A stretch of DNA of 64,000 bases, taken from NCBI GenBank assembly GCA_038873195.1, contig JAVZEV010000001.1, positions 524,490 to 588,489 of the forward strand. Direction: 5' to 3'. The stretch is from Candidatus Bathyarchaeia archaeon (GTDB lineage Archaea; Thermoproteota; Bathyarchaeia; Bathyarchaeales; Bathycorpusculaceae). Of the stretch, positions 1 to 64,000 are shown piece after piece. Position 1 is the first letter of the stretch, and each line of letters begins with the position of its first letter. The position numbers and the translations under genes were made by a program. The notes beneath the pieces are model-generated. The model was not told where the DNA came from and ran no database searches. It saw only the letters and a list, made by a program, of their open reading frames with translations.

Positions 1-95
1 AAAGTTACGACTGTTGCCAATAGCACTGAAACAACGAGAATAATCAATGTAGTCACTACTGTGCTCAATGCTTTCTTACTCTTTAAGAGTTTCAT
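1..95 (-). CDS. Type IV pilin-like or class III signal peptide protein (5' end only)
   Basis: Only the N-terminus is in the window; the gene runs off the left edge. The ATG at 95-93 follows a GGAGAG ribosome binding site with a 6-nt gap. The peptide begins MKLLKSKKALSTVVTTLI and continues into an uninterrupted hydrophobic stretch. A short positive stretch, Lys-Lys-Ala, then a polar-to-hydrophobic helix is the pattern of archaeal type IV pilin-like precursors cleaved by a prepilin peptidase. The rest of the protein is not visible, so the role (pilus, adhesin or other secreted protein) cannot be decided. Confidence 0.55.
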   Translation of the reverse strand, partial: MKLLKSKKALSTVVTTLIILVVSVLLATVVT

Positions 96-301
96 TTTTT
101 TCTCTCCGTGCAGCAAAATCGCCCTTGTTAAAATATGATAGTTTGTGCGTAGAACAGAGCTACACATAACTGTAGACGTGTGCAACAGCACGATAAGCAA
201 CATCTGCATCATCGAGAAGTTTAAACTTGTTTAAACAATTCAAACGGAAAACTTATCTTAAAAACCAGCATTGGTAGCGTTTCCAAAAGAAGGCGCAAAA
301 A

Positions 302-1039
302 ATGAGAACATTAGATGTTGCGGCAACCGCTTTAAATGCAGCGTTATACACAGCTTTTGGTTACCTCTTCTACTATATTCTACCCTTAACAGCTCCTGGA
401 CTTGGCTTAGTCAGATTTTGGCCACAAGTAATAATTCCCGCAGCCTTTGCGGCACTTTTCGGTCCATGGGTCGGTGGCATAGGCGCTGCGATAGGCATAT
501 TCATAAGCGACATGCTCATCCACGGTAACCCAATATTGAGTTTAATGGCCGGAGTTACATCAAACTTTGCAGGTTTCTTCATAATCGGTTATGTTGCAAA
601 ACGAAATGTAGAGTGGAAGATTCCCATGCTGATTTTTGGGATAATCAGCGCCCTATTGGTAGGAATTACCCAACTCATTCTGGTTCCTGAACTTTTCTCA
701 GCAACTGAAGGTCTCATATTTTCGGGGATAATTTTAGGAACCTATGCAGTCTTGCTAATTGTTGTGTTATTGAGTTCTAAATGGAGAAGCTACGAAGTAG
801 GCTGCATGATTGGCTTGCTCGTAGGCAGCGCAATAATTGGAACAATGGTTCCAGTCTTCAGCCAAATGTTTGTCATGCCTGGAAAAACTGAACTAACACC
901 ATTAACAGTCTCAGCCGGCTTATGGTATCTCGTTTGGACTTTCTCAACCGAAATACCATTTCTCATAATTCTCGGACCGCCAATACTTGAGGCATGCCAA
1001 AGAGCGTTTCCAGCCTTGAAACCTAATACAAAAGAGTAG
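302..1039 (+). CDS. ECF-type transporter substrate-binding (S) component-like membrane protein
   Basis: A 245-residue, almost entirely hydrophobic protein with about six membrane helices. The region around residues 45-75, with Gly-rich turns followed by an acidic helix (ISDMLIHG), resembles vitamin-specific S components of energy-coupling-factor transporters. Its stop codon is only 3 nt before the pantoate kinase start, and PPAT follows 3 nt after that, so the three form an operon. The context suggests a substrate linked to CoA synthesis, such as pantothenate, pantoate or a related vitamin; this is inference. The ATP-binding and T subunits are not nearby, as is usual for group II ECF systems. 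The start ATG is preceded by AAGG. Confidence 0.6.
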   Translation: MRTLDVAATALNAALYTAFGYLFYYILPLTAPGLGLVRFWPQVIIPAAFAALFGPWVGGIGAAIGIFISDMLIHGNPILSLMAGVTSNFAGFFIIGYVAKRNVEWKIPMLIFGIISALLVGITQLILVPELFSATEGLIFSGIILGTYAVLLIVVLLSSKWRSYEVGCMIGLLVGSAIIGTMVPVFSQMFVMPGKTELTPLTVSAGLWYLVWTFSTEIPFLIILGPPILEACQRAFPALKPNTKE

Positions 1040-1042
1040 ATA

Positions 1043-1975
1043 ATGGTGAAAAGTGCAGAAGCCTTCAGCCCAGGTGGAATTTCGAGCTTTTTTGAAATCT
1101 GCGACCACGAGAAAAACGGCAATCCAATTTCAGATTTAGAGAAAGTTGGGGCTCGCGGTGGCGGTTTTGGAATTCAAAAAGGCGTCACAACTTATGTTAA
1201 CATTTCAGAAGCAGAAAGAAACAACGTTCAAGTTTTCATTAATGAAAAGATTGCTCCAGAAGCAGAAACCACAAAGACCGTAGTGAAAGCGCTTCTGGAT
1301 AAAGTTGATCGTGCTTACAATGTTGCTGTCAAGCATAAAGTTGAAATTCCAATCGGAGCGGGCTTCGGCTCAAGCGCCGCTGGAGCCTTAACCACAGCTT
1401 TAGCGCTTTCGAAGGCTTTGAGTTTAAAATTAACTTACAATCAGCTTGGCAGAATCGCACATGTTGCTGAAGTTAAATGCAAAACTGGCTTGGGCACTGT
1501 TGGTCCGTTAATGCTTGGTGGATGCATAATCACGCTAGAGCCCGGCGCGCCTGGAATCGCCGTTATAGACCGCATTCCAATATCCACGGATTACATGATT
1601 GTCGCCGGCGTCTTCGGACCTATACCAACGAGGGAAGTTTTGTCTTCTCCAGAAAAACGTTTAGCCATAAACAAATGGGGTAGAAAAACTCTGGAAAAGA
1701 TTCTCGCTGAGCCTTCGCTTGAAAACTTTTTGGCTTGTTGCCGAGAGTTTGCCCAAAAAACTGGTTTCATGACAGAACGTATAAGAGCGCTAATGAAGCT
1801 TGCAGACAAAGCGGATGCGATAGGTGCTGCACAAAACATGGTCGGCGAAGCGGTCCACGCATTAACAACATCAGAAAATGCTGAGAAAGTGGTTCAAGCT
1901 TTTAAGCAGGTTTTGCCAGAACAAAAGATTCTCGTATCCCAAGTTGACGTTCAAGGCGCAAGACTATTGAGATGA
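1043..1975 (+). CDS. Pantoate kinase (archaeal, GHMP family)
   Basis: Pantoate kinase phosphorylates pantoate to 4-phosphopantoate with ATP in the archaeal route to CoA, in which phosphorylation precedes condensation with beta-alanine. The 310-residue protein carries the GHMP ATP-binding loop PIGAGFGSSAAG at residues 103-114 and an N-terminal SPGGISSFFEI segment typical of this subfamily rather than of mevalonate or homoserine kinases. It sits between an ECF-like membrane protein and phosphopantetheine adenylyltransferase with 3-nt gaps on both sides, which strongly supports the CoA role. Length is normal for the family. It starts at ATG directly after the upstream stop. Confidence 0.88.
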   Translation: MVKSAEAFSPGGISSFFEICDHEKNGNPISDLEKVGARGGGFGIQKGVTTYVNISEAERNNVQVFINEKIAPEAETTKTVVKALLDKVDRAYNVAVKHKVEIPIGAGFGSSAAGALTTALALSKALSLKLTYNQLGRIAHVAEVKCKTGLGTVGPLMLGGCIITLEPGAPGIAVIDRIPISTDYMIVAGVFGPIPTREVLSSPEKRLAINKWGRKTLEKILAEPSLENFLACCREFAQKTGFMTERIRALMKLADKADAIGAAQNMVGEAVHALTTSENAEKVVQAFKQVLPEQKILVSQVDVQGARLLR

Positions 1976-1978
1976 AAA

Positions 1979-2470
1979 GTGTTGCGGGAAAAGTTCAAAA
2001 CCGTGGCTGTCGGCGGCACGTTTGACGAGTTTCACAAGGGACACAGAACTTTACTGACTAAGGCTTTTGAAGTTGGAGAACACGTTCTGATTGGTTTATG
2101 CTCCGATAAGCTTGTTGAAAGCCTCAGCAAGCCGCACATAACTGCTCCTTACGAACAGAGGCTTGAAGAACTGAAAAAGTTTTTGCGAGAAAAAGGCTTG
2201 TTGAACAGAGCGGAGATTATGCCTTTGAATGACCCGTTTGGAGTAACCCTTTCTGAAGGATGTGTTGAGGCTTTGGTTGTGAGTCGTGAAACTGAACGTA
2301 TGGCTGTGAAGATTAATGAGGAAAGAGAGAGACGCGGATTGGCGCCATTGCAAATTGTTGTTATAGACATGGTTCCCTCTGAAAATCACGCTCCAATTTC
2401 CACTACGCGAATTCGTCATGGAGAAATCGACCGCGAAGGACGCTTATTGAAAACAAAAGAAAACAGTTAA
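1979..2470 (+). CDS. coaD: Phosphopantetheine adenylyltransferase (archaeal type)
   Basis: Transfers AMP from ATP to 4'-phosphopantetheine to make dephospho-CoA, the penultimate step of CoA synthesis. The nucleotidyltransferase signature GGTFDEFHKGH lies at residues 12-22, containing the HxGH motif, and the second signature ISTTRIR at 140-146. At 163 residues it matches the archaeal PPAT family, which is distantly related to bacterial CoaD. GTG start, 3 nt after the pantoate kinase stop, so translation is probably coupled. Together with the pantoate kinase this is a compact CoA-biosynthesis operon. Confidence 0.9.
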   Translation: MLREKFKTVAVGGTFDEFHKGHRTLLTKAFEVGEHVLIGLCSDKLVESLSKPHITAPYEQRLEELKKFLREKGLLNRAEIMPLNDPFGVTLSEGCVEALVVSRETERMAVKINEERERRGLAPLQIVVIDMVPSENHAPISTTRIRHGEIDREGRLLKTKENS

Positions 2471-2507
2471 ACTCTTTTTCAACAATATTTCCTTCTGAAG
2501 GGCTAAT

Positions 2508-3644
2508 ATGCAGAGAACGGGTGTTGCTAAGCTTCCGCTTCATTATGGCAAAGCGCCTAGATGGCTTACTATTCGAATGCGTAGGCTTGCCAACGAAATT
2601 GTCACCATAATTGTCGATGAGTATGGCACGGACGATTTTCTTAAACGCGTATCCAACCCCTTTTGGTTCCAAGCCTTAGGATGCGTTTTAGGCTATGATT
2701 GGCACTCCTCAGGCGTCACAACAGTTGTCACCGGAGTTCTAAAACACGCAATCACTCCCGAAGAACATGGTATTGCTGTTTGCGGCGGAAAAGGCAGAAT
2801 TTCTAGACAGACGCCAATAGAAATTGAGAATGTAAGCGAAAGGTTCGGCTTTTCAGACACGAAGATTGAGCGCATGTGCTATGCAAGCAGAATGAGCGCT
2901 AAAGTTGATAATTCGGCTATTCAGGCGGGTTACCAGCTTTATCATCACGCGTTTATGGTTGCTGAGGATGGAAAATGGGCAGTTATCCAACAGGGAATGT
3001 GCCCTCGAGACCGCACTGCCAGACGTTACCATTGGCTTTCGGAGAGTGTGAAAGATTTTGTTGTCGAACCTCACAGCGCGATTGTTGGTGATGCCAGACG
3101 AGAAGTTGCGTTAGACATGACTGCCAAAGAAAGTGAAGGGTGCAGAAAGGCTTCGGTAGATATAGCTTGTGAGCCGCCTAAGAAGCTCATGCGCCTAATA
3201 ATGTCCGTTAGACCCGAGTATCAGAAGTCGCTTCAGGAATGGCTGCCAAAAACTGCTGACTCAGCATGGAAGGAATGCTCAATCGACTTTTTATCCATGC
3301 CCAAAACCATAAACTGGAAATTCCTACAGCAAGTTTACGATTTCCAACCGAAAAACTATGAAGAACTCTTAGGTTTCAGAGGCGTGGGACCAGCAACCGT
3401 TAGGGGCTTAGCATTAGTTGCGGAATTAATCTATGGAGAGAAGCCAAGCTGGAAAGACCCGGTGAAGTATTCTTTTGCGTATGGAGGAAAAGATGGCGTA
3501 CCCTACCCAGTAGACCGAAGAGCCATGGACGAGTCGATTGGCATGCTTAAGCAGGCGATACAAGAGGCTAAGGTGGGAGAGAAAGAGAAAATGAGGTCTC
3601 TGCAAAGGCTCAGACGGTTTGTTCCAGACAACATAACTCGTTAA
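2508..3644 (+). CDS. DUF763 family protein
   Basis: A 378-residue protein beginning MQRTGVAKLPLHYGKAPRWL, the conserved start of the DUF763 family of archaea and some thermophilic bacteria. The N-terminal two-thirds is rich in conserved charged and His residues. Near residue 285 a segment ending LLGFRGVGPATVRGLALVAE looks like a helix-hairpin-helix, which usually binds DNA backbone. Function is not established for the family; a nucleic-acid role is inference. It begins 37 nt after PPAT in the same direction and could be cotranscribed with it. The downstream ferredoxin gene is convergent. Confidence 0.85.
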   Translation: MQRTGVAKLPLHYGKAPRWLTIRMRRLANEIVTIIVDEYGTDDFLKRVSNPFWFQALGCVLGYDWHSSGVTTVVTGVLKHAITPEEHGIAVCGGKGRISRQTPIEIENVSERFGFSDTKIERMCYASRMSAKVDNSAIQAGYQLYHHAFMVAEDGKWAVIQQGMCPRDRTARRYHWLSESVKDFVVEPHSAIVGDARREVALDMTAKESEGCRKASVDIACEPPKKLMRLIMSVRPEYQKSLQEWLPKTADSAWKECSIDFLSMPKTINWKFLQQVYDFQPKNYEELLGFRGVGPATVRGLALVAELIYGEKPSWKDPVKYSFAYGGKDGVPYPVDRRAMDESIGMLKQAIQEAKVGEKEKMRSLQRLRRFVPDNITR

Positions 3645-3667
3645 GCGAGATTCTGCCGTATAGTTTG

Positions 3668-3871
3668 TTATTCCTCAATCGTTATTGCTTGTGTTGGGCA
3701 TGAGGTTACGCATGCCATGCACGCTATGCAGTCGCTTTCTCGCACTGGAACCGACTTTTGGCTGTCTTGATATTCTGGCAGCTTTTTGAGTTCGAAAACG
3801 TTCACTGGACAAACTTCAGCACAAACGCCGTCGCCATTGCATTTATTCCAGTCAACTTTCACTTTCGGCAT
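3668..3871 (-). CDS. Two-cluster ferredoxin with an Asp-containing first motif
   Basis: A 67-residue ferredoxin with two iron-sulfur motifs. The second is canonical (CIACMACVTSCP, CxxCxxCxxxCP). The first reads CNGDGVCAEVCP, in which the usual second Cys is replaced by Asp (CxxDxxCxxxCP). The same arrangement is known in Sulfolobus-type ferredoxins and favours a [3Fe-4S] or interconvertible cluster. It is likely a low-potential electron carrier, for example for the 2-oxoacid:ferredoxin oxidoreductase at 51.8-54.7 kb; the pairing is inference. Monocistronic on the minus strand, convergent with DUF763. Confidence 0.88.
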   Translation of the reverse strand: MPKVKVDWNKCNGDGVCAEVCPVNVFELKKLPEYQDSQKSVPVRESDCIACMACVTSCPTQAITIEE

Positions 3872-3927
3872 TTTACATCAACCTTGCCTTAAACTTTAAT
3901 TCGTTTTATTTTTAATTCTTTCCATTT

Positions 3928-5076
3928 TCACAACTGAAAGAGTTTTCTGTCAAAGTTTGTTAGGAACTCGGTTTTTCGCTTTTTCACCAAAACCATGTCT
4001 TCAACACGCAAATAATATTCGCCAACATGCCAAAGTTTCGGCTCCAAAGCAATCACCATACCTTCACGAAGAACTTCTGCATAAGCTGGACTAAGCCATG
4101 GAGGCTCATGCACTTCAACGCCGATGTTGTGTCCAAGATTTTTCGTCGGCAAACGCGCACGCAAATAATCTCCATACCCGAGCCTATCTAGCACACTTTC
4201 CAAAAATGGAAAAAGGTCGCAGACACGCATGCTTCCGTCATGCATTTTATCAACTGTTTCAATGACTGCTTGTTGTAGTGTTTCATAACCTTTCTTAACT
4301 TCAGTGCCAGCATGTCCGAAGTAGAAGCTTCTTCCAAAATCTGAACAGTAACCATCCGTCACGAAGCCTATGTCAAAAGCGACGGAAGTGCCGTGGACTA
4401 GTCCTTTTTCTTTTAGGTAAGTGAATGGGTTAGGCGAGATTTCAGAGCCAGATTTGACAAAACCCACTGTGGAAGGAAATGACACGTCTGAGGCTCCTAA
4501 GCTTTTTCCGCAAAACTCAACCTCAAGCTCTAATTGATGCTGAGTGATGCCTTCTTTGATTTTTGGAACAATGACTTCAATCACTTTGTCCGTAAGTTTT
4601 GCAACGTTTCTTAGCTTTTCAATTTCTTCTTCCTCTTTAATCATTCTTAAATTGCGCATAAATCCTTCAGCCTTACAAAACTCAACATCTTTAGCAATTT
4701 TCGAAATTTCCGCTATTGTTGTTCCCCACACATGGTCACCTAAGCCAATCTTCACTTCCTTCTTCTTCAAGTCCAAGTCAAACATCACTTTTTTCAGTAA
4801 TTCTCCATAATTTTCTTCTCTTTTCAAAATGCGAACATCTTTAACCCACGTTTTAGACGCTTGTTCAGCCCACTCTTCAGCCAACGTTAAAATTGGCATG
4901 CCCATTCGAGGCACAAAAATGTTGTTTGCTTCACTTCCCAAGTCTATTCCATGACGCCAATCAATCAAAAGCCCAGTTAAGTATTGGAAGTTTTGGCATG
5001 AGCCATAAATGACTAAGTCAACATTGTTTTCCGCCATTTTTTCTTGAAGTCCCGTAAGCCTTCTCTTAAAGTTCAT
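3928..5076 (-). CDS. M24 family metallopeptidase (Xaa-Pro aminopeptidase-like)
   Basis: A 382-residue two-domain protein: an N-terminal creatinase/prolidase-type domain (about 1-150) and a C-terminal pita-bread catalytic domain. All five expected metal ligands are visible: Asp235 in FDIGFVTDG, Asp246 in CSDFGRSF, His316 in LGHNIG, Glu345 in ALEPKLW and Glu359 in RVEDMV. His323 (EVHEPP) matches the second conserved His. It probably cleaves N-terminal residues ahead of proline or processes dipeptides in the cytoplasm. Transcribed with the MFS gene upstream (34-nt gap), which could import substrates; that link is inference. Confidence 0.87.
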   Translation of the reverse strand: MNFKRRLTGLQEKMAENNVDLVIYGSCQNFQYLTGLLIDWRHGIDLGSEANNIFVPRMGMPILTLAEEWAEQASKTWVKDVRILKREENYGELLKKVMFDLDLKKKEVKIGLGDHVWGTTIAEISKIAKDVEFCKAEGFMRNLRMIKEEEEIEKLRNVAKLTDKVIEVIVPKIKEGITQHQLELEVEFCGKSLGASDVSFPSTVGFVKSGSEISPNPFTYLKEKGLVHGTSVAFDIGFVTDGYCSDFGRSFYFGHAGTEVKKGYETLQQAVIETVDKMHDGSMRVCDLFPFLESVLDRLGYGDYLRARLPTKNLGHNIGVEVHEPPWLSPAYAEVLREGMVIALEPKLWHVGEYYLRVEDMVLVKKRKTEFLTNFDRKLFQL

Positions 5077-5110
5077 TTTTTCTTAATTCTCCTCTTTGTT
5101 TGTTAACGCC

Positions 5111-6301
5111 TTATTCTGTGGATTGTTTAAAGTTGTTTCGTTGATGTTGCGGAAGTTTTAGAAATTGAAGTATGAAGACGCTGACAATCATGAAAACCAC
5201 GCTGTAGGGAAATACAAACCATATTTCAGTGAGTACTATGAAGCCGGCTGCTAAGGTTGGCGCAACTGAAGCTAGCAAGCCTTCTGTTAGGAAGTAAACA
5301 CTGTAGCTCATTCCTCTCTCTGTTTCGGGTGTCACATTTGCCACAATCGTGTTCATGGGCGACCAGATTGCGCTGCTGAAAAACGAGTAAAGAAGATAAG
5401 CGAGGACGATAAGGTAAGGCTCGAAAGCCACTGGCAACAGTATGAGCGAGAATGCGCTGCAGAGGATAGTTAAGCTGAGCGCTTTTTTTGCACCTAGTCT
5501 TTCGCCTAAGTAGCCGCCAATCAAAGAGCCAGCTATCCCAGCGAAAGGTCCTAAACTGAATATTAAGCTGGCAGTAGCATCAGGCAAGCCGCGGGTGTCC
5601 GTGAAGAACGTTGTCATGAATGTTGAGCTTCCAGTGGCTCCAATTTCTCTGACACCTATAACCAACAATAAAATAATGAACTCGGCTGAAAAGATTAGAG
5701 AAAGCCGCGTGAATCTATGATTCTTTTTCTCGTAACTTTCTCTTTTGGCTGGTTTAGTTCTCAAATATGGAGATTTCAAGATTATGAATCCCCAAAGTAG
5801 AATCGGAGCTGCCCAAAAAAGGTAGGTTATCCGCCAACTAAATGTTGTCAAGAAAACTGCAAGCGTAATGAGCCCTGCTACTGAGCCTAAACTTCCAAGA
5901 GCATTATGAAAGCCTACATATCTACTAATCTTTTCGGGTTTTGCAAGTCGACTAAGTTGACTGAGTCCAGAGATGTGATATATGGGTGAAGAGATTTTTA
6001 GTAAGGACACGCCAACTATCAGCGTCCAGAAATTGTTTGTTTGACTTACAAGAAAAGTTGAGAGCCCTTCTATTAGCATGCTGGCGGATAAAAGTTGGTT
6101 GGTAGTAAACTTGTCTGTTAAGAGCCCGGAGGGAAGGTTCATCAATAGTGTGAGAATGCTTGGAATTGTAGCAATCAGAGAAGCCTCAAGAAGGCTCAAC
6201 TGAAATTCTCGTATAATCACTGGGATTAGGGCGACTTGCATAAGAAGATAGACTTCGATGAACATGTGCGTTATGCAGATAATCCACAGAGGTTTTTCCA
6301 C
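5111..6301 (-). CDS. Major facilitator superfamily transporter
   Basis: A 396-residue protein with about 12 hydrophobic helices in two six-helix halves. MFS features include the loop LPSGLLTDKF near residues 57-66 and GGYLGERLGAKKALSL after helix 8, which are the family's loop 2-3 and 8-9 motifs. Substrate cannot be read from sequence. It lies directly upstream of the M24 peptidase on the same strand, so a peptide or amino-acid-related solute is possible but unproven. The start ATG is adjacent to the divergent region shared with the DUF998 gene. Confidence 0.85.
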   Translation of the reverse strand: MEKPLWIICITHMFIEVYLLMQVALIPVIIREFQLSLLEASLIATIPSILTLLMNLPSGLLTDKFTTNQLLSASMLIEGLSTFLVSQTNNFWTLIVGVSLLKISSPIYHISGLSQLSRLAKPEKISRYVGFHNALGSLGSVAGLITLAVFLTTFSWRITYLFWAAPILLWGFIILKSPYLRTKPAKRESYEKKNHRFTRLSLIFSAEFIILLLVIGVREIGATGSSTFMTTFFTDTRGLPDATASLIFSLGPFAGIAGSLIGGYLGERLGAKKALSLTILCSAFSLILLPVAFEPYLIVLAYLLYSFFSSAIWSPMNTIVANVTPETERGMSYSVYFLTEGLLASVAPTLAAGFIVLTEIWFVFPYSVVFMIVSVFILQFLKLPQHQRNNFKQSTE

Positions 6302-6466
6302 GTCTTACTCGCCAAGCCATTGTTTAAGTTTCAAAAATAAACGTGATTAGAGATAAAAGCTTGACTTAGGCGTAAAGTTGCTGACACGATATGCTGCCTT
6401 CTTTCTTGAGTTTTCTAAGCAAAACAGAAATAGTTTAAAATATTCTGTATTGAAAGGTGCACTCTT

Positions 6467-7075
6467 ATGAATTCAAGAAATGCCAGATTGCTAAAGATAT
6501 CTGGAATAAGCGGCATAATCACGCCCATAGTTGCGTTTACTTTCATTTCACTCGCAATAACTTATTCTCCAAGTTTCGTTTGGACAGATAACGCGTTAAG
6601 CGATTTGGGCATTCAAGAAGGCATTACGGCTCCACTATTCAATTACGGACTTGTCATCAGCGGAATTCTCACGTTGGTCTTTGCATGCGGACTATTCGTT
6701 CTGCTGAGCAATAGGTTAATGGGGAAAGTCGGCGCTTTCATCTTCGTTCTTGACGCTTTGGCTTTAACCTTAATAGGCGTGTTCCCAGAGAACATCACTC
6801 CAACACATTACCAAGTTTCCGTAGCATTCTTTGCGCTTTATCCAATTTCCATGCTTGTCATCGGCACAAGTTTCTTACTTGAGAAACAAACAAAGACTGG
6901 CCTGTTCACTTTTCTAACAGCGGCAGTCGCAGCAACCGTTTGGATAACGTATTTCTCAACACGTTTCGTTTCGGGCGTTGCCATTCCCGAAGCAGTTTCC
7001 GCGCTTGCTGCGTCAGCTTGGGCAATAGTGCTTGGATATAAAATGTTGAGAGAAACTGCCCGCCAAAGCAAATAA
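6467..7075 (+). CDS. DUF998-like membrane protein
   Basis: A 202-residue integral membrane protein with about six helices. The N-terminal half, with the segment SPSFVWTDNALSDLGI between helices 1 and 2 and a later GVFPENITPTHY loop, matches the DUF998 family of small membrane proteins found widely in archaea. No catalytic function is known. A TATA-like element (TTTAAAATATT near 6435-6445) sits about 30 nt before the ATG, suggesting a short leader. The next gene starts 29 nt downstream on the same strand. Confidence 0.72.
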   Translation: MNSRNARLLKISGISGIITPIVAFTFISLAITYSPSFVWTDNALSDLGIQEGITAPLFNYGLVISGILTLVFACGLFVLLSNRLMGKVGAFIFVLDALALTLIGVFPENITPTHYQVSVAFFALYPISMLVIGTSFLLEKQTKTGLFTFLTAAVAATVWITYFSTRFVSGVAIPEAVSALAASAWAIVLGYKMLRETARQSK

Positions 7076-7103
7076 TGTTGCAGCGCAGAGTTCGTGAAAA
7101 GAA

Positions 7104-7559
7104 ATGGCATATAAAAACAACAAGAACAGAAAAACCAGCGAAGAAGGGTCAAGTATTGAAGAATTAAGCAGAAAACTTGACCTAATAATGAAGAGGCTTG
7201 AAACTCTCGAAGCTTTCATAGTTAACAATCCAGAATACGCGGGTTTAGCTCCTTATCTTCGAATAAGCCGCTTGGGCGTGGGCTTGTATGGTGAACCTTT
7301 AGAAATTGCGAAACGATTGAAAACTGCAGAAAGATATCTACGTAAAACATGGATTGCCCAAGACGACATTTCAAGATGCATCATTCAAGCGCTTGCTCTG
7401 CATGAAAAACTCAACGTATCAGCAATAACGCGGCAAGTCCAACGCATGCGTGGAAAAGCATCACGGCGAATAATCAGAAGTAGACTCAAGCGCTTGGAGA
7501 AAGAGGGCATAGTCAAACGTGTCAGCGGATACGGAAACACTTACGAACTCGCAGAGTGA
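7104..7559 (+). CDS. Winged helix-turn-helix protein with N-terminal coiled coil
   Basis: A 151-residue basic protein. Residues about 12-40 form a heptad-like helix ([20 protein letters not shown]) suitable for dimerisation. The C-terminal 60 residues, with two recognition-type helices and the wing segment [19 protein letters not shown], look like a winged helix DNA-binding domain. It is probably a transcriptional regulator; the target is unknown. It may be cotranscribed with the DUF998 gene. Its stop codon overlaps the start of a strong terminator-like hairpin. Confidence 0.6.
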
Positions 7560-7580
7560 CCGAGCCGCTGGTCACTTTTT
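7555..7580 (+). terminator. Hairpin plus T-run terminator
   Basis: A perfect 7-bp stem AGTGACC/GGTCACT with an 8-nt loop is followed immediately by TTTT. It begins inside the last codons of the winged-helix gene. Archaeal termination depends mainly on the T-run, and the added stem makes this a convincing end for the DUF998 and winged-helix transcript. Confidence 0.65.
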
Positions 7581-7696
7581 CCCATAATATATAACAAGGA
7601 TGACCAGACTCTACATGTAAATTGGTGATACAAACATGTTTCAAACTTCCAAAAAAATCAACGCAAACAGTATTCAAGCAGAGGGGGTGAAATTGA

Positions 7697-8086
7697 ATGA
7701 GTGAAGAAAAAGAAAAGAAAAAAGAGAGAGAAGACGTTGAAGAGCTGAGAGAAGTTCTAAGTGTTGTTTCAAAAGAAGTTCCAAGCCTGATAAAGGGGAT
7801 TGTTGCGAGCGTGTTTTCCGAAGAAACGGGAAGAGACATGGGAAAAGCAGCTGCAGCCTTCTACAAAGAATTGAAAGAAGCAGGCATGCCGGAAGAAACA
7901 GCGGTTAAAATGACGGAGAACTACGTTTCAGTGTTCACAAGCCTCAGCGAAATAATGAAACGGTCTGTAGGTAAAGGAAAACCGGAAAGTGGCGAAGAGA
8001 TAGGCGAGGAAATTTCAAGGAAGATTCGTGAAAAATTGGCTGAAAAGCGCAGGGAAAGAGAAGAAGAGGAAGAAGACGAAGACTAA
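7697..8086 (+). CDS. Charged small protein, first of a related pair
   Basis: A 129-residue, strongly charged protein with no recognised family. The N-terminus is Lys/Glu-rich (EEKEKKKEREDVEELREV) and the C-terminus ends in an acidic run. The central part, FYKELKEAGMPEETAVKMTE and onward to SEIMK, has the same spacing of Gly-Met, Ala, Tyr and Met-Lys as the next gene. It is probably helical and cytoplasmic. A GAGGGGGTG sequence lies upstream of the ATG, and a 22-codon leader ORF (ATG at 7636) overlaps the start as ATGAGTGA. Confidence 0.6.
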   Translation: MSEEKEKKKEREDVEELREVLSVVSKEVPSLIKGIVASVFSEETGRDMGKAAAAFYKELKEAGMPEETAVKMTENYVSVFTSLSEIMKRSVGKGKPESGEEIGEEISRKIREKLAEKRREREEEEEDED

Positions 8087-8119
8087 AGTGAAAGTGGCTT
8101 AATTGCGAGAGAAACAAAC

Positions 8120-8356
8120 ATGAAAGCAAGCAGTATAGCAGTAAGTTTTCTCTACATGATTCGCCTCCTTACAAGCCTCTTCTTCCTATGGCTTACGTTA
8201 GGCTGGAAAGTGCGCAAAGCAAGAAAAGCCTTCGAAAAACAGCTAATCCGCCAAGGAATGGCGAAAAAAGACGCAAAAAGACTAAGCGCTTTCTATTCAA
8301 AACTTAAAGACAACATTATGACTACAATGAAAGGTTCAATGTTCAGAAACCGCTAA
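8120..8356 (+). CDS. Small membrane-anchored protein, second of a related pair
   Basis: A 78-residue protein with one N-terminal membrane helix (about residues 5-30) and a basic helical tail. The tail (LIRQGMAKKDAKRLSAFYSK, then MTTMK) shares the pattern Leu-x3-Gly-Met-x4-Ala-x6-Tyr-x10-Met-Lys with the preceding 129-residue protein, so the two look like paralogous halves, one soluble and one membrane-bound. The gap between them is 33 nt. Function unknown. Its 3' end overlaps that of the convergent radical-SAM gene by 4 nt. Confidence 0.6.
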   Translation: MKASSIAVSFLYMIRLLTSLFFLWLTLGWKVRKARKAFEKQLIRQGMAKKDAKRLSAFYSKLKDNIMTTMKGSMFRNR

Positions 8357-9342
8357 GCCTTAATGTCTGAATAAATTTGAGAACAACAAAGCGAAGAAAA
8401 CACAGGTTCGTAACCCAACTTTTCGGCGAATCGTATCGCCTCTTCCGCGGGAAAGGCTATGGCGTCTACTCCAGCTTTTATGGCTAGAACATCCGTTTTC
8501 GCACGGTGCGCGCCTTTCGGTCTCATACAGCCCAGAACCAAAGGCGTTTCTGGAAACATCAACCTTGCAGTTAGTGTGACCTTTGCGATGTCTGCGGGTT
8601 CTGGCGGGTTTACTTTTTCCATTTTTGTTCCATGTATTGGCATGAACGCGATTATGACTAATGCGGAAGACTTGTAATTGGATATCATCTTTAAAGCGTG
8701 AAGTTCACCTTTCAACTCTCCATAATGAAGCCCAACAATCACGTGAGGCACGAAGACAATTCGCGCGTCATGTAACGCCTTTAATGAGTTTTCGTAATCC
8801 TCAACTGTCACGTTTAGGTTGTAGATTTCTTTTATTGTTTCGTCAGAGCCGATTATGTCGATAAGGGCGGCGTCCACTTTGGCGTCTTTCAGTTTTTTAG
8901 CTGTATCAAAGTTTATTATGCCTGTGTGAACAAAGACCGTCATGTCTAATTCACGTTTAATCTTTCCAATGGCGTCCACGAAATGTTCCAATGGCACAGA
9001 ACCGTCTGGTAGGCATCCTCCGCTTATTAGGCAGCCTAAAGCGCCTTCATTTTTGAGCTTAACGCACAATTCAAACAGTTTTTCAGGCGTGTTAGCTGGA
9101 TACATGGTTTCTAGAACTATTCCGCCGCAATGCTTACATTTTAATGCGCAGCCTTTTCCTGTCACGGAGATTGTTGGAAAGTCTTTCGGCGAAGAACAGT
9201 AATAGCTTGTCTTGTAATACATGAAGCTTGGCGCATAAAGGCGAATTTTTCTGTGCCTAGAGAAGAGGGTAGGCGTGTCTAACAGTTTCACAAGTTCGCT
9301 CTCATTCATTTGCCAAACAGTTTCAGGTGAAAGCGGAGTCAT
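8353..9342 (-). CDS. lipS1: Radical SAM protein, LipS1-like (archaeal lipoyl synthase subunit)
   Basis: A 329-residue radical SAM protein with the cluster motif CALKCKHC at Cys65, Cys69 and Cys72. Additional cysteines at Cys49, in LGCMRPKG, and in SSLCCSQ near the C-terminus could bind an auxiliary cluster. It resembles the uncharacterised biotin-synthase homologues of archaea, a group that includes LipS1 of Thermococcus; LipS1 and LipS2 together insert two sulfurs into octanoyl groups. A second radical-SAM gene resembling LipS2 lies just beyond the small regulator upstream, divergently transcribed. The family assignment is from memory of motifs and needs a search; a different sulfur-insertion role is possible. 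Confidence 0.6.
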   Translation of the reverse strand: MTPLSPETVWQMNESELVKLLDTPTLFSRHRKIRLYAPSFMYYKTSYYCSSPKDFPTISVTGKGCALKCKHCGGIVLETMYPANTPEKLFELCVKLKNEGALGCLISGGCLPDGSVPLEHFVDAIGKIKRELDMTVFVHTGIINFDTAKKLKDAKVDAALIDIIGSDETIKEIYNLNVTVEDYENSLKALHDARIVFVPHVIVGLHYGELKGELHALKMISNYKSSALVIIAFMPIHGTKMEKVNPPEPADIAKVTLTARLMFPETPLVLGCMRPKGAHRAKTDVLAIKAGVDAIAFPAEEAIRFAEKLGYEPVFSSLCCSQIYSDIKA

Positions 9343-9405
9343 TAATCTTCTTTTAAGAAACCCTTCACTGCCTGCTTAATAGTTTTCGTTTTTTTCTCGC
9401 CGATT

Positions 9406-9804
9406 CTATTTTTCTTCGTTTTCAACCTGTTTTGAAAGTGTTGGAACGACTTGCAAAGCCTCGTCCATCACTTTAATGGCGCTTGTTACTTTTTCGAGGT
9501 ATTTTTGGAAGCTGAGGGTTTTGAAAACGGTTGCGCCTCTTTCTGTGATTGCATACAGTGTTTTTGTGCCGGAAATGCGCTCTTGGACGAGTCCGTATTT
9601 GATTAGAGAGTTTAGACGCTGTTCGACAATGGTGCAGTCCATGTTGGTTTCGTAGGCTATGCTGTCGATGGTTAGGGGCTTCTTTATTATTGCGCCTAGA
9701 ATATCCTCGTAGGTTTCAAGTTTTGATTTTCGCATCTGCATACGCCACTGTCCTTGTTTTATGCGGTTTGGATAAATCATTTGTGAATTCAAAATCTTTA
9801 GCAA
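9406..9804 (-). CDS. Winged-helix regulator (HTH_45-like)
   Basis: A 132-residue protein whose core (about residues 25-95) is an archaeal winged helix: KPLTIDSIAYETNMDCTIVE forms the helix-turn-helix and LVQERISGTKTLYAITERGA the wing. The last 35 residues form a helix that may dimerise. A later start at residues 22 or 24 (Met-Gln-Met-Arg) is equally possible, because the first 20 residues look unconserved. It lies between the two putative lipoyl synthase genes and is a candidate local regulator; that role is inference. Confidence 0.65.
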   Translation of the reverse strand: MLKILNSQMIYPNRIKQGQWRMQMRKSKLETYEDILGAIIKKPLTIDSIAYETNMDCTIVEQRLNSLIKYGLVQERISGTKTLYAITERGATVFKTLSFQKYLEKVTSAIKVMDEALQVVPTLSKQVENEEK

Positions 9805-9872
9805 AAAAACAATTGTAACAGATATTAAGCCAAGCCGTGCCTATTTAATTTCGTAAAAGGGCGTGTAAACGA

Positions 9873-10895
9873 GTGACTGCCGCTGATGATCTGCCAAGGC
9901 GAATTCGTGTTTCGTTAGGTTCAGCCATTGTTCTCGGGCTTTTGAAGGGTAAGCTTGACGCTGCGCCAACAACCATTTATTTAATGACGTATCGAAAGGA
10001 TAAATGCAGTGCAAATTGCAGTTTTTGTCCGCAAGCTCGAGAAAGCCATGGTAGAGCAGACATGCTTTCTAGAGTTTCATGGCCTATTTTCTTAACTGGA
10101 AAAGTGCTTGATGGAATCGAGAGTGCCGTCGAAAGTGGCAAGGTCAAACGTGTTTGCGTCCAAGCCTTGAATTATCCACGCGTCTTTAATGATTTGGTAG
10201 CCATTGTAAAAGCGATACGTCGAAGAGTTAATGTTTCGATTTCAATTTCTTGTCAGCCTCTTAACAGTGACAACTTGAGGCGGTTAGCTGAGGCGGGTGT
10301 AGAAAGGATAGGGATTCCATTAGACGCTGCCACAGAGCAATTGTTTAACAAGGTTAAAGGAACGGGTGCTGGAGGACCTTACAATTGGAAACGACAGTTT
10401 GACTTGTTGAATGAGGCGGTTAATGTTTTTGGAAAGGGTAAGGTTAGCACACACTTGATTGTTGGGCTGGGAGAAAAAGAAAAGGAAATGGTTCAAGCCA
10501 TTCAAACATGCGTGGACATGGGTGTTTTGCCGGCGCTTTTTGCTTTTACGCCGATAAGCGGAACGGCTTTGGAAAACAAAGCTCAACCGCCAATTGAGAG
10601 ATACAGGCGAATCCAAATTGCTAGGCATTTAATAGTTCATGGGATAGCCAGATACGGGAATATGCGTTTTGATGAAGAAGGAAACATACAAGGTTTCGGT
10701 GTGGATGAGAAGGTGTTGTGGCAGATTGCCCAAACAGGCGAACCTTTCCTTACTTCTGGATGTCCAAGCTGTAACCGTCCCTATTATAACGAGAAGCCAA
10801 GCGGTCCCATGTTCAATTATCCTAAGGACTTAACGGAAGAAGAACTTGTCACTGTTTGGAAACAGTTAGGCTTACATGGGGCACAAAAGTATTGA
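9873..10895 (+). CDS. lipS2: Radical SAM protein, LipS2-like (archaeal lipoyl synthase subunit)
   Basis: A 340-residue radical SAM enzyme with the motif CSANCSFC at Cys45, Cys49 and Cys52. A C-terminal segment SGCPSCNRPYYNEKP adds a CxxC pair suited to an auxiliary iron-sulfur cluster. The overall layout matches archaeal biotin-synthase-related proteins that include Thermococcus LipS2, the partner of LipS1 in lipoyl synthesis. GTG start. The 3' end overlaps the polymerase start by 4 nt (TTGA). The paired occurrence with the LipS1-like gene 0.5 kb away supports the assignment; true biotin synthase is less likely because no other biotin gene is present. Confidence 0.6.
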   Translation: MTAADDLPRRIRVSLGSAIVLGLLKGKLDAAPTTIYLMTYRKDKCSANCSFCPQARESHGRADMLSRVSWPIFLTGKVLDGIESAVESGKVKRVCVQALNYPRVFNDLVAIVKAIRRRVNVSISISCQPLNSDNLRRLAEAGVERIGIPLDAATEQLFNKVKGTGAGGPYNWKRQFDLLNEAVNVFGKGKVSTHLIVGLGEKEKEMVQAIQTCVDMGVLPALFAFTPISGTALENKAQPPIERYRRIQIARHLIVHGIARYGNMRFDEEGNIQGFGVDEKVLWQIAQTGEPFLTSGCPSCNRPYYNEKPSGPMFNYPKDLTEEELVTVWKQLGLHGAQKY

Positions 10896-12787
10896 ACTCT
10901 TTTTATCTTCTCGACGCGACAGTGACGGAGACAAACGCGGTAAAGCTGAAGTTTCTTGATGCCTATGGAAAAATCAAGGAAGTCGTAGATGACAAATATA
11001 AACCATATTTCTTCATACCTTATCCGCCAACAAACGAAGATTTGGAAGTCATCAGATATTTTAGCGGCAACCTCCAAACTGCAGAAAAAATAGAACTTTT
11101 CAGTGGCGAAAAGAAGATTTTTGGGAAAGTTTTTTGGCTGAATCCGAAGATTGCCCTGAAAGCGGTTGGACGAATGCGGCAGGTTTGGGAGGGCGAAATT
11201 GAATTTTCAAGGTCGTATGTTTATGATAATGGTTTGGTTTTTGGAGCCCTTCATTCCGAAGAGCCGTTGAGGCTGTTTTTGGAAGTTTCCGCTGAAGCGA
11301 AGGAAAAGTTTGAGAAAATTTTCAGCGAAGTCAGAGCGAAAGATCCTTTGAAGTATGCGCAGATTTTCTATTGGTACACGCTTCTTTCTCAATCAATCCC
11401 GCACCTAAGCCCAGAGATTTTAGGCGTTAAGGAGATAGACCAAGAGAGGGTTTATTCTGCGTGGATGCTTTCTAGAATAGCGAATATTCCCTTGAATGAA
11501 GCGTTAACCAGTAGACGCGTTAGCGATTGGATAAAATCCATAATTTATACGCACTTGAGAAAGAACGGCATCCTCATTCCCACTTCGGAAGAGCTTAGAC
11601 GTGGAAAGCCCACGCACAGAGTTATTGGAGCATTAACTGTTTCGCCTACGCCCGGCGTTTACTTTAACACTGTTGTCTGCGATTTTGAGAGTCTATATCC
11701 CAGCTGTATTGACAGTTTCAATTTGTCCTACGAGACAGTGGATTGCGCACACACAGAATGCAGAGGTAACAAGATTTCAGAAGTTGACTATTACGTGTGC
11801 ACTAAACGGAGAGGTTTTTATTCTGTTCTCTTTGGCGCTTTAAAGGACTTGCGAATAAAACTGTTCAAGCCAGCCGCCAAGGACGCTTCATTGCCTGAAG
11901 AAGAGCGGAAAATGGCAAGCGTAGCAGCGAAGCTGTTGAAGCTTATTTTGGTTTCCAGTTACGGTGTAACCGTTCGCATTCACGGTGTTGCTTGTCCGCC
12001 GCTTGCTGATGCAATAACTGGATACAGTCGCTACTCGCTTAGGGAAACTTGGAAAATGGCAGAAGAAAAGGGTTTGAGACCGCTTTACGGCGACACAGAC
12101 AGCATCTTCTTGGATAACGCGTCAAACGAGCAAGTGGAATGGCTAATCAAAAAAGTAAAAGAAAGATTCAATTTGGATTTGGCTGTGGAAAAACGCTATA
12201 ACCTATGCGTTTTGCCTAAAGCAAAAAAAGCCTATTTCGGAATCTTGCCAGACGGAACGCCGGATATTAAAGGAGTCACTCCCATAAAGTCTAACGCTCC
12301 AAAGTTCATCAACATGGTTTTTCAACAATGCGTTAAGGCGCTTTCAACAGTTAAGAATCTTGAGGATTTTGAGCAAGCAAAGAAAGTGATTAAAGATATT
12401 GTTAAAAAGGCTGTTGATGATTTGAGGAGTAGACGGGTTACATTGGAAGATTTGGTTTATACGGTGAGGCTTTATTTTGACCCTAACGAGAAAGTTGCGG
12501 AGATGAAAACTGCCGCGCAGCAATACCAATGTGCACTGCAGCTGATAGATTCTGGCAAGAAACTTGAAAGGTGGGACACAGTTTCGTTTGTAAAAGTGAA
12601 ATCATTCAATTATAAAGGAAGAAACTTCACTGTAAAACCGGCTGAGTTTGTGAAAAGCTTAAATGAAATAAACGTTGAAGATTACATTCGAAACTTGCTA
12701 ACTGCTCTGAATCAAACTTTTCATCCGATGGGCATCAAATTGGAAACAGAAAAGGAAACGGAAATCTCAAAATGGCTGGGTTTTTAG
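10892..12787 (+). CDS. Family B DNA polymerase lacking the 3'-5' exonuclease domain
   Basis: A 631-residue family B polymerase. The N-terminal domain starts NSFYLLDATV as in archaeal PolB. Motif A (DFESLYPSCID) and motif C (YGDTDSIFL) are intact, with both catalytic Asp residues. Motif B reads KLILVSSYG, where the usual Asn is Val. Where the exonuclease domain with its DIE, NxxFD and YxxxD motifs should sit, the chain goes from a degenerate LFLEVS straight to the palm linker, so proofreading is absent and the protein is about 130 residues short. A Cys/His cluster (CAHTEC, then YYVC) lies between motifs A and B. The TTG at 10892 was chosen because it overlaps the previous stop and matches the PolB N-terminus. 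It may be an archaeal accessory or PolB2-like polymerase for repair or translesion synthesis. Confidence 0.85.
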   Translation: MNSFYLLDATVTETNAVKLKFLDAYGKIKEVVDDKYKPYFFIPYPPTNEDLEVIRYFSGNLQTAEKIELFSGEKKIFGKVFWLNPKIALKAVGRMRQVWEGEIEFSRSYVYDNGLVFGALHSEEPLRLFLEVSAEAKEKFEKIFSEVRAKDPLKYAQIFYWYTLLSQSIPHLSPEILGVKEIDQERVYSAWMLSRIANIPLNEALTSRRVSDWIKSIIYTHLRKNGILIPTSEELRRGKPTHRVIGALTVSPTPGVYFNTVVCDFESLYPSCIDSFNLSYETVDCAHTECRGNKISEVDYYVCTKRRGFYSVLFGALKDLRIKLFKPAAKDASLPEEERKMASVAAKLLKLILVSSYGVTVRIHGVACPPLADAITGYSRYSLRETWKMAEEKGLRPLYGDTDSIFLDNASNEQVEWLIKKVKERFNLDLAVEKRYNLCVLPKAKKAYFGILPDGTPDIKGVTPIKSNAPKFINMVFQQCVKALSTVKNLEDFEQAKKVIKDIVKKAVDDLRSRRVTLEDLVYTVRLYFDPNEKVAEMKTAAQQYQCALQLIDSGKKLERWDTVSFVKVKSFNYKGRNFTVKPAEFVKSLNEINVEDYIRNLLTALNQTFHPMGIKLETEKETEISKWLGF

Positions 12788-12850
12788 TCGAAAAATCTAT
12801 GTGTAGGATAAGGTTAATGCTTTTCTAAAACCGATATAGGTGAGAAAGAT

Positions 12851-13762
12851 TTGGTGGAAGCAGCCGCAGAAGACAAACGAATAACTCTGAAGGAAGCAGT
12901 AAAGCTTGTTCCAGACGGCGCGCATTTGTTCTGGGGAGGCTTCGGCTTTCAACGTCCTCCCATGGCTTTTGCACATGAACTTGTGAGACAGAAAAAGCGC
13001 AACCTTACAATCTACACTTGCGGTTCCGAAATGGACATTGACATACTCTCTGGCGCCTACGTGGTTTCACACTTTGAACTAGCATTTTTTGCCATTGAAG
13101 GCATAGGTTTAGCACCAAATATTCAGCGAAGAGTCCGCGAAGGCGCAATTCAAATTGAAGATTACACAAATTTGGCTATGGCTCTGCGTTTCTTTGGCGG
13201 AGCATTAGGCGTTCCCTTCATGCCTTTGAAAAGCATGTTAGGCACAGATTTGCTTGCAAAAAAGAGATTTAGACCCAAAAAGGCAGAAGTAATCACTTGC
13301 CCCTTCACTGGCGAGAAAGTCGTGTTGGTTCCTTCCGTCCATCCAGACTTCAGCATAGTCCATGTTTCACGTGTTGACCGTGAAGGCAATGCTCAGATAG
13401 ACGGCATAAAAGGCGAAGACATAGAAGGCGCAAGAGCCGGCAAAAAACTAATTGTTATGGCTGAAGAAATCGTTGACACAGAATTTATCCGCTCTCAACC
13501 AGACCAAACAGTCATACCAAACATTTACGTTACGCATGTTGTTGAATGTCCATGGGGCTCGTATCCAATGATGGTTTACAATTATTACGATTACGACATG
13601 GAGCACATCCGCATGTACTACGAGCAATGCAAAACAGAAGAAGGCTGGCAAAAATACTGCAATGAATACATAACAAGCGTAGACGACCATAAGGAATTCC
13701 TAAGAAAAATCGGAAACGAAAAACTACAAAAACTCAAAGCCAAAAGACCGCTTCCATACTAG
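12851..13762 (+). CDS. CoA-transferase subunit A (glutaconate CoA-transferase-like)
   Basis: A 303-residue class I CoA-transferase alpha subunit. It shows the Gly-rich GAHLFWGGFGFQRPPMAFAH segment near residue 25 and a conserved HVSRVDREGNAQIDG stretch before the C-terminal third. The beta subunit follows 20 nt downstream and acetoacetyl-CoA synthetase after it, forming one operon. The enzyme moves CoA between carboxylic acids; acetoacetate, glutaconate or a branched acid are candidates and sequence alone does not decide. TTG start after GGTGAG. Confidence 0.82.
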   Translation: MVEAAAEDKRITLKEAVKLVPDGAHLFWGGFGFQRPPMAFAHELVRQKKRNLTIYTCGSEMDIDILSGAYVVSHFELAFFAIEGIGLAPNIQRRVREGAIQIEDYTNLAMALRFFGGALGVPFMPLKSMLGTDLLAKKRFRPKKAEVITCPFTGEKVVLVPSVHPDFSIVHVSRVDREGNAQIDGIKGEDIEGARAGKKLIVMAEEIVDTEFIRSQPDQTVIPNIYVTHVVECPWGSYPMMVYNYYDYDMEHIRMYYEQCKTEEGWQKYCNEYITSVDDHKEFLRKIGNEKLQKLKAKRPLPY

Positions 13763-13782
13763 AAAAAAGGAGAGAGAACAAA

Positions 13783-14577
13783 ATGAAGAAAAAATACGCA
13801 AAACTCGGCGAATTCACAACGTTAGAGCTCATGGCTGTTTGCGGAGCAAGAGCAATAAAAAACGGCGAAGTCGTCTTCATAGGCACCGGACTGCCAATGA
13901 TAGCTGCAATGCTAGCAAAACGGACACACGCGCCAAACGCAAAAATAGTTTACGAAGCCGGATTCATCGACTCAAACGCCATAGACATCGCACTATCAAT
14001 AGCTGACTCAAGACTAGGCTACCGCGCATCAGGCGCAATCGGATTAATCGAAACATTAGGCTTAATGCTACAAGGCGGACACGTGGATGTTGGTTTCGTA
14101 GGCGCAGCACAAATCGACGAATACGGAAACATAAACACCACATACATAGGACCATTCGAAAAACCAAACGTTAGACTACCAGGCAGCGGCGGAGGAAACG
14201 ACATAGTCTCATCAGCCAAACGCATAGTAATCATAATGACGCATGAAAAAAGAAAAATGGTGAAAAAACTCGATTACATGACAAGCCCAGGCTTCATAAA
14301 CGGACCAGGCGCCAGAGAAAAAGCTGGATTACGCGGTGGCGGTCCATCGCTTGTTGTTACTAATCTTTGTCAGATGGACTTTGACCCGCAGACTAAAAGA
14401 GTCAGATTGGCTGCGGTTCATCCAGGCGTTTCAGTGAAACAAGTGCTGGAAAACAGCGGCTTCGACTTAATAGTGCCAAAAGAAGTGCCGACAACGGAAC
14501 TGCCAACTTATGAAGAGCTTAAGCTTCTTAGGGAAATAGACCCTCAAGGCATTTACATACCGAGAAATAAAGCTTAG
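13783..14577 (+). CDS. CoA-transferase subunit B (glutaconate CoA-transferase-like)
   Basis: A 264-residue beta subunit of a class I CoA-transferase. The segment KIVYEAGFIDS near residue 50 holds the Glu expected to form the glutamyl-CoA thioester. Later Gly-rich loops (GSGGGNDIVSSAKR and GGGPSLVVTN) match the family. It pairs with the upstream alpha subunit and is followed 28 nt later by acetoacetyl-CoA synthetase. RBS GGAGAG. Substrate is unproven; an acyl-CoA/acetate exchange in amino-acid or ketone-acid breakdown fits the context. Confidence 0.82.
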   Translation: MKKKYAKLGEFTTLELMAVCGARAIKNGEVVFIGTGLPMIAAMLAKRTHAPNAKIVYEAGFIDSNAIDIALSIADSRLGYRASGAIGLIETLGLMLQGGHVDVGFVGAAQIDEYGNINTTYIGPFEKPNVRLPGSGGGNDIVSSAKRIVIIMTHEKRKMVKKLDYMTSPGFINGPGAREKAGLRGGGPSLVVTNLCQMDFDPQTKRVRLAAVHPGVSVKQVLENSGFDLIVPKEVPTTELPTYEELKLLREIDPQGIYIPRNKA

Positions 14578-14605
14578 TTGAGTTTTTGCTGCATGGGATA
14601 GGACT

Positions 14606-16573
14606 ATGGGAAAACTGCTTTGGAAACCTTCTGCGGAACGCATAGAAAAGGCGAATATGACCAAGTTTATTGATTTCGTTAACAAGAAGTACTCTTTGAA
14701 GATAAGTTCTTACTTTCAACTTTACAACTGGTCAATCGAGAACATACCAGATTTTTGGGCCGCCATGTGGGAGTTCGGTAAGGTCATATGTTCACGCAAA
14801 TACGAAAAAGTCGTTGACGACTTAAACAAGTTTCCTGGAGCAAAATGGTTTGTTGGAGCAAGGCTGAATTTTGCGGAAAACCTTCTAAGATACAGAGACA
14901 ACCACACTGCTTTCATATTCAAGGGCGAAAACGGGAAAACAGCTAAAATAACCTATGCAGAATTATACAATAAAGTTGCTCGTCTTGCCAAATCACTACG
15001 AGAGATAGGCGTTGCTCCGGAAGACCGCGTGGTTGCCTACATGCCAAATTTAATCGAAACAGCTACTGCAATGCTTGCTGCAACAAGCGTCGGTGCAGTG
15101 TGGGCTTCATGTGGTGCAGAGTTAGGCGCCTCAGCAGTGCTGGACCGTTTGGGTCAAATTGCGCCTAAGGTTTTGTTTACGGCTGATGGGTACTGGTATA
15201 AAGGAAAAACCTTCAGCATTTTGGCTAATGTGGAAAAAATCGCTGGGCAGATTCCTTCGCTAGAAAAGGTTGTTGTTGCCTCGTTCACGGAAGATAAGCC
15301 AGACATCAGCAGCATTCCTCACTCTGCATATTACGAGGACTTCTTGTCGAAGGAGAAGCGTCCAGAAATTAGGTTTGAGCAGTTGCCTTCTGACCATCCC
15401 GTGTACATTATGTTTTCTTCTGGAACAACTGGCAAGCCAAAATGTATGGTGCAAGGAGCAGGCGGAATCCTCATTAACCATTTAAAAGAGCTTATGCTTC
15501 ACACAGATTTGAAACGTGAAGACATAATCATGTATATTACAAGTTGTAGTTGGATGATGTGGAACTGGCTTTTGAGCTCTTTAGCTGTGGGAGCCACCAT
15601 AGTTTTGTATGACGGGAACCCCTGCTATCCAAACGCTGATGCCATGTGGCGGTTAGTTCAAGATGAGCAGATAACCATTTTTGGCTGCAGCGCAAGCTAC
15701 ATAAACTTTCTAAGAAGCCAAAACGTTCAGCCATGCAAAAACTATGATTTGTCTTCGCTTCGGGAAATTTCCCAGACTGGCTCGCCATTGTCAGCAGAAG
15801 GGTTCGAGTACGTTTACGAAGCAATCAAAAAGGATTTGCATTTTAATTCGATAGCCGGCGGCACAGACATCAACGGTTGTTTCACAGCTGGAAGCCCAAC
15901 CCTTCCAGTATACGCTGGTGAACTGCAAGCTCCAGCGTTAGGGATGAAAATTAAGGCTTATGACGAAAAGGGCAATGCCGTGGTTGATAAGCAGGGGGAG
16001 CTTGTTTGCGAAGCACCAGCGCCTTCAATGCCGCTTTATTTCTGGAACGACCCAACCAACGAGAAGTATCTGGATGCATACTTCAGATTTTATCCGAATA
16101 AGAACGTGTGGCGGCACGGTGACTTCATAATCATCCACGGCGACACGGGCGGCGTAACTCACTGCGGACGCTCTGATGCTGTTTTAAAGCCTTCTGGAGT
16201 GCGCATAGGTACGGCTGAAATTTATAACATAGTGGAGAAACTGCCAGAAATCGCTGACAGTCTAGCCGTGGGGCAGGAATGGAAGGGAGACCAGCGCATA
16301 ATCCTATTCGTTAAAATTGCCCCGGGATATCGCCTAACAGAGGCTTTGAAAGATAAGATTAAGAAAAGCCTGCGGGAAAATGCTTCTCCACGACACGTGC
16401 CAGCTTTAATAATTGAAGCGCCAGACATTCCTTACACTTTTAACATGAAAAAAGTTGAGATTGCCGTTTGGAACATAATTCATGGCAAGCCTGTCATAAA
16501 TCGAGAGGCTTTGGTTAATCCGGAATCTCTTGATTATTTTGAGAAGATTCTTCCGGAGCTTCAGAAAGAATAG
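14606..16573 (+). CDS. Acetoacetyl-CoA synthetase (acetoacetate-CoA ligase)
   Basis: A 655-residue ANL-superfamily ligase. The N-terminal LWKPSAERIEKANMTKFIDF segment and the large N-terminal extension are specific to acetoacetate-CoA ligases. The AMP-binding loop FSSGTTGKPK lies near residue 270, and TGSPLSAEGFEYVY, GGTDINGCF and the late HGDFIIIH motif follow in normal order. The C-terminal FNMKKVEIAVW segment holds the catalytic Lys region. It activates acetoacetate with ATP to acetoacetyl-CoA. Last gene of the CoA-transferase operon; convergent with the DRE-TIM enzyme. Confidence 0.88.
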   Translation: MGKLLWKPSAERIEKANMTKFIDFVNKKYSLKISSYFQLYNWSIENIPDFWAAMWEFGKVICSRKYEKVVDDLNKFPGAKWFVGARLNFAENLLRYRDNHTAFIFKGENGKTAKITYAELYNKVARLAKSLREIGVAPEDRVVAYMPNLIETATAMLAATSVGAVWASCGAELGASAVLDRLGQIAPKVLFTADGYWYKGKTFSILANVEKIAGQIPSLEKVVVASFTEDKPDISSIPHSAYYEDFLSKEKRPEIRFEQLPSDHPVYIMFSSGTTGKPKCMVQGAGGILINHLKELMLHTDLKREDIIMYITSCSWMMWNWLLSSLAVGATIVLYDGNPCYPNADAMWRLVQDEQITIFGCSASYINFLRSQNVQPCKNYDLSSLREISQTGSPLSAEGFEYVYEAIKKDLHFNSIAGGTDINGCFTAGSPTLPVYAGELQAPALGMKIKAYDEKGNAVVDKQGELVCEAPAPSMPLYFWNDPTNEKYLDAYFRFYPNKNVWRHGDFIIIHGDTGGVTHCGRSDAVLKPSGVRIGTAEIYNIVEKLPEIADSLAVGQEWKGDQRIILFVKIAPGYRLTEALKDKIKKSLRENASPRHVPALIIEAPDIPYTFNMKKVEIAVWNIIHGKPVINREALVNPESLDYFEKILPELQKE

Positions 16574-16605
16574 TTCAACGATTGCAAGGCAACAAGCTAA
16601 AGGCG

Positions 16606-17925
16606 TCAAGTGGGTGTTGGAAGTTTAGGTTTTTGTTTCGTGATTTGCTCTGTGATTCTCCAGAATTCCTCTTCCGTTAACCCTTTTCTTAGTTCTCGCA
16701 TTAATTTTTTGATTTGGTAAAACGTCATTTGCGCTCCGCCCTTGTCCATGCTTTCTTGCATTGTTCTTACTCGTCTTACTATCTCGTCTATTTGCCATGG
16801 TGTTGCTTTAATTCCCGCGGATGCCAAACGGCTTTCTACTGTTTGTCTTCCGGTTTGTCTACCGAAAAAGAATGTTATTCCTCTCTCGATGATTTCTGGC
16901 GGGAAGGGTTCGTATATGAGCGGATGAGCAAGCATGCCGTGTATGTGTTCGTCGACTTCGTATGAGAATGCGTTGTCACCTACTATTGGCTTGTGATATT
17001 GTATTGGCAATGCGAAGCTTTTTTCGGCTAACTGCGAGAGTCTGTAAAGTTTTTTCATGTCCACGCCCGTGTCTATGTCGTAGAGCAGTTCTAATGCGGC
17101 AACTACTTCTTCGAATGGTGCGACTCCGGCTCTTTCTCCAAACCCTGCAATGCACGTGTGAACGTATGCTATGCCTTCCTCAACTGCTGCTAGGGTGTTT
17201 GCTGTGGCTAAGCCGAAGTCGTTGTGGCAGTGAATGGAAAGTGGGATTTCCTTCTTGGTTTTTTGTAGAAGTTCCTCTCTTATGTGCGAAATCAGATAGC
17301 GCATTGATAGGGGTCTTAGAAAGCCCACAGTGTCAGCTATTACTAGGCGGCTTGCTCCTGCTTTTATTGCGGTTTCGAAGATTTGTATAATCTCTTCTAT
17401 TGGTGTTCTTGTTGCGTCTTCTAAAACAAAGTTTACGGTTGCGCCGTGTTTTTTTGCGTATTCTATTGATTCGCTAGTTTTCTGTAGCACTTGTTCTTTT
17501 GTCATTTTTAGTCTGTATTGAAGGTTCAGCCCGTTGAAAGGCGTGAATATCATAAGCTCTCTTATTCCGCATTCTAGGCAAGCGTCTATGTCGCTTTTTA
17601 TTATGCGTGCAGATGCTGCGAGGCGTGCTTGTTGGAAGCTTTCGTTTGCGATTTTTCTAACGTCGCCTTTTTCTTCTTCAGAGATTGCGGGAAACCCAAC
17701 GGTTATAAGGGCTACGCCCATTTCATCCAGCATTTTGGCGAGTTTAACCTTTTCAACGTATGTTAGATATACTGTGGGTGTTTGGACGCCTTCTCTCAGG
17801 GTTTCGTCCCAGATGAAGACTCTTTCTGGAAGTTTCGGAGGCAGGTTTTTTCTGTAATGGTTGTAGTTTGCTATTAGTCCTTGCGCTTCAAGTTTTTTGA
17901 ATATTGTCTTTCTCATCCAACGCAC
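16606..17925 (-). CDS. DRE-TIM metallolyase (2-isopropylmalate/homocitrate synthase-like)
   Basis: A 439-residue enzyme with the TIM barrel of the LeuA/NifV/AksA group. The DRE signature reads WDETLREG with Asp40 and Arg44, and the metal motif is HCHND with His232 and His234. GFGERAGVAPFEEVVAAL and GDNAFSYEVDEHIHG match the LeuA-type subdomains. It lacks the C-terminal regulatory domain of full LeuA. The HCHND and GERAG motifs argue against HMG-CoA lyase, though the neighbouring acetoacetate genes make an aldol reaction on an acyl-CoA attractive. Exact substrates are open: homocitrate, isopropylmalate or citramalate-type. The gene is convergent with acetoacetyl-CoA synthetase. Confidence 0.78.
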   Translation of the reverse strand: MRWMRKTIFKKLEAQGLIANYNHYRKNLPPKLPERVFIWDETLREGVQTPTVYLTYVEKVKLAKMLDEMGVALITVGFPAISEEEKGDVRKIANESFQQARLAASARIIKSDIDACLECGIRELMIFTPFNGLNLQYRLKMTKEQVLQKTSESIEYAKKHGATVNFVLEDATRTPIEEIIQIFETAIKAGASRLVIADTVGFLRPLSMRYLISHIREELLQKTKKEIPLSIHCHNDFGLATANTLAAVEEGIAYVHTCIAGFGERAGVAPFEEVVAALELLYDIDTGVDMKKLYRLSQLAEKSFALPIQYHKPIVGDNAFSYEVDEHIHGMLAHPLIYEPFPPEIIERGITFFFGRQTGRQTVESRLASAGIKATPWQIDEIVRRVRTMQESMDKGGAQMTFYQIKKLMRELRKGLTEEEFWRITEQITKQKPKLPTPT

Positions 17926-17970
17926 ATTCCGACAAATTAGAGTGAAGTGTATTTTGTTATTTCACGTGCA

Positions 17971-17980
17971 TTTATATAAG
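17971..17980 (+). promoter_or_regulatory. TATA box for the Gly-rich membrane protein gene
   Basis: TTTATATAAG is a good archaeal TATA box. A start about 25 nt downstream would fall near 18000, just at a GTG codon that opens a longer version of the next gene, or give a leader of about 70 nt to the preferred TTG at 18073. Confidence 0.45.
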
Positions 17981-18072
17981 AATTATAGAGCATTTACGGC
18001 GTGCGGTCTGCGCTGAAATCATGCAAAGTGTTTTATTCATGTAAAATACCATATGCGCTTGGAGATTTGGCT

Positions 18073-18438
18073 TTGGGAAATAATTCTGGTAGTTTGTGGC
18101 TTGGAGCTTTTGCAGGCTTTGTGGTCATCGTTGCTATTGGGTGGGCGCTTCCGATAATTGGTCATTTTATTGGCGGATTAGTTGCTGGGCTGATAGCTAA
18201 GGGCGTGTGGAAAGGTGTTTTGGCTGGTTTCCTCGCTGGAATTTTGGGAGGGCTCATAATTGCTGTGCTTATAGCTATTGGATTGGTTGCTTTAGGCGGG
18301 CTTTTGGGCGGATTGCTTGGTGGGTTTATAGGCTTCTTGTTAGGGTTGCTTGTGGCGGTTGCAGCGGTTATTCTCGGCATTTTTGGAGCGATAATAGCTG
18401 CTATTGGTGGACTTATAGGCGGAGCATTAGCAGGATAA
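18073..18438 (+). CDS. Gly/Ala-rich multi-helix membrane protein (glycine zipper)
   Basis: A small hydrophobic protein of 121 residues with three to four membrane helices built of Gly-x3-Gly repeats (GGLLGGLLGGFIGFLLGLL and similar). This looks like the archaeal DUF5518-type or glycine-zipper proteins of unknown function, some of which may assemble in the membrane. The TTG at 18073 was chosen because GGAGAT precedes it by 6 nt; a GTG at 18001 would extend the protein by 24 residues and would fit a leaderless start. No partner gene is evident. Confidence 0.6.
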   Translation: MGNNSGSLWLGAFAGFVVIVAIGWALPIIGHFIGGLVAGLIAKGVWKGVLAGFLAGILGGLIIAVLIAIGLVALGGLLGGLLGGFIGFLLGLLVAVAAVILGIFGAIIAAIGGLIGGALAG

Positions 18439-18566
18439 AGCGCACGCAAACTTTCTCTTTTTTCTGTTGTAATCAACTGCTTCGTTATTTCTTGCGATTT
18501 TTTGGCGAAAGTTTAAAATTAGATGGAAGCTTTTAGCCAATACTTAACAGCGAATTTGGGTGAGGG

Positions 18567-19739
18567 ATGACTTTGAATTTTGACTTAACAGCCGAGCAGA
18601 AAATGATTGTTGAAGCAGCATGCGATATTGCGCGGGATTTTGGTCCTGAATATTGGCGTGAGAAGGACAAGAAGCACGAGTTTCCAGAGGATTTCTGGAA
18701 GAGTTTAGTTGAAGCGGGCTTTCCGGGCATTGTGATTCCTGAAAAGTATGGTGGCGGTGGCATGGGCATGTTTGAGATGATTTTGGCTATGGAAACTTTG
18801 GCTTCTGAAGGTTGCGGGTTAGCTGGTGAATGGTTTTTGTGTTTAAGCTCTGTTTTCGGTGGTTTATCAATAGTTAAACATGGTAATGAGGCGCAGAAGC
18901 AGAAGTATTTGCCGCAAATTGCTAAAGGAATGGAGTTTTGTTTGGCTTTAACGGAGCCTGATGCTGGAACGAACACTTTGAACATTAGCACCACAGCCAA
19001 ACTTGAAGGGGAAGAATACGTGGTTAATGGTCAGAAAATGTTTATTTCTGGTGCTGACAGAGCTAAGGGAATGTTGCTTGTGACGAGAACCACGCCTGTG
19101 GACAAGGTTGCCAAGCGCACTTTGGGTTTAAGCCTTTTTGTTGTGGATTTGCCTAATCCTGCTGTGGAGATTATCCCGATAGAGAAGCATGGAATTAACT
19201 ATTCGAAGACTTTTGAAATGTATATTAGTGACCTTAGAGTGTCTAAGGATTGTCTTTTAGGCGAGGTGGATAAGGGGTGGTATTTTGTTTTGGACACGCT
19301 TAATCCGGAGAGGATGAGTTTTTCTGCTGCTGCTTGCGGTATTGGGCTTTTGGCGATTAAGAAAGCGGTTGATTACGCGAAAGAGCGTAAAGTTTTTGAC
19401 GCGCCTATTGGTTCGCATCAGGCTGTTCAGTTTCCGCTTGCTGATGCTAAGGCAAAGATTGAAGCGGCGCGTTTGCTGAATTATAAGGCGGCTTGGCTTT
19501 ATGATAAGGGACAAGAATGCGGCGCTGAGGCGAACATGGCTAAGGTTGCTGCTGTAGATGCGGGAATTAGTGCTGTTTATCATGCGATGCAGACTTTTGG
19601 CGGTTATGGCTATGCGGTGGAGTACGATGTTGAGCGGTGGTGGCGTGAAGTAAACTTGATACGCTTAGCGCCTGTCACGCATCAGATGGCTTTAGCATTT
19701 ATTGGACAGCACGTGTTAGGCTTGCCGAAGTCCTATTGA
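18567..19739 (+). CDS. Acyl-CoA dehydrogenase (isovaleryl-CoA-type active-site Glu)
   Basis: A 390-residue FAD-dependent acyl-CoA dehydrogenase with the N-terminal helical, middle beta and C-terminal helical domains in order. The signature LALTEPDAGTNTLNIST (residues 126-142) and the flavin-binding FISGAD are present. The usual C-terminal catalytic Glu (YEGT context) is replaced by LAPVT. However, Glu248 in LNPERM aligns with the position used by isovaleryl- and long-chain acyl-CoA dehydrogenases, so it is probably active on branched acyl-CoA. RBS GGTGAGGG directly precedes the ATG. No ETF gene is nearby, so the electron acceptor is unknown. Confidence 0.85.
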   Translation: MTLNFDLTAEQKMIVEAACDIARDFGPEYWREKDKKHEFPEDFWKSLVEAGFPGIVIPEKYGGGGMGMFEMILAMETLASEGCGLAGEWFLCLSSVFGGLSIVKHGNEAQKQKYLPQIAKGMEFCLALTEPDAGTNTLNISTTAKLEGEEYVVNGQKMFISGADRAKGMLLVTRTTPVDKVAKRTLGLSLFVVDLPNPAVEIIPIEKHGINYSKTFEMYISDLRVSKDCLLGEVDKGWYFVLDTLNPERMSFSAAACGIGLLAIKKAVDYAKERKVFDAPIGSHQAVQFPLADAKAKIEAARLLNYKAAWLYDKGQECGAEANMAKVAAVDAGISAVYHAMQTFGGYGYAVEYDVERWWREVNLIRLAPVTHQMALAFIGQHVLGLPKSY

Positions 19740-20170
19740 AAGGTTAGCTTAAACGTTATTGGGACTTTTTCTCCCCACGACTGCCTAAGCGGACATACTT
19801 TCTCAGCCATTTTAAAGACTGTATTCGCTTTTTTGCGGTTCCACTCGTCATCCTTTTCCAGCTTAACTGTCATGTCAAAGTGAACGTGCGTGAAGATGAG
19901 CTTTTCAAGACCTTCAACGTTCATTTTCACAGTTGTTTTTGTTTCCAGATTTTTCAGAGCTAACTGAGAGTTTTTGGCGATTAATAGGAAAATCGTGTTC
20001 ATGCATGAGGCTAATGAAGCAGCAAAGATTTCTTCTGGAACACAGTAGCCTTGTTTTCCGCCGAATTCTGGTGGAGGACTAACCGTGACAATGTGTTTGC
20101 CTCTTATTGACAAGTCGCATTCTGTCCCGCTCTTCCACTTGGCTGTTCCTTCAAAAGTAAACTCAGGCAT
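19733..20170 (-). CDS. OsmC/Ohr family thiol peroxidase-like protein
   Basis: An OsmC-fold protein of 145 residues from the Met at 20170. The two redox Cys positions are visible in AASLASCMNTIF and AEKVCPLRQSW, as in peroxide-reducing members. An upstream TTG at 20233 would add 21 residues, but a TATA element (TTATATAG near 20237-20244) lies only a few nt ahead of it, so transcription would start close to 20215 and the Met at 20170 is more likely. Role: reduction of organic hydroperoxides or related thiol chemistry. Its 3' end overlaps that of the acyl-CoA dehydrogenase. Confidence 0.8.
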   Translation of the reverse strand: MPEFTFEGTAKWKSGTECDLSIRGKHIVTVSPPPEFGGKQGYCVPEEIFAASLASCMNTIFLLIAKNSQLALKNLETKTTVKMNVEGLEKLIFTHVHFDMTVKLEKDDEWNRKKANTVFKMAEKVCPLRQSWGEKVPITFKLTFQ

Positions 20171-20228
20171 AAAATAGTCTTTATCGCCTGTTGCCTTAAA
20201 ATTTTTCCTCTTGCATTCTAATCCATAA

Positions 20229-20272
20229 TTCAACCTATATAAGGGAGGGGTATAGCTGCGCAGAGCACAAAA
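20229..20272 (-). repeat. Left copy of a 45-nt inverted repeat flanking the 23S block
   Basis: Read on the minus strand, this segment contains TTTTGTGCTCTG, a 10-nt variable part, then CCCCTCCCTTATAT and TTGAA. The same blocks in the same order occur on the plus strand at 24300-24345. The TATA-like core here probably serves the OsmC gene. Confidence 0.7.
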
Positions 20273-20317
20273 GATACGTTACATATCAGAGAAAAAATTT
20301 TGCTTTTCCAGCAGAAT

Positions 20318-20743
20318 CTACTCTTTCGTGTTCCTCTGCTTCACCAACAACTTATGCAGTCGTTCCACTTCTGCCCTTTCAACAAAACCCTTATGCGGAC
20401 GAAAACCCCCAGAAAACCCCTTCGGAATATGCAACAACTCATGAATAATAACCTTCTCCTTCTCCACATCACTAAGCCTATCAAACCGCTCAGAAACAAC
20501 CTCAATCACATACATCGCAGGCTTACCCAACACTTCTTGCCAAATCCTACTCAACCCATGAATACGCGCAACAACACGCTTACTCTCCGAACCAAAACTC
20601 CGATAACAAAACACAAACTGCGGCACAACATGGAACAAACCCAACCGCTCAACAATCTCATCAACCAATCGCTTAACATCCAAAGCCTCAACATAACGCA
20701 ACCGCAAACCAAACGCCCTCCCACAAACTTCCAGAAACACCAA
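20318..20743 (-). CDS. Putative HExxH metallopeptidase (COG4900-like)
   Basis: A 141-residue protein with the zinc-protease motif HELLHIPKGFSGGFRPH near residues 100-116: two His of HExxH and a third His that could complete the site. Archaeal small putative metallopeptidases of this size share that layout. Substrate is unknown. It lies downstream of the 23S rRNA on the same strand with a TTG-GTG start, so it may be expressed by read-through from the rRNA or by its own promoter. Codon use is normal. Confidence 0.7.
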   Translation of the reverse strand: MVFLEVCGRAFGLRLRYVEALDVKRLVDEIVERLGLFHVVPQFVFCYRSFGSESKRVVARIHGLSRIWQEVLGKPAMYVIEVVSERFDRLSDVEKEKVIIHELLHIPKGFSGGFRPHKGFVERAEVERLHKLLVKQRNTKE

Positions 20744-20797
20744 CTATTCACAAAACCCAAATAAAAACCACACTCCCAAACACAAACAAAAACAAAA

Positions 20798-20834
20798 CAT
20801 AACAACACCACACACAGACAAATCAACACACCCC
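20798..20834 (-). repeat. 3' half of the pre-23S rRNA processing stem
   Basis: This 37-nt segment pairs in the minus-strand transcript with 23956-23992: 35 of 37 positions pair when G-U is allowed, leaving a C/U mismatch inside and an A/G at one end. Such long stems closing the 23S precursor are the usual archaeal rRNA maturation substrate. Confidence 0.85.
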
Positions 20835-20877
20835 TTTCCACCAATCACAAAATCGCCCAAACACCACCATTAACGGC

Positions 20878-23915
<3,038 letters not shown>

Positions 23916-23955
23916 TGGCGGTGTTTGTTTGGCGTTTGATGGTGAAACCTTAACG

Positions 23956-23992
23956 TGGGTGTGTGGATTTGCCTGTGCATGGTGTCATTATG
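23956..23992 (-). repeat. 5' half of the pre-23S rRNA processing stem
   Basis: Complementary to 20798-20834 across 37 nt when G-U pairs are allowed. It lies about 40 nt before the 23S 5' end and closes the precursor. Confidence 0.85.
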
Positions 23993-24108
23993 AGCGTTTG
24001 TTGCTCATTCACCGCTTCGCTCCCTATCAAGGTGATGGGGAGGTGCATGTTTTTGATGGCTATAGCTTAAAGTAATGTAGCCAAAATATTTCTGAAGTTG
24101 CTTTCGCA

Positions 24109-24118
24109 CATATAAGGG
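24109..24118 (-). promoter_or_regulatory. Candidate promoter for the 23S rRNA unit
   Basis: On the minus strand this reads CCCTTATATG, a TATA-box match. Initiation about 25 nt downstream, near 24085, would place the start about 90 nt before the processing stem. It is the best TATA candidate between the stem and the divergent tRNA-Thr. Confidence 0.5.
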
Positions 24119-24217
24119 TTACGTCGTAGGTATTAAGTGTTTTTGATTGTGGTTTTTGATGGTTAAGGTTTTTATTTTTGATGTTAGGAATAATGCGTGT
24201 GCGTATTGCGCGTGGTT

Positions 24218-24291
24218 GCCTCGGTAGCTCAGCCAGGTAGAGCAACGGCCTTGTAAGCCGTAGGTCGCGGGATCGACGCCCGCCCGAGGCT
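24218..24291 (+). tRNA. tRNA-Thr (anticodon UGU)
   Basis: A complete cloverleaf: acceptor GCCTCGG/CCGAGGC, D-arm with GGTAGAGC, anticodon stem ACGGC/GCCGT with loop CTTGTAA (anticodon TGT), T-arm GCGGG/CCCGC. The discriminator is T and CCA is not encoded. It is divergent from the 23S rRNA gene. Confidence 0.95.
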
Positions 24292-24299
24292 TTTAATGC

Positions 24300-24345
24300 T
24301 TTTGTGCTCTGTAGCGTTAGACCCCTCCCTTATATATAAGTTGAA
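24300..24345 (+). repeat. Right copy of the inverted repeat flanking the 23S block
   Basis: Shares TTTTGTGCTCTG, CCCCTCCCTTATAT and TTGAA with the minus strand of 20229-20272. It includes TATATATAAG, which would fire rightwards, but no plus-strand gene follows for 1 kb. Confidence 0.65.
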
Positions 24346-24655
24346 CTTCTTGCTCTTCTGTGTGGTTTATGTTTTCTTGTGAGTAAATATTTGTTGTATT
24401 TTGTTGTTGCTGTGGTCGTAATTAGAAATGAAGTGTGGATTTGAATCCCATTCATGCATCTGAATTAAGGTTTGCTTTGAGGTTATTTTAGCTGGCTTGA
24501 TTTTGGGCGTAGGGCATGTAATGTGCTTAATATAGACTAAGGTTTCTTTGCAAAGGATATCTGCATTGATAGACTGATAGTTTGTGTTTGGTTAAATAGT
24601 TGGTGTTTACCCATGCGTTTATTCGTCTATCATGTTTTAAACTTTCAAAAGAATA
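24346..24655. other. Gene-free stretch after tRNA-Thr
   Basis: About 310 nt without a convincing ORF on either strand. A short GGATTTGAATCC palindrome resembles a tRNA T-arm but has no cloverleaf around it. A small RNA driven by the TATA-like element at 24330-24340 is possible but unsupported. Confidence 0.4.
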
Positions 24656-25176
24656 CTAATCGTTTTCATTCACTTGTAGTTTTCCGTCTTTATGTAATAT
24701 TGCATTAGCGGAGCTAGCTATATCAAGAATTCGGCGTTGAGTCTCTGTTAGCTGAGCTATTTTTTTCTCATTTTTGGAGAGCATATCAAGTATTTCGGTT
24801 AGGGTTGCTCGGTGAATGGCGTAAATTCGTCCATTAATCGTTACTACTTTGGCATCATCCTCAATAAGTGTTAGTAGTCCATTAATTTTATTACTGCCTC
24901 CTGGAAATTTTTTCCCTTGGCAATACTTTGAGTTAGTTCTATGACCCCTTCCTTGGCAAGCTTTTCTCTAAACAATTCCAGAGACTTGCATTCTTCATCT
25001 TCGAACCATTGTAAAATCGTCTTTCTTCTTGATATTTTGGCGAGTGTCGCACCAAGAGCAAGAGCTGTGAATGTTGAGAGAAAAATGGCTAGGCTGTATT
25101 CTTTGATCATGGCGAAAATTACTCCTACTGTTCCAGCTGCCAATAAATCCACCGCTATGAGCGTCTTTAACTGCAT
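24656..25176 (-). pseudogene. Two-helix membrane protein gene, apparently frameshifted
   Basis: The first part (25176 to 24871) encodes 101 residues: two membrane helices (residues about 5-45) then a charged helical tail. The stop follows IKLMDY. In another frame the minus strand stays open past this stop to 24656 and reads INGLLTLIEDDAKVV, TINGRIYAIHRATLTEIL and on for about 75 residues with normal composition and no start codon of its own. A one-base shift at the A/T-rich ATAAAATTAATGG (about 24877-24889) would join both into a 170-residue protein. Either a sequencing error, a decayed gene or a programmed shift. No family recognised. Confidence 0.55.
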
Positions 25177-25395
25177 ACAATCCCCTCTTTTTTTGTTGTT
25201 TGCAAAGTAATTAGTGTCGGTTTAACATAGTGCACGATTGGATAGTTTAAAAATATTACTGTAAAAGAACGACTTGACAGTTTTAAATGACAGTATAAAC
25301 CTAACCCCCCGCACCATATTCAAATTCCGTTAGTAGATTAGGGAGCGAATGGTTTTTGTTGACGTTTTATCCTAGAATGTTCACAGTGAAATCTT

Positions 25396-26262
25396 GTGGC
25401 TTTGATTTCCAAATTTGACCCTTGGCGTTCTAAGTTTTGTACTTGTCCGCCTAAATTGACCTTTAATCCCTATACTGGTTGTGACCATCATTGTGTTTAC
25501 TGTTATGCCTCAAGCTATATTCCAAAGTTTCATGATTGCAGACCAAAAAAAGATTTAATTCCAAAACTAAGAAGAGAAGCTACCCGCCTAAAAGGAGAAA
25601 TAATCTCAATTTCCAATTCTTCAGACCCCTACCCTAACTTGGAAGAAAAAACTGGTCTAATGCGGAAATGCTTGGAAATTCTAACCCAAAGCAACTGTAA
25701 AATTCAAATAATAACAAAATCTTCATCAGTCGTCAGAGACATTGACTTTTTACGAAAACGTCCTTCCATGGTTGCTTTAACCATCACAATAGAAGACGAC
25801 GACACTGCAAAAATCATCGAGCCAAATGCGCCGCTCCCATCAAAACGTTTGAAAGCCGCAGAAGAACTAGCCAATAAAGGCATTCCCGTGTGTGTACGCA
25901 TAGACCCAATAATTCCACATATAAACGAGAACAGTGAAAATCTCATCAGAACACTCGCACAGATAGGTGTCAAGCACATAACAGCCTCAACATACAAAGT
26001 AAAACCAGATAACTGGAAAAGATTCAGTGCTGCAATGCCGAAAACCGCGGAAAAATTAAAATCACTCTATTTTGAGCAAGGCGAAAAAATAGGGGGATAC
26101 TTTCTTCTGCCTAAGGAATTACGGCTAAAATTAATGAAGACTCTGGGCGCAATTGCTGAAAAATACAATATAAAATTTGCAACTTGCCGAGAAGGCTTAA
26201 GTTATTTGAACACTGCAGCATGTGACGGTTCATGGATGTTAACCGAGTCAAAAATAGACTGA
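25396..26262 (+). CDS. Radical SAM protein, SplB-like (COG1533 type)
   Basis: A 288-residue radical SAM protein with the motif CDHHCVYCYA (CxxxCxxC, residues 29-36) preceded by TFNPYTG, and SISNSSDPYPNLEEKTGLMR downstream, the layout of the spore-photoproduct-lyase-related family widespread in archaea. Members are poorly characterised, with DNA repair or RNA modification suggested. The DPYPxxE segment and KIQIITKSS strand are family hallmarks. GTG start; the gene is monocistronic with a long upstream gap. Confidence 0.75.
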   Translation: MALISKFDPWRSKFCTCPPKLTFNPYTGCDHHCVYCYASSYIPKFHDCRPKKDLIPKLRREATRLKGEIISISNSSDPYPNLEEKTGLMRKCLEILTQSNCKIQIITKSSSVVRDIDFLRKRPSMVALTITIEDDDTAKIIEPNAPLPSKRLKAAEELANKGIPVCVRIDPIIPHINENSENLIRTLAQIGVKHITASTYKVKPDNWKRFSAAMPKTAEKLKSLYFEQGEKIGGYFLLPKELRLKLMKTLGAIAEKYNIKFATCREGLSYLNTAACDGSWMLTESKID

Positions 26263-26392
26263 ATTTAAGCTATATAAATGAACTCTTATAAACACACTTA
26301 CTTGTGTCTGTGAGGTTAACTTTTTGGTTATTTATTTTCAGTTAATAAAGTATATATGTCGTAGCGTATCTTGTGGAAAGTAACTACTGTGG

Positions 26393-27244
26393 GTGGTCAA
26401 ATTGTGCACCTACCAACTCATCTGGAAAGGTGTGCAGCAAACAACCCAACAATATTACGAACCGTTAAACATGGGAAGAATAATACTTTTTGACAAAAAC
26501 CAAAAAATTTACGGCATCATTATCCAATCGAAAATAGAGCAGGGTGTGCTTCGAAAAATCGCTGAGTTGGCAGAAAAACTCGGTGTTATAGTTCGATACA
26601 TTCAGATTTCCATGCCAAAAGCACATGAACCCACGATCACTGCAATAGCATTTATAGATTTCTCAAATTCAAAGACTACTCCAGAAAAAGCTTTGGAACT
26701 TGTTAAAAAACAAAAATTCATTAAAACTGCTCATATTATAAAACCAAAAAGAGAAGGCATAATTTTTGATAGTTACTTTTTTCCACTAATCGCAGAAGAT
26801 GAAAGAGCTGTTATATTCCGGAGGTCGGTTTACGAAGCATTATTTAATGGTGTCAGAAGAAAATTTGGTTCAGCAGGCGAAGCCATGTTATATTATGAAG
26901 GATTTGCAGTAGGTTTTGAAATCTATGACAGATACATGAAAGCTGCCAATTCAGAAAATCTGGAGGATATAGTCGAAGTTGCAAAAGCAGTCAACATGAC
27001 ACTAGGCTGGGGAATAATTGACAAAATAAGAATAGATGTAGAAAAAAGAGCGGCTCGAGTGCGAATACACCAAAATTTCGAATGCGAACTAAGCGAAAAC
27101 AACGGAAAACCCTACAGCCAATTCTACAGAGGCGCGATTGCTGGACTTTTCACCCGCTTCTTCAAAAAAGACGTGAAAGTTCAAGAAACCAAATGCATTG
27201 CAAAAGGAGACCCATACTGCGAATTCACCATCAAAAGCCTCTGA
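26393..27244 (+). CDS. V4R-domain protein with N-terminal ACT-like domain
   Basis: A 283-residue protein. The C-terminal domain ends in TKCIAKGDPYCEF, the Cys-x4-Gly-x3-Cys-x-Phe signature of V4R (4-vinyl reductase-like) small-molecule or metal binding domains. The first 120 residues form a regulatory beta-alpha domain (EQGVLRKIAELAEKLGV) like ACT. It is likely a ligand sensor. Its stop is 13 nt before the left target-site copy of the Cas1 element. GTG start used; an ATG at 26471 (MGRIILFD) is an alternative. A TATA-like AAGTATATATG lies near 26348. Confidence 0.72.
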   Translation: MVKLCTYQLIWKGVQQTTQQYYEPLNMGRIILFDKNQKIYGIIIQSKIEQGVLRKIAELAEKLGVIVRYIQISMPKAHEPTITAIAFIDFSNSKTTPEKALELVKKQKFIKTAHIIKPKREGIIFDSYFFPLIAEDERAVIFRRSVYEALFNGVRRKFGSAGEAMLYYEGFAVGFEIYDRYMKAANSENLEDIVEVAKAVNMTLGWGIIDKIRIDVEKRAARVRIHQNFECELSENNGKPYSQFYRGAIAGLFTRFFKKDVKVQETKCIAKGDPYCEFTIKSL

Positions 27245-27257
27245 AATATCAACAGTG

Positions 27258-27270
27258 TTAAAATTTTTAT
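27258..27270. repeat. Left target-site duplication of the Cas1 element
   Basis: TTAAAATTTTTAT, identical to 31126-31138. With the preceding G it is 14 bp on both sides, close to the 14-15 bp duplications reported for casposons. Confidence 0.88.
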
Positions 27271-27299
27271 CCCAAACCCAAACCCAAAAAAATCGGAAA
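27271..27299 (+). repeat. Left terminal inverted repeat
   Basis: Three CCC blocks spaced by AAA, then AAAAAAATCGGAAA. The complement occurs at 31091-31119, matching over all 29 nt. Confidence 0.9.
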
Positions 27300-27374
27300 A
27301 CCTACGGTTTTCCATACCTTTCCCTTTTTGAAAACTTAAAGTTTAAAATTTGGTGTTAGGTGTTTAGGTTATTT

Positions 27375-27454
27375 GGGAATAGGACATGGGTTAAATGGGT
27401 TTCTGAAAACCTATTTCTCTTATCTCCAATTAGAGAAACCCGTGTTCTATTCCC
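27375..27454 (+). repeat. Long imperfect hairpin upstream of cas1
   Basis: GGGAATAGGACATGGGTT (27375-27392) is complementary to AACCCGTGTTCTATTCCC (27437-27454) with two G-U or mismatch positions, and the inner GGGTTTCT/AGAAACCC gives an alternative pairing. It lies between the left repeat and cas1 and could be a regulator, transposase-binding or replication site. Confidence 0.7.
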
Positions 27455-27503
27455 TTTAAATTGAAAAAGAAACTTTTATTAAAGCGGTATTTCCTAAATA
27501 ACA

Positions 27504-28556
27504 ATGGAGATAAGAGAAATGGGAAAAGAGAAAGCAGAAAAGATTATTCTGTCTGATTATGGATGTTTTTTGGGAATGCAGAAGGGATGTTACATTCTTA
27601 AAGACAGACATGGAAACATAAAGAAGTTTCCACAGTTAGAAGCTGAAATCGGAGAAGTTGTTTTGATGAGTGGAAACATGGTTTCTACGGGTGTTTTGGC
27701 GTCTTTTGGTTATTGGGATATTGACGTTTTGGTGGCTACTCGGAACGGTAAACCCGTTGCTATACTTAAAAGTTTAGATGATGACAGTCACGTAAAAACT
27801 AGAATTTGCCAGTATGAAGCTTTTAAAAATGGAAAAAGCATTGAAATAGCCAAAACAATTTTGAAAGCTAAAATTGAAGGTCAAAATCAAATACTTAAGA
27901 AATACGGGTTGAAACAGCATGATATTGTTGGTTTAAGAGAAAGGATTAATGCTTTAAAAAGCAAAAAAATAATGGAAATTCGCAGAAAATTAATAGGAAT
28001 TGAAGGAAAACACACCAAAAAATACTTCAACCAGATTTTTCAGTTGTTTCCAGAACCTTTAAGGGTTGAACGCAGACGGTCATATAAAGCGTATGACGGA
28101 ATTAACAACCTTTTCAATTTGGCTTATGAAATACTCTATTACAAATGTTATCAAGCATTAATTAAAACTCATTTAGAACCTTTTCTAGGGTTTGTTCACG
28201 CATTGGAATATTCAAAGCCGAGTTTAGTGTTGGATTTCCAAGAAGTTTACCGTTATTTGGTTGATGATTTTGTAATTGAGTATGCTCAAGACTTAAAGCT
28301 TAAAGACTTCATAAGCAAAACAGAAATTGTTTCGAGAGATAAGCTGGGAAAACGCATTTATCTTAACAATGCGAAAACTAAAGATTTTCTTGTTGAATTG
28401 CATGGTTATTTTAAACGTAAAGTAGATGTTCCTAGAATAAAACATGGTTTTAAATGTGAAATTGAAACGTTAATTTTTGAGGAGGCTATGCTTTTGGCTA
28501 AATATTTACGGAATGAACGGCAAAAATGGTTTCCTAGAATAGTCAACCTTTCGTGA
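27504..28556 (+). CDS. cas1: Cas1 family integrase (casposase-like)
   Basis: A 350-residue Cas1 homologue. The N-terminal beta domain (LSDYGCFLGMQKG, then VVLMSGNMVSTGVLASFGY and DVLVATRNGKPVA) is followed by the helical catalytic domain with Arg100-Gln103 and KAKIEGQNQIL. The metal-binding triad is present: Glu167 in GIEGKHTKKYF, His232 in GFVHAL and Glu247 in LVLDFQEVYR. There is no C-terminal helix-turn-helix extension of the kind seen in several casposases. A TATA-like TTTTATTAA about 28 nt before the ATG suggests a leaderless message. It probably integrates the element by joining 3'-OH ends to target DNA. No adaptation partner (Cas2) or array is near. Confidence 0.9.
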   Translation: MEIREMGKEKAEKIILSDYGCFLGMQKGCYILKDRHGNIKKFPQLEAEIGEVVLMSGNMVSTGVLASFGYWDIDVLVATRNGKPVAILKSLDDDSHVKTRICQYEAFKNGKSIEIAKTILKAKIEGQNQILKKYGLKQHDIVGLRERINALKSKKIMEIRRKLIGIEGKHTKKYFNQIFQLFPEPLRVERRRSYKAYDGINNLFNLAYEILYYKCYQALIKTHLEPFLGFVHALEYSKPSLVLDFQEVYRYLVDDFVIEYAQDLKLKDFISKTEIVSRDKLGKRIYLNNAKTKDFLVELHGYFKRKVDVPRIKHGFKCEIETLIFEEAMLLAKYLRNERQKWFPRIVNLS

Positions 28557-28694
28557 ATGAACGTTTACCAACCAACCAGCAACCAACCAATAAAATAGCC
28601 TGTTCTAAGACACTTTTAAACAACAAAACAAAAACTAAACGTTCAGAAATTCAAATAAAAACGGGAAAAAACGGAATAATCGGTTGGAATAGAG

Positions 28695-29138
28695 TTAAAC
28701 GTATTCTTTTTGTTGTTTTTCTTTGTCTTGTTCTTTGATTAACCCGAAAATTTTAGCCCAAGATTCCATTCCTTCAAAAAGCCATTTGACAAATGGGTTG
28801 TATTCTGGCGTGAAAATGTGTAGTGGTGTTGGTGGAAGTTTTACTTGCTGTTTTGGTTGTTGTGGTTGTTCTGGTTGCTGTTCTGAAACGAATTCTTGTT
28901 CTTGTTGTTCTGGTTTTGGTTGTGGTTCTGAAAAGAATTCTTGTTGCGGTTCTGGTGTAATTTGCTGTTCTGGTTCTTTGGTTTTTTCTATTGTTGAAGG
29001 TTTTTGTTTTTCTGGTTTTTCTAATGTGAACACGTGTTTGTTCTTGCATCTATAACGTTGTATTCCGTCTCTTTTTCCGTGTTTGATTGCTTTTTCTCCG
29101 CATTTTGGACATTCAACTATTAAGCATTCTTCGGTCAT
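28695..29138 (-). CDS. Zinc-ribbon protein with Gln/Pro/Glu-rich linker
   Basis: A 147-residue three-part protein. Residues 9-33 form a zinc ribbon (CPKCGEKAIKHGKRDGIQRY then Cys), similar to the N-terminal ribbon of IS1-type InsA proteins. Residues about 40-105 are a low-complexity Pro/Gln/Glu linker. The C-terminus (PFVKWLFEGMESWAKIFGLI) is an amphipathic aromatic helix that could touch a membrane or partner. Last gene of the leftward array inside the Cas1 element. It could help target or regulate the element; unproven. Confidence 0.65.
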   Translation of the reverse strand: MTEECLIVECPKCGEKAIKHGKRDGIQRYRCKNKHVFTLEKPEKQKPSTIEKTKEPEQQITPEPQQEFFSEPQPKPEQQEQEFVSEQQPEQPQQPKQQVKLPPTPLHIFTPEYNPFVKWLFEGMESWAKIFGLIKEQDKEKQQKEYV

Positions 29139-29237
29139 GTTTAATCATCTCTGTATATAGCCCTATTAGACTAGTCAAAAGCATGGGAATTTTGCCACAG
29201 TTGTGGCACAATTGGGTTGAAGTCTGAAAGGGAATCA

Positions 29238-29402
29238 TTAGATAATCACATTTTCTATTTTGTCTGCAATGATTGAAGCTTTTTCTCTGATTTCTTTGGG
29301 AATCCATATTCTTTTGGGAATGTTTGTTCCGTAAATGTCAGCTAGACAAAATGCTAAGATGTTTGTTTTATCGCATTTTCTAAGTTTTGTTTTTGCAACC
29401 AT
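29238..29402 (-). CDS. Small conserved-looking fragment, possibly the 3' part of an interrupted gene
   Basis: From an internal Met (29402) 54 residues are open, ending at TAA 29238. The frame is open upstream to 29514, where it meets the stop codon of the preceding ORF in the same frame. The intervening codons read naturally (WKIYLDNEGNYWLYAFSPDG) but offer no start codon. So this is either the downstream part of a gene split by a TAA, or a short protein starting at the Met. No family recognised. Part of the Cas1 element cargo. Confidence 0.45.
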   Translation of the reverse strand: MVAKTKLRKCDKTNILAFCLADIYGTNIPKRIWIPKEIREKASIIADKIENVII

Positions 29403-29513
29403 TTTTTTACCGTCTGGACTGAAAGCATACAGCCAATAATTGCCTTCGTTGTCTAAGTAGATTTTCCAGCGATGAACGTGTGTTAGGAAAAGAAGGTTTC
29501 TGTTTTTGCGGTA

Positions 29514-29777
29514 TTAGTATTCTGTTTTTATTGGTTTTGATGTTGTATAAACTGAAAGTTTTTTGCCTTCTGGCGTGTTGTGTAAAATTTCAACTTTTAG
29601 GTTCTCCGTAGTTGTTGTGTCTTCTTTGAATTCTGGCGGTTCTGGTTCTGGCATTAGGCTTTCGAGTTTCTCTTGTGTTTTTGCTTTTTTAATGTATTTG
29701 CTGAATTGTCTTCGGGTTATTTTTTTGTTGATGTAGTCTGTGAAGGGTGTTTCAGTTTTGGTTTTTTTCTTTGTCAT
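29514..29777 (-). CDS. Small basic/acidic protein of the Cas1 element
   Basis: An 87-residue protein from the Met at 29777 (MTKKKTKTETPF). It has a Lys-rich first half (INKKITRRQFSKYIKKAKTQ) and an acidic Pro-rich second half. No family recognised. The frame continues past the TAA for 92 more codons of sensible composition, so it may be the 5' part of a larger gene. A longer ORF to 29960 in this frame overlaps two neighbours and looks spurious. Translation appears coupled to the gene upstream by a 26-nt overlap. Confidence 0.5.
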   Translation of the reverse strand: MTKKKTKTETPFTDYINKKITRRQFSKYIKKAKTQEKLESLMPEPEPPEFKEDTTTTENLKVEILHNTPEGKKLSVYTTSKPIKTEY

Positions 29778-29898
29778 TTTGCAGTTCCTTCTTTTCCGTT
29801 TCATGTTTGAGAAGGCTTTTAGCCATGAGTTTTGCTGAAAGCTCAACGGCTTTTTCTCTGATTTTGTCTTTTCTGGTTGTTTCTGTTTTGTTAGACAA
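29752..29898 (-). CDS. 48-residue charged protein of the Cas1 element
   Basis: TTG start at 29898, overlapping the stop of the previous gene by 8 nt; it reads MSNKTETTRKDKIREKAVEL and ends QNDKEKNQN. It is probably a single amphipathic helix. Too short to assign; supported only by gene packing and composition. Confidence 0.4.
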   Translation of the reverse strand: MSNKTETTRKDKIREKAVELSAKLMAKSLLKHETEKKELQNDKEKNQN

Positions 29899-30187
29899 TG
29901 TAGGCTAGTCTCCTTTGGTTGTTTTGCTCGTAGTATTCGCTTGTCTGGATTAGTATGCACAGCATTTTTAGGAATTCTTTAGGTTTAAAACGGAAAATTG
30001 TTGTTTTGTTGACTTTCCAATAGATACATTTTTGGGTTAAGTAAACTTCCGTGTTACCTGCTTTTTGTTTTCCAATTATGTTTTTTGGTAGTTTTTTGAC
30101 TTTTTGAGTTTTAATTTTTATCGGTTTTTTGGGTGGAATTTGACCTTTATAGAAAAGTTTATAAAGGTTCTCTTGCTTACTTGTCAT
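29891..30187 (-). CDS. 98-residue basic protein of the Cas1 element
   Basis: A Lys-rich protein (PPKKPIKIKTQKVKKLPKN at residues 18-36) with a more ordered C-terminal half containing EVYLTQKCIYWKVNK and FRFKPKEFLKML. The charge suggests nucleic-acid contact. AAAGGA lies about 9 nt before the ATG. It overlaps the next small ORF by 8 nt. No family recognised. Confidence 0.55.
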   Translation of the reverse strand: MTSKQENLYKLFYKGQIPPKKPIKIKTQKVKKLPKNIIGKQKAGNTEVYLTQKCIYWKVNKTTIFRFKPKEFLKMLCILIQTSEYYEQNNQRRLAYIV

Positions 30188-30220
30188 TTGTCTATCATTC
30201 CTTTTCTTTTTGTAAAGTTT

Positions 30221-30331
30221 TTAGTAAGTCTCCGTTTTCTGTTTTGGAATGAAAAGGTTAAAGAGCCATTTGAAAAAGTCTGCGATTGCATTTAGTATCA
30301 TGCTGAAAAAATTAACTATTGCGTCGAACAT
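30221..30331 (-). CDS. 36-residue aromatic amphipathic peptide
   Basis: ATG at 30331 preceded by GGTGA with a 7-nt gap. The peptide (MFDAIVNFFSMILNAIADFF, then KWLFNLFIPKQ) is a single hydrophobic or amphipathic helix rich in Phe and Trp. Such peptides are common in archaeal viruses and plasmids, as membrane or virion components. Its KWLF segment recalls the C-terminal helix of the zinc-ribbon protein in the same element. It starts 12 nt after the 181-residue gene. Confidence 0.55.
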   Translation of the reverse strand: MFDAIVNFFSMILNAIADFFKWLFNLFIPKQKTETY

Positions 30332-30343
30332 TATGGTTTCACC

Positions 30344-30889
30344 TTAAATGGTTGTGTATCTTATTGCGAAGCGTTCTCTGATTGTTATGTCCAGCAGTAA
30401 TTTGTTATTGACGTTGTCGTAGTCAATTGTTACGCCATCTGTGTCTGGTTTAAAGTATAATTCTATGTAACCGTCTTCTTGAGCAAACACGAAAGGAACG
30501 TTTACGCCAAGCTTCAGCAAATCAACTTTGCTTCTGTCAGTCGGAGAAGTCTTATTCATATAGGCTGTTCTTTTTTTGGTTATTATTTGTTTGCGAGTTT
30601 TGGGTGCGTTGCTCAAGACTATTTTAACTTCTCCTTCTATGTCGTTGTTTGATGAATCATGCAGTTCTAGATGGAATAATCCGCCTATGTATTGGTCGTA
30701 TATTTGCGGTCTTTTTCCTACTGCTACGAGTGTTTGTTTAGGTATTTTGTATTCTCCGATTAGCGTGTAACCTTCATAATCAGCAAAACCTATTCCTTCA
30801 CCCATTTTGTCTTTTAAGCATTGCACATCTTCTTTTAGGAAGTCAAATTGGGTTAACGTTTTGCTGTATTCATTGTAATTCACTGGCAT
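30344..30889 (-). CDS. 181-residue beta-rich protein, first gene of the leftward array
   Basis: A protein with many predicted beta strands (GYTLIGEYKIPKQTLVAVG, GLFHLELHDSS, EGEVKIVLSN, DGYIELYFKP, KLLLDITIRE) and no membrane segment or catalytic motif. The strand-rich layout and position as the first and best-expressed gene would suit a virion or other structural protein, but no homologue is recognised. RBS GGTGAT precedes the ATG, and a TATA box lies about 70 nt upstream at the right end of the element. Confidence 0.6.
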   Translation of the reverse strand: MPVNYNEYSKTLTQFDFLKEDVQCLKDKMGEGIGFADYEGYTLIGEYKIPKQTLVAVGKRPQIYDQYIGGLFHLELHDSSNNDIEGEVKIVLSNAPKTRKQIITKKRTAYMNKTSPTDRSKVDLLKLGVNVPFVFAQEDGYIELYFKPDTDGVTIDYDNVNNKLLLDITIRERFAIRYTTI

Positions 30890-30958
30890 TTTTTATCACC
30901 TTTTATTTTTTGTTCTTTTTTCTAGGACTAAACGTCCCAATCTATAATTTGTCAATCA

Positions 30959-30969
30959 GATATATAAAC
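30959..30969 (-). promoter_or_regulatory. TATA box for the leftward array of the Cas1 element
   Basis: On the minus strand this reads TTTATATATCT. It lies between the right terminal repeat and the 181-residue gene, and predicts a leader of about 45-50 nt containing GGTGAT. Confidence 0.6.
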
Positions 30970-31090
30970 AATTCGATGTTTTTCGAACTATGGGAATTTC
31001 CCAATATTTTATTCGAAGTCATATCGTATAAGTCAAATGATACAACACATATCTCACAACTAAAACCAGAACCTCACCCTTCCCTAACCC

Positions 31091-31125
31091 TTTCCGATTT
31101 TTTTGGGTTTGGGTTTGGGTTTGGG
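31091..31125 (-). repeat. Right terminal inverted repeat
   Basis: The complement of the left repeat, but with four GGG blocks instead of three, so it is one 6-nt TTTGGG unit longer. Confidence 0.9.
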
Positions 31126-31138
31126 TTAAAATTTTTAT
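31126..31138. repeat. Right target-site duplication of the Cas1 element
   Basis: Identical 13 bp to 27258-27270. It overlaps the TATA-like TTTTTATATT of the downstream AbrB-like gene, so insertion regenerated that promoter. Confidence 0.88.
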
Positions 31139-31195
31139 ATTCAAACACAACAATAAGAAAAATAATAGTTGCTACTTTGGGGCGCGAAAGCGCCT

Positions 31196-31369
31196 ATGAC
31201 CGGCGAAGGAAAAGGCAAAATCGTCGACAGAGGCAAAAAATACAGAAAAATTTTCATTTACATACCCAAAGAAGTCTCCTCTGACACAAGCTTCCCATTC
31301 AAAATAGGCGAAGATGTAACCGTAAAAATCGAAGGAAAAAAACTAATCATAGAGAAAAAACAGCAATAG
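31196..31369 (+). CDS. AbrB/SpoVT-like DNA-binding protein
   Basis: A 57-residue protein from the ATG at 31196. It reads KGKIVDRGKKYRKIFIYIPK, then GEDVTVKIEGKKLIIEK, the strand pattern of the swapped-hairpin AbrB fold found in antitoxins and regulators. It probably belongs to the chromosome, beyond the element's right end, and was the original neighbour of the V4R gene. The TATA element is in the target duplication. No toxin gene follows. Confidence 0.6.
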   Translation: MTGEGKGKIVDRGKKYRKIFIYIPKEVSSDTSFPFKIGEDVTVKIEGKKLIIEKKQQ

Positions 31370-31530
31370 AACCCAACAATCATATAATTACATTCAACCC
31401 ATCAGACAAACATAAACAAATAAGGGTAGTTCCAGACCTCTTTCTAGAATTGAACCCATACCAATTTCTAGTTTCTATTTTGGTTTTCTCTTGGATCTAG
31501 GCTTGAATAGTGACTCTGTATTTCTTCGAG

Positions 31531-33800
31531 CTATGGGTGAGCAATTTCGGTTCTGTGTGGTTCGTTTTTGGACTTACTCCCCGTCTTTAAATCATTCGTC
31601 TGTTTTGTCAGAGCGGCATCGGAGCGCTTGCGATGCTTGATCTCAAATATTCCAACGACGACAAACAGCAGAATCAAGAAAAGCAACAGGTACCAAGGTA
31701 CTACAATGATATTGCGCGCAGAATGCTCATAGAAGAAGTAGAAGTACACGTTTTCGGAGTCAGTGAAATTGCTGAATTGGACTTTGGTTCCGTTGATGAA
31801 AATGCTGATGTTACTCTGCCAAAGTTGCTGATAAACGAGTTTGGGCACGGTGATTCTACAGAAACCGCGTGTGCCTTCTGAGCCTTCCACATTGAAGCTT
31901 ATCGCCTTCGCAGTTTCAAGATACTGGAAGCCTGACACTGTTGAATTGCTCTCGATGTCAACTTGAAAGATGTTTCCCGAGACGACAATGTCGTACTCGT
32001 GAATTTGACCCATCAGAGGATACTTGTCTTGTGCTTCTCCCGAGATGATGTAGTACGGGAAGCCTACACCCGTGGCTTGTGAGTCAACTCCCACATAGTC
32101 ACTCCAAAAGTTGCCTCCAGAAGGGTATCCGTTGTCAAATGTGTTGTTTGAGCCTGAGACAATCACCAGCTGGCGAGGGCCTTGTAGACCGGGCTCTTGT
32201 ATGAAGTTGTTGTGATATACCACACAGAACCAAGATTGATTCAAGTACAAGTTAGCTCCGTAGTAATTGTACATTAATGTGTTGGCTATCACTCTGGTGT
32301 TGTTTGACATGGTGAGTATGACGCCATAGGTACTGGAAGCTATAATGTTTCTGTAAATCGTGCAATTTGGAGACGCCACAAGTTCTATGTTGAGCCCAGG
32401 GTTATTTATGGCGACGTAGTTGTCTCTGATTATGTTTCTTGGACTATTGCGAAGTAGTATGCCTTGCCGGTTGGCCGTAATGCTATTGTTTGCGATTGTG
32501 GAATTTGTTGTGAATGCTAGGAGAAGGCTTTGCCCGTTATTTGTGAGGTTCAGGTTCTGAACCGTTATATTCGTGCAGTTAACGAGTGCAACGTATCCTG
32601 CATCATTTGGAACAGCAAGATTGTGCTTATCAACCCAGTAGTAGATTGGTCTTCCGTCGATTTTATTAGATGTGTCAACGTCATTTATGAAGTTTGATAA
32701 GTCGCCCTGCATACTCAAATTAAAGCTTCCCTTGTTCTTTTCCATCATGTTATTTCTTAATGTCATATTGCTGCCTCCAAGAACCAGTCCATAGGGAGCT
32801 ATTGAGTCGTCTCCTAACGCTCTGGCAATGCTCGCAGTGTTGCCCGTAATATTGTTGTAAGTTACAGTGTTATTGCACCCGTTTATCACGAACCCCACTG
32901 CGCAGTTTTCCGCAACATTGCTCTCAACAGTAGCGTTGAAAACATTAAGAACGATCCCTCTGTTGGAACTGTTTGCAATGAAGTTATGGCTGATTATGTG
33001 GTTTGTTCCAGAGAATTCTAGCGCCAGCGTATCTCCAGCTGAGTGGATAGAGGCTTCCTGCTCGGTCCAGAAGTGTACGAGTCTGTTAGAGTCCACAATG
33101 GTTTGGTCGCCGTTCCCAATTATTCCATGTCTGCAGTTTGTCACATTGTTCGCATAGATACTGCAGTTTGAACCAGAGTACTGAATGGCATCTTTAGCAC
33201 CATTCACCACATTTTCCCGTATAATGCAATCTGTAACATTGATAAGCCATATTCCATGGCCCAATGAACCACTGTCCAAGTAGCGGTCGCTGCAGTTAAC
33301 TATGTTCTTGCTGATTAAGTCTTGAGAACTGTTCTCGACGCGTATAGCGCCCAAGTTGACAGTGTTTCCGATTATGCTGTTGTTTTGACCTGTCGAGAAA
33401 ATTTCGTCGGGGGGATAATCTAAGCCGTGTATACTGCCCGAAATCGTTATTCCACTTATAGTTGTATTCATGCACTCAGCTGCCGTGACGCTGCCGAAAC
33501 CATTAGATTTTCCACAATGACTCCAACGCGACCATTTACGTTGATTGAGCCTTGAAGCGTATGATTGTTGCCGTTGAAAACGATGTTGTCCCGCAGAATC
33601 TCAATGTTGGAATCCAACATATCGCCGATGACGATGTAGGTAACATTGTCGCTGGATGTTATGGGCGCGGTAACTGGAAAAATCGAACCATCAGGATTTA
33701 TATAGACAGTTGTGGTTGCACGAGAAATCTTAACAGCGCAACCCATGACCGAAAGAGATGAGACAAGCAACATTAGGATAATAGGCGACGGCTTCCCCAA
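31531..33800 (-). pseudogene. NosD-like right-handed beta-helix surface protein, frameshifted
   Basis: Two minus-strand reading frames together give one protein of about 755 residues. The first (33800-33468) has a signal peptide and begins a beta-helix (VFNGNNHTLQG); it stops after AASRQLSA. The second (from 33471) continues as Asn-rich repeats of the form NNxIxxNxIxxN, typical of NosD/periplasmic copper-binding-like parallel beta-helices, and ends with one membrane helix (WYLLLFLILLFVVVG) and a basic tail. Reading the second frame upstream gives NGFGSVTAAECMNTTISG, which fits the first frame after a one-base shift near AATCTAATGG. It is an extracellular membrane-anchored protein in intact form. 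Confidence 0.8.
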
Positions 33801-33927
33801 GTCGATCGTCTCTCACTAAATGTAGCGTGACTAACAGCTAATAACTTTTTTGATTTAACTGGTGGTGACCCGTTTTTCCTCACTTAGGACAGGACATCTA
33901 GCACAAGTGGTCAAGATCTATCGTTGG

Positions 33928-34000
33928 TAGCCCGGGAGAGATTCGAACTCTCGTCGGCGGGTCCAAAGCCCGCTATGCTTGTCCGCTACACCACCGGGCT
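33928..34000 (-). tRNA. tRNA-Gln (anticodon UUG)
   Basis: The minus strand folds as a cloverleaf with acceptor AGCCCGG/CCGGGCT, anticodon stem GCGGG/CCCGC with loop CTTTGGA (anticodon TTG), and T-arm GAGAG/CTCTC. Discriminator A is followed by encoded CCA (33925-33927). Confidence 0.95.
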
Positions 34001-34022
34001 TCTGTTCGGCAAAGTCTTTCAG

Positions 34023-35138
34023 TTAACTCTTTCTTAAGTGATTTTTGATTAAAACTTTCCTATCTCGTCGTATTTTAAGCGTTATTTCTCGGGTTTTCTC
34101 GATAGCCCGCTTCGCTTCACGCGTGTTTATGTCAGCTAATTCAAAAAATTTTGTTATGTTCTCATAGTTTTTCGGGTTTTTTTCTCCGAGGCTTTTCAAA
34201 GAGCGCATCATAGTCGTGTAGTCAACTTTGACTTTTTCGATTAGTGATGTCAGCCAGACATAGTTTTCAACAATGTCAATAAGCACGTTGTTTAGGTAGT
34301 GTGTTGTTTCAGCGAGTTTTCCGTTTTCAATTAGAGAGCTTGCACGTAATACCATGCCATTAAGAAAAGCGGGAGACAGATAATAATTCAGTTTAGTCCT
34401 AACCTTAAAGTGTGCAGACTCCAAAACCGGAAGATTCTGCAAGGCTGTCACTCTTGCTTCGTCCCAAATAAGCTTGAAAAGACGTAGTTTTTCTTTGACA
34501 CTTTCATTATCCACCTTGTTCAACCTTGACATTTCCATGTACTCCTTAAACAAATCGGACATTTCCAGTTTTGCCGCTGAAGTTTCCAATCGCTCTATAA
34601 ACCGGCTGTTCGAGAAAGGCTCAAGAGCAATTTCAACCAAAACTTTCAAAATGCTTTCTAAGGCGACAGCGGCGAAAAGATAAGCGCTTTCAAAATCTTC
34701 TCTTGAAAAGGCTGAGGTTGCACGGCTCAAGTATATATCTGAATCTACGACGTGCGCTTCTGTTCGAATGTCAACACGCTCAGTTGAGTTGTAGAATTTA
34801 GTCATCAAAAGTTTAGTGTTTGTCAAAGACCAATCCCTATCATAGAGGATTTGCATCTCGTAGAGTTTTTGGTCTATTTCGGGAGGAATTGGACCGTGAA
34901 TCCACCGTTTCGGAACATGGTCTAAGTCTATAAGTAAACCAGCTGCGTCGATTCTTTCTACATACTCGTAGTTGAAGCTGCTTTTGTCGAGAATTAATAA
35001 GTCAACATCACTTGACGCTGAAGCTTCGCCTCGGCTCCAACTTCCAAACAAGCCTATACCATAAACGTTTTCTTTAACCCGCAACTCAGCAACGGTTTTC
35101 TCCAGTGTTCTGCGTATTTTTTCTGGAAGCTTCAACAC
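34023..35138 (-). CDS. Nucleotidyltransferase with C-terminal helical domain
   Basis: A 371-residue protein. Residues about 5-100 are a minimal nucleotidyltransferase domain with GLFGSWSRGEASASSDVDLL, the GS-x9-DxD site. The remaining 270 residues are helical and may be a HEPN-like or other accessory domain. Separate MNT/HEPN pairs act as toxin-antitoxin modules in which the MNT AMPylates the toxin; here the parts are fused, so the function is uncertain. Single gene immediately after tRNA-Gln on the same strand. Confidence 0.7.
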   Translation of the reverse strand: MLKLPEKIRRTLEKTVAELRVKENVYGIGLFGSWSRGEASASSDVDLLILDKSSFNYEYVERIDAAGLLIDLDHVPKRWIHGPIPPEIDQKLYEMQILYDRDWSLTNTKLLMTKFYNSTERVDIRTEAHVVDSDIYLSRATSAFSREDFESAYLFAAVALESILKVLVEIALEPFSNSRFIERLETSAAKLEMSDLFKEYMEMSRLNKVDNESVKEKLRLFKLIWDEARVTALQNLPVLESAHFKVRTKLNYYLSPAFLNGMVLRASSLIENGKLAETTHYLNNVLIDIVENYVWLTSLIEKVKVDYTTMMRSLKSLGEKNPKNYENITKFFELADINTREAKRAIEKTREITLKIRRDRKVLIKNHLRKS

Positions 35139-35225
35139 TTAAACCACTCTCCTTCCTTTATAGTTAGTAGTTTGTGTAAGTATTCAAAATTTGTGAAATG
35201 GATACTCCTAAAAGAACCGTAAAAC

Positions 35226-35235
35226 TTATATATTA
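35226..35235 (+). promoter_or_regulatory. TATA box for the tfb gene
   Basis: TTATATATTA lies about 120 nt before the tfb ATG, so the message has a leader of roughly 95 nt. The leader contains a three-codon ORF (ATG TAC TGA at 35269) and a longer open frame without a start codon ending TGA at 35343. Confidence 0.55.
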
Positions 35236-35351
35236 AAACATTTCATCTGAATAGGCACACGGGGCCGGATGTACTGATTTCTGTTCCCGAAGAATTTGAT
35301 GAGGAACCCGAAAAAAGTGACGGTTCTCCAGCAATATTGGAGTGAATAAAA

Positions 35352-36290
35352 ATGAGTAAAAAAGAAGGCGGAGCCCGTCAACGTCTAGTTGACAAATGCC
35401 CAGAATGCGGAAGCGCAAACCTTGTTCATGATTACGATACTGGCGAAACTGTCTGCGGCGACTGCGGACTTGTCTTGTATGAGCAGATGATGGACAAAGG
35501 ACCTGAATGGCGTGCTTTCACCCAGGAAGAGAAAGCGTCAAGAAGTCGCGTTGGAGTGCCAACGTCATATTCAGTGCATGATAAAGGCTTGTCAACAGCC
35601 ATAAGCCAAGTTGACAGAGATGCTTTCGGAAGAAAGCTTCCGTTATCTACGCGTTTGCAGATGTGGCGTCTTAGGAAATGGCAGATACGTTCGAGAGTGC
35701 ATTCCTCTGTTGATAGAAATCTTGCTCAAGCGATGGCTGAACTTGACCGTTTGTCGGATAAGGTTTACATTCCACCACCGATAAAGGAGAAAGCGGCTGT
35801 TATTTATCGTAAGGCTTTGGATAAAGGTTTGGTTCGCGGTAGGTCAATTGCCGCGATTGCGGCTGCTGCGTTGTATGCTGCGTGTCGTGGAAGTGGGACG
35901 CCTAGGACGCTTAGGGAAATCGCTGAGGCAAGTTTGGTTGATAAGAAGGATGTTGCGCGTTGTTATAGATTGTTACTTCGTGAGCTTGATGTGCAGATGC
36001 CGATTGCTGACCCGTTGACTTATATTTCAAAGATTGCCGAGAGAACAGGGATTTCAGGTAAAACGCAGGGAATTGCCATACAGATTTTACGTGACGCGAG
36101 AAAGAGACGGGCTGCGGCTGGTAAAGACCCTATGGGTTTGGCTGCAGCAGCATTATACATTGCTTGTTTACAGAATAACGAGAAGAAAACGCAGAAGGAC
36201 ATTGCTGAGGCTGCGGGTGTTACGGAAGTTACTGTTAGGAACCGCTACAAGACTTTGAAGAAACAGCTTAACTTAGAGCTTCCAGACTAA
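35352..36290 (+). CDS. tfb: Transcription initiation factor B (TFB)
   Basis: TFB bridges TBP-bound promoter DNA and RNA polymerase. The 312-residue protein has the zinc ribbon CPECGSANLVHDYDTGETVC followed by GDC, the B-finger and linker (KGPEWRAFTQEEKASRSR), then two cyclin-like repeats, about residues 120-210 and 220-305. Both repeats carry the AAAALYxAC motif (AIAAAALYAACRGSGTPR and LAAAALYIACLQNN). A helix-turn-helix for BRE contact (KTQKDIAEAAGVTEVTVRNR) is intact at the C-terminus. Length is normal. Confidence 0.95.
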   Translation: MSKKEGGARQRLVDKCPECGSANLVHDYDTGETVCGDCGLVLYEQMMDKGPEWRAFTQEEKASRSRVGVPTSYSVHDKGLSTAISQVDRDAFGRKLPLSTRLQMWRLRKWQIRSRVHSSVDRNLAQAMAELDRLSDKVYIPPPIKEKAAVIYRKALDKGLVRGRSIAAIAAAALYAACRGSGTPRTLREIAEASLVDKKDVARCYRLLLRELDVQMPIADPLTYISKIAERTGISGKTQGIAIQILRDARKRRAAAGKDPMGLAAAALYIACLQNNEKKTQKDIAEAAGVTEVTVRNRYKTLKKQLNLELPD

Positions 36291-36304
36291 GCAAGAATAT
36301 TTTG

Positions 36305-36511
36305 TTAACTCTCTTCTTCTTTTTCAAGTTCCATAACTAAAATGCCAACGTATCCACAATCATCGCATACGTACTTTCTAGGAGTCAACCAATAATCTAG
36401 ACTGCTTGACAAATGAATTTTCGAGCTTCCGCATCTTGGACAAAAAATCTTTGAGGGTTTCCTACGCTTCAGTGTTCCGAATACCTCTCGTAGATTCTGC
36501 AACAGTTTCAA
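36305..36511 (-). CDS. Small zinc-ribbon protein
   Basis: A 68-residue protein with two CxxC pairs (FCPRCGSSKI and VCDDCGYVG) spaced by about 22 residues, a typical rubredoxin-like zinc ribbon. The N-terminal 20 residues are basic and the tail is acidic. It is followed upstream on the same strand by aIF1, 29 nt away, so it may act in translation or transcription; this is inference. Confidence 0.7.
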   Translation of the reverse strand: MKLLQNLREVFGTLKRRKPSKIFCPRCGSSKIHLSSSLDYWLTPRKYVCDDCGYVGILVMELEKEEES

Positions 36512-36540
36512 ATTGGGCTTACTCCTTTACTATGCGGCAG

Positions 36541-36849
36541 TTACTGCAGCTCTATATTTTCTGCGGGATATCCAAGCTTTATCAGATACTGGTGAACTTT
36601 CTCGCGGTGGTCTCCCTGCAGCATTATCTGACCATTCTTTGCTGTTCCGCCACACGCGCAATGACTCTTCAGCTTCTGCGCCAAACTTGCCAAATTCGAA
36701 TTCTTGTCATTTATTCCGTCCACTATGGTTGTTGGTTTGCCAAATTTGCGTGTCTCAAGCCGTATGCGAATTCGCTGTTGCTCCTTCTCAATTTCACTGC
36801 ATACGCACAAGTCTTTGGGAAGCCCGCATGTCGGACAGATTTCAGCCAT
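36541..36849 (-). CDS. Translation initiation factor aIF1 (SUI1 family)
   Basis: A 102-residue SUI1-fold protein. An N-terminal CPTCGLPKDLCVC segment forms a small zinc-binding motif common in archaeal aIF1. The core continues RIRLETRKFGKPTTIVDGI, SHCACGGTAKNGQIMLQGDH and ends with the helix EKVHQYLIKLGY. It stimulates correct start-codon selection on the 30S subunit. A Met seven codons in was chosen; the upstream Met would add MLGLSI. Confidence 0.9.
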   Translation of the reverse strand: MAEICPTCGLPKDLCVCSEIEKEQQRIRIRLETRKFGKPTTIVDGINDKNSNLASLAQKLKSHCACGGTAKNGQIMLQGDHREKVHQYLIKLGYPAENIELQ

Positions 36850-36975
36850 GATGCTCAACCCTAACAATTACCGTGGGAGTATATAAGATTTTCAAATCAA
36901 TCCTCTATAATTAGAATACATTTCAGACCTTTTTCTAGTAAGACTTTAATCCATTTAGCCCCTTCATAATGCCCC

Positions 36976-38118
36976 ATGAAAGCGCTTGTGCTAGGTTGCG
37001 GAAACATAGGCTCCGCTGCAGCAGAAGACCTTGCAAAAAGCCTAAGCTCACTCGAAATCGTAGTAGCCGACAAAGACGAAAACAGAGCAAAAAAAGTCGC
37101 AAAAAAAATAGGCAGAACAAACGTCTCTTGGGCTCAAATAGACGCAGCAAATCAAAACAAACTAGCCAGTTCCTTGAAAGGCTTCGACGTTGTAGCAGGG
37201 TTTTTACCAGCAACGCTCGGCTATCGTTTAGCAGAAGCGTGCATAAACGCCAAAACCAACCTAGTTGACGTGTCCTTCATGGAAGAAAACCCATTAACAC
37301 TCAACAATAAAGCCAAAAAGGCTGGCGTAACCATCATTCCAGACTGCGGATTCGCTCCGGGAATAAGCAACATCCTCGTAGGAAACGCCGTAAGAAAACT
37401 GGATAGGGCTGAAAGCGTGCACATAATGGTTGGTGGACTCCCAGAAAAACCCGTCCCACCATTGGGCTATACGATAACATGGTCGCCTGAAAGCCTAATC
37501 GACGAATACACGAGAAAAGCCAGAATTGTTAGAAATGGCAAGATTGAAGAGGTGGAAGCCCTAAGCGGATTGGAGCAAATCGAATTCCTAAACGTTGGAA
37601 AACTTGAAGCGTTCTATACCGACGGTCTAAGAAATTTGTTGGACACCATAAAAGGCGTGGAAGAAATGTGGGAGAAAACGCTCAGATATCCCGGACATGC
37701 GGAAAAAATCAGTCTGTTGCGAGCTTTAGGCTTCTTTGAAGAAGAACAAGTTGAAATAGAAGGCATTCGATTGTCGCCGAGAAAACTTACAGCTAAGTTA
37801 TTTCAACAGAAACTTTGTAAGCCAGAAATCGGAGACATCGTAGCTTTAAAGATGGAAGTTTCCGGCGTTAAAGGAAGCAAACATGTGCGTCGTATTTACC
37901 ATTTGGTTGACCATTACGATTCAGTTCATAATGTGACGGCGATGGCGAGAACCACAGCCTATCCGGCCTCAATAATTGCGCAGTTAATGCTTAAAGGCGC
38001 TATAAAAGAGAAAGGCGTGGTTCCGCCTGAACTGTTAGGAATGAATGAAAGCGTTTTTCAAGAATTCTTGGATGAATTGGTGAATAGAGGAATACGGATT
38101 AGAGAGGAGATAGCTTAG
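36976..38118 (+). CDS. Saccharopine dehydrogenase family protein
   Basis: A 380-residue oxidoreductase with an N-terminal Rossmann domain (MKALVLGCGNIGSAAAEDL) and a middle saccharopine-dehydrogenase-type substrate domain (PDCGFAPGISNILVG). It ends in a second nucleotide-domain-closing helix. Family members reduce imines formed between lysine-like amines and 2-oxo acids, or act as lysine dehydrogenases. Substrate cannot be chosen here; no lysine genes are adjacent. It is a single gene between aIF1 (divergent) and nrdJ. Confidence 0.75.
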   Translation: MKALVLGCGNIGSAAAEDLAKSLSSLEIVVADKDENRAKKVAKKIGRTNVSWAQIDAANQNKLASSLKGFDVVAGFLPATLGYRLAEACINAKTNLVDVSFMEENPLTLNNKAKKAGVTIIPDCGFAPGISNILVGNAVRKLDRAESVHIMVGGLPEKPVPPLGYTITWSPESLIDEYTRKARIVRNGKIEEVEALSGLEQIEFLNVGKLEAFYTDGLRNLLDTIKGVEEMWEKTLRYPGHAEKISLLRALGFFEEEQVEIEGIRLSPRKLTAKLFQQKLCKPEIGDIVALKMEVSGVKGSKHVRRIYHLVDHYDSVHNVTAMARTTAYPASIIAQLMLKGAIKEKGVVPPELLGMNESVFQEFLDELVNRGIRIREEIA

Positions 38119-38188
38119 GTTCACTGGTAAAACCGCGTGTTTCTGGAAGCTTTATATTGAAATTAGCGCAATTTTGAGTTGACCACAC

Positions 38189-40279
38189 ATGGTTATCGCT
38201 AAGATAAGGAAAAGAGACGGAAGAATCGTTGATTTCGACGCTGGAAGAATCAAAAACGCGATTCACAAGGCTTTTGTCGCAGTTGAGCTTAAAGACGGCG
38301 AAAGAGCGGAAAGCATAACCAGAGAAGTTGTTAGCCTTTTGGAGGAAAAGTTCAAAGAGCAGATTCCTTCTGTGGAAGACGCTCAGGATTTTGTTGTTGA
38401 GGTTTTGAGGAAGAGAGGTTACGAAAAGGTCGCAGTGGAGTATGAGACTTACAGGAAAAAGAAGGAAGAGATAAGGGCGTTAAGAGAAGAGTTCAGAATA
38501 GAGCCAAAACTGACGGTTAACGCGTTAGAAGTTTTGAACCGAAGATATCTTTTGAAGGACGTAACTGAAAAGATTGTGGAAACCCCAGCGCAGATGTTTG
38601 GCAGAATTGCGCGGGCCATTGCCAAGGTTGACAAAAAATATGGTGAAGATTCAAGGGAAAGCGAGAAAACCTTCTACGAGATGATGACGCGATTGGAGTT
38701 TATTCCCAATTCGCCGACGCTTTTTAATGCTGGAACAAAGCTAGGTCAACTTTCCGCTTGCTTCGTTTTGCCAGTTGAAGACTCTTTGGAGGGCATCTTC
38801 ACCGCAGTGAAAAACACTGCTTTGATTGAGAAAAGCGGTGGCGGAGTTGGTTTTGACTTTTCAAGACTGCGACCGAAAGGCGACATTGTCATGTCAACGA
38901 AAGGGGTCGCGTCGGGTCCGGTGAGTTTCATGCGCGTTTTTGACATGGCTACTGAAGTTATAAAGGCTGGAGGAAAACGCAGAGGCGCTATGATGGGAAT
39001 TTTGAGAGTTGATCACCCAGACATTTTGGAATTTATAACTTCTAAGCAGAAACCAGGATTTCTTTCGAATTTTAACATTTCAGTCGCGGTTACTGATGAT
39101 TTTATGAAAGCATTAGAGGAGGACGGCGAATATTGGCTTGTTAACCCTCGAAATAAGGAGAAAACTGCGAAGCTTAAAGCCAGAAATGTGTGGGATTTGA
39201 TGGTTAAATCTGCCTGGGCAAGCGGCGACCCGGGGGTCATTTTTATTGATGAAATTAACCGGCATAATCCAACGCCAGAAGTGGGAAGGATAGAATCAAC
39301 TAATCCCTGCGGAGAACAACCGCTACTGCCATATGAATCTTGCAATTTAGGGTCTATAAATCTTTCAAGAATGGTTGAAGATGGAAAGATTAAATGGGAA
39401 AAACTAAGAGAGACGATAAGAAATGCGGTTCATTTTCTCGATAATGTTGTAGACGCAAACAAATACCCACTGAAAGAAACCGCGAAGATAACCAGAGCCA
39501 ACAGAAAAATCGGTTTAGGTGTCATGGGCTTCGCGGACATGCTCATAAAACTGAAAATCCCATACAATTCCAATGAAGCCTTGGAACTTGCTGAACGGCT
39601 AATGAAATTCATCGAGGAAGAAGCGCATAAGAAATCCCAAGAGATTGCCGAGAAAAGAGGGTCGTTCCCCAACTTTGAAAAAAGCATATGGAAAAACAAG
39701 TATAAAGCGTTCAGAAACGCCACAGTAACAACGATAGCGCCTACTGGAAGCATAAGCATAATAGCCGGCTGCTCCTCCGGAATCGAACCAATATTTGCAA
39801 TCTCTTTCATAAGAAACGTTTTGAGCGGAACAAGACTTTTCGAAACTAACCCTCTATTCGAGGCAATAGCAAAGGAAAGAGGATTCTATGATGCAAAACT
39901 TCTTGAAGAAATCGCGAAAACAGGCTCTGTTCAAAAGATTGACAAAGTCCCAGAAGACGTTAAGAAACTCTTTTTAACAGCCTTAGACATTGCACCTGAA
40001 TGGCACGTGAGAATGCAAGCGGCCTTTCAGAAATACACCGACAACGCAGTTTCAAAAACCGTTAATTTGCCAGCTAATGCCACTGTTGAGGATGTCAGAA
40101 AAGTGTATGATTTAGCTTGGAAGCTGAAATGTAAAGGAGTCACGGTGTTTCGTTACGGTAGCAAACCAGAACAGGTCCTCTATATAGGTGAAATAAAAAC
40201 TCCGGAAGGAAAATTCATTTCAGCAGAGTCAGAATATGCTGGCGGTTGCCCAACCCAAACTTGCCCATTTCCAAGCTGA
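38189..40279 (+). CDS. nrdJ: Ribonucleotide reductase, adenosylcobalamin-dependent (class II)
   Basis: A 696-residue catalytic subunit making deoxyribonucleotides. An ATP-cone (RKRDGRIVDFDAGRIKNAI) lies at the N-terminus. The active-site features follow in order: FNAGTKLGQLSACFVLPVED with the first redox Cys, NPCGEQPLLPYESCNLGSIN with the radical-site Cys, and TVTTIAPTGSISIIAGCSSG. The C-terminal tail CPTQTCPFPS contains the Cys pair that re-reduces the site. No NrdB radical subunit is nearby, which with the layout indicates the B12-dependent class. A TATA element (TTTATATTG near 38151) is upstream. Confidence 0.9.
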   Translation: MVIAKIRKRDGRIVDFDAGRIKNAIHKAFVAVELKDGERAESITREVVSLLEEKFKEQIPSVEDAQDFVVEVLRKRGYEKVAVEYETYRKKKEEIRALREEFRIEPKLTVNALEVLNRRYLLKDVTEKIVETPAQMFGRIARAIAKVDKKYGEDSRESEKTFYEMMTRLEFIPNSPTLFNAGTKLGQLSACFVLPVEDSLEGIFTAVKNTALIEKSGGGVGFDFSRLRPKGDIVMSTKGVASGPVSFMRVFDMATEVIKAGGKRRGAMMGILRVDHPDILEFITSKQKPGFLSNFNISVAVTDDFMKALEEDGEYWLVNPRNKEKTAKLKARNVWDLMVKSAWASGDPGVIFIDEINRHNPTPEVGRIESTNPCGEQPLLPYESCNLGSINLSRMVEDGKIKWEKLRETIRNAVHFLDNVVDANKYPLKETAKITRANRKIGLGVMGFADMLIKLKIPYNSNEALELAERLMKFIEEEAHKKSQEIAEKRGSFPNFEKSIWKNKYKAFRNATVTTIAPTGSISIIAGCSSGIEPIFAISFIRNVLSGTRLFETNPLFEAIAKERGFYDAKLLEEIAKTGSVQKIDKVPEDVKKLFLTALDIAPEWHVRMQAAFQKYTDNAVSKTVNLPANATVEDVRKVYDLAWKLKCKGVTVFRYGSKPEQVLYIGEIKTPEGKFISAESEYAGGCPTQTCPFPS

Positions 40280-40318
40280 AATAATTAAAATTCATGCATC
40301 AGTAAGAAACTTTAAGAT

Positions 40319-41746
40319 ATGCTTAACGGAAACTTTGAAAAAGGGATGAGATGCGTGAGTCAAAAGTTGGATTTTGTGTGCGAAGAAGACGTGAGCATGT
40401 TCACTGACTTGTACGAGTTAACAATGTGCGCAAGCTATTTCGACAACAAAAAATTTGAAACAGCCACTTTCGACCTCTTCATAAGAAGACTGCCGCCAAA
40501 TCGCTCTTACTTTTTATTTGCTGGTTTAGAACAGGTTCTGGCTTACCTTGAAAAAGTAAGATTCAACGAAAAGCAGATTGACTTTTTGAAAAAACAGGGG
40601 TTTAAGGATGACTTTCTCGATTACCTTAAAAAATTCAAATTTACAGGCGAAGTGTGGGCTGTCCCAGAGGGCACCGTGGTTTTTCCAAACGAACCCTTGA
40701 TTAGAGTTACCGCACCCATAATAGAGGCTCAACTAATAGAAACCTTCATTCTCAACACTGTCAACCTGCAGACAACAATAGCCACGAAGGCTTCAAGAGT
40801 CGTTAACACCGCAAAAGGCAGACCAATCATCGAGTTTGGTTTAAGAAGAGAGCATGGCATAGATGCGGGAATGAAAGTAGCGAGAAGCAGCTACATAGCA
40901 GGCTGCAGTGGCACTTCAAACGTTCTCGCGGGAATGAAATATGGCATTCCAATTTTTGGCACTATGGCGCACTCATTCGTCATGCTGTTTGATAAAGAAA
41001 TAGACTCGTTTAGGGCTTTCACGAAAACTTTCCCAGACAAATCCACACTTCTGATTGACACTTTCGACGACATAAAAGGCGCAGAAAAAGCAATCATCGT
41101 TGCGAAAGAGCTTGAAGCGAAAGGATTCAAACTTCGCGCAGTGAGACTGGACAGTGGAGACTTGGTGGAAATAAGCAAGAAAGTTAGACAACTCTTAGAC
41201 AAGAACGGCTTGAGGTATGTGAATATTTTTGCAAGCGGAGACTTAGACGAATATAGAATAGAAGAACTGTTAAAAAAAGACGCAAAGATTGACGCTTTCG
41301 GTGTTGGAACTAAAATGGGAACTTCATCAGACAAGCCATATGTAGACATCATCTACAAACTATCCGAGAAAATGAACGAAAACGGAGAGCTTTCGCCCAT
41401 AATGAAACTGAGCAAAGGCAAAGTCACACTTCCAGGCAAAAAACAGGTTTTCCGACTTAAAGATGCTGAAGGCAACTTTGTGAAAGACATAATCGCCTTG
41501 CATGACGAAAAAATAGAGGGAGAACCGCTTCTCACGAAGGTTATGGCTAATGGCAAAATAGTTTGCAGTCTCCCGTCGCTGGATGAAATAAGAAAAAAAG
41601 CCACGGAAAACGTTTCAAAGCTTCCGGAGAAGTATAAGAAGCTGAAGGGTGCGCCGCGTTATCCTGTCATGCTTAGTCCAAAGCTAAGAAAGTTAATGAA
41701 GGAGTTAAAGAAGCGAATAAAGGAAAAAGAAATCGTTAACTTTTAG
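40319..41746 (+). CDS. pncB: Nicotinate phosphoribosyltransferase
   Basis: Converts nicotinate and PRPP to nicotinate mononucleotide in NAD salvage. The 475-residue protein begins with the family segment MFTDLYELTMCASYF and continues with EFGLRREHGIDAG and AGCSGTSNVLAG, then the PRPP-binding region VRLDSGDLVEISKK. The GTKMGTSSDKPYVDIIYK segment near residue 335 matches the archaeal/plant-type enzyme. Start ATG used; the internal Met at residue 10 is an alternative. It overlaps the convergent membrane gene by 4 nt. Confidence 0.9.
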   Translation: MLNGNFEKGMRCVSQKLDFVCEEDVSMFTDLYELTMCASYFDNKKFETATFDLFIRRLPPNRSYFLFAGLEQVLAYLEKVRFNEKQIDFLKKQGFKDDFLDYLKKFKFTGEVWAVPEGTVVFPNEPLIRVTAPIIEAQLIETFILNTVNLQTTIATKASRVVNTAKGRPIIEFGLRREHGIDAGMKVARSSYIAGCSGTSNVLAGMKYGIPIFGTMAHSFVMLFDKEIDSFRAFTKTFPDKSTLLIDTFDDIKGAEKAIIVAKELEAKGFKLRAVRLDSGDLVEISKKVRQLLDKNGLRYVNIFASGDLDEYRIEELLKKDAKIDAFGVGTKMGTSSDKPYVDIIYKLSEKMNENGELSPIMKLSKGKVTLPGKKQVFRLKDAEGNFVKDIIALHDEKIEGEPLLTKVMANGKIVCSLPSLDEIRKKATENVSKLPEKYKKLKGAPRYPVMLSPKLRKLMKELKKRIKEKEIVNF

Positions 41747-42285
41747 CTTGCTGTAACAGCCGAAAGGAGATTTATGAAGTCGACTTCTATTATGGCTGCG
41801 ATGAAGAATATGCCGTAGATAAAAGCCAAGTCTTTGATGGTCATTGTGCGGCTTAATGTTTTCTTTAGGGTTAAGTATATGCCGTAGCCTTCAATGATAC
41901 CCATTGGCGTGCTTACTAACAAAATCAGAGGCAAGTCTTCAACGTATACTCTGCCATAGATGAGGATGGCTCCGCGCAGAATGCTCAAAAAGAGAATCAT
42001 TACAGTAAAAGCTATTGCGAAAGTTCTCGGATGTTCAATCACGATTCGTCCATGCTTTTCTCTCTTAAAAAAGTCCAAGAGAACTAGGTTAACGTAAAAC
42101 GTCATTCCAAGCAATATCAATGATACTACGAGGACGTTGTGAACGAAAAGCATGAGAACCGCTAAAAGCTGGTTGCGTGTAATGTCGCCGACTATGTTAA
42201 AGAAAAACAGGTTCTCATAGTATGAAAGCGCTAAAAAAACTAAGAAGGCTAATCCTAGGAGCGCCGTAGCCTTTTTCGAGTCCAA
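41743..42285 (-). CDS. Five-helix membrane protein (SpoIIM-like)
   Basis: A 180-residue membrane protein with about five helices. The stretch LVSTPMGIIEGYGIYLTL after helix 3 recalls the PxGxxE loop of stage II sporulation protein M homologues, which archaea carry with an unknown role. A charged cytoplasmic loop (FFKREKHGRIVIEHPR) separates helices 2 and 3. It follows the next membrane gene by 15 nt on the same strand and probably forms an operon with it. Function unknown. Confidence 0.6.
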   Translation of the reverse strand: MDSKKATALLGLAFLVFLALSYYENLFFFNIVGDITRNQLLAVLMLFVHNVLVVSLILLGMTFYVNLVLLDFFKREKHGRIVIEHPRTFAIAFTVMILFLSILRGAILIYGRVYVEDLPLILLVSTPMGIIEGYGIYLTLKKTLSRTMTIKDLAFIYGIFFIAAIIEVDFINLLSAVTAS

Positions 42286-42300
42286 AGCATTTTAACGCTC

Positions 42301-42795
42301 CTAAAGAGAAAAGATAAATGATGGAAACAGGAGTCTCCATAATTCCCATATTTCTTTTATTATTCCAAAAATTAGAGCAAGAAGTATAGCAACGACCAAG
42401 AAAATTATCATAGCCAATAAGCCAACAGCAATTGCTCCAAGCCAACCAGTCTCGTAAAGACTCTTGATAAGAAGCAACCACACAAAAATACTCAAAATCA
42501 GCGAGATGAACGAGTAAGAAATAAACAAAAAGAAAACCGTTGACAAAATCGTTCCAAGAAAGGAAATCAAAAAGGCGTCTCTAAAACGAGCACGTCTTCC
42601 ACCAACAACAATTAACCCCGCAACATAAAGAACCCCAGACAGAACCAAAAGCTGGACAAGGAAGAAAATTAATGGAAACAGAATCTGAAACTCTGAAGGA
42701 ATGAGGTTCCACCAGCCACCTCTTCCATCAGCAGCCATAGCTACGAAAAAAATAATGAAAACTTTCAAGAGATGCGCGATTGCCATGTAAACCAC
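42301..42795 (-). CDS. Five-helix membrane protein, Yip1-like
   Basis: A 164-residue hydrophobic protein with about five membrane segments and a basic loop GGRRARFRDAFLISFLG between the second and third, a pattern seen in archaeal Yip1-type proteins. It lacks catalytic motifs. It is probably cotranscribed with the following gene. The upstream side is a convergent region with a TIGR04076-like gene. Confidence 0.5.
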   Translation of the reverse strand: MVYMAIAHLLKVFIIFFVAMAADGRGGWWNLIPSEFQILFPLIFFLVQLLVLSGVLYVAGLIVVGGRRARFRDAFLISFLGTILSTVFFLFISYSFISLILSIFVWLLLIKSLYETGWLGAIAVGLLAMIIFLVVAILLALIFGIIKEIWELWRLLFPSFIFSL

Positions 42796-42848
42796 TCAAT
42801 GCCTAGCCCTATTAATGGAACAAAATAAAAGTTTTATGAAGCATACGA

Positions 42849-43172
42849 CTAGATTTTCTCCCGTTTTATTTCGAAGAGCACAGTTCCGCCGCCCGTGTAA
42901 GGTTTCCCCGGGTCCAAACATTGAAAATAGCCTCTCTCGCCTTCTTCTTTCGCTAAACCCAACTGCTTAAAGCTTATTCCGTGACTTAAGGGAACAATCA
43001 TAGAAAGCATACAGCCTAAAGCATGAATGCAAAGATTGTCAGTTTCACTAACGGCTATTCTGGGCGAGTCTACAACTATTTGTTCTCCAACCTTATGGAC
43101 TGGACAGTTTCCACGCACTTCTTTAACGGTAATAACCAAACGGTACTTACCAGTTTCGAACATGACATTCAC
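42849..43172 (-). CDS. TIGR04076-family protein
   Basis: A 107-residue protein with Cys positions at GNCPVHKVGEQ, LCIHALGCML and YFQCLDPG, and a beta strand near the end (GTVLFEIKRE). This is the layout of the TIGR04076 family, small proteins of unknown function common in anaerobes. Metal or cluster binding is possible. It is divergent from the thiolase gene with about 120 nt between starts, so they may share control. Confidence 0.7.
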   Translation of the reverse strand: MNVMFETGKYRLVITVKEVRGNCPVHKVGEQIVVDSPRIAVSETDNLCIHALGCMLSMIVPLSHGISFKQLGLAKEEGERGYFQCLDPGKPYTGGGTVLFEIKREKI

Positions 43173-43296
43173 CTCATCACATTCAATATGCTTATTAGCA
43201 TGAGTTATGAAGTTTTGGAAAACGCCGAAATGGCAAACACTTAAAAGTTATCATGAAACGGATATTTGATAATTGAGAGGAAAAGGTGCAAAAACA

Positions 43297-44493
43297 ATGC
43301 AAAATCGTCCAGCCATAGTTGCTGCTGGAAGAACCAAATTTGGAGAACATTACGAGAAGGAACCCGAAAAACTAATTGAAGAAGCATGGCTTAAGGCGTC
43401 TGTGGAAGCTGACATAGAACGCAAGGATTTAGAAGCATGCTACCTATCAGACTATTTTCTCCCAATCACGAACAAGCTTGGACTCGAAGAAGGCTTCCTT
43501 TCAGAACTCACAGAACTACACGTGCCCATGGAAGTAACCCGCTCCTTCGGCTCCGCACTATCAAACGCCTGCAACGCAATACAAGCCGGAAAATACAATG
43601 TGGTTCTAGTAGGCGGCATAGAAAAAATGACAGACCGCTGGGACAAAATCCGAGACGACCTCATGCTTCTCGAAGACCCATGGAGCTACTACGCGGGATG
43701 CACGCCAGAAGCAAACCATGAGCTGATGCTTCGAGCTTACATGAAAGAATACGGAATAGCAGGTGAAGACTCTGAAAAACTAAACATTGCCTTAGCACAA
43801 ATCGCAGTGAAAAACCACTTGCATGGAACAAAAAACGAGTATGCACAGTATCAACGAAAAATAACCGTTGAGCAGGTTTTAAACGCCAGAAAAGAAGCCC
43901 GAAAACCCTTGGGACTTTATGATTACGCGCCAATCTCAGACGGCGCCGCAATCATTATTCTCACGAGCGAAGATGTTGCCAGAAAATTCACGGACAAACC
44001 AGTCCATGTTCTCGGCTCGTCTTCAGCAACAGATTACTTAACCTTTCCGGCAAGAGAAGATTTAACGCATTTTCTTGTAAGCGAAATTGCAATGAAAAAC
44101 GCTTTGAAAATGGCTGGGGTGAATTTGTGGGATATACAAATTGTGGAGCTTTATGACCAGTCCACGGTTATGGAGATGGTTTCGCTTGAGGATATGGGAT
44201 TCTGTGAACGTGGAAAAGCGTGGAGAAGCATTTACGAGAGCTGTCAAGATTATAAGGGCTATTACGAGATTGATGGAAGGAAAATTTTTGTGAACATGAA
44301 CGGTGGCTTAAAAGCGGATGGAAACCCACTCGGCGCCACGGGCGGTGCCCAGATTTTTGAAGTTGTTAAACAATTAAAGGGCGAAGCTGGCGAACGACAA
44401 GTCAAAAGCGACAAAGAACTCAAGTATGGCTGCGTGCTGGAGCTTGAGGGATTCGGCACTAAAGGCTACGTTTACGTTTTAGGGAGGGATTAG
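43297..44493 (+). CDS. Thiolase-like protein without the usual nucleophilic Cys
   Basis: A 398-residue thiolase-fold protein. It begins IVAAGRTKFGEHYEK as in archaeal SCPx-type thiolases and ends with a GYGCVLELEGFG-type strand. Aligned with archaeal acetyl-CoA acetyltransferase, the nucleophile segment reads TRSFGSALSNACNAI, with Thr81 where Cys would be, and the usual GHPxGATG reads GNPLGATG with Asn for His. Normal Claisen chemistry is therefore doubtful. The neighbour 4 nt on is a DUF35-HMG-CoA-synthase fusion, so the two probably form a complex. Cys-less thiolase homologues with DUF35 partners (Ltp2 type) act as retro-aldolases, which is one possibility. Confidence 0.8.
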   Translation: MQNRPAIVAAGRTKFGEHYEKEPEKLIEEAWLKASVEADIERKDLEACYLSDYFLPITNKLGLEEGFLSELTELHVPMEVTRSFGSALSNACNAIQAGKYNVVLVGGIEKMTDRWDKIRDDLMLLEDPWSYYAGCTPEANHELMLRAYMKEYGIAGEDSEKLNIALAQIAVKNHLHGTKNEYAQYQRKITVEQVLNARKEARKPLGLYDYAPISDGAAIIILTSEDVARKFTDKPVHVLGSSSATDYLTFPAREDLTHFLVSEIAMKNALKMAGVNLWDIQIVELYDQSTVMEMVSLEDMGFCERGKAWRSIYESCQDYKGYYEIDGRKIFVNMNGGLKADGNPLGATGGAQIFEVVKQLKGEAGERQVKSDKELKYGCVLELEGFGTKGYVYVLGRD

Positions 44494-44496
44494 TAA

Positions 44497-46005
44497 ATGA
44501 GTAGCGAACCCATAGAAAGAAGAGTTTCCTATCTTGGCGATAGGCTTAGAGGAAGACGCTGCCAAATATGCGGAAAAGAATATTTCGAATTTAGAGACTA
44601 CTGCGGAAATTGCGGAAGAAAAAGCTTCGGAAAAATGGTTGACATAGACCTTTTCTACGAGAAGGGCAAACTTGAAATATGCACACTTGTGAATGAGCCA
44701 ACAAACAAATTCACAAAACTGGGAAGTTACATTTACGGAATAGTTTCATTTCACGATGGGAAAATACGGGTTCCGGGCAGACTGACGGATCGCATGATAA
44801 AGCAAGGGGAAAACATTGATTTTTCGGTTTTGGAAGGAAGAGAAGTTGTTCCAAGGTTTAGAAGGCGTTATTCAGTGGATAGAAGCGACGTTATTCCAAC
44901 AATTTCTTTGGCGTTCACCTTCGCAGACGAATATTACCCCTACCAAGAATACACTGTGGCAAAACCTAACAAGGAATACGACAATCCAGGAATAGTTGGC
45001 TACGGAGTTTACACGTCAAAGTTTAGGATAAGGGAAGGAAACATTGAACGTTCAGTACCGTTCATTGACGAAGACTCCATAACTGCGGCTGTAGAAGCTG
45101 GAAAAACAGCACTGATTCATTCAGGCGTTGACAGTGCGCTTGTCGGCAAAATATACGTGGGCTCCGAATCTAACCCTTACGCTGTCAAGCCCATCGCTTC
45201 CAAAGTGGCACAAGTGCTAAAATTGGGCGAGGAATGTGAAGATGTGCAGGGAGTAGACGCTGTCGACACGGAGTTTGCATGCAAAGCTGCAACAAGCATG
45301 TTTAAAGACGCAGCTTCGCTTGTAAGTTATCCCAAATCAAACATCCAATACGCCATGACCATAGGCACTGACAATTCTCAAGCGGCACCAAGAGACTGCC
45401 CCGGAGGCGAGTTAGACCTTTTCGTCGGCTTCGGCGCTTGCGCTTACATTTTTGGAAAACATGATGTCATAGCCGAGATTGAAGGGTGGTACTCGTGCAC
45501 TTCGGACACTCCGGATTTCTGGCGAAGAGACGGCGAACCGTACCCAATGCACGGTGGACGCTTTACCGGAGACCCAGCTTACTTCAAACACATCAGAAAG
45601 TCAGCAAAGAAATTGATGGAACGGCTTAGCTTGCAAATCAGTGACATCGACTATTTTGTTGCTCACCAGCCCAACGTTCAGTTTCCAGTACGCATCGCGA
45701 AGGAGCTTGGATTTAAGGAAGAACAGTATTTGCCTTCATTGCAAGTGGCAAAGTTTGGCAATACGTATTCTGGTTCTTCGCCTGTTGGTCTTGCGGCAGT
45801 CTTGGACATTGCTAAACCTGAAGAGCGCATTTTAATTGCGAGTTATGGTTCTGGTGCTGGCAGCGACGCTTACTCGCTTGTCACTACGAGTCAGATAACG
45901 GATAAACGGAAACGGCAGAAGTTGACGGTTAAGTATCAGGCGGAAAATCCGTTCTTGGAATATGTGGATTACACAACGTATAGAAGATTAAAACTTGGAA
46001 TGTAA
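44497..46005 (+). CDS. DUF35 (zinc ribbon/OB) fused to HMG-CoA synthase-like enzyme
   Basis: A 502-residue two-part protein. Residues 1-150 form a DUF35-type zinc ribbon with Cys22, Cys25, Cys36 and Cys39 and an OB fold (ICTLVNEPTNKF, GIVSFHDG). Residues 160-500 are a thiolase-fold HMG-CoA synthase with Glu224 (GSESNPYAV), Cys262 (EFACKAATS) and His390 (VAHQPNV), so the catalytic triad is complete. In archaea the HMG-CoA synthase, thiolase and DUF35 scaffold are normally separate polypeptides of one complex; here DUF35 is covalently attached. It starts 3 nt after the thiolase. It probably makes a 3-hydroxy-3-methylglutaryl-type acyl-CoA, by mevalonate or another route. Confidence 0.82.
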   Translation: MSSEPIERRVSYLGDRLRGRRCQICGKEYFEFRDYCGNCGRKSFGKMVDIDLFYEKGKLEICTLVNEPTNKFTKLGSYIYGIVSFHDGKIRVPGRLTDRMIKQGENIDFSVLEGREVVPRFRRRYSVDRSDVIPTISLAFTFADEYYPYQEYTVAKPNKEYDNPGIVGYGVYTSKFRIREGNIERSVPFIDEDSITAAVEAGKTALIHSGVDSALVGKIYVGSESNPYAVKPIASKVAQVLKLGEECEDVQGVDAVDTEFACKAATSMFKDAASLVSYPKSNIQYAMTIGTDNSQAAPRDCPGGELDLFVGFGACAYIFGKHDVIAEIEGWYSCTSDTPDFWRRDGEPYPMHGGRFTGDPAYFKHIRKSAKKLMERLSLQISDIDYFVAHQPNVQFPVRIAKELGFKEEQYLPSLQVAKFGNTYSGSSPVGLAAVLDIAKPEERILIASYGSGAGSDAYSLVTTSQITDKRKRQKLTVKYQAENPFLEYVDYTTYRRLKLGM

Positions 46006-46056
46006 GCAAACTTTAATAGTGATAGAATAACAAGTTACCAGCGGAGTCTAAACTAA

Positions 46057-47220
46057 ATGTCCGCAAAAGAAGTACTCAGAGTCATATACGCACCACATAA
46101 AGCATTCAAAGAAATAATCCAAAAACCCGGATACAAAGGACCAATAATAATTATGGGATTATTTGTGTTGTCTTTTGCAATCTTTTATTATGTTCTTTCT
46201 TCGAGAGTTTATTATGACCAGACAGCGCCACAATTGTCATCAACAGAATTCGATAAATGGACAGAAGACGTTACCCTTTGGAATTCAAGTGCGGTTGTAT
46301 CAGAGAATAACATGGACTACATTAAAGGCAGCTATTATGGAAACAAAAGTATTCAGTTCCATCTTGAAAATGAAACTCAGATTTCTATGGAATTAAAAAT
46401 TCCAACCTCTTTAAACTGTCTGGGCGCTGACGGTTATGCGAATGTGTCGTTTAGAGTGAAAATAGTTGAACCGAAAACTAATCCATCTAACTTAAGCATT
46501 TATTTGTTCTCGGCGAACACCACTGATAACTACTTTTACCATTCCATAACAGACGGCGTCGCTGAAGCAGGAATCTGGAACAACAAAACAATTCTGCTGA
46601 GCGAATTTACAAAGGTTAATAATGCCGACTGGAGCGATATTACTGGTTTAAAACTTGAATTGGCATGGAATACAAATGAGAACATCACCGTTCTGATTGA
46701 CGGACTCTTCTTTCACGGCGTTTATAAATCCGCACTTGAAATGAATGGAAGCGGAATCCTAGTTAATTCCGTAATAAGCGGATTCATGCAGTTCACTATA
46801 CAATGGACCATACTCGGCATCTTCTTATACTTACTTTCAAAATTGTTTAAAGCACAACCCGTTTGGAAAAGTATGCTTACAATATCCGGATTTGCCCTGA
46901 TAACGTTCTTTCTACAGAATTTAATCATCACGGGAGTAGTTCTTGCTTATCCAGAAACGCACTTTTCTCTTCAAACCCTAGGCGGAGTCTCCGGAGAAGG
47001 ATGGACAGTTGACGCCCAAAATTTCCAGTCCATTCTAACTATTCGATATGACATTTTAGACAGGATAGTATACTATGTTTGGATTGTAGCTTTGTGCGCT
47101 ATTGCGCTTCGATTAATGTTTGCGTTTTCATGGACGAGGAGCATTTCTATCTCCATTCTAAGCAGCTTGATTAGTATGCTAGCATTTCGCCTTATAATAT
47201 ATGGAACGGTTTGGCTCTAG
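46057..47220 (+). CDS. Yip1-like membrane protein with extracellular beta domain
   Basis: A 387-residue protein. The N-terminal segment EVLRVIYAPHKAFKEIIQKP and first helix match Yip1-domain proteins of archaea. Between the first helix and four C-terminal helices lies a 190-residue Asn/Thr-rich beta domain (EFDKWTEDVTLWNSSAVV, ISMELKIPTSLN, ITVLIDGLFFHG) resembling a carbohydrate-binding jelly roll, predicted outside the cell. It is upstream of a MacAB-type transporter (92 nt), possibly the same system. Role unknown. Confidence 0.6.
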   Translation: MSAKEVLRVIYAPHKAFKEIIQKPGYKGPIIIMGLFVLSFAIFYYVLSSRVYYDQTAPQLSSTEFDKWTEDVTLWNSSAVVSENNMDYIKGSYYGNKSIQFHLENETQISMELKIPTSLNCLGADGYANVSFRVKIVEPKTNPSNLSIYLFSANTTDNYFYHSITDGVAEAGIWNNKTILLSEFTKVNNADWSDITGLKLELAWNTNENITVLIDGLFFHGVYKSALEMNGSGILVNSVISGFMQFTIQWTILGIFLYLLSKLFKAQPVWKSMLTISGFALITFFLQNLIITGVVLAYPETHFSLQTLGGVSGEGWTVDAQNFQSILTIRYDILDRIVYYVWIVALCAIALRLMFAFSWTRSISISILSSLISMLAFRLIIYGTVWL

Positions 47221-47312
47221 TTTAGACTTGGTTGTTGACAACGGAATCTGATGACGTCAACAAGATAAAGTTAAATAGTTAAGCAAAATTTTTGAGTTTG
47301 CGTTGATAAGGC

Positions 47313-48017
47313 ATGAAAGCTCTGCTTGAAGCTCGCGATGTTAAGAAAGCTTACAGAATGGGCAAAGTGCTTGTTCCTGCTTTGCGTGGAATAAGTTTTG
47401 AAGCCAAAGAAAGTGAATTCTTAACAATTTTCGGACCTTCTGGCAGTGGAAAATCAACATTGCTACATTTAATTGGAGGGTTAGACCGTCCTGACGAAGG
47501 AGAAATCTTCATTGACGGCTTTAACATTCTTGAGCTAAGCGGTGACAAGCTGGCTGAACTTCGTTTGACTAGGATAGGGTTTGTTTTTCAATTTTTCAAT
47601 TTATTACCCAGATTGACTGCATTGCGTAATGTTGAGTTGCCGCTCACGATTGCAGGTGTGCAAGAGAAAGAAGCGGTGGAAAGAGCAAAGGAGATGCTAA
47701 CACTTGTGGGACTTGAAACTCGCATAAACCATAAACCCACAGAACTAAGCGGAGGAGAACAACAACGCGTAGCAATTGCACGGGCGTTAATAAATAATCC
47801 AAAAATCGTGCTAGCCGACGAACCAACTGGAAATCTCGACACAAAAACAGGTTGGGAAATAGTCCAATTAATGAAAAGGCTAAACGAGGAAAAAGGACAA
47901 ACTTTCATAGTTGTCACTCACGACCCGCACATTGCAGAAACTGCAGACCGCATAATACACCTTAAAGACGGCTTAATAGAAGCAATAAAAGAAGCACCCA
48001 GAGGGAACAGGCAATGA
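47313..48017 (+). CDS. ABC transporter ATP-binding protein (MacB/LolD type)
   Basis: A 234-residue ATPase with Walker [10 protein letters not shown] (residues 42-50), signature [15 protein letters not shown] and Walker [13 protein letters not shown], followed by the switch His in VTHDP. The MacB/LolD subfamily fits the [20 protein letters not shown] segment. It overlaps the permease start by 4 nt (ATGA), so it forms a two-gene exporter or mechanotransmission system with it. The cargo may be lipids, peptides or drugs. Confidence 0.9.
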
Positions 48018-49282
48018 GGTTAAGCAAGATTTTAGCTATGGCATGGGAAAACATGACCCAGCGAAAACTACGCACATCACTAACCACTCTAGGCGTTGTG
48101 ATAGGCATAACAGCAATAATCGGCTTAGCATCTTTAGGCGAAGGATTCAGACTTGGCGTAAAAGAACGCATGGAAGAAGGATTCGAACTAAATGTTCTGA
48201 TAGTAATCCCCGGAAGCTTCACATCAGGACTTAGAGGAGGCTTTACACCGCAAGATGTTGCAAACATTCGGGAAAACGTTACAGGCATAGAAGTGGTCAC
48301 TCCAATAATAACGTTGCCGCAGGCAAAATTGAATAACACACAAACAAACGAAGGTTTAAACGCTATAACAGTGGGCGCAGTGAATTTTTCAGAAATAAGC
48401 CAAATCTTTCCAGACCGCTTTGTCCCATTGGCGGGAGAATTACCAAGTCAAGAAGAAAACGACACTGTTGTTTTAGGATTTAGAACTTGCTATCTGAATG
48501 ATGTAACACCGGTTGTCAATGTGGGCGAAAATGTAACTTTGCAAATTGACTTTTCTGGAATGCCAGTAAATAAAACTCTTCAAGTTGCTGCAATACTAAA
48601 CAAGGGCGGAACTTCGGGAATCACAAATTTTGATTACTGGGCATTCATACCATTAAATGCGGTGCCAGCTCCAAACAATGAAACGTACAACATAATCTTA
48701 GTCAAAGTTTCCGACACGGAAAAATCAGAACAAATCGCGAGAGATATAGAAAACACTTTTGAAAATCCCTATTCCATAAGCATACTTGTGCCAATAGCTT
48801 TCATGCGTCAAGTAGACCGAATTCTAAATTTTGTTCAACTGTTTCTGATGGCTATAGCCTCAATCTCCTTGCTTGTCGCAGGAATAGGCATAATGAACAT
48901 AATGACGGTTTCAGTGATGGAGCGAACCCGCGAAATCGGAATTTTAAAGGCTATCGGAGCGAAAAGCCGAACTGTGCTAGGCATGTTTCTCGCTGAAGCT
49001 GTGCTGATAGGAATAATAGGCGGCTTGATAGGCATGTTTACTGGGTATGGAATTTCCTACGGACTAGCCTATATGCTGTCAAGTTTTATGCAGCCGCAAC
49101 AACAGCAAGACACTCTTTTCAGAACACCCGAAACCCGTGGAATGAACATAAACCCGGTTTTTTCGCCCGAATGGACGATAATAGCCTTCGTCTTCGCAAT
49201 CATCGTGTGCATAATCTTCGGTTTGTACCCCGCCAGAAAAGCAGCCAAACTAAACCCAGTTGAAGCTTTACGTTATGAATAA
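48014..49282 (+). CDS. ABC transporter permease (MacB/FtsX-like)
   Basis: A 422-residue permease with the MacB order: one N-terminal helix (TSLTTLGVVIGITAIIGLAS), a 230-residue extracellular MacB_PCD-type domain, and three C-terminal FtsX helices (near 278-302, 325-350 and 395-415). The conserved cytoplasmic loop MERTREIGILKAIGAKSRT precedes the second helix, and YPARKAAKLNPVEALRYE ends the protein. It works with the upstream ATPase. Confidence 0.88.
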   Translation: MRLSKILAMAWENMTQRKLRTSLTTLGVVIGITAIIGLASLGEGFRLGVKERMEEGFELNVLIVIPGSFTSGLRGGFTPQDVANIRENVTGIEVVTPIITLPQAKLNNTQTNEGLNAITVGAVNFSEISQIFPDRFVPLAGELPSQEENDTVVLGFRTCYLNDVTPVVNVGENVTLQIDFSGMPVNKTLQVAAILNKGGTSGITNFDYWAFIPLNAVPAPNNETYNIILVKVSDTEKSEQIARDIENTFENPYSISILVPIAFMRQVDRILNFVQLFLMAIASISLLVAGIGIMNIMTVSVMERTREIGILKAIGAKSRTVLGMFLAEAVLIGIIGGLIGMFTGYGISYGLAYMLSSFMQPQQQQDTLFRTPETRGMNINPVFSPEWTIIAFVFAIIVCIIFGLYPARKAAKLNPVEALRYE

Positions 49283-49419
49283 AAACTTAGCAAAATTTAT
49301 ATGGTTGAAGGACTTTTCTGCATGTAACTGGCCAACAACCAAAAACTCAAGTGACCAATACAAAGGCATGTGAGTTTTAAGGTGAAAGGCTGGTTCCGCG
49401 ATAAGGACGAAAACGTAAC

Positions 49420-49704
49420 ATGCCAAGAAGGCTGCCAGAAAAAACAAAAAATGCGCCAAGAAAACCGAGAAGATTTGGAAGCCAAAGAAGGTTCCGTCCA
49501 AGCAGACCGCTCTTTTCGATGGCGCCTGTCAAAGAGAACCAAGAAATAGAAGTTGTCATCGACGATATTGGAAGCAGAGGCGACGGAGTAGCTAGAATAC
49601 AGAACTTTTTGATTTTTGTTCCAAACAGCAAAATAGGCGAACGGGTTAAAGTCGTAATTCGCTCGGTGCATGAGAAATTCGCAGTCGCGGAAAGAATAGC
49701 TTAG
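49420..49704 (+). CDS. TRAM-domain protein with basic N-terminus
   Basis: A 94-residue protein: a 35-residue Arg/Pro-rich tail followed by a TRAM beta-barrel (EIEVVIDDIGSRGDGVARIQ, FLIFVPNSKIGERVKVVI). TRAM proteins bind RNA; stand-alone archaeal forms are RNA chaperones. It forms a cluster with an OB-fold protein and a second TRAM protein downstream. An overlapping 56-codon frame starting at a GTG near 49381 is an unlikely alternative. Confidence 0.8.
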   Translation: MPRRLPEKTKNAPRKPRRFGSQRRFRPSRPLFSMAPVKENQEIEVVIDDIGSRGDGVARIQNFLIFVPNSKIGERVKVVIRSVHEKFAVAERIA

Positions 49705-49717
49705 ACGGAGGACGAAT

Positions 49718-50008
49718 TTGAAAATAAAAGAATTGCGAAACGGCATGAAAAACGTTACAATAGAAGCCAAAGTAACAGAAAAATCTGACCCACGCGAGGT
49801 TCTGTCAAGATTCAAAGACGAAACATACAAGGTCGCAACAGCAATAATTGCAGACGAAACAGGCACAATAAAACTGACTTTATGGAACGAACAAATCAAC
49901 CAAGTAAACGTCAACGACACAGTCAAAGTGGAAAACGGATACATAACAAGCTTCCGAGGAGAAATCCAACTGAACATAGGAAAATACGGAAAACTAACAA
50001 TCGAATAA
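49718..50008 (+). CDS. Single OB-fold nucleic-acid-binding protein (RPA/SOSS-B-like)
   Basis: A 96-residue OB fold (MKNVTIEAKVTEKSDPREV, KVATAIIADETGTIKLTLWN, VNDTVKVENGYITSFRGEIQ) close to short archaeal single-stranded DNA-binding or RPA-like proteins. It begins at a TTG 13 nt after the TRAM gene with a GGAGG site upstream. It lies between two TRAM genes, so a role in RNA or ssDNA handling is likely. Confidence 0.8.
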   Translation: MKIKELRNGMKNVTIEAKVTEKSDPREVLSRFKDETYKVATAIIADETGTIKLTLWNEQINQVNVNDTVKVENGYITSFRGEIQLNIGKYGKLTIE

Positions 50009-50050
50009 CCGCGAATCAAATTTTATTTAACGCAATGAGAGGTGAAACGA

Positions 50051-50344
50051 ATGAGTGAAAGAAGAAGCTTCGGCCCAAGAAGAGGAGGATTCAGAGGAAG
50101 AGGTGGAGGAAGCAGATTCCCACCGAAACCAGTAGAAATAGGCAAAGAATACGAAGTTGACATACAAGAAACAAGCCGACGCGGCGAAGGAATAGCCCGC
50201 ATCCAAGGCTTAGTGACTTTTGTACCAAACACTAAACCAGGCGAACACGTCACGATAAAAATAACAAGGATAAGCAGAAGATTCGCAGAAGCCGAAGTTG
50301 TTGGAAAAGGAGAAGCGGGAACCGAAGAAAAAGAAGAAGAGTAA
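50051..50344 (+). CDS. TRAM-domain protein with Gly/Arg-rich N-terminus
   Basis: A 97-residue paralogue of the TRAM protein at 49.4 kb. An RGG-like tail (RRGGFRGRGGGSRFPPKP) precedes the TRAM barrel (EYEVDIQETSRRGEGIARIQ, LVTFVPNTKPGEHVTIKITR), and the end is acidic. The ATG at 50051 was chosen after GGTGA; a GTG three codons upstream is possible. RGG tails add RNA affinity. It ends the three-gene nucleic-acid-binding cluster. Confidence 0.82.
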   Translation: MSERRSFGPRRGGFRGRGGGSRFPPKPVEIGKEYEVDIQETSRRGEGIARIQGLVTFVPNTKPGEHVTIKITRISRRFAEAEVVGKGEAGTEEKEEE

Positions 50345-50410
50345 CCAAAAACTGTAGAATATTTCTTCTCAAAGTTTTTTCCAATCTCTGTTCTTTTCTA
50401 CTTTTAACAC

Positions 50411-50851
50411 TTATTTCTTTTTGAATAAAAGCCAGTTTTTCTGGTCTTTAAACCTCACTAGCACATATACGCCCTTCAGTTTGTTGCCGTTGATTTCCAC
50501 AATGAGCTTGTCTTCTTTGCGGTCTATCATTTTGTAAGTGCCTTTATCCCAGATTTCCACAGTACCCGCGCCATACTCGCCTTCAGGAATTGTGCCTTCA
50601 AAACTTGCATAGTCGACTGGATGGTCTTCCACTTGGACTGCTAATCTTCGAACACCAACCGTGAGAGGCGGCTCTTTAGGCACTGCCCAACTTTTCAGCA
50701 CTCCATCCATTTCTAAACGTAGGTCGTAATGCAAATGCGTCGCTGCATGTTTCTGAACAACGTAAATGTTTCCCTCACCCATTTTTACTTCACCCTTCGG
50801 CTCACTTGTCTTATCGAAACTCCGTTTTTTCCGGTACTTTTCAAGACTCAT
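50411..50851 (-). CDS. LigD-type 3'-phosphoesterase domain protein
   Basis: A 146-residue stand-alone version of the LigD phosphoesterase domain that trims 3'-ribonucleotides or 3'-phosphates at DNA ends. The metal-site region [20 protein letters not shown] holds the conserved His residues, and [20 protein letters not shown] and [11 protein letters not shown] follow as expected. No ligase or Ku gene is adjacent. Similar stand-alone domains occur in other archaea. Convergent with the TRAM gene. Confidence 0.85.
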
Positions 50852-50962
50852 TTAGGAAATCGCCCTTAAATCCCTTTGATGCGTCGCCTTAAATGTAAAT
50901 ACTATAGATTATGGTAAAATCTTTATGCAAATTTCAATTAAATATGCAGTAAGGTGGATTGT

Positions 50963-51745
50963 TTGAGCCAAAGCGTTATGAAATTATGTTTCGACATTAA
51001 GGGGCAAACAGCAATAGTAACAGGCGCTTCTAGCGGATTAGGCGTAACATTTGCTGAAACACTCGCTGAGCACGGAGTAAACCTAGTGCTTGCCGCAAGA
51101 AGATACGAAAAACTTCTCAAAGTGACTGAAGACCTAAATAGAAAATATGATGTAAAAGTGGTTCCTGTAAAAACTGACGTGAGCCAAGAAGAACAAGTAG
51201 TCAACATGGTCAAAACAGCAGTAGAACAGTTTGGAAGTGTAGAAATTTTAGTTAACAATGCTGGCGTGGCAAGCTTAAGTCCTTCTGTTGAAATGAGCAT
51301 CGAAGAATGGAAAAAAGTAATAGACATAAATCTCACAGGCGTATTTTTATGCGCCAGAACAGTCGCACGGGAAATGATTAAGAAAAACTATGGAAAAATA
51401 GTAAACATAGCCTCAATTTACGGGGCAGTAGGAGACATTTTTCCAACAGCGCCCTATTATGCTTCAAAAGGAGCGGTAATAAACCTGACTAGAGCTTTAG
51501 CTATAGAATGGGCTCCATACAAGATAAACGTGAACGCTATCGCTCCGGGATTCTTCCTGAGCGAAATGACTGAATCAGTTTTCCGAGATGAAAAAGCAAC
51601 GGCATATATTCTTTCGAGAACGCCTTTAGGAAGGACAGGGGAACCATTAGATTTGAAGGCAGCACTCACGTATCTGGCTTCTCCAGCGTCTAACTATGTA
51701 ACTGGACAAACGATTTTTGTAGATGGAGGATGGACGGCACTATAA
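50963..51745 (+). CDS. Short-chain dehydrogenase/reductase
   Basis: A 260-residue Rossmann-fold oxidoreductase. The cofactor loop is TGASSGLG, followed by NNAGVASLS and the YxxxK site in APYYASKGAV. The Arg-containing AARRYEKLL after strand 2 favours NADP(H). It ends with the family segment YVTGQTIFVDGGW. Start TTG at 50963 is preferred because AAGGTGG lies 7 nt upstream; the Met at 50978 is an alternative. Substrate unknown. Confidence 0.82.
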   Translation: MSQSVMKLCFDIKGQTAIVTGASSGLGVTFAETLAEHGVNLVLAARRYEKLLKVTEDLNRKYDVKVVPVKTDVSQEEQVVNMVKTAVEQFGSVEILVNNAGVASLSPSVEMSIEEWKKVIDINLTGVFLCARTVAREMIKKNYGKIVNIASIYGAVGDIFPTAPYYASKGAVINLTRALAIEWAPYKINVNAIAPGFFLSEMTESVFRDEKATAYILSRTPLGRTGEPLDLKAALTYLASPASNYVTGQTIFVDGGWTAL

Positions 51746-51785
51746 TTTCATGCAGACTTTACGCGCTACTCAATCTTTTTGGTTC

Positions 51786-54675
<2,890 letters not shown>

Positions 54676-54719
54676 ATTCTCACCAACTTGAATTCGCTTA
54701 GGATAAAAATGGTTAGCTT

Positions 54720-54857
54720 TTATCCGCCTGTGGCTTTGTCGATGCCTATGCTGCATTCGCAGTTAGCGGATTCGCCGCAGTAGGGGCACACGCATTTGCA
54801 ATCGTCAATCGGGTAGCCACATCTTTCACATATAGGCTCCATTTTTTCCGATTTCAT
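54720..54857 (-). CDS. 45-residue Cys-rich zinc-ribbon protein ahead of korAB
   Basis: An ORF of 45 residues with eight Cys (ICERCGYPIDDCKCVCPYCG, then NCECS), enough for two zinc sites or an iron-sulfur site. It starts at the ATG 54857 and ends 44 nt before korA on the same strand, so it is likely the first gene of that operon. It may aid assembly or electron flow; unproven. Confidence 0.6.
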   Translation of the reverse strand: MKSEKMEPICERCGYPIDDCKCVCPYCGESANCECSIGIDKATGG

Positions 54858-54959
54858 TTGCTATTTCCCGTTTAGTATATCGTTTTTTGCAAAATTAAAA
54901 CTTGCGTAAAATTATGCTAAAAGCAAAAGAGGAGAAAAAAGGTGGGAGTAGTTCTGGTT

Positions 54960-55382
54960 TTACTTCAAGTCTTCAAACAAAGTCGTGAATGTGTCATGGT
55001 GTTCTTCTTCGTCTTTCAAAATGTTCATAAAGAGTATCTCGGTTGTTTGGTCTTTCTCTTTGCGGGCTTGCTCGATTATCTTCTTATAAAGCGCTATCGC
55101 GTTTTCTTCGTCCTTTATGTCGCGTTGTATCATCTGCTTAAGTGTTTTACCCACAACAATTTCAGTTGGCTTCGTTGTCGGTGTTTCACCCAAATAATAA
55201 AGTCTTTCAGCAATGGCTTCAGCATGCTTCATCTCGGTTATCGCTATCTTCTTTAACTCATCCTGCACCGCGAAGCCTTTAACGCCGCCCCATTGAACGT
55301 GTTGCCACATATACTGAATTGAAACTTGTAACTCTCTTGCTATGCCGTCATTCAACATTTTCAATAATTCTTTAGAAGCCAA
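54960..55382 (-). CDS. Ferritin-like diiron protein (bacterioferritin-like)
   Basis: A 140-residue four-helix bundle. Diiron ligands are visible in ELQVSIQYMWQH, EMKHAEAIAERL, DEENAIALYKKI and DEEEHHDTF, the ExxH pattern of ferritin-like and bacterioferritin proteins. It may store iron or detoxify peroxide. Single gene on the minus strand between korAB and a HAD hydrolase. Shorter than typical bacterioferritin (about 155). Confidence 0.85.
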   Translation of the reverse strand: MASKELLKMLNDGIARELQVSIQYMWQHVQWGGVKGFAVQDELKKIAITEMKHAEAIAERLYYLGETPTTKPTEIVVGKTLKQMIQRDIKDEENAIALYKKIIEQARKEKDQTTEILFMNILKDEEEHHDTFTTLFEDLK

Positions 55383-55504
55383 TTTTCTTTCACCTTATTT
55401 TGACAGATTGAATTACAGTTTTTGTTGTTCTTCTTATATTAAATTTTCTTAAATCACGTGGGAAAGGCTGGAAAGTTAAACGTTTGCAAACTTGATAAAG
55501 AAAA

Positions 55505-56251
55505 TTAGCGCACATATAATTCAGAAACTGAAGAAACAACAACATCTGCAACTTGCTCAAGCTTTTCTTTAGGAGTAAACCCAGTCAAAACGCCTATGCA
55601 CGCCTTTAGCTTCGCGTTTCTACTCATCTGCATGTCTGAAACGGAATCTCCAACAATAACAGTGTTGCTTGGCTTAGATTTCGTCTTTTTTAAGATTTCA
55701 AGCATCATGTCCGGAGAAGGTTTCCCATTCATCACATCGTCACTTCCAACTACTGCATCAAAAAGATGCGCTATCTTTAAGGTTTTGAACGATTTCACCG
55801 TGCGCTTGTGAGTGTCTGTGGAAGCAATTGCAAGCTTCAAGCCGCCTTGCTTTAACCGTTTAAGAGCGCTTTCGACGCCTTCTAAAAGAACTGAACCGTA
55901 AGGAGACCGCATTGAATCGTCAGCCTCATCATAAGCCCTCTGAACCGACCGTTTAGCATCACTCCACGGATAGCCATCCAAATAGAAAGCTGCAGCTGCA
56001 ATTAAAATCTCTTCACGTCTCGGAGCAGTTCCCAAAGGTCCACTGTGGTCTATTTTCTCATTTTTCAAATCAACGCCGACCAAATGCTCCCATAACTCAG
56101 AAACGGCCTTTCCACCATGCTTTTCAATTGCGTTTTTGCGTGCTTTAGCCAGCTCCAGCAACAACAAATGCTGATTGATAAGAGTGCCATTCTTGTCAAA
56201 AATCACCAACTCGCATTTTATCGTTTTGTTTCCTGCAACCAACTTTACCAT
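55505..56251 (-). CDS. HAD-superfamily hydrolase (phosphoglycolate-phosphatase-like) with DxN motif
   Basis: A 248-residue HAD protein. Motif I is IFDKNGTL: Asp19 is present but the usual second Asp is Asn21. Motif II is IASTDT, the Lys of motif III lies in GKPSPDMML, and motif IV is VGDSVSDMQMSR. The cap is a four-helix insert after motif I, as in PGP- and beta-PGM-like enzymes. The Asn would weaken general acid catalysis, so either a special substrate or reduced activity. No operon partner. Confidence 0.75.
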   Translation of the reverse strand: MVKLVAGNKTIKCELVIFDKNGTLINQHLLLLELAKARKNAIEKHGGKAVSELWEHLVGVDLKNEKIDHSGPLGTAPRREEILIAAAAFYLDGYPWSDAKRSVQRAYDEADDSMRSPYGSVLLEGVESALKRLKQGGLKLAIASTDTHKRTVKSFKTLKIAHLFDAVVGSDDVMNGKPSPDMMLEILKKTKSKPSNTVIVGDSVSDMQMSRNAKLKACIGVLTGFTPKEKLEQVADVVVSSVSELYVR

Positions 56252-56350
56252 GCGTTGCTCTCCATGCTTCTTTATTCTCGTTTCAAACGGGTGGTTATGG
56301 CAAGAGTCATCAAGAAAACTATTTATCCTTTAACCCGTCATGCCCTAAAC

Positions 56351-56410
56351 ATGATTAACAAGAATTCACTCTGTTTTGTAACTTATTGTGGTTTATACTG
56401 CAGACAATAG
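56351..56410 (+). pseudogene. Possible remnant of a DUF3795-type zinc protein
   Basis: The 19-codon ORF ends CFVTYCGLYCRQ, matching the start (YCGLYC) of DUF3795-like proteins, then stops. In another frame the sequence reads IDAHRWIKEQKERVKRG and SYSDWKTK before stopping near 56488. This suggests a decayed gene; the evidence is short. Confidence 0.3.
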
Positions 56411-56575
56411 ACGCCCACAGATGGATAAAGGAACAAAAAGAGAGAGTCAAACGAGGAATAAGCTATTCCGACTGGAAAACCAAATAATCTTTTCAAAATT
56501 ATTGTACTCTAAATTCACAAGAAATTTTAATAACCCGCTTCCTTTGATGGTTCAACAGTCTAGGAGCGCATAGTA

Positions 56576-57394
56576 ATGACCAAGAAAGATACCGCTAAAA
56601 CTGGTTTGCCGCCTTTGCATACGCTTATTTCTCTCGAAGGAAAAAAGGCTTTAATCACTGGTTCTGCTGCGGGCATTGGAAAAGCCATAGCTTACAGGTT
56701 TGCTGAGGCAGGCGCTGATTTGGAACTCGTCGACATCAGCGAAGACGGCTTAAACGCTGCAAAAGAAGAGCTCAAACAGTTTAAAGTGCACATAAACATT
56801 CACAGAATTGACCTGTCCAAAAAAGAAGAGATAGACGCTTTATGGAAGAAGTTGGAAGGCAAAGAGCCAGACATACTAGTCAATAACGCGGGCATATACC
56901 CTTCCAAGTCCTTTCTCGAAGTGGATGAAGCCTTTCTGCAGAAGGTGATGGATGTTAATTTGAACTCGGTTTTTTGGATGTGCCAGCACATGATAAGAAG
57001 CAGATTGAAAAAAGGTGGAGTAATAATAAATGTTGGCTCTATCGAGGCAGTAATGCCGCTGAAAGAAGAGCTTAGCCACTATAGCATCAGTAAGGCTGGC
57101 GTAATGGTGCTTACTCGAGCCTTAGCAAGCGAATACGGCAAGCATGGTTTCAGAATAAACGTACTTGTGCCGGGTGGAGTTTGGACGTCTGGAACAAAAA
57201 GTTTAGCAAAAGAAGCGTTGCAGTTCAAGTTTAAAGTGGTGAAAACTGGCATAGAATATGGCATGAGGAACCCGCTGGGCAGATTGGGCAAGCCAGATGA
57301 AATTGCACGTATGGCTCTGGTTCTTGCAAGCGATTTGTCCAGTTACGTGCATGGCACATTAATAACTGTTGATGGAGGATTCCTATCCGCATAA
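56576..57394 (+). CDS. Short-chain dehydrogenase/reductase
   Basis: A 272-residue SDR. The cofactor loop is TGSAAGIGKAIAYRFAE with Asp after strand 2 (LELVDIS), favouring NAD(H). NNAGIYPS and the catalytic SHYSISKAG (YxxxK) are present. The C-terminal HGTLITVDGGFLSA is typical. Not closely similar to the SDR at 51 kb. Likely alcohol or sugar dehydrogenase; substrate not predictable. Confidence 0.85.
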   Translation: MTKKDTAKTGLPPLHTLISLEGKKALITGSAAGIGKAIAYRFAEAGADLELVDISEDGLNAAKEELKQFKVHINIHRIDLSKKEEIDALWKKLEGKEPDILVNNAGIYPSKSFLEVDEAFLQKVMDVNLNSVFWMCQHMIRSRLKKGGVIINVGSIEAVMPLKEELSHYSISKAGVMVLTRALASEYGKHGFRINVLVPGGVWTSGTKSLAKEALQFKFKVVKTGIEYGMRNPLGRLGKPDEIARMALVLASDLSSYVHGTLITVDGGFLSA

Positions 57395-57549
57395 ACTGAA
57401 TACGGTATTTCCGGTTCGGATAGCATAGACGCCTTAAGACTTAATCGCACTTAAAAGTTCTCATTTTTCAAACGTTTAAAGCCGCAGTCAAGCATAACGG
57501 TGAAGATTTAACATAAAAAGAGAAAAATGTTGAGTTTTATAGTCAGAGT

Positions 57550-58236
57550 TTATTCTTTTGGTTTTTCTGAGGGTGAAGGCGGTTCGAGAGTTTTCGTTGG
57601 TGGTTTTCGCTTGAGCAGTATAAGAGCGGCTACAACTACAACGACGCAAACAACAGCTGCAACTGCGATTAGAAGCCACATGTCTAAGCCTCCAGTGCTC
57701 CACATGTTTGTTTCGACAACTTTCATCAAAGTTGTTGAGCCTCCATATGAGCTATAGAATTCCAGAAGCACGCCTTTCTCTCTATCCCAGTAGTATGTGC
57801 TTGTCCCAATCATTGGAACAGAAATATTAAGATAAGCAGCATCTCTGCCATCTTTTGTTGTCGTTCCCGTTATTGGAGATACCGTTCCATAGACAAGATC
57901 GCCTGTGCTTAGGTTTGCCGAAACAATGAGTGGCACGCTGGAGATTGTTGTGAACCCTGAACCTGTAGCGACATCTATTGTGAAGTCTCTTGGAGTGGTA
58001 GGCCATCCTGGCTGATTTCCTTCATATGTTCCGCTTACTTTTGTGCCGCTAACGTTTTGGATGGTTATTTTTATCCATGTCGTGACTGATTGTCCTTGAG
58101 CGGTAACCTTGATTTCCCATTTTATCCATTCATTTTCTTTGACGCCTACTGTTGCGGCTGCCATCGTTGGCGTTACAGTGAGTAGGATAAGGCAAAATAT
58201 GAGCGGTATCGCTATTTTTCTCGTGATTTTTGGCAT
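57550..58236 (-). CDS. Secreted, membrane-anchored protein
   Basis: A 228-residue protein: signal peptide (KIAIPLIFCLILLTVTPTMA), a Ser/Thr-rich extracellular beta domain of about 150 residues (EWIKWEIKVTAQGQSVTTWI, TTSTYYWDREKGVLLEFY) and one C-terminal helix (WLLIAVAAVVCVVVVVAALI) with a basic tail. The layout is common in archaeal surface proteins. The Met at 58236 is preferred because GGTGA precedes it. No family named. Confidence 0.65.
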   Translation of the reverse strand: MPKITRKIAIPLIFCLILLTVTPTMAAATVGVKENEWIKWEIKVTAQGQSVTTWIKITIQNVSGTKVSGTYEGNQPGWPTTPRDFTIDVATGSGFTTISSVPLIVSANLSTGDLVYGTVSPITGTTTKDGRDAAYLNISVPMIGTSTYYWDREKGVLLEFYSSYGGSTTLMKVVETNMWSTGGLDMWLLIAVAAVVCVVVVVAALILLKRKPPTKTLEPPSPSEKPKE

Positions 58237-58382
58237 TTTTTCACCTTGAGCCAACACTTAAAATTCTTTTGTTATTTATGCCTTACGAAAGTATTTTCTA
58301 GCTTACCCTAAGTTAAGGAACAAAACTTTAGTGCCGCACAAAACGAGATTATTGGAGTTTCCATATCTTCTGGTTTTTGAAT

Positions 58383-58856
58383 CTATGACGATTGAGGCTG
58401 AAGTGTTTCGGCGACTGCTTGTGCCCACTTTTTCGCTTTTTCCAATTCTCCCTCTTTCAGTCGCATTTGGTTCATTTTGCCTTCAACATAAGCAATTAAC
58501 GGAGCTGTTATCAGCCTAAAGCCTAATTTTTTAAGCTTGTCTTCAATGCCCTTCACTGCGCTTCCGCTTATTCTTGATTGAACTTGCGTATCAAAAGTCG
58601 CTGCTAGTTTACCAGAAAAATCTTCCTTTGACAAGTTGTCAAGAAACTTTCTCATATCGTTTGAGGCTCTGAATGCCATGGTGGGCGCGCCAACAATTAA
58701 GCAATCATAATCTTTTATGACTGCCGCGTTGGCATCATTAACATAGGAAGAGTCAACTTCGATTCTCTTTTCTTTTAGTGCTTCGCTGATTGTTTCGGCA
58801 ACTTTTTCCGTTAACCGCATGAGAGAAACTGTGTCGTAAACAATTAAAACTTTCAT
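58383..58856 (-). CDS. Flavodoxin-like protein
   Basis: A 157-residue flavodoxin fold beginning MKVLIVYDTVSLMRLTEKVA; the FMN phosphate loop is TVSLMR instead of the usual TxTGNT, so binding may differ. VGAPTMAFRASNDMRKFL follows as the second flavin loop. The longer ORF adds 55 residues of unlike composition, so the start at 58856 is preferred. Likely electron-transfer or NADH-quinone-like role. Confidence 0.75.
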   Translation of the reverse strand: MKVLIVYDTVSLMRLTEKVAETISEALKEKRIEVDSSYVNDANAAVIKDYDCLIVGAPTMAFRASNDMRKFLDNLSKEDFSGKLAATFDTQVQSRISGSAVKGIEDKLKKLGFRLITAPLIAYVEGKMNQMRLKEGELEKAKKWAQAVAETLQPQSS

Positions 58857-59065
58857 TTGAGTCAGCCTCAATTCAACTTTAAACGTGTATGTTCCTTTTA
58901 AACGTTCTTTGAAGTTTAAGGGAAAGACTATTCGGTTTGTAATGGAACAATTGAAGTTTAGTCGTAACCAGATGTTGATGCTGCATGCTGCTGAGTGAAA
59001 ATCAATATTCAAAATTGGCAAGGGATAACTTAAGCATGCACAAATGTAACGTTAGGTGTTAAGAA

Positions 59066-59626
59066 ATGAACATGTTTGACCATAAAGAATTCACTGTTGA
59101 CCAGCGGCTTTTGTCAGTAAGAAACACTTATGTTGTCAAGAACAAGTTTGGCGAGCAGTTAGGTTTCATTAAACAAGAATTCGTCAGTTTTGGACCTAAA
59201 TTCTGGTTTGAAGACAATGCGGGTGCTCGTTTAGGAGAGGTTGACGGAAAAGTTCTCACGGTTCACCATGAATACGAAATCAAAGATAAGGATGGAAACG
59301 CAAAGGCGCGGATAAAGAAGAAGATTCTAAAACTGTTTGGCAGCGAATGGTGGATGGAAGATGTTGAAGGAAAAGAAATAGCAAGAATAAAGGGTAATGT
59401 TGTCCATCACACTTATGACATTATTTCGCCGGATAAGGCTACAATCGCGAGGGTTCATCTGAACTGGGCAACTGTCAGCGACGAATACTGCGTCGAAATA
59501 ATCAGACAAGATTTTAACCCGTTGCTTGTGTTAGGTTATGCTGTTGCGATGGACCATGTAGAACATTCGCAGCGAAGCCCAGCGTCAAGGGGAGTAAAAT
59601 CTGTAATAAAACTTTTTGGACGATAA
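59066..59626 (+). CDS. LURP-one-related (LOR/DUF567) protein
   Basis: A 186-residue all-beta protein with repeated short strands (YVVKNKFGEQLGFIKQEFVS, EYEIKDKDGNAKARIKK, TYDIISPDKATIARVH) forming the tubby-like fold of the LURP-one-related family. Members are widespread with unknown function, possibly membrane-phospholipid binding. It is a single gene with the start at ATG 59066, ahead of tRNA-Pro. Confidence 0.8.
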   Translation: MNMFDHKEFTVDQRLLSVRNTYVVKNKFGEQLGFIKQEFVSFGPKFWFEDNAGARLGEVDGKVLTVHHEYEIKDKDGNAKARIKKKILKLFGSEWWMEDVEGKEIARIKGNVVHHTYDIISPDKATIARVHLNWATVSDEYCVEIIRQDFNPLLVLGYAVAMDHVEHSQRSPASRGVKSVIKLFGR

Positions 59627-59674
59627 TGAGTAAAGGAGCACTAGAAGCACCAGAGTCCTAGGCGTTGGTAGTGG

Positions 59675-59750
59675 TGGGGTAGCTGGGATTTGAACCCAGG
59701 ACCGCCAGCGCCCCAGGCTGGTATCCTAGTCCAAGCTAGACGACTACCCC
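59675..59750 (-). tRNA. tRNA-Pro (anticodon GGG)
   Basis: A minus-strand cloverleaf with acceptor GGGGTAG/CTACCCC, anticodon stem CCAGC/GCTGG with loop CTGGGGC (anticodon GGG), T-arm CTGGG/CCCAG. Discriminator A is followed by encoded CCA (59672-59674). Confidence 0.95.
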
Positions 59751-59835
59751 ATCGGGCTTGTGAATGGTAAAATTGTTAAGGGGTTATTAAAGCTTAAAAG
59801 TTTGTTAATCCGTTTTTTGGTTGTGGTTTGAGACG

Positions 59836-60060
59836 ATGGCGCGTGAAGATGGGTTTATAGGTGGTTTTTTGGTTTTGGCTTTTGTTGTTTTTATTGCTGG
59901 GTTTTTGGTTGGGATGTTAGCGATTATGGTTATACCCGTAAGTGCAGATACAACGATGTTGGGGCTACTGTTTTTTGCTCTCGGGTTTGTTGTTGGAATT
60001 TTAGCGGTTGGTCTAGTGTGGGTAGTGTTTAAACGTAGAAAATCAGCAGCGAAGCCTTAG
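59836..60060 (+). CDS. Two-helix small membrane protein
   Basis: A 74-residue protein with two hydrophobic helices and a basic tail (VVFKRRKSAAKP). The ATG at 59836 follows a TTG that would add five residues. No family recognised. Its end overlaps the next convergent gene by 4 nt. Confidence 0.6.
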   Translation: MAREDGFIGGFLVLAFVVFIAGFLVGMLAIMVIPVSADTTMLGLLFFALGFVVGILAVGLVWVVFKRRKSAAKP

Positions 60061-60377
60061 CTTGATTGGTTTTTATTTTCTTTATTTCCTTCTTTGATGG
60101 GTTTTGTGGAAATTTCGCGGATTAACGGTTCTTTTCTGCCGCCTTCTATCTCAATTTCAGCGTTTGGATATTTCTGCTGCAGTTGTCTTCGGAGTGCGTC
60201 GGCGTCTGCGTCTTTTCCAATTTTTGCGCGGACTTTTGTTCCTTCGGGTGTTTGTGTGACGCTTATGGAGTATCCGCTTTCTGGGAATTCGTTGAAGAAG
60301 CTTTCTGTTTCTTCGAAGATTGAGCTTCCGAAGAGGTCGTCTATTATGCTTCTTCCGCGTTTCACGCGGGAAGACAT
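60057..60377 (-). CDS. Conserved archaeal-looking hypothetical protein
   Basis: A 106-residue protein with a charged N-terminus (MSSRVKRGRSIIDDLFG) and a beta-alpha core (SISVTQTPEGTKVRAKIG, ADALRRQLQQKYPNAEIEI). I do not recognise the family; the layout of strand-strand-helix-strand suggests a small ferredoxin-like fold. Divergent from purE, sharing about 90 nt of upstream sequence. Confidence 0.55.
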   Translation of the reverse strand: MSSRVKRGRSIIDDLFGSSIFEETESFFNEFPESGYSISVTQTPEGTKVRAKIGKDADADALRRQLQQKYPNAEIEIEGGRKEPLIREISTKPIKEGNKENKNQSS

Positions 60378-60470
60378 TAGGCAATGCCCTCCAAAATGAA
60401 AAACTAAAGTTCGGGTTTAAAAATTTTAATTAGTAGTTCTTGTAGCAGTGTAGTTGTCTAGGTGATGTGA

Positions 60471-60950
60471 ATGAAGGGTAAGGTTGTTGTGTTGATGGGT
60501 TCGGAGCGTGATGTGGAGCTTTGTCGCGAAATAGCCAAGACTTTGAAGATGTTAGGTGTTGATTATGAGTTTCGGGTGGCGTCTGCGCATAAAACGCCCT
60601 TGAAGGTTTTGGAGATTTTGAAGGAGTATGAGAAGGAACGGGTTGTTTACATTACGGTTGCTGGACGCTCCAATGCGCTTAGCGCGTTTGTTGACGCAAA
60701 CACCATTAAGCCCGTTATTGCTTGTCCGCCCTATAGCGACAAATTTGCGGGTGCGGATATTTATTCGTCGCTTAGGGTTCCAAGCGGTGTGGGTTCGGTT
60801 GTGACTGTTGAGCCTGAAGGTGCCGCGATTGCGGCTGCGAAGATTTTTGCTTTGGAAGATAAGGAGTTAGCGAAGCGTATTGGCGAGTATCAGTCTGCTA
60901 AGAAGAGCGAGATTGAGAAGGCGGATAAGTCTGTTAAGAAATTAAGGTAG
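60471..60950 (+). CDS. purE: AIR carboxylase, class II PurE type
   Basis: Carboxylates aminoimidazole ribotide to CAIR. The 159-residue protein shows GSERDVELC, VASAHKTP, VAGRSNALSAFVDANT and SLRVPSGVGSVVTVEPEG. The GRSN and CPPYSD features match the animal PAICS-type (class II) enzyme that uses CO2 directly, rather than bacterial N5-CAIR mutase with GAAHLPGM. No purK gene is present, which agrees. purC starts one base after its stop. RBS GGTGATG is near the ATG. Confidence 0.85.
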   Translation: MKGKVVVLMGSERDVELCREIAKTLKMLGVDYEFRVASAHKTPLKVLEILKEYEKERVVYITVAGRSNALSAFVDANTIKPVIACPPYSDKFAGADIYSSLRVPSGVGSVVTVEPEGAAIAAAKIFALEDKELAKRIGEYQSAKKSEIEKADKSVKKLR

Positions 60951-60951
60951 C

Positions 60952-62025
60952 GTGCAAAAGCTTATGGGCAGCGTTAAGGATTTAGAGGTTGTTAAGAAGC
61001 CAACTAAAGACGCGATGGGTGTTGGGCGTTTTCATTTTTCTGACCGTTACTCAGTTTTTGATTGGGGCGAAATGCCAGACCTCATCGAAGGCAAAGGCGC
61101 AGCCTTGTGCATGATGGGCGCGTATTGTTTTGAGAGGCTTGAAGAAAAGGACATTAGAACGCATTATCGCGGGTTAGTGGATAAGAATGGCAGAGTTGTG
61201 CATTTTGACGAGCTAAAAGCGCCTTCCAGTATTATGGAGATTAATTTAGTGAACGTTTACAAGCCTAGGGCTTATGTTGAAAATGGCAAACTCAAATATG
61301 ACTACAGCGTTTACACGCCGGCTCTGCGTAACTTTTTGATTCCGCTTGAAATAATCTACCGTAACGGCTTGCCAGAGGGCTCATCAGTTTTTAAACGTCT
61401 TGAGAAGGGTTTGGTTACGCTTGAGGAGTTAGGGTTAGACCATTACCCGAAGGCGGGTGAGAGGCTTGCGAAGCCAATTTTTGATGTGAGCACGAAGTTG
61501 GAGGAGGGCGATCGTTACGTGAGTTGGAGTGAGGCGCAGCGTATTGCGGGTTTGACGGATGAAGAATTGGTTGAAGTTAAGGGTTTGTTGTTGCGTGTGG
61601 ATGAGACGATTACGGAGATAGCTGCTCCAGCAAGTTTGGTGAATGAGGATGGAAAGATTGAGTTGGCTTTTGACCCGCAGCGGAGGCTTATGATTGTTGA
61701 TGTTGTCGGTACACTGGACGAGTGCAGATTCACCTACAAAGGGTTGCATGTGAGCAAGGAAATAGCAAGAATATACTATAGACAGACGGAATGGGCGAGG
61801 GAAGTGGAAGAAGCAAAGAAAAAAGCTGTTACCGAAGGCTTAGAAGACTGGAAACAGCTGGTTAAGAGTAAACCGCCAAAATTGGATTCAACATTGAAGA
61901 ATATAATAAGGCAAATGTATATGGCAGCGGCAAACGAAGTTACGAGAAAGAGAATTTTTGATGTTCCAAAACTCGCCGACATCGTCAAAGAATACGAAAA
62001 ACACCACTCACTTAGAGGCGATTAA
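60952..62025 (+). CDS. purC: SAICAR synthetase
   Basis: Joins CAIR and aspartate with ATP to SAICAR. The 357-residue protein carries VGRFHFSDRYSVFDWGEMPD near residue 25, IMEINLVNVYKPRAY and the LDEC and RFTYKGLHVSKEIAR segments near the C-terminus. It is about 80-100 residues longer than bacterial PurC, mostly in a C-terminal helical extension. GTG start 1 nt after purE, in the order reversed from the PAICS fusion of animals. The two proteins likely pass CAIR between them. Confidence 0.88.
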   Translation: MQKLMGSVKDLEVVKKPTKDAMGVGRFHFSDRYSVFDWGEMPDLIEGKGAALCMMGAYCFERLEEKDIRTHYRGLVDKNGRVVHFDELKAPSSIMEINLVNVYKPRAYVENGKLKYDYSVYTPALRNFLIPLEIIYRNGLPEGSSVFKRLEKGLVTLEELGLDHYPKAGERLAKPIFDVSTKLEEGDRYVSWSEAQRIAGLTDEELVEVKGLLLRVDETITEIAAPASLVNEDGKIELAFDPQRRLMIVDVVGTLDECRFTYKGLHVSKEIARIYYRQTEWAREVEEAKKKAVTEGLEDWKQLVKSKPPKLDSTLKNIIRQMYMAAANEVTRKRIFDVPKLADIVKEYEKHHSLRGD

Positions 62026-62040
62026 GAGGATATAATTAAC

Positions 62041-62829
62041 GTGACCATAAAATACGAGTTTCCAGAAAAGACTCCTAAATTTGTTAGAGACTTTCTAAAA
62101 GATACATTTACTAGTGTTCATTCTGTACTTCGAGACAATTTGGTCGGCATTTACTTGTATGGTTCGCTTGCCATGAAATGTTTTAATCCAAAATCAAGCG
62201 ACATAGACATCATTCTCATCGTGAAGAAAAGGTTATCAAAAGAACCGAAAAGAAAAATAGTTGAGTATTTAAAAGGAATAGGCTCAAAGGACAGACGTAT
62301 AGAGTTGAGCATAGTTCGCGAGGGTGTTGTTCGAAATCCACAATATCCATTGATGGTGGATTTGCACTTTGAATATTGGGGAGAAGTCTTCGAAAACGAA
62401 AAGGACAACGAAATTCTATCCAACTTGTACACTACGAGGAAGAGAGGGTTTTGCGTCTGGGGCAAACCAATAGACGATGTTTTCTCAAAAATCCCTGCTG
62501 AATACCACCTTAGGTCGGTGATAGATGATTTGGAGCACACGAGAAAATACTTGCATGAGAATCCCGAGAATATTGGATACGACCCCACAGTCTATTGGGT
62601 ACTTGGTTCATGCAGAATTCTAGCTTTCATAAGAGAAGAGAAAGTGCTTTCCAAGCTAGAAGGAGGACAATGGGGATTAGCTAATTTACCTAAAAAATAC
62701 CAAGGCCTGATTGAACACGCACTCGCCCATTACCAAGGAAAAAAGAAAGAGCGAAAATGGAATCATGAAAAATTGGAAGCCTTTGCAAATTACATGACCA
62801 GAGTTATTCATGGAGAATTGAAACTCTGA
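62041..62829 (+). CDS. Aminoglycoside adenylyltransferase-like nucleotidyltransferase
   Basis: A 262-residue protein with the nucleotidyltransferase site LYGSLAMKCFNPKSSDIDII (GS-x10-DxD) near residue 41, a beta domain and a C-terminal helical domain (DDLEHTRKYLHENPE, PTVYWVLGSCRILAFI) like AadA/DUF4111 proteins. Archaeal homologues are unlikely to be drug-resistance genes; a nucleotidylated small molecule is more probable. GTG start 15 nt after purC; it may be cotranscribed. Confidence 0.78.
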   Translation: MTIKYEFPEKTPKFVRDFLKDTFTSVHSVLRDNLVGIYLYGSLAMKCFNPKSSDIDIILIVKKRLSKEPKRKIVEYLKGIGSKDRRIELSIVREGVVRNPQYPLMVDLHFEYWGEVFENEKDNEILSNLYTTRKRGFCVWGKPIDDVFSKIPAEYHLRSVIDDLEHTRKYLHENPENIGYDPTVYWVLGSCRILAFIREEKVLSKLEGGQWGLANLPKKYQGLIEHALAHYQGKKKERKWNHEKLEAFANYMTRVIHGELKL

Positions 62830-63085
62830 ACGTTGCTGATTTGCAGTTCTCAAAAACCAAGTAAAACCGTTAAAGCGGGCTTGCTGTTACACACGTTGCC
62901 ACCATGAAACTACACATCGACGTCACGTTTTAGAATGAGCATACTATTGAATAGTGAGATTCTTTGATTCTCTATGAAATACTTCGAAGAGTCTAACCTT
63001 TTGATTGAACCTATTTATAAGGGGGTCTAGCGTCTTCGAGAGGACTGTTCTAAAACTATGTAAAAAAGGATGGATATTATTTTGT

Positions 63086-64000
63086 TTATGTTACTAGTTC
63101 GTGCAGTTGCTTTGCTTTCAACGCTCGCCTAATCTCTAGCGCAATACGGTCTCCAGTGCTCATTCGCTTCTTATACTTCGCATTCGCATACTGTGCACCT
63201 AATCCCATGTGAACGTTTGTTCCGCCACCATGCCTTAACGCTACGTCCTGCGTCACTGGAATATGCATGTAAGGGTCTGCTTCGCCATGAATATCATACA
63301 ATCCATAATCCGTCGCCTTCTTCGCTTCAGCACCAACAGTCACATCCAACTTCACACTCGGCTTAAGCTCATACTTGCTAACACGGTCCCAAGTAATCAA
63401 AGTCTGCAAACACCAAGCACCAATAATCCCCGGATACGCATGTTCCCTACAAGCAAGCAAAAAGCGGTCAGCGTACCTATGCAAATCCTTAAGCAAAGAC
63501 TCCCTAAGACTAAGAATTGCATGCGCAGTAACCTCAAAAGACGGCACACGCTTAATCTTCTCCTGCACATCACTAGGCAAACGCTTCAAACCATCAAGGA
63601 TCGTTTCACGTCGCTCATCAATAGACAAAAACTGGTTAGCCAAGCAAATTCGCGCTTCCTCAACGCTCACATTGTAAAGCTTAGAGAACCACTCTTCAGT
63701 GTCACCCCACTCACCCTTAGCATCCAAAGGCGAAAAGAAAAAGTTAAAATTCGCATGCGGACCAAGCACAATCTGCTCCACACGACCATTCTCCAAGGCT
63801 TCCCTATTCAAGTTTCCAGCAGCAACCTCCCTAGCGACTTTCTCTTCCAAATCACGTGAATCCGCAGCAAAAATAAACTCACGCTCAAAAGCCCTGTGCG
63901 CATGCTCAGCCTTCAAAATCATTGGTTCATCAATAGGCTCCTTAAAACGAATCCCACCTTCGTAAACTTCGTACTTGTAAGATTTCGGATAAGGAATCCC
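63086..64000 (-). CDS. purP: FAICAR synthetase PurP (5' end beyond the window)
   Basis: ATP- and formate-dependent formation of FAICAR from AICAR, the archaeal alternative to PurH. About 304 residues are visible, including the segments IPYPKSYKYEVYEGG at the edge, EPIDEPMILKAEHAHRAFER, VLGPHANFNFFFSPL, YDIHGEADPYMHIP and the C-terminal GDRIALEIRRALK. The reading frame is open to base 64000, so the start lies outside. Full PurP is about 360 residues. It belongs functionally with purE and purC 1-2 kb away. The 255-nt gap before it has no gene. Confidence 0.88.
   Translation of the reverse strand, partial: GIPYPKSYKYEVYEGGIRFKEPIDEPMILKAEHAHRAFEREFIFAADSRDLEEKVAREVAAGNLNREALENGRVEQIVLGPHANFNFFFSPLDAKGEWGDTEEWFSKLYNVSVEEARICLANQFLSIDERRETILDGLKRLPSDVQEKIKRVPSFEVTAHAILSLRESLLKDLHRYADRFLLACREHAYPGIIGAWCLQTLITWDRVSKYELKPSVKLDVTVGAEAKKATDYGLYDIHGEADPYMHIPVTQDVALRHGGGTNVHMGLGAQYANAKYKKRMSTGDRIALEIRRALKAKQLHELVT

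Follow-up and report, generated by a model that had tools for sequence, protein, structure and literature searches.

A compact casposon-like Cas1 transposon without a PolB gene in a Bathyarchaeia genome

Cas1 is an enzyme known chiefly from CRISPR immunity. Casposons, the known Cas1 transposons, as defined carry a family B DNA polymerase gene (PolB) in every member, and the target duplications of the 2014 set range from 1 to 27 bp with a median of 15 (PMC4046053). The first casposons were reported to span ~8-20 kb (PMC9939771), and a casposase on its own integrates the ends, yielding 14-15 bp duplications (PMC6614799). A further, largely PolB-less group from hot-spring metagenomes was proposed in 2022 as casposase family 5; its Cas1 proteins have no C-terminal HTH, branch close to subtype I-A Cas1 and conserve the catalytic residues, and terminal inverted repeats (TIRs) are present in several contigs (PMC9755687). 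The text of that paper mentions neither target-site duplications nor an empty site and names no Bathyarchaeia (PMC9755687), and we found no open-access paper joining casposons with this class.

The window, by which we mean the whole 64,000-nucleotide stretch of Candidatus Bathyarchaeia archaeon DNA analysed here, contains a Cas1 element of 3,855 bp at positions 27271-31125. Its left TIR (27271..27299, plus strand) is composed of (CCCAAA)3 followed by AAAATCGGAAA and forms an exact 29-nt arm, whereas the right TIR (31091..31125, minus strand) matches it exactly over 29 bp, to 31119, and carries one further TTTGGG unit reaching 31125, giving four units on the right versus three on the left. Two copies of the 13-bp sequence TTAAAATTTTTAT directly adjoin the element, at 27258..27270 and 31126..31138. 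The insertion site is intergenic, with a V4R-domain gene on one side and, by a weak match, a MazE/AbrB-like gene on the other, and the element is present in single copy in the 1.63-Mb host genome. In a genome of the same genus (G001, locus L150), the corresponding locus aligns with 90% DNA identity straight across the site and displays one TTAAAATTTTTAT with a gapless junction. This uninterrupted locus with one target copy means that the element inserted there, into an intact intergenic site and with an exact 13-bp duplication. A previous reading of the sequence alone (hereafter the sequence-only reading) had given the target copies as 13-14 bp; since the base preceding TTAAAAT in the G001 empty site is A and not G, the duplication is 13 bp and the 14-bp option falls. 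Its other structural statements, namely TIRs of at least 29 nt enclosing a Cas1 gene, agree with the exact arms and the intact cas1, and the empty site that it had proposed to seek in related genomes bears out its description of a Cas1-carrying transposon.

The cas1 gene (27504..28556, plus strand) encodes a protein of 350 aa (Pfam Cas_Cas1, E=1.7e-48) in which E167, H232 and D244 are present, residues that are invariant across the family (alignment A1). The catalytic residues are conserved, and this Cas1 may integrate the element ends. Four genes follow on the minus strand: a 147-aa protein (28695..29138) with an IS1/IS1595-type N-terminal zinc-binding domain (NCBIfam NF050000, 2.3e-8, and NF048018, 1.3e-8, both scores above the cut-off), a 96-aa protein (29514..29804) with a 190-aa relative in the L032 element, a 98-aa protein (29891..30187) without a Pfam match and a 181-aa all-beta protein (30344..30889) with, by fold match only, a possible single-jelly-roll capsid-like fold. 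Among the ORFs of the element, Pfam gave no match to PolB, as the sequence-only reading had claimed, and Pfam and NCBIfam gave no match to any cas-type gene besides cas1; an Rfam search of the element returned nothing credible. The same reading had taken described casposons to be larger, and the 3.9 kb found here is indeed about half the ~8-20 kb of the first casposons (PMC9939771).

Between the left end and cas1, a strong hairpin (27375..27454, plus strand) occupies the cas1 leader (folding of 27375-27515: -46 kcal/mol, z -5.3), and 19 nt of its loop (27410..27428, plus strand) are complementary in sequence to the cas1 start region at 27505-27523. The same hairpin and cas1-start complementarity are found in L134 and L034 with sequences differing from those of the window, and L029 displays the complementarity alone within the stretch that was folded. 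This arrangement suggests a role for the hairpin in controlling cas1 expression.

Ten more cas1 elements bounded by exact 13-bp repeats were identified (L027, L030, L031, L032, L033, L034, L035, L134, L136 and L137), so that all 11 bounded elements have 13-bp duplications, the frame being ambiguous by at least one base in some relatives because their ends are repetitive. As ten relatives share this arrangement of ends and 13-bp duplications, the architecture goes beyond chance. The bounded elements measure 3.3-7.6 kb, including a 7.5-kb composite in L032, cas1 alone being shared by all of them; no PolB was found in any of the 11, and their longest ORF is about 354 aa. Some relatives encode other DNA-binding proteins. 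A small protein common to many relatives was considered as an archaeo-eukaryotic primase and rejected, with a Pfam score of only E=0.09 and a fold search without significant match. The ends consist of short tandem repeats, C-rich on the 5' side, whose unit is specific to the element (CCCAAA, CCCAA, CCT, CCTT, CA or CT). The targets follow the consensus ATTAAANTTTAAT and are AT-rich and mostly palindromic, with 42 of 66 pairs symmetric versus 25.8 expected from shuffles (p=5e-5). In L134 one target was used again in tandem, leaving three copies of ATAGAATTTCTAT. At four other cas1 loci (L028, L029, L133 and L135, which contains N runs) full left and right boundaries were not found. Elsewhere in the window, at 55438-55450 on the minus strand, lies AAGAAAATTTAAT, which corresponds to the target of the G024 element (L034) in uninterrupted form, the alignment being long on the right flank only. 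The conserved gene downstream of it is likewise a neighbour of the G024 element.

Full-length Cas1 relatives in related genomes share 44-57% identity with the window Cas1. When membership was defined as a match to alignment A1 at E<=1e-45, the family was present in 28 of the 257 genomes of the class. Among 398 genomes sampled across the phylum, the best of the matches listed from outside the class scored 153.6 bits versus >430 for full-length members, and these scores fall in the range of CRISPR-type Cas1 inside the class; the exception is G268, which carries a short Cas1-family fragment that is 57% identical to the window Cas1. Decayed cas1 copies are common within the class, since many family matches there are truncated or contain stop codons. 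C-terminal fragments spanning roughly residues 210-349 and frequently interrupted by stop codons occur in L137 and many genomes. Viral contigs searched with the window Cas1 and alignment A1 yielded no relatives. The host genome possesses its own CRISPR-associated cas1 on another contig, with only 28% identity to the Cas1 of the element; at locus L041 (G000:C2:5000-24999) a CRISPR array lies beside this separate cas1, at 8495-9690 and 10715-11764, in contrast to a 2025 survey of 23 complete Bathyarchaeota genomes, which reports them free of CRISPR-cas loci (PMC12669027).

A maximum-likelihood tree was built from 53 Cas1 proteins, the casposases being represented by Methanosarcina mazei 6OPM and six sequences from whole genomes, one of them from G060, of the same order. 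The present family forms one clade on a long branch (support 100/100), outside the casposase clade (99/97). It lies nearer to the bulk of CRISPR Cas1 than to the casposases with a support of only 90/79, and a topology forcing it together with the casposases was not rejected (AU p=0.16). Among casposon traits, the element has the TIRs (29 bp exact in the window element, with matched ends in relatives) and the target duplication (13 bp, inside the published 1-27 bp range) but no family B DNA polymerase gene, and the tree, with its separate clade and the union not rejected, leaves room for the term casposon proposed in the sequence-only reading. We call it a casposon-like Cas1 transposon rather than a proven casposon. 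Genome G060 holds, besides an element of the present family, a Methanosarcina-type casposase (L196, G060:C27:12232-13098) with 38% identity to 6OPM.

Abutting elements were searched for with a 17-mer junction probe, GGATTAAANTTTAATCC, comprising right end, target and left end, with at most one mismatch and the reversed probe as control. Within the class, 49 of the 257 genomes contain junctions, up to 30 per genome and 207 places in total, versus 4 for the control. Outside it, G268 aside, about 320 genomes gave 19 junction places versus 24 control places; G268 contains 10 and is the only out-of-class genome with a junction cluster, as well as the one with the Cas1-family fragment. The fetched regions, which were picked using the same pattern, hold 95 junction sites versus 1 in reversed sequences. 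Segments between sites measure 0.3-6.8 kb and carry ordinary genes, among them those for proteasome alpha, pyrophosphatase, M55 peptidase, an MFS transporter and lysine aminomutase. In L032, a 7.5-kb block made up of the cas1 element and three further units lies between two copies of the rare 13-mer GGTAAAGTTTTAT and has matching ends, as if the block had moved whole; for one of its units, a genome from another family holds a counterpart with 85% identity. Segments of about 130-200 bp at the termini occur repeatedly, joined to different cargo. One of them, about 190 bp counted from the 13-mer (L113 444-640 and 2433-2625, L128 1134-1334, L119 7701-7902), has internal inverted repeats, GAGGGGTAA...TTACCCCTC. 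In G268, a 433-bp unit (L230 202-660) has identical copies of GTTAAAATTTAAT on both sides and unlike ends, CA-type on the left and CCCAAA-type on the right.

Adjacent 13-mers in the clusters show no excess of identity (5/37 versus 3.3 by chance) and left and right end types pair at random (4/19 matched versus 3.5 expected), and a strict integron-like cassette array was rejected on these grounds. Where a rare 13-mer occurs in identical copies, these mostly flank ends that match, in some cases with other units in between (L032, L074, L132), which points to nested and abutting transposon insertions. Such insertion accounts for much of the clusters, though not for differing neighbour sites or mixed end types, and mobility of each individual segment between two sites goes beyond what the clusters show. 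Several junction-rich genomes, most of them draft assemblies, contain only Cas1 fragments or CRISPR-type Cas1.

We conclude that 27271-31125 is very probably a compact DNA transposon that its own Cas1 mobilises. The empty site, the eleven bounded cas1 elements, the invariant E/H/D residues, the palindromic target and the tandem re-use of the L134 target speak for this, as does the coincidence in G268 of the out-of-class junction cluster with the Cas1-family fragment. Against it stand the chance-level identity of adjacent 13-mers and the random end pairing, which simple insertion does not explain, and the junction-rich genomes with only Cas1 fragments or CRISPR-type Cas1. Cas1-driven mobility is read here from sequence; transposition and an excised form are not among our observations. 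In the mechanism we propose, a Cas1 multimer would hold both ends, whose 3' strands would be the G-rich repeats (TTTGGG-3'), and would join both 3' ends to opposite target strands 13 bp apart, by analogy with casposases at 14-15 bp, host repair then filling the gaps. Cas1 would act alone, and on the mostly symmetric AT-rich target ATTAAANTTTAAT, where the characterised casposase uses an asymmetric one made up of leader and repeat. As the element has no polymerase, DNA synthesis is presumably supplied by the host, whose replication the sequence-only reading had the element borrow. Non-autonomous units that bear cargo and have this type of end are probably moved by this machinery as well, inserting beside and inside one another.

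Several other explanations were weighed. That the gene is a stranded CRISPR adaptation gene lying between chance repeats would agree with the weak (90/79) proximity of the family to CRISPR Cas1, but it is contradicted by the G001 empty site and the ten further bounded elements and is scarcely credible. A CRISPR array is moreover absent from the window and from the loci of 14 relatives. Neither outcome that the sequence-only reading had named as counter-evidence appeared, since an empty site exists, the window has no array and the host CRISPR cas1 is a distant homologue. It is also very improbable that Cas1 is a passenger on an element moved by another host or element enzyme: the transposase-type zinc-binding domain of the window element and the other DNA-binding proteins of some relatives could be taken in that sense, but searches of the element revealed no catalytic domain of a recombinase or transposase, and the 11 bounded elements have only cas1 in common.

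An integrated virus-like or satellite element, using Cas1 as integrase and encoding a single-jelly-roll capsid protein, is somewhat less remote but still unlikely. It would account for the outcome of the PDB fold search, in which the top 17 matches to the 181-aa protein are all capsid proteins of HCIV-1, HHIV-2, SH1 and P23-77, and the protein may tentatively, as a lead only, be modelled as folding like these. However, the structure model is weak (pLDDT 56, built from two sequences), hhalign against the VP7/VP16 and VP4 capsid families gave no match, the only homologue in 257 genomes is that of the L034 element (43% identity), the window element has no packaging ATPase and there was no match in phages or viral contigs. 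Whether the element belongs to the proposed PolB-poor casposon family 5 (PMC9755687), a family already named, is in our estimate evenly balanced; membership would be compatible with the Cas1 mechanism and would affect filing only. By description, the present family loosely fits each trait given for family 5, but that paper's text includes neither target duplications nor Bathyarchaeia.

Returning to the Cas1-driven transposon, the present family appears to represent widespread, little-described elements without the DNA polymerase typical of casposons. The sequence-only reading had proposed a reduced or new casposon type, which must be tempered: given family 5, absence of a polymerase alone is not new (PMC9755687). 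The palindromic target, the repeat-type ends and the clusters of cargo-bearing units abutting at a 13-mer are apparently unreported. It is possible, if rather doubtful, that the family arose independently of casposases as a second lineage of Cas1 transposons and is a general gene mobiliser in Bathyarchaeia, with autonomous elements of 3-8 kb, some with a capsid gene, and many non-autonomous units of cellular genes, inserted next to and within one another at a 13-bp palindrome. With its clean boundaries, defined target and known empty site, this minimal Cas1 transposon offers a system for examining how Cas1 alone moves DNA when PolB and Cas2 are absent. The position of the family among Cas1 proteins is relevant to the question whether CRISPR adaptation arose from transposons once or Cas1 shifted repeatedly between immunity and transposition, and the clusters of junctions suggest a path by which genes are exchanged in this uncultured class of archaea.

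The present protein agrees with the Cas1 of type I and III CRISPR-Cas systems in fold, in its catalytic triad and in its length of about 350 aa, but its gene has no array, Cas2 or Cas4 nearby, is flanked by inverted repeats and target duplications and belongs to its own 100/100 clade. IS-type cut-and-paste transposons and integron cassette arrays likewise comprise small autonomous elements, non-autonomous cargo-bearing derivatives and clustered units; the present elements differ in having no DDE/DEDD transposase or tyrosine integrase, and their clusters look nested and abutting, unlike the ordered arrays of integrons. The likeness to Halopanivirales (SH1, HHIV-2, HCIV-1, P23-77) lies in the predicted fold of the 181-aa protein, which has no detectable sequence similarity to their single-jelly-roll capsid proteins and stands in an element without other virion genes. 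With family 5 the present family shares, by description only, being mostly PolB-less, the missing C-terminal HTH, TIRs, proximity to I-A Cas1 and an intact active site. As in casposons of families 1-4 (PMC4046053; Thaumarchaeota, PMC6563490), a Cas1 homologue is the sole candidate integrase and TIRs, target duplications and tandem insertions at one site occur, whereas the present elements, at 3.3-7.6 kb, have no PolB, HNH or Cas4, their ends are element-specific short tandem repeats and their Cas1 lies outside the casposase clade. Their target is 13 bp, symmetric and AT-rich, in contrast to the 14-15 bp used by the A. boonei casposon beside an asymmetric leader motif (PMC6614799).

Follow-up and report, generated by a model that had tools for sequence, protein, structure and literature searches.

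A probable Cas1 integrase in a small, PolB-less, casposon-like element of Bathyarchaeia

CRISPR adaptation has been proposed to stem from casposons. A cas1 gene that stands apart from any CRISPR locus lies in a 64-kb stretch of DNA (the window, C1:524490-588489) from a two-contig 1.63 Mb Bathyarchaeia genome that is 98% complete. An earlier note had described its product as a solo Cas1 with a complete catalytic triad, and had seen no Cas2 or repeats in the 64 kb. In agreement with this, no CRISPR-like repeat family was detected within the window, and the sole Cas2 of the genome is encoded on the other contig (C2:16770-16988), adjoined by cas4, a different cas1 and a 16-repeat array. Both cas2 and the array, which were also sought immediately outside the window, are on that other contig, and the arrangement of a CRISPR adaptation module, with cas2 and an array beside cas1, is absent at the window cas1.

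A Cas1 gene within a bounded element

The 350-aa product matched the Pfam family Cas_Cas1 (PF01867) over residues 15-289 (E 1.7e-48). Residues E167, H232 and E247, together with D244, were invariant in an 11-sequence alignment that included the host CRISPR Cas1. The first three align with the catalytic Glu/His/Glu of Archaeoglobus fulgidus Cas1 (4n06), the closest solved relative by sequence, and of the casposase of Methanosarcina mazei (6opm), which places the triad in register. A triad out of register was the outcome that might have spoken against the earlier assignment of these residues to the Cas1 metal-binding positions, and the assignment stands. Every catalytic position is conserved in the window Cas1, and the incomplete active site of Cas1-solo group 1 is therefore absent.

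The gene sits inside an element of 3,855 bp (27271-31125; Table 1), so its description as a solo Cas1 holds for the missing Cas2 and array but not in the sense of a lone gene. The element ends in a 29-nt inverted repeat with 100% complementarity (27271-27299 and 31091-31119) and telomere-like CCCAAA units, the right tip being one unit longer than the left and ending at 31125. The target-site duplication (TSD), TTAAAATTTTTAT, is 13 bp long, or 14 if the G shared with the tip is counted. In another genome of the same genus (G001; L119), the V4R and MazE/AbrB-like genes that flank the element are joined, with 92% identity over the junction, which contains one TTAAAATTTTTAT copy and no element. 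This empty site fixes the insertion at base resolution, as 3,855 bp plus a 13-bp duplication. The window element is single-copy in its genome.

Table 1. Coordinates of the window element, its genes and its host flanks (positions within the window).
Feature	Position	Strand	Remarks
Left host flank, V4R-domain gene, outside element	26393..27244	+	PF02830 E 2.8e-17; joined to right flank in G001
Left target-site duplication TTAAAATTTTTAT	27258..27270	.	Direct repeat of 31126-31138; single copy in G001 empty site
Left terminal inverted repeat, (CCCAAA)3 tip	27271..27299	+	29 nt, perfect against 31091-31119
Hairpin in cas1 leader, over start codon	27410..27523	+	19-nt arms 27410-27428/27505-27523; RNA fold z -4.87
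cas1, probable integrase/transposase of element	27504..28556	+	350 aa; PF01867; triad in register; family common to 15/15 loci
147-aa protein, N-terminal zinc ribbon, Gln/Pro/Glu-rich linker	28695..29138	-	Zn-ribbon families E 0.003-0.005, below cut-off; cysteine pattern visible
Gene interrupted by in-frame TAA at 29514-29516	29238..29777	-	tblastn: both halves match one L032 frame
98-aa ORF	29891..30187	-	ORF only, no Pfam match
181-aa protein, predicted single-jelly-roll capsid fold	30344..30889	-	L035 homologue and PDB fold matches
Right terminal inverted repeat, (CCCAAA)4 tip	31091..31125	-	
Right target-site duplication TTAAAATTTTTAT	31126..31138	.	Single copy in G001 empty site
Right host flank, small MazE/AbrB-like gene, outside element	31196..31369	+	PF04014 E 0.0095, below cut-off; joined to left flank in G001

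The host does have a CRISPR-Cas system, and the window gene could be read as one of its adaptation genes, displaced and surrounded by repeats that are incidental. The two Cas1 proteins of this genome are merely 28% identical, however, and the exact empty site in G001, together with ten insertions that have matching ends and lie at different loci (see below), effectively refutes this reading, which we regard as highly improbable. None of the host CRISPR spacers matched any element. The window Cas1 is instead very probably the integrase of the 3,855 bp element, which belongs to a Bathyarchaeia family of small PolB-less casposon-like Cas1 transposons. This assignment is based on sequence comparison, namely on the exact ends, the terminal inverted repeats (TIRs), the 13-bp TSD, the empty site, and nine relatives that are inserted elsewhere and have no gene but cas1 in common to all.

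The zinc-ribbon protein is a possible DNA-binding partner of Cas1. The homologue of the interrupted gene in L032 encodes 190 aa without interruption, and the stop codon in the window copy may reflect decay, an error in assembly or a naturally split gene. Given this in-frame stop in one ORF, the window copy of the element may be partly decayed. A Phage_integrase match in the split ORF was weak (E 0.098) and was dismissed. The hairpin in the cas1 leader was rejected as a family-wide feature because it was strong in only three of 14 relatives; like the window copy, L064 and L033 fold strongly at this position, but most relatives do not.

A family of Cas1 elements in Bathyarchaeia

Related Cas1 proteins were 44-56% identical to that of the window, with matches at E<=1e-40 in 22 of the 256 Bathyarchaeia genomes sampled (~9%). 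Many other Bathyarchaeia genomes contained decayed fragments of related Cas1, and one fragment was found beyond Bathyarchaeia, elsewhere in the phylum (G269). Bounded loci were picked by testing jointly for inverted repeats and for direct repeats at the flanks. Ten loci (the window, L028, L031, L033, L034, L035, L036, L064, L066 and L067) stood well apart from the rest, with 13-16 matches over the 16 positions of the TIR tips and lengths of 3.3-7.6 kb; the same test did not find the ends of four intact loci (L029, L030, L062 and L063). The TSDs of the ten bounded loci were 13-18 nt long and AT-rich, and nine contained an AA.?TT core, compared to 23-40% of background 14-mers. Among the loci scanned, none had a tRNA gene where the element was inserted.

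At 17 of 20 ends the tips themselves consisted of short tandem repeats; the chance of a run of at least 12 nt is 0.5% per site. Repeat units were mostly C-rich and included (CCCAAA)n, (CCCAA)n, (CCT)n, (CCTT)n and (CA)n. On the 5′ strand, G was almost absent from the first 20 nt, which makes the strand that carries the 3′-OH G-rich and telomere-like. Since the units vary while their character is constant, recognition of the ends appears to occur through a repeat or a structure and not through a single motif. The empty site and the ten bounded copies also support the earlier proposal of a Cas1 that is probably active, stands without Cas2 and goes with terminal repeats and a duplicated target. 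The earlier note mentioned neither the exact size of the element, its tandem-repeat tips and its lack of PolB, nor its capsid-like gene and its place in a wider Bathyarchaeia family.

Two elements in G001 were located directly at promoter-like CCCCCCTTATATATA sequences (L031 5505-5555 and L034 8850-8895), and the elements may prefer TATA-type sites. Similar C-rich TATATA motifs occur in the window at 20236-20273 and 24299-24336, in inverted orientation on either side of the 23S rRNA region.

Across the 15 loci that were clustered, cas1 was the sole gene family present in all. The family has only Cas1 and simple repeat tips in common, and so illustrates how modest the requirements of a Cas1 transposon are. 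A protein of about 117-180 aa with a D-x-D motif, and in most cases a YHxVF-type motif, was encoded in nine of the 15 loci; the window copy is without it. Its predicted fold was RRM/palm-like (pLDDT 83, best Z 6.8), and the top fold rows included T-antigen origin-binding domains and AEP polymerases. Pfam 'AEP-like' matches were sub-threshold (E 0.00026, 0.0016 and 0.0099), and a search against PDB sequences gave no convincing match. A primase- or Rep-like role is suggested but unproven. Four loci encoded an AAA-type ATPase, recognised by a P-loop-like segment and weak AAA-lid matches. In several elements, L062 and L028 among them, winged-HTH genes lay near cas1 or overlapped it, and their products could supply DNA recognition in trans. 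The cargo of L067 (1429-3108) appears to be a ThaI-type restriction endonuclease and a DNA methylase.

A plausible course of integration would start with a Cas1 assembly that holds both repeat tips, each with a C-rich 5′ strand and a G-rich 3′ strand. The 3′-OH of each G-rich strand would attack an AT-rich target resembling AAANTTT, so that its two strands are joined at points about 13-14 bp from each other, and gap repair would then generate the target duplication. Replication would probably be carried out by host enzymes, perhaps helped in many relatives by the element-encoded RRM-fold primase-like protein and the AAA ATPase. Additional DNA recognition may come from separate small proteins, such as the winged-HTH proteins of several relatives and the zinc ribbon of the window, and not from a fused HTH.

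Relation to casposons and to CRISPR Cas1

Casposons were defined as self-synthesising elements, with PolB in all of them and capsid genes absent (PMC4046053), and in a later review it is the cas1-polB island that defines them (PMC9939771). Pfam identified no PolB among 60 element proteins, and no PolB motifs occurred inside the elements. For lack of PolB the Bathyarchaeia elements were not filed as casposons, although they probably work in a casposon-like way. As in families 1-4, the one recombinase shared by all is a Cas1 that has no Cas2 beside it, the ends are TIRs, TSDs measure about 14 nt, small DNA-binding proteins are encoded and insertion is intergenic; in casposons, TIRs are 25-602 nt and TSDs 1-27 nt long, with a median of 15 (PMC4046053). 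They differ in being without PolB and shorter (3.3-7.6 kb compared to about 6-20 kb), in their tandem-repeat tips, in using AT-rich targets where casposons use tRNA or EF-2 genes, and in the presence of a capsid-like gene in two of them.

The absence of a C-terminal helix-turn-helix (HTH) tail is a further point of comparison. Cas1 proteins of the present family are 340-371 aa long and have no C-terminal extension, whereas open frames of family-2-like casposases are about 404-430 aa and include one. The earlier note was right that the tail is missing, but its description as usual for casposases is not supported, as it is restricted to family 2 and part of family 3, and family-1 casposases do without it (PMC4046053). 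For the same reason, its conclusion that end recognition must work differently does not follow from the missing HTH alone. The M. mazei casposase, a member of family 2, has the same Cas1 fold with catalytic residues in register, but loses integration without its HTH (PMC6977970), which suggests that the HTH-less Cas1 of Bathyarchaeia may need a further partner. With this family, the recognition of ends and targets by Cas1 can be studied in enzymes that naturally have no HTH.

In a 39-sequence tree, the Cas1 family formed one clade (100/100) on a long stem. It grouped with archaeal CRISPR Cas1, including that of the host on C2, while the casposases sampled formed a separate, supported clade (97/83, 99/96) that did not include it. 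However, a clade uniting the family with casposases was not rejected (p 0.479) by an AU test that left out two long rows and the family-1 candidate, and a firm claim of descent from CRISPR Cas1 was dropped on this account. The protein differs from CRISPR Cas1, which acts with Cas2 at an array; the window Cas1 has neither, and the element DNA itself is the cargo.

The same AU result is compatible with a true casposon, that is, a reduced offshoot of families 1-4 without its former PolB and with a Cas1 inherited from a casposase. The integrase type, TIRs and TSD length are as in casposons, and the missing HTH tail has its parallel in family 1 (PMC4046053). This origin is nevertheless somewhat doubtful, since the full tree sets the family apart from the casposase clade and no bounded element encodes the PolB that self-synthesis by the published definition demands (PMC4046053). 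We retain the description as a casposon-like family.

In the open literature, no paper on casposons was found for Bathyarchaeia and one mentions casposons as well as Bathyarchaeota, and the accessible part of a survey of Bathyarchaeia viruses (PMC10848311) names no Cas1 integrase. A family-2-like casposase whose C-terminal part is long (L100, G059:C27:12274-13221) is encoded in one Bathyarchaeia genome that also contains the PolB-less family.

A capsid-like protein and a tailed virus with the same Cas1

A single clear homologue of the 181-aa protein was found; it is encoded in the L035 element, is 43% identical and likewise starts at the element end opposite cas1. No relatives were found in IMG/VR or phage records, and the 398 phylum genomes yielded just two weak partial matches, so the predicted fold rests on a two-sequence alignment. 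The AlphaFold2 model was of low confidence (pLDDT 55.5, pTM 0.60), and its best 19 PDB fold matches (best E 6e-4) were without exception capsid proteins, from HCIV-1, HHIV-2, SH1 and P23-77. Upon realignment, capsid proteins of these viruses occupied ranks 1-8 (Z 7.5-9.4), followed by the archaeal virus SPV1 (Z 5.8) and other folds (Z<=5.4). It is unlikely that a single virus group would head the match list by accident, and the protein is likely to have a single-jelly-roll capsid fold, as modelled. It has no recognisable sequence similarity to the capsid proteins of these four viruses, a search against PDB sequences gave no convincing match, and a BFVD search gave none under E 0.001.

A genuine capsid gene at this position would connect Cas1 elements to viruses, as capsid genes did for eukaryotic polintons. 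The window branch may be, or descend from, something packaged in a capsid, which is the least certain step of the scheme proposed here. The element would then be a small virus, or a satellite dependent on a capsid, that has integrated by means of Cas1, and its transposon appearance would be that of the integrated form. The predicted capsid fold and its retention in L035, where the end-to-end layout with respect to cas1 is also the same, point in this direction, as does a head-tailed virus contig that carries the same Cas1 family (below). The capsid-like protein is carried by only two elements, however, and its fold model is of low confidence. A length of 3.9 kb is also small for SH1-like viruses, and the second capsid protein and packaging ATPase of SH1/P23-77-like viruses were not recognised: Pfam and PHROGs identified no ATPase family among the ORFs of the window element, and its other ORFs, among which a second capsid protein might lie, received no assignment. 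We consider a virus or satellite possible, but not probable.

The virus contigs were found only by a query with an alignment; a scan of viral contigs with a single Cas1 sequence gave no match. Two overlapping IMG/VR contigs of one tailed virus (L078 and L079) encode a Cas1 that is 55% identical and located beside tail genes (L078 8010-9044, with L083 4452-8828, IMG/VR 3300044799_000900); no Cas2 was seen. PHROGs matches on the virus contig included a major head protein (E 5.7e-12), portal, protease and tail proteins (one at 1.5e-17). In the tree, its Cas1 lies within the family, where the L062 protein is its sister (99/95). Around the cas1 gene of this contig, which is a fragment, neither a TIR nor a TSD was detected. 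A viral Cas1 integrase is possible in this case.

The best reading of these observations is that the PolB-less Cas1 transposon family overlaps with viruses. A wider scheme, which we advance only tentatively, would combine three elements: the 3.9 kb element as an integrated jelly-roll virus or satellite; a Cas1 lineage that also serves a head-tailed archaeal virus, so that Cas1 integrases pass between transposons and viruses; and telomere-like G-rich ends recognised without a fused HTH.

A distant Cas1 match in MT836291.1 (L128), deposited in GenBank as 'Bacteriophage sp.' from faeces, was set aside because this record looks like a bacterial type I CRISPR-cas contig. Cas8, Cas7, Cas4, Cas1 and a repeat array were recognised in it by eye.
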